Shown: positions 1 to 12,660 of the stretch, piece after piece
Position numbering within the stretch: position 1 is the stretch's first letter
How the letters are laid out: the number at the start of each line of letters is the position of its first letter
NCBI GenBank assembly: GCA_016188625.1
Contig: JACPHL010000038.1
Span: forward strand, 1 to 12,660
Length of the DNA stretch: 12,660 nucleotides
Direction of reading: 5' to 3'
Source: Candidatus Rokuibacteriota bacterium
Lineage (GTDB): Bacteria > Methylomirabilota > Methylomirabilia > Rokubacteriales > JACPHL01
Notes under the pieces: model-generated
The model's database searches: none
Told to the model about the DNA's origin: nothing
The model's input: the letters and a program-made list of their open reading frames with translations, nothing else
Program-made: the position numbers and the translations under genes

Positions 1-107
1 AGTGGGACATCTTCGAGATCGTGGAGGCCGTGCCTCCGAAGGGAGAGTCCTATGAGCTGATCCAGCCCACCCGGGCGGAGAACCCGTGCGCGTTGCCAGC
101 CCTCTAA
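1..107 (+). CDS. ABC transporter substrate-binding protein (LivK-like), 3' end only
   Basis: Only the last 34 codons are inside the window. The frame beginning at base 3 runs to a TAA at 105-107. It starts WDIFEIVEAVPP and ends ENPCALPAL. A WD-(I/Y)-x-x-I-V-x-x-(V/I)-P segment followed by a short tail with a late Cys is typical of the C-terminus of periplasmic Leu/Ile/Val-type (type I) substrate-binding proteins. The gene lies just upstream of livH on the same strand, the usual place for the binding protein of a Liv operon. In the family, the protein captures amino acids or related small acids in the envelope and delivers them to the LivH/LivM permease. The ligand cannot be judged from so short a piece. 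Confidence 0.65.
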   Translation, partial: WDIFEIVEAVPPKGESYELIQPTRAENPCALPAL

Positions 108-155
108 CCCGCTGGGGGCTCCACCCTGACCGGATCCTCCCGGGGCGAGACCGGG

Positions 156-171
156 AAGCCGGAGTCGGCTT
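156..171 (+). terminator. Stem-loop between binding-protein gene and livH
   Basis: AAGCCG (156-161) and CGGCTT (166-171) form a perfect 6-bp stem with a GAGT loop, followed by only one further T. A second 6-bp stem, TCCCGG (138-143) with CCGGGA (151-156), lies just upstream and shares base 156. The position, about 50 bases after the binding-protein stop and 55 before livH, would suit partial termination or RNA processing that keeps the binding protein in excess over the permease. The short T-tract makes it a weak intrinsic terminator. Its function is inferred. Confidence 0.35.
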
Positions 172-198
172 TGCCAAGGTAAACCCTAGGCGGAGGCC

Positions 199-225
199 GG
201 GAGGGCGGAGCCCCCTTCCAGTTCT
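199..225 (+). repeat. GC-rich GGA-loop hairpin element, copy 1, next to the livH start
   Basis: The core GGGCGGAGCCCCC is followed by TTCCAGTTCT and then the livH ATG. Nearly the same string occurs at 8074-8098 (core plus CTCCGAGTTTTA). GGGC and GCCC pair around a GGA loop; beyond that this copy is imperfect, with an A-C mismatch. The purine-rich left arm is also the only Shine-Dalgarno-like sequence for livH, so folding could hide the ribosome site. Two copies in 12.6 kb suggest a small dispersed palindromic repeat family. Confidence 0.5.
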
Positions 226-1110
226 ATGCCGCCGCTGACGCTCCCCATCCTGATCGAGCACCTCGCCAACGGCCTGGTGGTGGGGGCCTACTATGTGACG
301 CTGGCCCTCGGCCTCTCCCTCATCTTCGGGCTCGGCGGCGTCATCAACCTGGCGCACGGCGCCTTTTACGCCCTTGGCGCCTACCTGGCCCTGGAGGCGC
401 AACGCCTTCTGGGGTTCGGCGCCGCCCTGGCCATCTCCCCGTTCCTGGTGGCGCTTCTGGGCATGGGGATCGAGGCCGCCTTCCTCCGCCGGCTCTACCG
501 GAGTGACCCCCTCCTCGGCCTCCTCTTCACCTTCGGGCTCGCCATGGTGGGGGAGCAGCTCATCCGGATCGCCTGGGGCGCCACCGGCTACCCCTTCGAC
601 ATCCCGGGCGGGCTCCGGGGCTTCGTGACGCTGGGTGAGTTTATCTACTCCCGGTACCGGCTCTTCGTCATCGGCGTAACGGCCCTGGCCATCGCCGCCC
701 TCTGGCTGGCCCTCGAGAAGACCCCCTACGGAATGGTCGTCCGCGCCGGGACCCGGGACCCCGAGATGGTTCGCGCCCTGGGGATCAGCCTGCGCCCTGT
801 CCTCACCGCGGTCTTCGGGGCCGGGGTGGCCCTGGCCGGAATGGCCGGCGTCCTCTCCGCCCCCCTGGCGGGCGTCCACCCCGCCATGGGGACCGAGATC
901 GGTACGGCCGCCTTCGTGGTCGTGGTGATCGGGGGGCTGGGGAGCTTCTGGGGACCGGTCCTGGCAGGGCTCTTGGTGGGGGAGATCAGGAGCCTCACCG
1001 TCCTCTTCTGGCCGCCCGCCGCCGAGGCCTCGATGTACGCCCTGATGGCGCTGGTCCTGCTCCTCCGGCCCCGGGGGCTCCTCGGCGAGCGCTGGGAGCA
1101 GTTCGAATGA
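226..1110 (+). CDS. livH: Branched-chain amino acid ABC transporter permease LivH
   Basis: This 294-residue integral membrane protein is a normal length for LivH. It carries the family hallmarks: an N-terminal NGLVVGAYYVTLALGLSL helix, the segment VINLAHGAFYALGAYLA near residues 45-60, a cytoplasmic loop GTRDPEMVRALGI near 180 that corresponds to the contact site for the ATPases, and a glycine-rich stretch VVVVIGGLGSFWGPVLAGLL near 235-255. Hydrophobicity suggests about eight membrane spans. LivH pairs with LivM to form the transmembrane path for leucine, isoleucine, valine or related acids. The ATG at 226 follows a purine-rich GGAGGGCGGAG, and no better start is visible. The stop overlaps the livM ATG as ATGA, so translation is probably coupled. 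The reading frame is intact, unlike the next gene. Confidence 0.92.
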   Translation: MPPLTLPILIEHLANGLVVGAYYVTLALGLSLIFGLGGVINLAHGAFYALGAYLALEAQRLLGFGAALAISPFLVALLGMGIEAAFLRRLYRSDPLLGLLFTFGLAMVGEQLIRIAWGATGYPFDIPGGLRGFVTLGEFIYSRYRLFVIGVTALAIAALWLALEKTPYGMVVRAGTRDPEMVRALGISLRPVLTAVFGAGVALAGMAGVLSAPLAGVHPAMGTEIGTAAFVVVVIGGLGSFWGPVLAGLLVGEIRSLTVLFWPPAAEASMYALMALVLLLRPRGLLGERWEQFE

Positions 1111-1737
1111 CCACCCTCTGGCGCCACCCGCTGGTCGGCCTGGCCGCCGCCCTGCTGGTCCTCCCCTACGCCATGCCGTGGTTCGGGACCACCATCTCGG
1201 TGGCCACCGAGATCGCCATCTTTGCGCTGGTAGGGGTCGGCTTCAACCTCCTGCTGGGCTACACGGGGCTCCCGTCCTTTGGCCACGGCGCCTACTTCGG
1301 TTTGGCGGCCTACGCGGCGGCCTTGACCCAGATCCATCTCGTGAAGGGTTTCACGGTGCCGCTACTGGCCGGGGTGGCAACGGCGACCGCCCTGGGGGCG
1401 GTCCTGGGCCTGCTGATCCTCCGCCGCCGGGGCGTGTACTTCGCGCTCCTGACCCTGGCCTTCACCCAGATGTTCTTCTACATCGTCTACCGCTGGACGG
1501 CCGTCACCGGCGGCGAGAGCGGGCTCGGCGGGATCGTCCGCCCACGCCTCCCGGGCCTCGATCTCACCAATCAGCTCACTTACTACTACCTCGTGGCCGC
1601 GGTGGTCTTCGCCGGGACGCTGGTGGCCTGGCGGATCGTCCACGCGCCGTTCGGGACCGTGCTGCAGGCCATCCGCGAGAACGAGCGGCGGGCGGCGTTC
1701 GTCAGCTACGATGTCCAGCGCTACAAGTGGGCCGCGT
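1107..1737 (+). pseudogene. livM: LivM permease, N-terminal part, cut by a frame-shifting deletion
   Basis: The gene starts with ATG in the ATGA overlap with livH. About 210 residues in this frame are good LivM sequence: several membrane spans, the core GFNLLLGYTGLPSFGHGAYF near residues 45-65, GVYFALLTLAFTQMFFYIVY near 110-130, and the ATPase-contact loop AIRENERRAAFVSYDVQRYK near 190-208. After KWAA (1728-1736) this frame loses all similarity. LivM resumes one frame over at 1738 with LLKQFVYAEL. By family length about 15-17 residues of the following membrane helix are missing, and the lost length must be 2 modulo 3. As sequenced, no functional LivM can be made. The frame happens to stay open to 4892, so a naive gene caller would join it to the downstream dehydrogenase. 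It may be a true pseudogene or an assembly deletion. Confidence 0.8.
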
Positions 1738-2451
1738 CTCCTGAAGCAATTCGTCTATGCCGAGCTGGTGCATGTGACGATGTCCGGGGAGATCATGGCG
1801 ATGACGCTGGTGGGGGGGATGCGCCACTTCCTCGGGCCGGCGGTGGGCGCGGCCTTCTTCGTCCTTTTCCGGGAGGTGCTCACCAGCTACACCGAGAACT
1901 GGCTCCTCTACTTCGGCCTCCTCTTCATGGGCTTCGTGCTCTTCTCCCCCGACGGCATCCTCGGGATCCTCCGGCGGCTCCTCGCGCCCTTCCGCCCCGA
2001 GGTGGCCGAGCTGGCGGCGATGGCGGGCCGCGTGACGCCCAACCCGGGGCCGGACGAGCTCGGGTCGATCGGGGGAGAACCGCCGTCTCCGGGCGAGCTC
2101 TTGCTGGAGGCCCGCGGGGTCGTCAAGCGCTTCGGGGCCGTGGCAGCCGTGGACCGGGTCGACCTTCAGATCCGGGCTGGGGAACTGCGCGCCCTCATCG
2201 GCCCCAACGGCGCGGGGAAGACGACCCTGTTCAACCTGCTCTCCGGGCTCTTCCCGCCCGACGCGGGGGCCGTTGTCTTTCGCGGCCGCCCCATCACCGG
2301 CCTCACGGCCGACCGGATCGTGGCGCAGGGGGTGTCCCGTTCCTTCCAGATCCTGAGCATCTTCCAGGAGCTGACCGTCTTCGAGAACATCCGCCTGGCG
2401 GTCCAGGCCCGAAGCCCCAAGCGCTTCCACCTCTGGCGCCCCGCGGCGTAG
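1738..2451 (+). pseudogene. livG: LivM C-terminus fused to LivG N-terminal half, ended by in-frame TAG
   Basis: This frame resumes LivM (TMSGEIMAMTLVGGMRHFLG, then SYTENWLLYFGLLFMGFVLF and SPDGILGILRRL). It then runs with no stop into an ABC ATPase: LLLEARGVVKRFGAVAAVDR, Walker A GPNGAGKTT (2200-2226), and the LivG segment SRSFQILSIFQELTVFENIR. A possible internal start is the ATG at 2020, but there is no LivM stop, so the parent gene was probably a permease-ATPase fusion, an arrangement I recall in this transporter family. The frame is ended by TAG at 2449-2451, after FHLWRPAA. The same frame continues at once with EINRETQEILRRVGLEG, normal LivG sequence, so the TAG is most simply a point change in one gene. 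The truncated ATPase lacks the signature motif and Walker B. Confidence 0.78.
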
Positions 2452-3588
2452 GAGATCAATCGCGAGACCCAGGAGATCCTCCGCCGGGTGGGCCTGGAGG
2501 GGGTCGAGTCGGCCCCGGCCTCCAGCCTCTCCCACGGTGGCCAGCGCCTGCTGGAGATCGGGATCGCCCTGGCCACGCGCCCCACGGTCCTCCTCCTGGA
2601 CGAGCCGCTGGCCGGGCTCTCCTCGGCCGAACGGGAACGGATCGCCGCCTTCATCAAGGCCCTCGCGAAGACGGTGACCGTCGTCCTCATCGAGCACGAC
2701 ATCGACCGGGTCCTGGCCCTGAGCGACCGGATCACGGTTCTCCACCTCGGCCGGGTCATCGCCGATGGGCCGCCGGCCGAGATCCAGGAACATCCCGACG
2801 TCCGGGCGGCCTACCTGGGGGCAGGCAGGGCCCGCGTGAGCCTGCCCCCGGCCCTCCCCCTGGCGCCCCGGAGGGCCGCGCCTCTTCTCCGGCTCGATCG
2901 GGTGGATACGTTCTATGGGAAGAGCCATATCCTCCACGCGGTCTCCCTCGAAGTGGGGCCCGGGGAGGTCGTGGCCCTGCTGGGCCGGAACGGGGCCGGG
3001 AAGACCGCCACACTCAACACCATCATGGGCCTCAGGTCGCCACGGCGCGGGAGCATCCGCTTCCGCGACCGAGAGATCGCCGGCGAGCCGCCAGAACGGA
3101 TCGCGCGCCTGGGGATCGGCCTGGCCCCTCAGGGCCGCCGGGTCTTCCCCAACCTCACCGTGGCCGAGAACCTCCTGATCGGCCGGCTGGCCCGCGACCG
3201 ACGATCGGCAGGCGATCGCCGGGACGAGGAGCTCGTCGGCCAGCGCTTCCCCTCGCTTCAGGCCCACTGGCGGTCGCGGGGGGAGACCCTCTCCGGCGGC
3301 GAGCTCCAGATGCTGGCCATCGCCCGGGCCCTGGTGGGGCGCGTCGAGCTCTTGCTGCTGGACGAGCCGTTCGAGGGGCTGGCCCCGGCGGTGGTGGAGG
3401 AGGTCTTCCGAACGGTGGCGAGCCTTCGCGGGGAGACGGCGATCCTCCTGGTGGAGCACAATCTCGACGTGGCCCTGGCCCTGTCGGACCGGGTCTACGT
3501 CCTCGACCGCGGAACGGTCACCCACACGGGCGCGGCTCGGGAACTGCTGGAGGACCTGGATCTCAGGGCGCGGGTGCTCCGGTTCTGA
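2452..3588 (+). pseudogene. livF: LivG C-terminal half fused to a complete LivF ATPase domain
   Basis: This is the same frame as the preceding segment. It first completes LivG: signature LSHGGQ (about 2527-2544), Walker B TVLLLDEPLAGL (about 2584-2619), and H-loop VVLIEHDID (about 2680-2706). A linker follows after HPDVRAAYLG. A second, complete ABC domain of LivF type starts near 2881: LLRLDRVDTFYG, Walker A GRNGAGKT, GLAPQGRRVFPNLTVAENLL, signature LSGGELQMLAIARAL, Walker B LLLLDEPFEGL, H-loop LLVEHNLDV. There is no stop or gene boundary between the two domains, so LivG and LivF form one polypeptide. The first ATG after the TAG is at 2488; a GTG at 2836 could give LivF alone. LivF may still be expressed, but without intact LivM and LivG the importer cannot be complete. 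The stop overlaps nothing and is 8 bases before the next possible start. Confidence 0.78.
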
Positions 3589-3620
3589 CGGAAGGAATGG
3601 GGCCTTACGGGGAGGGGCGG

Positions 3621-4892
3621 ATGAAGGGCGTGACGTTGCCCACGGAGACCGTCTTCGTCATGGAGATGTCCCCGATCAAGTTCGGCCTGGGGGCGACCGA
3701 GGAGATCGGGTACGACCTCACGCGGCTGGGGGCGCGGAGGGTCCTCATCATCACCGATCCCCAGGTGATGGCGCTGGGGCTGCCCGAGCGGGTGCGCACG
3801 CTCGTCGAGGAGCAGGGGGGCAAGGCCGAGATCTACGACGGGGTCGAGATCGAGCCCACCGACCGATCCGTCGAGGAGGCCGCTCGCTTCGCCGCGGGGA
3901 AGGAGTTCGATGGCCTGGTGGCGGTCGGAGGAGGGAGCACCATCGACACCGCCAAGGCGGTGAGCTTGTTCACCTGCCACCCTGCGCCCGTCCTCGGCTA
4001 TGTCAACCGCCCAGTGGGAAAGGGGCGACCGGTGCCGGGCCCCTTGAAGCCGCTGGTCGCCGTCCCCACCACCGCCGGCACCGGCAGCGAGACGACCCCC
4101 GTCGCAGTAGTCCACGTCCTGGATCGGAGGATCAAGGCCGGAATCTCCCACCGGCTGCTCCGCCCGTCGCTCGGGATCGTGGACCCGCTGAATACGCTCA
4201 CTGCCCCACCCGAAGTCACCGCAGCCTGCGGGGCGGACATCCTGACCCATGCCCTCGAGTCCTACACGAGCCGGCCGTTTGATGCCCGTCCGAAGCACCA
4301 CCCAGCCGAGCGGCCGGCCTACATCGGGGCAAACCCCGCCAGTGATGTCTGGTGCGAACGGGCCATCGAGTACGTGGGGCGCTACCTTCGTCGGGGGGTG
4401 CTCAACGGACAGGATCTAGAGGCCCGGACCTATCTGGCTCTGGCGGCGACCTACGCTGGGATCGGCTTCGGCAATGCCGGGGTCCACATCCCCCATGCCA
4501 TCGCCTACCCCGTGGCGGGCATGGTACGAACCTACATCCCCGCGGGCTACCGGACGTCCAGGCCGCTGGTCCCCCATGGCGTGTCCGTCATCGTCTCAGC
4601 TCCCTCAGCCTTCCGCTTCACCTACCCGGCCTCGCCCGAGCGGCACGTGCGGGCGGCTCAGCTGCTCGGCCATCCTGAAGGCGGGGAAGAGGCGCTCCCC
4701 CGCGCGCTCCTCGCCCTGATGCGGGACATCGGAATCCCCAACGGCCTGGAGGCCCTCGGATATACCCGAGCGGACATCCCTTCCCTGGTCGAGGGCACCC
4801 TGATGCAGGAGCGGCTCCTCGCGGGCTCTCCGCGGCCGGTGGGAGCCGCCGAGCTCGAGCGGATCCTCGAGGGCGCGATGCGCTACTGGTAA
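3621..4892 (+). CDS. Iron-containing alcohol dehydrogenase, hydroxyacid-oxoacid transhydrogenase type
   Basis: The protein has 423 residues. Its sequence follows the ADHFE1/HOT branch of group III alcohol dehydrogenases closely: EPTDRSVEEAARFA, GKGRPVPGPLKPLVAVPTTA, GTGSETTPVAV, RPAYIGANPASDVW, LEARTYLALAATYAGIGFGN. The NAD-binding GGGST is at residues 103-107. The expected metal ligands are present: D206 and H210 in GADILTHALES, H292 in VHIPHAIAY, and H319 in LVPHGVSV. HOT enzymes oxidise 4-hydroxybutyrate to succinate semialdehyde while reducing 2-oxoglutarate to D-2-hydroxyglutarate; the true substrate here is inferred. I chose the ATG at 3621 because GGAGGGG (3611-3617) precedes it at good distance. 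The upstream ATG at 3597 has GGAAGG almost touching it. The gene lies 32 bases after the livF stop, so it is probably co-transcribed. The stop is directly followed by the next ATG. Confidence 0.8.
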   Translation: MKGVTLPTETVFVMEMSPIKFGLGATEEIGYDLTRLGARRVLIITDPQVMALGLPERVRTLVEEQGGKAEIYDGVEIEPTDRSVEEAARFAAGKEFDGLVAVGGGSTIDTAKAVSLFTCHPAPVLGYVNRPVGKGRPVPGPLKPLVAVPTTAGTGSETTPVAVVHVLDRRIKAGISHRLLRPSLGIVDPLNTLTAPPEVTAACGADILTHALESYTSRPFDARPKHHPAERPAYIGANPASDVWCERAIEYVGRYLRRGVLNGQDLEARTYLALAATYAGIGFGNAGVHIPHAIAYPVAGMVRTYIPAGYRTSRPLVPHGVSVIVSAPSAFRFTYPASPERHVRAAQLLGHPEGGEEALPRALLALMRDIGIPNGLEALGYTRADIPSLVEGTLMQERLLAGSPRPVGAAELERILEGAMRYW

Positions 4893-5177
4893 ATGGGTGC
4901 GATGAAGGTTACTGCCCTCGAGGCCCGCACCTGCGTGGTGCCCCTGGAGAAAGGCGTCGCCTTCGCGACACGGGCCGTTCGGGAACGCCACTTCACGCTG
5001 GTCCGCGTCCGCACCGACGAGTACTTCCCGGACTTCAGCATCATCAGCCTGAGCAGGCTGTTCAGTACCCGGCTGGAGGTACGGGCCGGAGGGCTTGCTC
5101 TCCCCCAAGGGCCGGGCCTGGGAGTGCAACTGGACGAGGCCGCGGTCAGGACCTACGCGGTGGACGGATGGGGGTAG
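4893..5177 (+). pseudogene. Enolase-superfamily (mandelate racemase/muconate lactonizing) remnant with large internal deletion
   Basis: This 94-codon frame joins the two ends of a normally 370-380 residue enzyme. Residues 1-43 (MKVTALEARTCVVPLEKG, HFTLVRVRTDE) are the first strands of the capping domain. From residue 44, YFPDFSIISLSRLF and then GGLALPQGPGLGVQLDE and YAVDGW are the extreme C-terminus. The rest of the capping domain and nearly the whole barrel, with the catalytic Lys and the metal-binding Asp/Glu residues, are gone, about 285 residues. The frame is preserved. The junction codon GAG (5019-5021) could come from either side (DE- or -VEYF), compatible with deletion at a short repeat. 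The product cannot be an active enolase-family enzyme. Its ATG directly follows the dehydrogenase TAA; the ATG at 4905 (MKVTALEA) is the more family-like start. Assembly collapse is the alternative explanation. Confidence 0.8.
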
Positions 5178-5182
5178 CGAGG

Positions 5183-5212
5183 CCCGGCGGCGGCCTGCGT
5201 GGGTCCGCCGGG
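5183..5212. terminator. Hairpin between converging genes
   Basis: CCCGGCGG (5183-5190) and CCGCCGGG (5205-5212) are perfect 8-base inverted repeats with a 14-base loop. They lie in the 54-base gap between the stop of the plus-strand enolase remnant and the stop of the minus-strand peptidase. No T-tract follows on either strand, so a bidirectional terminator role is inferred from position only. Confidence 0.4.
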
Positions 5213-5231
5213 GTGGGGGAAGCGGAGGAGC

Positions 5232-6104
5232 TCAGTCGGGGAGGGGGAGGCGGAGGAGGGCCTGGGGATCGACGCGGGCGCCGGCGAGGCGGACGCCGAA
5301 GGGGAGGTGCGGCCCCGTGGCCCGGCCCGTGGCCCCGACGCGGCCGATCCGCTGCCCGCGGCTCACCTGCTCCCCCTCGGCCACCTCGACCGCCTCCAGG
5401 TGGAAGTAGAGGGTGAACAGCCCGAGGCCGTGGTCGAGGACCACGAGCCGGCCCGGGAAGAACTGCTCGTCCACCAGCGCGACCACCCCTGTATTCGCCG
5501 CCACCACCGGCGTCCCGGCCGGCGCCGCCCAGTCGAAGCCCGCGTGGGGGCTCCGGGGCTGGCCGTTGATGATCCGCCGAAGGCCGAAGCCGCCCGTCTC
5601 CCGCCCCTCCACCGGCCTCACGAAGGCGCCCTGCCAGAACCGGCCAGGCGTCCGCCCCTCGAGCACCCCGCGGAGGCGCGCGGCCTCGGCCTCGACCCGG
5701 GCGAGGGTCTGGGGATCGAGGTCCACCTGGTCGCGCGGCAGGGTGAGCTGCTGGGTCGGGAACTCGCGGGACCTCACCGGGAGCCGCCCCGAGAGCTGGC
5801 GCGAGGGGCCGACCCCGTCCCTGACGATCAGCCGCCAGGGCAGCGCCCGCGTTGCGAGCTCCAGGTCGGCGCCAACGAGCGCCGCCGCGCCGTCAGGGGT
5901 GGGGAAGAAGGCGAGGGGGGTCGAGCCCAGGGAGCCGCGAACACCCTCCGGACCGACCCCGCGGACGGTGAGGAGGAGGATCCCTCCCGGCTCTACCGTT
6001 TCCGGCTGCCAGCGGATCCCGCCAGGCCCCTCCTCGGCGAGGGCGGCCGCGCTCAGCCCGAGGAACCAGGCCAGCCCCAGGAGCCGGCCGAGGGCGCGCC
6101 TCAA
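5232..6104 (-). CDS. Exported M23-family (LytM-like) metallopeptidase with altered HxH motif
   Basis: The protein has 290 residues. The start is TTG at 6104-6102, preceded by GGGAGGGAGG and overlapping the PAC2 stop as TTGA; no ATG or GTG fits the frame boundary as well. An N-terminal signal peptide (LLGLAWFLGLSAAALA) predicts export. A beta-rich middle is followed by the C-terminal M23 domain: PHAGFDWAAPAGTPVVAA with H187 and D191, LYFHL with H235, and TGPHLPFGVRL. M23 enzymes cut peptide cross-links of peptidoglycan. Their zinc is held by the first His, the Asp, and the second His of HxH. Here that motif is H266-L267-P268, so the third zinc ligand is missing. The codon CCC differs from CAC by one base. 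The protein could be a non-catalytic, wall-binding or amidase-activating member like EnvC/NlpD types, or the base may be an error. Confidence 0.85.
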   Translation of the reverse strand: MRRALGRLLGLAWFLGLSAAALAEEGPGGIRWQPETVEPGGILLLTVRGVGPEGVRGSLGSTPLAFFPTPDGAAALVGADLELATRALPWRLIVRDGVGPSRQLSGRLPVRSREFPTQQLTLPRDQVDLDPQTLARVEAEAARLRGVLEGRTPGRFWQGAFVRPVEGRETGGFGLRRIINGQPRSPHAGFDWAAPAGTPVVAANTGVVALVDEQFFPGRLVVLDHGLGLFTLYFHLEAVEVAEGEQVSRGQRIGRVGATGRATGPHLPFGVRLAGARVDPQALLRLPLPD

Positions 6105-7006
6105 TTCCTCCCTCCCGCCTCGGGGGGCGGCTGCTCGCGGAGGAAGCGCTCGATCTCGGCCATCAGCTCGGAGGCATCCGACAGCTCGCCCGGCGACTCG
6201 AGGGGCGCCTCCTCGAGGGCCTCCCGGTCCTTGGCCTCGAGCTGCTTGACGTAGTTCGCCACCTTCCGGTTCTGGGCGAGCACGGTGTTGAGCTGGGCGT
6301 CGAACTGGACCCCCGCCTCCTCGAGCTCGTGGAGGTCGAGCTCCGCGTCGAGCAGGCGGAGGAGGCGCCGGAGCAGGGCCAGGGTCGCCCTGGGGTTCTC
6401 GACGGCCGAGATGTAGTGGGGGACGTTGGCCCAGAGGCTCGCCGTGTCGAGCCCCTCCTGGCGGCAGATCGAGCCCAGCACCCCGACGATCCCCGTGGGC
6501 CCCTCGTAGCGGGTGGGGCGGATCCCGAGGAGCGCGGCCAGCTCGGGGTCGGTGGCGAAGCCGGTCAGCCGCACCGGCCGCGTGTGGGGGACCTCGGCCA
6601 GGAGGGCGCCGAGGGTGAGGACGAGGCTGACGCCGCACCGGCGGGCCAGCTCCACGACGGCCCGGCAGTAGCCCCGCCACCGGAGGTGGGGCTCGGTCCC
6701 GAGCCCGATGATCACGTCGCGGGCGAGCCCGGGGGTGTCGCAGAGGAAGAACTCGGTGGACGGCCAGACGATCTCCCGCTCCGTCGTCCCCGGCTTGAGG
6801 CGGACCGTGGGCCGGGAGAGGCCGAAGTTCACGAACTCCTCGGGGTCGATCAGCGCGAAGCGCCGGCCGCCCCAGGCCCGGCAGAGGAAGCGGGCGGCGG
6901 CGGTCGCGGCCTCGGCGGCGTCGTTCCAGCCGGCGAAGGCCAGCAGGAGGATCGGCCGCCGGAGGCCGACCGGGCGCTCCTCGAAGGTCAGGGGGTCGGT
7001 CGCCAT
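6101..7006 (-). CDS. PAC2 family protein
   Basis: The 301-residue product begins MATDPLTFEERPVGLRRP and then ILLLAFAGWNDAAEAATAAA, the standard opening of PAC2-family proteins (named after proteasome assembly chaperone 2). Further family landmarks are LIDPEEFVNF, the segment RPTVRL, GLGTEPHLRWRGYC near 110, LVLTLGALLAEVPHTRPV, YEGPTGIVGVL, and SLWANVPHYISAVENPRATL. The last 80 or so residues are charged and helical (ELDLHELEEAG to IERFLREQPPPEAGG) and may form a coiled coil. There is no signal peptide, so it is cytoplasmic. In archaea and eukaryotes relatives help proteasome assembly; the bacterial role is not established. The ATG overlaps the sulfurtransferase stop by one base (TGATG), and its stop overlaps the M23 start, so all three genes are probably one transcript. 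No proteasome gene is visible here. Confidence 0.85.
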   Translation of the reverse strand: MATDPLTFEERPVGLRRPILLLAFAGWNDAAEAATAAARFLCRAWGGRRFALIDPEEFVNFGLSRPTVRLKPGTTEREIVWPSTEFFLCDTPGLARDVIIGLGTEPHLRWRGYCRAVVELARRCGVSLVLTLGALLAEVPHTRPVRLTGFATDPELAALLGIRPTRYEGPTGIVGVLGSICRQEGLDTASLWANVPHYISAVENPRATLALLRRLLRLLDAELDLHELEEAGVQFDAQLNTVLAQNRKVANYVKQLEAKDREALEEAPLESPGELSDASELMAEIERFLREQPPPEAGGRN

Positions 7007-7869
7007 CAGCCGGTCTCCGTCGGGTTGGCCGGATCGCGCTCCCACTCGTACCAGGAGCCCGCGAAGTTGGCGGCCTTCGGATAGCCGGCCAGGCGGAGCG
7101 CCAGGAGCCCGACCGAGGCCGACACGCCGGCATTGCAGTAGGTGATGATCTGATGCTCCCGCCTCACCCCCGCCGCTTTGTAGAGCCGCCGGATCTCGGC
7201 CCCGGACTTCCAGGTCTTGTGCGGCCCCTCGAGGGCGGCGGCGATCGGGACGTTGACCGCGCCCGGGATCCGCCCCTTCCGCTCCCCGCGGCTGAGCTCC
7301 CCCCGGAACTCCTTGGGGCTCCGGCAATCGACGAGGCAGACCGCGGGGTCGCCGAGCGCGGCGCGGACCTCGCGGCTCCCGACCCGCCACTCCGGCCGGA
7401 TGTGGGGGGTGAAGGTGGAGATCGGGTGCTTCGGGACCTCGGCGGTGACGGGGCGCTCCTCGGCGACCCACTTGGTCCACCCCCCGTTCAGGACCCGGAC
7501 CGCGTCGTGGCCGTAGTAGTTGAGGACCCACCAGAGGCGCGGGGCGATGTGGGCGCTGTCGTCGTAGACGACGACGAGGTGCTCGTCGCCGATCCCGAGC
7601 CCCTCCATCAGCGTCTTGAGCTGCTCGGGGGTCGCCACCGCCATCGGCACAGGCGCGCCGCCGTCCACGATCTCCTCGAGCCAGTCCACGAAGACCGCGC
7701 CGGGGACGTGGGCCTCCCGGTAGGCCTCGCGGTTCGCGGCGTACCAGGGCTTCGGGGCATCGGGCGGGCGGATGGTCCCGCGGATGTCCACGATTCGGAT
7801 CGCGGGATCCGTGAGGCGATCGGCCAGCCAGTCGGTCTCGACCAGGATGGTCTCGCGCGGATCGCTCAT
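7006..7869 (-). CDS. Two-domain rhodanese-type sulfurtransferase
   Basis: The 287-residue length is typical of tandem-rhodanese thiosulfate or 3-mercaptopyruvate sulfurtransferases. The N-terminal domain (residues about 8-125) includes ETDWLADRL, IRIVDIRG, YREAHVPGAVFVDW, VVVYDDSAHIAPRLWW and VLNGGWTKW, and has no active Cys at the loop. The C-terminal domain includes CLVDCRSPKEFRGE, GRIPGAVNVP and the active loop TYCNAGVSAS, with C245 as the persulfide-forming residue, and then GSWYEWERDPANP. The enzyme moves sulfane sulfur from a donor to cyanide or a thiol; the loop CNAGVSAS does not settle which donor. The ATG at 7869 has GGAGGAG about 9 bases upstream and a clear promoter further back. 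An in-frame ATG at 7947 would lie upstream of that promoter, so I rejected it. No signal peptide is seen. Confidence 0.88.
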   Translation of the reverse strand: MSDPRETILVETDWLADRLTDPAIRIVDIRGTIRPPDAPKPWYAANREAYREAHVPGAVFVDWLEEIVDGGAPVPMAVATPEQLKTLMEGLGIGDEHLVVVYDDSAHIAPRLWWVLNYYGHDAVRVLNGGWTKWVAEERPVTAEVPKHPISTFTPHIRPEWRVGSREVRAALGDPAVCLVDCRSPKEFRGELSRGERKGRIPGAVNVPIAAALEGPHKTWKSGAEIRRLYKAAGVRREHQIITYCNAGVSASVGLLALRLAGYPKAANFAGSWYEWERDPANPTETG

Positions 7870-7906
7870 GGTTTCGACTCCTCCGGGAGCGGCCCGGTCA
7901 CCATCA

Positions 7907-7936
7907 ATTATACGTGCCCCCGCGGGCCGAAGTAAA
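7907..7936 (-). promoter_or_regulatory. Sigma-70-like promoter of the sulfurtransferase-PAC2-M23 genes
   Basis: Read on the minus strand, TTTACT (7936-7931; 4 of 6 to TTGACA) is followed 18 bases later by a perfect TATAAT (7912-7907). The start site would be near 7900, leaving about 30 untranslated bases that contain the GGAGGAG site before the ATG at 7869. AT-rich hexamers stand out sharply in this GC-rich sequence. Confidence 0.65.
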
Positions 7937-8029
7937 TCCGGCTCCACCCCGGACCCGCGGGCCTAAGAGCCCGTCCGAGTAAGGCCGACGCTCCCCGCCC
8001 TCGGCGCGCGGATGGGGGGTCCGCTCCGA

Positions 8030-8048
8030 GCGCGGGCTTGGCCCGCGC
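8030..8048. terminator. Perfect 8-bp GC hairpin in the gap upstream of the sulfurtransferase
   Basis: GCGCGGGC (8030-8037) and GCCCGCGC (8041-8048) pair around a TTG loop. It lies 48 bases beyond the cytochrome stop in the minus direction, behind the larger hairpin at 8064-8093, and probably adds to transcription termination. No T-tract follows. A weaker stem, CGGGC/GCCCG (7958-7973), lies closer to the promoter. Confidence 0.4.
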
Positions 8049-8063
8049 AACCTTGGGGGGAGG

Positions 8064-8093
8064 CTCGGAAGGGGGGCGGAGCCCCCCTCCGAG
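8064..8093. repeat. GC-rich GGA-loop hairpin element, copy 2; likely terminator of the cytochrome gene
   Basis: The left arm (8064-8077, CTCGGAAGGGGGGC) and right arm (8081-8093, GCCCCCCTCCGAG) form 13 base pairs with a single bulged A around a GGA loop. It directly follows the stop of the minus-strand cytochrome gene (TAA, 8098-8096), so it is well placed to end that transcript. The only T-run is on the plus side (TTTT 8094-8097). The core and the 3' flank match the element at 199-225. Confidence 0.6.
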
Positions 8094-8095
8094 TT

Positions 8096-9814
8096 TTAGC
8101 CGAGGGGGAGATCGCGCGAGAAGATCGTGAAGTGGGAGCGGCGGGTCTCGGCGAGGGCCTCCTCGAGCTGCCGCTTGCCGCGCTGGGCCTGCGGGATGAC
8201 GGCCTCGAAGAACCTCGTGTAGAAGTGGTCGGGCTCGACGACCACCCGGGCCCGGAGCCGGAGCCCGGGGCGGTCGATCTTCCGGCTGTACCGCATGGCG
8301 AAGCTCGCCTTCGGGGCCAGGCGCGTGTCGTAGAGCTCGCGGGAGAGGTCGAGGGTCGCCTCCCGGCCGATCACCGCCTCCTCGAGGCTCTCCGGGACCG
8401 GCTGCCCCTCGGCGTCCACCAGCTCCATCCGGACGAAGACCTTGGGGGTGAGGTAGGTGGGGAAGGAGTGGCCCGCGCCCGTGTTGGTCACCGTCAGGAC
8501 CGCCCGGACGGTCTCGCCGGGGCGGTAGCGGGGCCTGTCGGTCTTGAGGTCGATCGTGACCGCCCGCTTCACCATCTCCGGGTCGTGGATCCCCCGCCAG
8601 AGGTGGCGGCGGTCCGGCATGTGGCAGTCCTGGCACTGGACCCCCTCGCGCGCATAGGGGCTCGCCCGCCACTCCTCGTAGGTGTTCTCCAGGAGCTTGC
8701 CGTTGAGCGCATAGCCGTCGGGCGGGAACTGGTGGCACTCCTTGCAGAACTCCGAGCGGAGGAAGGCCGGGGTCCGGGTCGCCCCGTGGTGGGGGAGCTG
8801 CTCGCGCGGCGCCGCGCCCTCGAGGCTCCCGTCCCGCTTCGGGGGCCCGAACCGCTGCCACTCCCGGACGTGGCAGGCCGCGCAGACGAGCCCCTGCGCC
8901 TTTAGGGCGCGGTCGAAGGCGCGGTTCGCCCTGAAGGCCGTCCGGCCGGCGGCGGTCCGCTCGACCCTCGGGAGCTGCTCGGTGAGCGGGGCGTGGCAGC
9001 TCTGGCAGTGGATCGCGGTCGCGGGGTCGGTGCGGTACATGTCCACGAGCTGACCCATGACCCCGGGGCCCATCGCCTTGGCGTGGAGGCTCGTCTTCCA
9101 CTCCTCGAGCTGGGCAGGATGGCAGGCGCCGCAGCTCGCCGGGTCGAGGGAGGCCTCGAGCGGATTCCACCCGGCCGGGGGCTTCCCCTGGAGCGGGATC
9201 GGCCGCTGCCAGTGGCGCTCGAGGAACGCCGCGACGGCCGCCTCGGGCCCGGCCGGTTCCGCGGGGCGTGCCGGGGCGGCCGCCACGGTCCGGCCCAGGA
9301 GGCCCGCGAAGAGCTGGCGGGCGGGCGACGAGTCCCACTCCCGGGGGCCGACGACCCGGGCGAGCATGCGCCCCTCGCGGTCGAGGATCACCGTGGTGGG
9401 GATGAAGCGGACCCCGTAGCGGTCGCTCACCTCGGCGTCGGGGTCGAGCGCGACGCGGAAGGTCAGGCCGTGCTCCCGCATGAAGGCCGCCACCGGCTCC
9501 CGGCGCTCCTGGAAGTTCACCGCGAGGAGCACGAGCCCCTGGTCCCCGAACTCCCGGTGGAGGCGCTCCATGGACGGCATCTCGTCCCGGCAGGCCGGAC
9601 ACCAGGTGGCCCAGAAGTTCAGGAAGACGATCCGGCCGCGGAGGTCGCGGAGGCTGACCGCGCGCCCCGCGAGATCCTCGAGGGTGAACTCCGGGACCGG
9701 GCGTGGCGGGTCCAGGCGCCGGAGCTGGAAGGCTTTGAAAAGGTCCTCGGCGCCGGTGCCGGCGGCCACGAGGGTGAGGAGGAGCCCGACCAGGAGCCCG
9801 GGGCGCCAGCGCAT
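8096..9814 (-). CDS. Exported thioredoxin (TlpA/ResA-like)-pentaheme cytochrome c fusion
   Basis: The protein has 572 residues. A signal peptide (PGLLVGLLLTLVAAGTGA) is followed by a TlpA-type thioredoxin domain, about residues 38-175: FTLEDLAGRAVSLRDL, then FLNFWATWCPAC with C72 and C75, and the cis-proline loop RFIPTTVILD. After a Pro/Ala-rich linker comes a multiheme region with five CxxCH sites: C228 (CGACH), C270 (CQSCH), C311 (CAACH), C357 (CKECH) and C394 (CQDCH). The remaining part, from about 410, is beta-rich and includes VTNTGAGHSFPTYL. A GHxFPT motif occurs near the C-terminal domain of many multiheme cytochromes, and its His may bind a heme. The product should work in the periplasm, passing electrons between hemes and a disulfide or another partner. 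The fusion is in one uninterrupted frame. The ATG at 9814 lacks a clear ribosome site. Confidence 0.85.
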   Translation of the reverse strand: MRWRPGLLVGLLLTLVAAGTGAEDLFKAFQLRRLDPPRPVPEFTLEDLAGRAVSLRDLRGRIVFLNFWATWCPACRDEMPSMERLHREFGDQGLVLLAVNFQERREPVAAFMREHGLTFRVALDPDAEVSDRYGVRFIPTTVILDREGRMLARVVGPREWDSSPARQLFAGLLGRTVAAAPARPAEPAGPEAAVAAFLERHWQRPIPLQGKPPAGWNPLEASLDPASCGACHPAQLEEWKTSLHAKAMGPGVMGQLVDMYRTDPATAIHCQSCHAPLTEQLPRVERTAAGRTAFRANRAFDRALKAQGLVCAACHVREWQRFGPPKRDGSLEGAAPREQLPHHGATRTPAFLRSEFCKECHQFPPDGYALNGKLLENTYEEWRASPYAREGVQCQDCHMPDRRHLWRGIHDPEMVKRAVTIDLKTDRPRYRPGETVRAVLTVTNTGAGHSFPTYLTPKVFVRMELVDAEGQPVPESLEEAVIGREATLDLSRELYDTRLAPKASFAMRYSRKIDRPGLRLRARVVVEPDHFYTRFFEAVIPQAQRGKRQLEEALAETRRSHFTIFSRDLPLG

Positions 9815-9861
9815 ACTATTGAAGTCCGCGGGCCGGCCCCACTATTCCCGGCCGGGGGGCT

Positions 9862-10803
9862 TCAGCGGACCGCGACCCCGTGGGGCCTCCGCCCCACCGG
9901 GAGCCGCACGCGGACCGTCCCCGTCGCCGCCTCGACGATCACCACCTCATCCTGCCCCTCGCTCACCACGTAGGCCAGCCGGCCGTCGGGGCTGAAGGCG
10001 ATGTGGTGGGGGAACTGCCCGACCTGGATCGTCCGGATCCGGCGGCGGGCGGCGACGTCGAAGACCGTCACCTCGCCGCCGCCGTGGTTCGAGACCCAGG
10101 CCTGGCGCCCGTCCGGGGTGATGGCGATGTGGTGCGGGGTCTCCCCGGCCTCGACCTCGCCGATCACCTGGCGCCCGGGGGCGTCGAGGACGAGGACGCG
10201 GCGCGACTTCCAGAGGGTCACCCAGAGCTGGCGGCCGTCCGGGGTGAAGGCCAGGTCGTGGGGGGTCCCCGCGACGGCCACCCGGTCGACGCGCTCGGGA
10301 TCCTCGAGATTCATCACGAGGAGATGGCGGGCGCCCAGGGTCGTCAGCCAGGCCTCCGGCCGGGTCGGGGCGACCGCGACGTTGTGGGGCGGCGACGGCA
10401 GGCTCACGTGCCGGACGAGGTCGAGCGTGGCGGCGTCGAAGAGCGCGAGCCCGGAGCCGGCCTCGTAGGCGACCAGGGCGCGGCGCCCGTCGGGGGTCAG
10501 GGCGAGGCCGTGGGGGCCCTGGCCGGGGGTGGCGAGGGAGCGCACCTCCCGCGAGGCGAGGTCCACGACCCAGACCCGCGTGGCCGAGGAGTCGGTGATC
10601 CACGCCTGCCGGCCGTCGGGGCTCACCGCCAGGTTGTGCGGGCGCCCGCCGAGGCGGATCGCCTCGACCTTCCCATCCGGCTCGACGACGGCCAGCTCGC
10701 CCGCGCCCTCGACGGTGACGACGACGCGCGGCCCGGCCGCCCAGCCCGGGCTGACCGATGACGCGGCGAGCCCCGCCACGAGCGCGATGAGCAGGATGAC
10801 CAT
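9862..10803 (-). CDS. Secreted YVTN/NHL-type seven-bladed beta-propeller protein
   Basis: The protein has 313 residues: an N-terminal signal peptide (VILLIALVAGLAASSVSPGWA) and then a propeller filling the rest. Each repeat carries a PH-x-(L/I/V)-A-(V/L/I/F)-(S/T)-PDGR-x-(A/L)-(W/Y) motif. The His of the PH pair falls at residues 56, 98, 140, 182, 224, 266 and 308, an exact 42-residue period. The third repeat has a degenerate PDGR (APTRPEAW), and the last PH-GVAV is at the C-terminus, so it would close the ring with the N-terminal strands. Such proteins bind ligands or partners on the propeller face or act as scaffolds; no catalytic function can be assigned. The ATG at 10803 has a TAGAAT six bases upstream and no Shine-Dalgarno. 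The gene lies 47 bases before the thioredoxin-cytochrome gene on the same strand. Confidence 0.85.
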   Translation of the reverse strand: MVILLIALVAGLAASSVSPGWAAGPRVVVTVEGAGELAVVEPDGKVEAIRLGGRPHNLAVSPDGRQAWITDSSATRVWVVDLASREVRSLATPGQGPHGLALTPDGRRALVAYEAGSGLALFDAATLDLVRHVSLPSPPHNVAVAPTRPEAWLTTLGARHLLVMNLEDPERVDRVAVAGTPHDLAFTPDGRQLWVTLWKSRRVLVLDAPGRQVIGEVEAGETPHHIAITPDGRQAWVSNHGGGEVTVFDVAARRRIRTIQVGQFPHHIAFSPDGRLAYVVSEGQDEVVIVEAATGTVRVRLPVGRRPHGVAVR

Positions 10804-10809
10804 GGTCGT

Positions 10810-10815
10810 ATTCTA
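10810..10815 (-). promoter_or_regulatory. Possible -10 element before the beta-propeller gene
   Basis: TAGAAT (10815-10810, minus strand; 5 of 6 to TATAAT) ends 6 bases before the ATG. This would give a nearly leaderless transcript. No good -35 is seen 16-19 bases upstream, so the call is weak. Confidence 0.3.
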
Positions 10816-10861
10816 TCAGACGCGGCCGCCGCCCGAGGGATTCGACGCCGACTGAGCTGGC

Positions 10862-11518
10862 TCAGTGACCGTGGGGGGCGTCGCCGCGCGCCCCCTCCAG
10901 GGCCTCGAGCCCTTCCCTGACCACCACCGGGAGCATCGCCAGCGCGGCCACCGGGTCCGCCCACCACCACCCGAGCCAGGCGTTCAGGCCCAGGCCGAGG
11001 ACGAGGGCGAGGGAGAGGTAGGCGCAGACCGCGGTCTCGGCCGAGTCCGCCACGAGCGCCTGGCTCCCCAGGGCCTGTCCCGCCCGGCGCTTGGCCAGGG
11101 CCAGCGCGGGCATCACGATCAGGGAGAGCAGCGCGAGGGCGAGACCGACCGGGCTCGCCTCGGGTCGTTCCTGTCCGTAGAGCTTGGTCCCGGCCTCGTA
11201 GAGGATGTAGCCGCCGAGGAGGAAGAAGGTCGCCCCGATGGCGCCCAGGGCCCGGCGCTCCGCGACCTCGCTGGCCCGCCCGGCACCGGTCCCCAGCTCG
11301 ACCCGGAGGCGCCAGTAGAGCACTCCTCCGGCGGCGACCTCGATGACACTGTCGAGGCCGAAGCCGACCAGGGCGATGGAGCCGGCGACGAGCCCGGCCC
11401 CGATCGCGACGACCGCCTCGAGGCTGTTCCAGCCGATGGTGAAGACCTCGAGGAGGAGCCCCCGCCGGAGCAGCCGTTCCCGCTCGGGCTGAGCCCCGCG
11501 AGCGCCCGGGTCGCTCAC
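10862..11518 (-). CDS. Cation-efflux (CDF)-like transporter, short form
   Basis: The 218-residue membrane protein starts with GTG at 11518, overlapping the MerR stop as GTGA. Upstream in-frame ATG extensions run through the MerR gene and look like shadow sequence. It has about six hydrophobic segments arranged as in Cation_efflux proteins, with FTIGWNSLEAVVAIGAGLVA opening TM1. The usual metal-site positions are FGLDSVIE in TM2 (D56, E60) and ALVADSAETAVCAYLS in TM5 (D158, E161, C165). The canonical HxxxD/DxxxD pairs are therefore changed. The C-terminal cytoplasmic metal-binding domain of classical CDF proteins is absent; the chain ends soon after the last helix, with APHGH. The overlap with a metal-type MerR gene argues for metal efflux, but the ion is unknown. 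Stop to propeller start is 58 bases, so co-transcription onward is possible. Confidence 0.75.
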   Translation of the reverse strand: MSDPGARGAQPERERLLRRGLLLEVFTIGWNSLEAVVAIGAGLVAGSIALVGFGLDSVIEVAAGGVLYWRLRVELGTGAGRASEVAERRALGAIGATFFLLGGYILYEAGTKLYGQERPEASPVGLALALLSLIVMPALALAKRRAGQALGSQALVADSAETAVCAYLSLALVLGLGLNAWLGWWWADPVAALAMLPVVVREGLEALEGARGDAPHGH

Positions 11519-11940
11519 GCCCGGCGTCGGCCCGTCGAGGCAGCCTCGATGTGGGGGCAGACGGTCGCGCGGCCGGGCGGCCTGGCCTCCCACTCCGCCA
11601 GGAGAGCCCGGAGGCGCCGGCGGAGCGCGTGGAGGTCGGCGACCTTCCGGTCGAGGAGGGCGATCTTCCGCTCGAGGAGGTCCCGGACGTGGACGCACGG
11701 GACGACGCCCCGCCGTCGGAGCCCGATGATCTCCCGGATCTCCTCCAGGGTGAGCCCGAGGGCCTGGGCCTTCTTGATGAACCCGAGCCGCTCCACCGCC
11801 TCGGGAGGGTAGAGCCGGTAGCGCCCCTCGCTCCGGGGGGGCGGATCGAGCAGCCCGAGCCCCTCGTAGTAGCGGACGGTCCTGGGGTTGACCCCGGCCT
11901 GCCGCGCCACCTCCCCGATGAAGAGCCCTGCCCGCGCCAT
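11515..11940 (-). CDS. MerR-family heavy-metal-type transcriptional regulator
   Basis: The protein has 141 residues. The N-terminal winged helix-turn-helix is clear: FIGEVARQAGVNPRTVRYYE, GLLDPPPRSEGRYRLYPPEA, then RLGFIKKAQALGLTLEEIRE. A dimerisation helix (about residues 85-118) leads to the tail. C82 (GVVPCVHV) and C128 (ATVCPHIE), with H84 and H130 nearby, sit where ZntR/CadR/CueR-like members hold their inducing metal. Such regulators bend the promoter and activate efflux genes when metal binds. The downstream overlapping transporter gene is the obvious target. The ATG at 11940 has no Shine-Dalgarno but a perfect TATAAT just upstream, suggesting a leaderless mRNA. Which metal is sensed cannot be read from these residues alone. 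Confidence 0.88.
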   Translation of the reverse strand: MARAGLFIGEVARQAGVNPRTVRYYEGLGLLDPPPRSEGRYRLYPPEAVERLGFIKKAQALGLTLEEIREIIGLRRRGVVPCVHVRDLLERKIALLDRKVADLHALRRRLRALLAEWEARPPGRATVCPHIEAASTGRRRA

Positions 11941-11948
11941 CAGGCTGG

Positions 11949-11954
11949 ATTATA
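11949..11954 (-). promoter_or_regulatory. Perfect -10 element of the merR-transporter genes
   Basis: TATAAT on the minus strand ends 8 bases before the MerR ATG. The transcript would therefore start at or within a few bases of the start codon. No TTGACA-like hexamer is found at spacings of 17-20. A short dyad, AGGG-TGC-CCCT (11967-11977), lies in the would-be spacer/-35 area and might be part of an operator, but it is too short to call. Confidence 0.5.
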
Positions 11955-11976
11955 CGCGACGAGGCCGAGGGGCACC

Positions 11977-12524
11977 CTACTCGTTCTCGAAGTCGAAGGT
12001 GAGGGTGAGCGGCGTCTCGGGGCGGGCGATGACGACCGTCACGGTGTAGCGGCCCTTCTCGGGCAGGCCGATGTTTGCCCCGTAGCTCCCCGGCATGGGC
12101 ATGAGCTTCACCGTCCTGGTCACCCCACCCTTCAGGGCGGTCAAGGTAACCTGCAGGCCCTGGACTACTCCGTCCGTTTTCGCGTCGGTATCAGGCCCCC
12201 CATCCCCTGCATGCCGCCCATGCCTGGCATCATCCGCTGCATCGCCTCGGGCGACAGGGGCGGGGCGGAGAGGAGGGTCACCTCCAGGCCGCCGGCTTGC
12301 TTCGTCCCGTGCTCGGTGGGTTCACGCCCAGCCGGAGGCGGCGCCTTCCGCTCAGGCGCCATTCCCCCCATGCCGCCCATCTGCGCCATCATCTGAGCGC
12401 ACATCTGCATCATCTCACCCGTGGGCTGCGGCATCACCGGGCCTCTCGTCCCCTGAGCGGCGCCAGCGCCGGCCGCCCCCAGGACCAGGAGCCCGGCGAG
12501 CCCCGCGGCAAGCTTCCCCTTCAT
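11977..12524 (-). pseudogene. Met-rich exported protein, frameshifted at a G run
   Basis: The ATG at 12524 has GGAGGAGG about 7 bases upstream. A signal peptide (KLAAGLAGLLVLGAAGAGA) is followed by a Met cluster (EMMQMCAQMMAQMGGMGGM, residues 37-55), then GLEVTLLSAPPLSPEAM and a second Met cluster near 95-108. The frame then stops at 12165 after IPTRKRTE. In another frame the sequence carries straight on, with DGVVQGLQVTLTALKGG, TRTVKLMPMPGSYGANIGLP and KGRYTVTVVIARPETPLTLT, to a TAG at 11979-11977. One extra G in the six-G run (12196-12201) would restore one frame of 182 residues. The beta-rich end resembles small envelope domains of the FixH/YtkA kind. Met clusters often bind copper; that is inferred. 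It may be a real mutation, a slippage switch or a sequencing error. The MerR gene starts 36 bases later. Confidence 0.68.
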
Positions 12525-12660
12525 GGTCTTCCTCCTCCACCCTTGCTCCATCTGACTCCACGCACTGAACAAAACTCGCCCTTGTGGCATCGGGTGAAAG
12601 CACCACATTGGGAAGTGGGGAACCGGTCGGTTTTTCCATCACCTTCAAGCGTTGATTAGC
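12525..12660. other. Upstream region of the Met-rich gene, no gene seen
   Basis: These 136 bases are visibly less GC-rich than the rest. They hold the GGAGGAGG ribosome site (about 12531-12538) of the Met-rich gene. I could not find a convincing -35/-10 pair on the minus strand. A 4-5 bp stem, AACC-GGTC-GGTT (12621-12632), is followed by Ts on the plus strand but ends no known gene. Short open frames here have no recognisable protein features. Confidence 0.4.

Follow-up and report, generated by a model that had tools for sequence, protein, structure and literature searches.

A TlpA-like thioredoxin domain joined in one reading frame to a pentaheme cytochrome in Methylomirabilota

INTRODUCTION

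The CxxCH disulfides of apocytochromes are reduced by ResA/CcmG proteins (PMC3884852), which belong to the TlpA/ResA/CcmG (DsbE) group of periplasmic thioredoxin-fold proteins. On the cytochrome side, an Ig-like domain has been described for the ExtKL-like pentaheme cytochromes (the PHC group), and cable-bacteria members of this group carry fusions to truncated haemoglobin (PMC11976967). In MccSep and ExtKL a selenocysteine lies just after a GHxxP motif, in the cytochrome itself. ExtKL has been suggested to act in selenite reduction (PMC5877670), and no established reaction for ExtKL-like pentaheme cytochromes was found in the open-access literature.

We analyzed a stretch of DNA of 12,660 nucleotides (hereafter the window), in which a preliminary description had noted a TlpA-like domain and a five-heme cytochrome in one chain, its author being aware of no characterised protein with this layout. 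No described TlpA-multiheme fusion turned up in the open-access literature either, an absence that counts as weak evidence because it covers open-access literature and limited sequence searches. The searches took in 95 Methylomirabilota genomes, 24 Nitrospinota genomes, 13 other single genomes, and the best 80 loci of one genome-wide scan; genome completeness was mixed, with the genome that holds the window at 84%.

RESULTS

The fusion gene is an open reading frame of 572 aa without internal stop at positions 8096 to 9814, coordinates that the preliminary description had given correctly but without a strand; it is read on the minus strand, from 9814 to 8096, and all features of the gene given below lie on that strand. 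It encodes a predicted exported two-module redox protein with a TlpA/ResA-type dithiol domain, a variable linker, a five-heme ExtKL-like cytochrome, and a C-terminal Ig-like domain. The open reading frame, Pfam matches and motifs bear out the earlier claim of a complete TlpA-like domain, a WCPAC motif, and five CxxCH motifs in one predicted exported chain. A putative Sec-type signal peptide (residues 1-22, positions 9749-9814) was assigned by eye from its positive n-region and hydrophobic core.

The thioredoxin-fold domain spans residues 36-176 (positions 9287-9709) and was identified by Pfam AhpC-TSA (3.3e-29, residues 39-149) and Redoxin (2.4e-25), which together span residues 39-163, and by ResA/TlpA structures in both sequence and fold. 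ResA chains in the PDB match the first part of the fusion at about 1e-29, and the predicted fold of this part, with an AlphaFold pLDDT of about 88-98 over residues 31-170, aligns with ResA at a TM-score of about 0.89 by target length in Foldseek, where all of the matches listed for the fusion model fall on the TlpA domain. The WCPAC active site (residues 71-75, positions 9590-9604) holds C72 and C75 and is the same in the two other fusions found, while E78 aligns with Glu80 of ResA and P140 with its cis-Pro, both being kept. The domain thus shares with TlpA/ResA/CcmG proteins the thioredoxin fold, the WCxxC motif, and the Glu and cis-Pro near the active site, and differs from them in its tethered pentaheme cytochrome and in its NCBIfam scores, which lie below the cut-offs for ResA (117 of 170 bits), TlpA (91 of 230), and DsbE (65 of 123). 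Judged by these scores, it is best classed as a superfamily member that is not assignable to one named ResA/TlpA/DsbE subfamily.

The Ala/Pro-rich linker (residues 177-191, positions 9242-9286) is 33-47% identical among the fusions, compared with 62-83% in the domains, and AlphaFold confidence drops from about residue 181. The cytochrome domain that follows (residues 192-415, positions 8570-9241) gives weak Pfam multiheme cytochrome matches after residue 220 and contains the motifs CGACH (residue 228, positions 9119-9133), CQSCH (residue 270, positions 8993-9007), CAACH (residue 311, positions 8870-8884), CKECH (residue 357, positions 8732-8746), and CQDCH (residue 394, positions 8621-8635). 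Five CxxCH motifs are present in every full-length homologue examined and would each be expected to attach a heme. Six histidines outside the motifs are invariant in a 22-sequence alignment and could be enough for the distal heme ligands. The chain has no cysteines other than C72, C75, and the ten heme cysteines. The C-terminal part (residues 416-571, positions 8102-8569) is beta-rich in the AlphaFold model, with parts at pLDDT over 90, and its strands fit the Ig-like domain reported from ExtKL-like pentaheme cytochromes; the model is reliable only in the TlpA part and in these strands, the cytochrome core having a pLDDT under 50 over much of its length.

Against solved structures, the family profile of the cytochrome half matched MccSep best (9wt8, 1e-14), followed by cytochrome c552 of Thermochromatium tepidum (5ze8, 6e-12), and the fusion matched NCBIfam ExtKL (NF040886) with an E value of 4e-18 at 65.2 bits, the cut-off being 250. 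It shares with ExtKL, MccSep, and the PHC group (PMC11976967) five CxxCH motifs in similar order, a GHxxP motif, and an Ig-like C-terminal part, and differs in its N-terminal TlpA domain, the cable-bacteria members carrying truncated haemoglobin instead. The GHSFPT motif (positions 8456-8473) keeps the conserved His beside the place of the selenocysteine of MccSep/ExtKL, whereas the residue at or beside that place is Leu or Val, with no TGA codon and no Cys. With five CxxCH motifs, a predicted Ig-like part, and a sequence relation to ExtKL and c552, the half falls within the pentaheme group and is filed, from its sequence, as a distant relative without selenocysteine, because GHSFPT is kept while Leu or Val stands at the selenocysteine place and the ExtKL cut-off is missed. 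ExtKL itself was rejected on the score below cut-off and the missing selenocysteine. The heme-motif regions of c552 are partly alignable with the fusion, but this relation is distant and takes in no thioredoxin domain. The pentaheme nitrite reductase NrfA shows weak local similarity around the heme motifs and was likewise rejected, as all five motifs of the fusion are CxxCH, none is CxxCK, and the alignment is local only.

The search of 95 genomes across the class found the fusion over its whole length (residues 5-571) in two besides that of the window, here called G082 and G083, at 65-67% identity, so that it is retained in three genomes from two families. Joining of two genes by a frameshift or an assembly chimera had been a concern, the more so as plus-strand ABC-transporter genes on the same contig appear frameshifted. 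The same fused frame runs through the linker in both other assemblies at this divergence, and standalone cytochromes start with their own signal peptide, of which there is none at the fusion junction; an artefact was therefore rejected as extremely improbable, and the two ways in which the preliminary description could have failed, homologues always split in two genes or a frameshift at the linker, are both answered by G082 and G083. Purifying selection acts on both halves, with dN/dS between G082 and G083 (NG86) of 0.14 for the TlpA part and, in the cytochrome half, of 0.20 for one part and 0.13 for the other; linker identity between the two genomes is 39%. In a tree of 51 TlpAs the fused domains cluster as one group (97/92), and the cytochrome parts of the fusions cluster together with a second, standalone G083 copy (99/99), whose place within this group is poorly supported (91/44). 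On the simplest reading of the trees, the fusion would have arisen by one event.

The cytochrome family is present in 71 of the 95 Methylomirabilota genomes (a few as short fragments), usually as a standalone gene, and standalone homologues at 41-47% identity occur in 11 of the 24 Nitrospinota genomes, with no strong TlpA seen adjoining the homologue in any of these 11. The standalone loci that were read in the order of the fusion have a signal peptide of their own, by eye, and none has a TlpA gene just upstream in that order, some short contigs leaving little upstream DNA. Some 50 related cytochromes, the second one of G083 among them, have no linked TlpA. In one subgroup (L125, L128, L139, L178, L179) the standalone cytochrome lies near MoxR-AAA, DUF58, and glycosyltransferase genes, and in several genomes a DUF302 protein adjoins it. 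From the TlpA side, no multiheme cytochrome was in frame with the closest TlpA relatives among the best 80 loci of the genome-wide scan. An Anaerolineae frame of 505 aa (L080:6489-8003) matches TlpA and contains a single CxxCH, possibly a further combination of TlpA with a cytochrome, and two TlpA domains lie close on one strand, as possible tandem pairs, in the Tectomicrobia/Nitrospinota loci L033, L063, and L077.

A second form of the association was found in the Methylomirabilis-like genomes, where a TlpA gene lies just upstream of the cytochrome on the same strand in 6 of 14 (G022, G024, G025, G026, G028, and G029), the other eight being without it. Roughly 145 to 300 bases separate the domain matches of the six pairs, the gap between reading frames being about 80 bases in the pair at L131. 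In all six TlpA genes (L131:6919-7572; also L123, L130, L141, L142, and L241) an in-frame TGA replaces the codon of the first active-site Cys, giving WUGYC, WUPFC, or WUPHC, and because of this the products are probable selenoproteins; one Methylomirabilota genome has been reported to have 63 genes for predicted selenoproteins (PMC13188914). These TlpAs form a clade separate from the fused ones (100/100 in the tree of 51 sequences); the fused TlpA may derive from them, or the two associations may have arisen independently. More TlpA-like paralogues with an in-frame TGA occur in the genome of the window on contigs C36 and C131 (L005, L008, L010), several TlpA genes being crowded on C36.

TlpA thus partners the cytochrome in two ways, fused to it in one lineage and encoded next to it in another, and the three fusions and six operon-like pairs support a functional tie between the two. 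The interpretation given in the preliminary description, direct dithiol-heme electron exchange or self-maturation, is supported in part. An accidental fusion, in which the halves act independently and the tether merely co-localises them, would fit the variable linker, the small number of fusions, and the mostly separate homologues; it is improbable in view of the purifying selection on both halves, of the persistence of the fusion across a divergence to 65-67% identity, and of the pairing in another lineage.

The main rival to a role of the dithiol in the mature protein is self-maturation, in which the fused TlpA would reduce disulfides among the ten heme cysteines in its chain before Ccm heme attachment and have no later role. 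The known action of ResA/CcmG proteins on apocytochrome CxxCH disulfides (PMC3884852), the retained subfamily Glu and cis-Pro, and, in some of the Methylomirabilis-like genomes, the adjoining TlpA gene speak for it. The genome of the window, however, has a ccm gene cluster of its own with two cytochrome-assembly (CcmF/CcmC-type) proteins and a CcmG-like TlpA, together with CcmB, CcmE, CcmH, and CcmI by eye, and contig C197 carries a CcdA-family gene that adjoins another TlpA. A stoichiometric reductant in cis would also be wasteful, and the roughly 50 unlinked cytochromes, the second G083 copy among them, do without one. Self-maturation is weakened by the ccm cluster with its CcmG and by the lack of a fused or adjacent TlpA in most homologues, and we regard it as doubtful. 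The CcmG-like protein of the cluster (L276:3961-4488, minus strand) has a CxxxC motif (WCYPAC) rather than CxxC.

Upstream of the fusion, after a gap of 47 nt on the same strand, lies a YVTN/lactonase-like beta-propeller gene (positions 9862-10803, minus strand) that is possibly co-transcribed with it; no such gene was found beside the G082 and G083 fusions. The surrounding region of the window has MerR and cation-efflux genes. A small Met-rich exported-looking protein (MMQMCAQMMAQMGGMGGM; positions 12168-12608, minus strand), possibly metal-binding, is encoded near MerR. At positions 1107-3588 of the plus strand, livM, livG, and livF of a branched-chain amino-acid ABC transporter are split between frames at about 1711-1744 and 2451-2488, which looks like frameshift or mis-assembly. 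A CtaG gene lies upstream of the G082 fusion. In G083, the end of the fusion gene, with its stop codon, is overlapped by a second TlpA gene. Upstream of that fusion lie a small membrane protein and a DsbD_2/ArsG-like fragment of a membrane protein; the DsbD_2 match of this fragment is below the Pfam cut-off, and its nearest NCBIfam family is an arsenical permease. G082 and G083 share a downstream exported-looking protein without Pfam match and with HAHV and GFGCG motifs (L092:45-710, L121:2225-3001). Apart from this protein the neighbours differ among the three genomes; a conserved operon was thus rejected, no operon-based function was drawn, and the contexts, which hint at thiol or metal chemistry, were given little weight because they disagree.

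These neighbourhoods bear on a role in metal or oxidase assembly, in which TlpA would reduce the cysteines of another protein, for instance a copper site or chaperone, while the cytochrome would supply electrons or serve as an anchor. Mixed disulfides of Bradyrhizobium TlpA, whose fold matches, with ScoI and with subunit II of the oxidase are known (PDB 4txo, 4txv) and speak for this role, as do CtaG in G082, a multicopper oxidase gene near the G083 fusion, and, in the window, the upstream MerR and cation-efflux genes. The three genomes have different neighbours, no Sco gene was seen beside a fusion, and the metal context may be coincidence; this role is rather unlikely, though less so than an accidental fusion.

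DISCUSSION

The TlpA-pentaheme fusion is a real new domain architecture built from known families. Our preferred reading, which falls a little short of probable, is that of an exported two-module redox protein whose dithiol works on the cytochrome once it is mature, or on a docked partner. Electrons would move between C72/C75 and the chain of hemes, thereby coupling envelope thiol/disulfide (or sulfur- or selenium-compound) chemistry to a heme wire. Heme carries one electron at a time whereas thiol-disulfide exchange moves two, a mismatch that the five-heme chain could buffer. The exchange is inferred, and the electrons might flow either way.

A role in the mature protein is favored because a one-to-one reductant left idle after maturation would be wasteful. 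Dithiol-heme exchange is further backed by the keeping of the fusions and the operon pairs with their TGA codons; by the intact Cys pair, Glu, and cis-Pro, the low dN/dS of the TlpA half (0.14), the six invariant His, and the lack of surplus cysteines; and by the second TlpA and the DsbD_2/ArsG-like fragment that adjoin the G083 fusion and the selenocysteine that MccSep and ExtKL carry in the cytochrome. Against it, ResA/CcmG-type domains are best known as apocytochrome reductants and not as exchangers of electrons with heme; no structure puts the dithiol near a heme, the modelled cytochrome core being unreliable; most family members have no linked TlpA, so their hemes work without one; and the DsbD_2 match upstream in G083 is a fragment below cut-off.

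More tentatively, the protein may be a thiol-to-heme transducer, in which an envelope dithiol pool is wired into a pentaheme chain through a thioredoxin module with Cys, or probably selenocysteine in the Methylomirabilis-like genomes, linking disulfide chemistry with respiration or extracellular electron transfer; ExtKL with its built-in selenocysteine would then follow the same principle without a thioredoxin domain.

Should maturation alone prove true, the fusion would be the first tethered apocytochrome reductase to our knowledge. It offers a single polypeptide on which electron exchange between thiols and hemes can be measured. ExtKL-like pentaheme cytochromes occur widely, and their recurring TlpA partner, by fusion or by adjacency, points to thiol or selenol chemistry.
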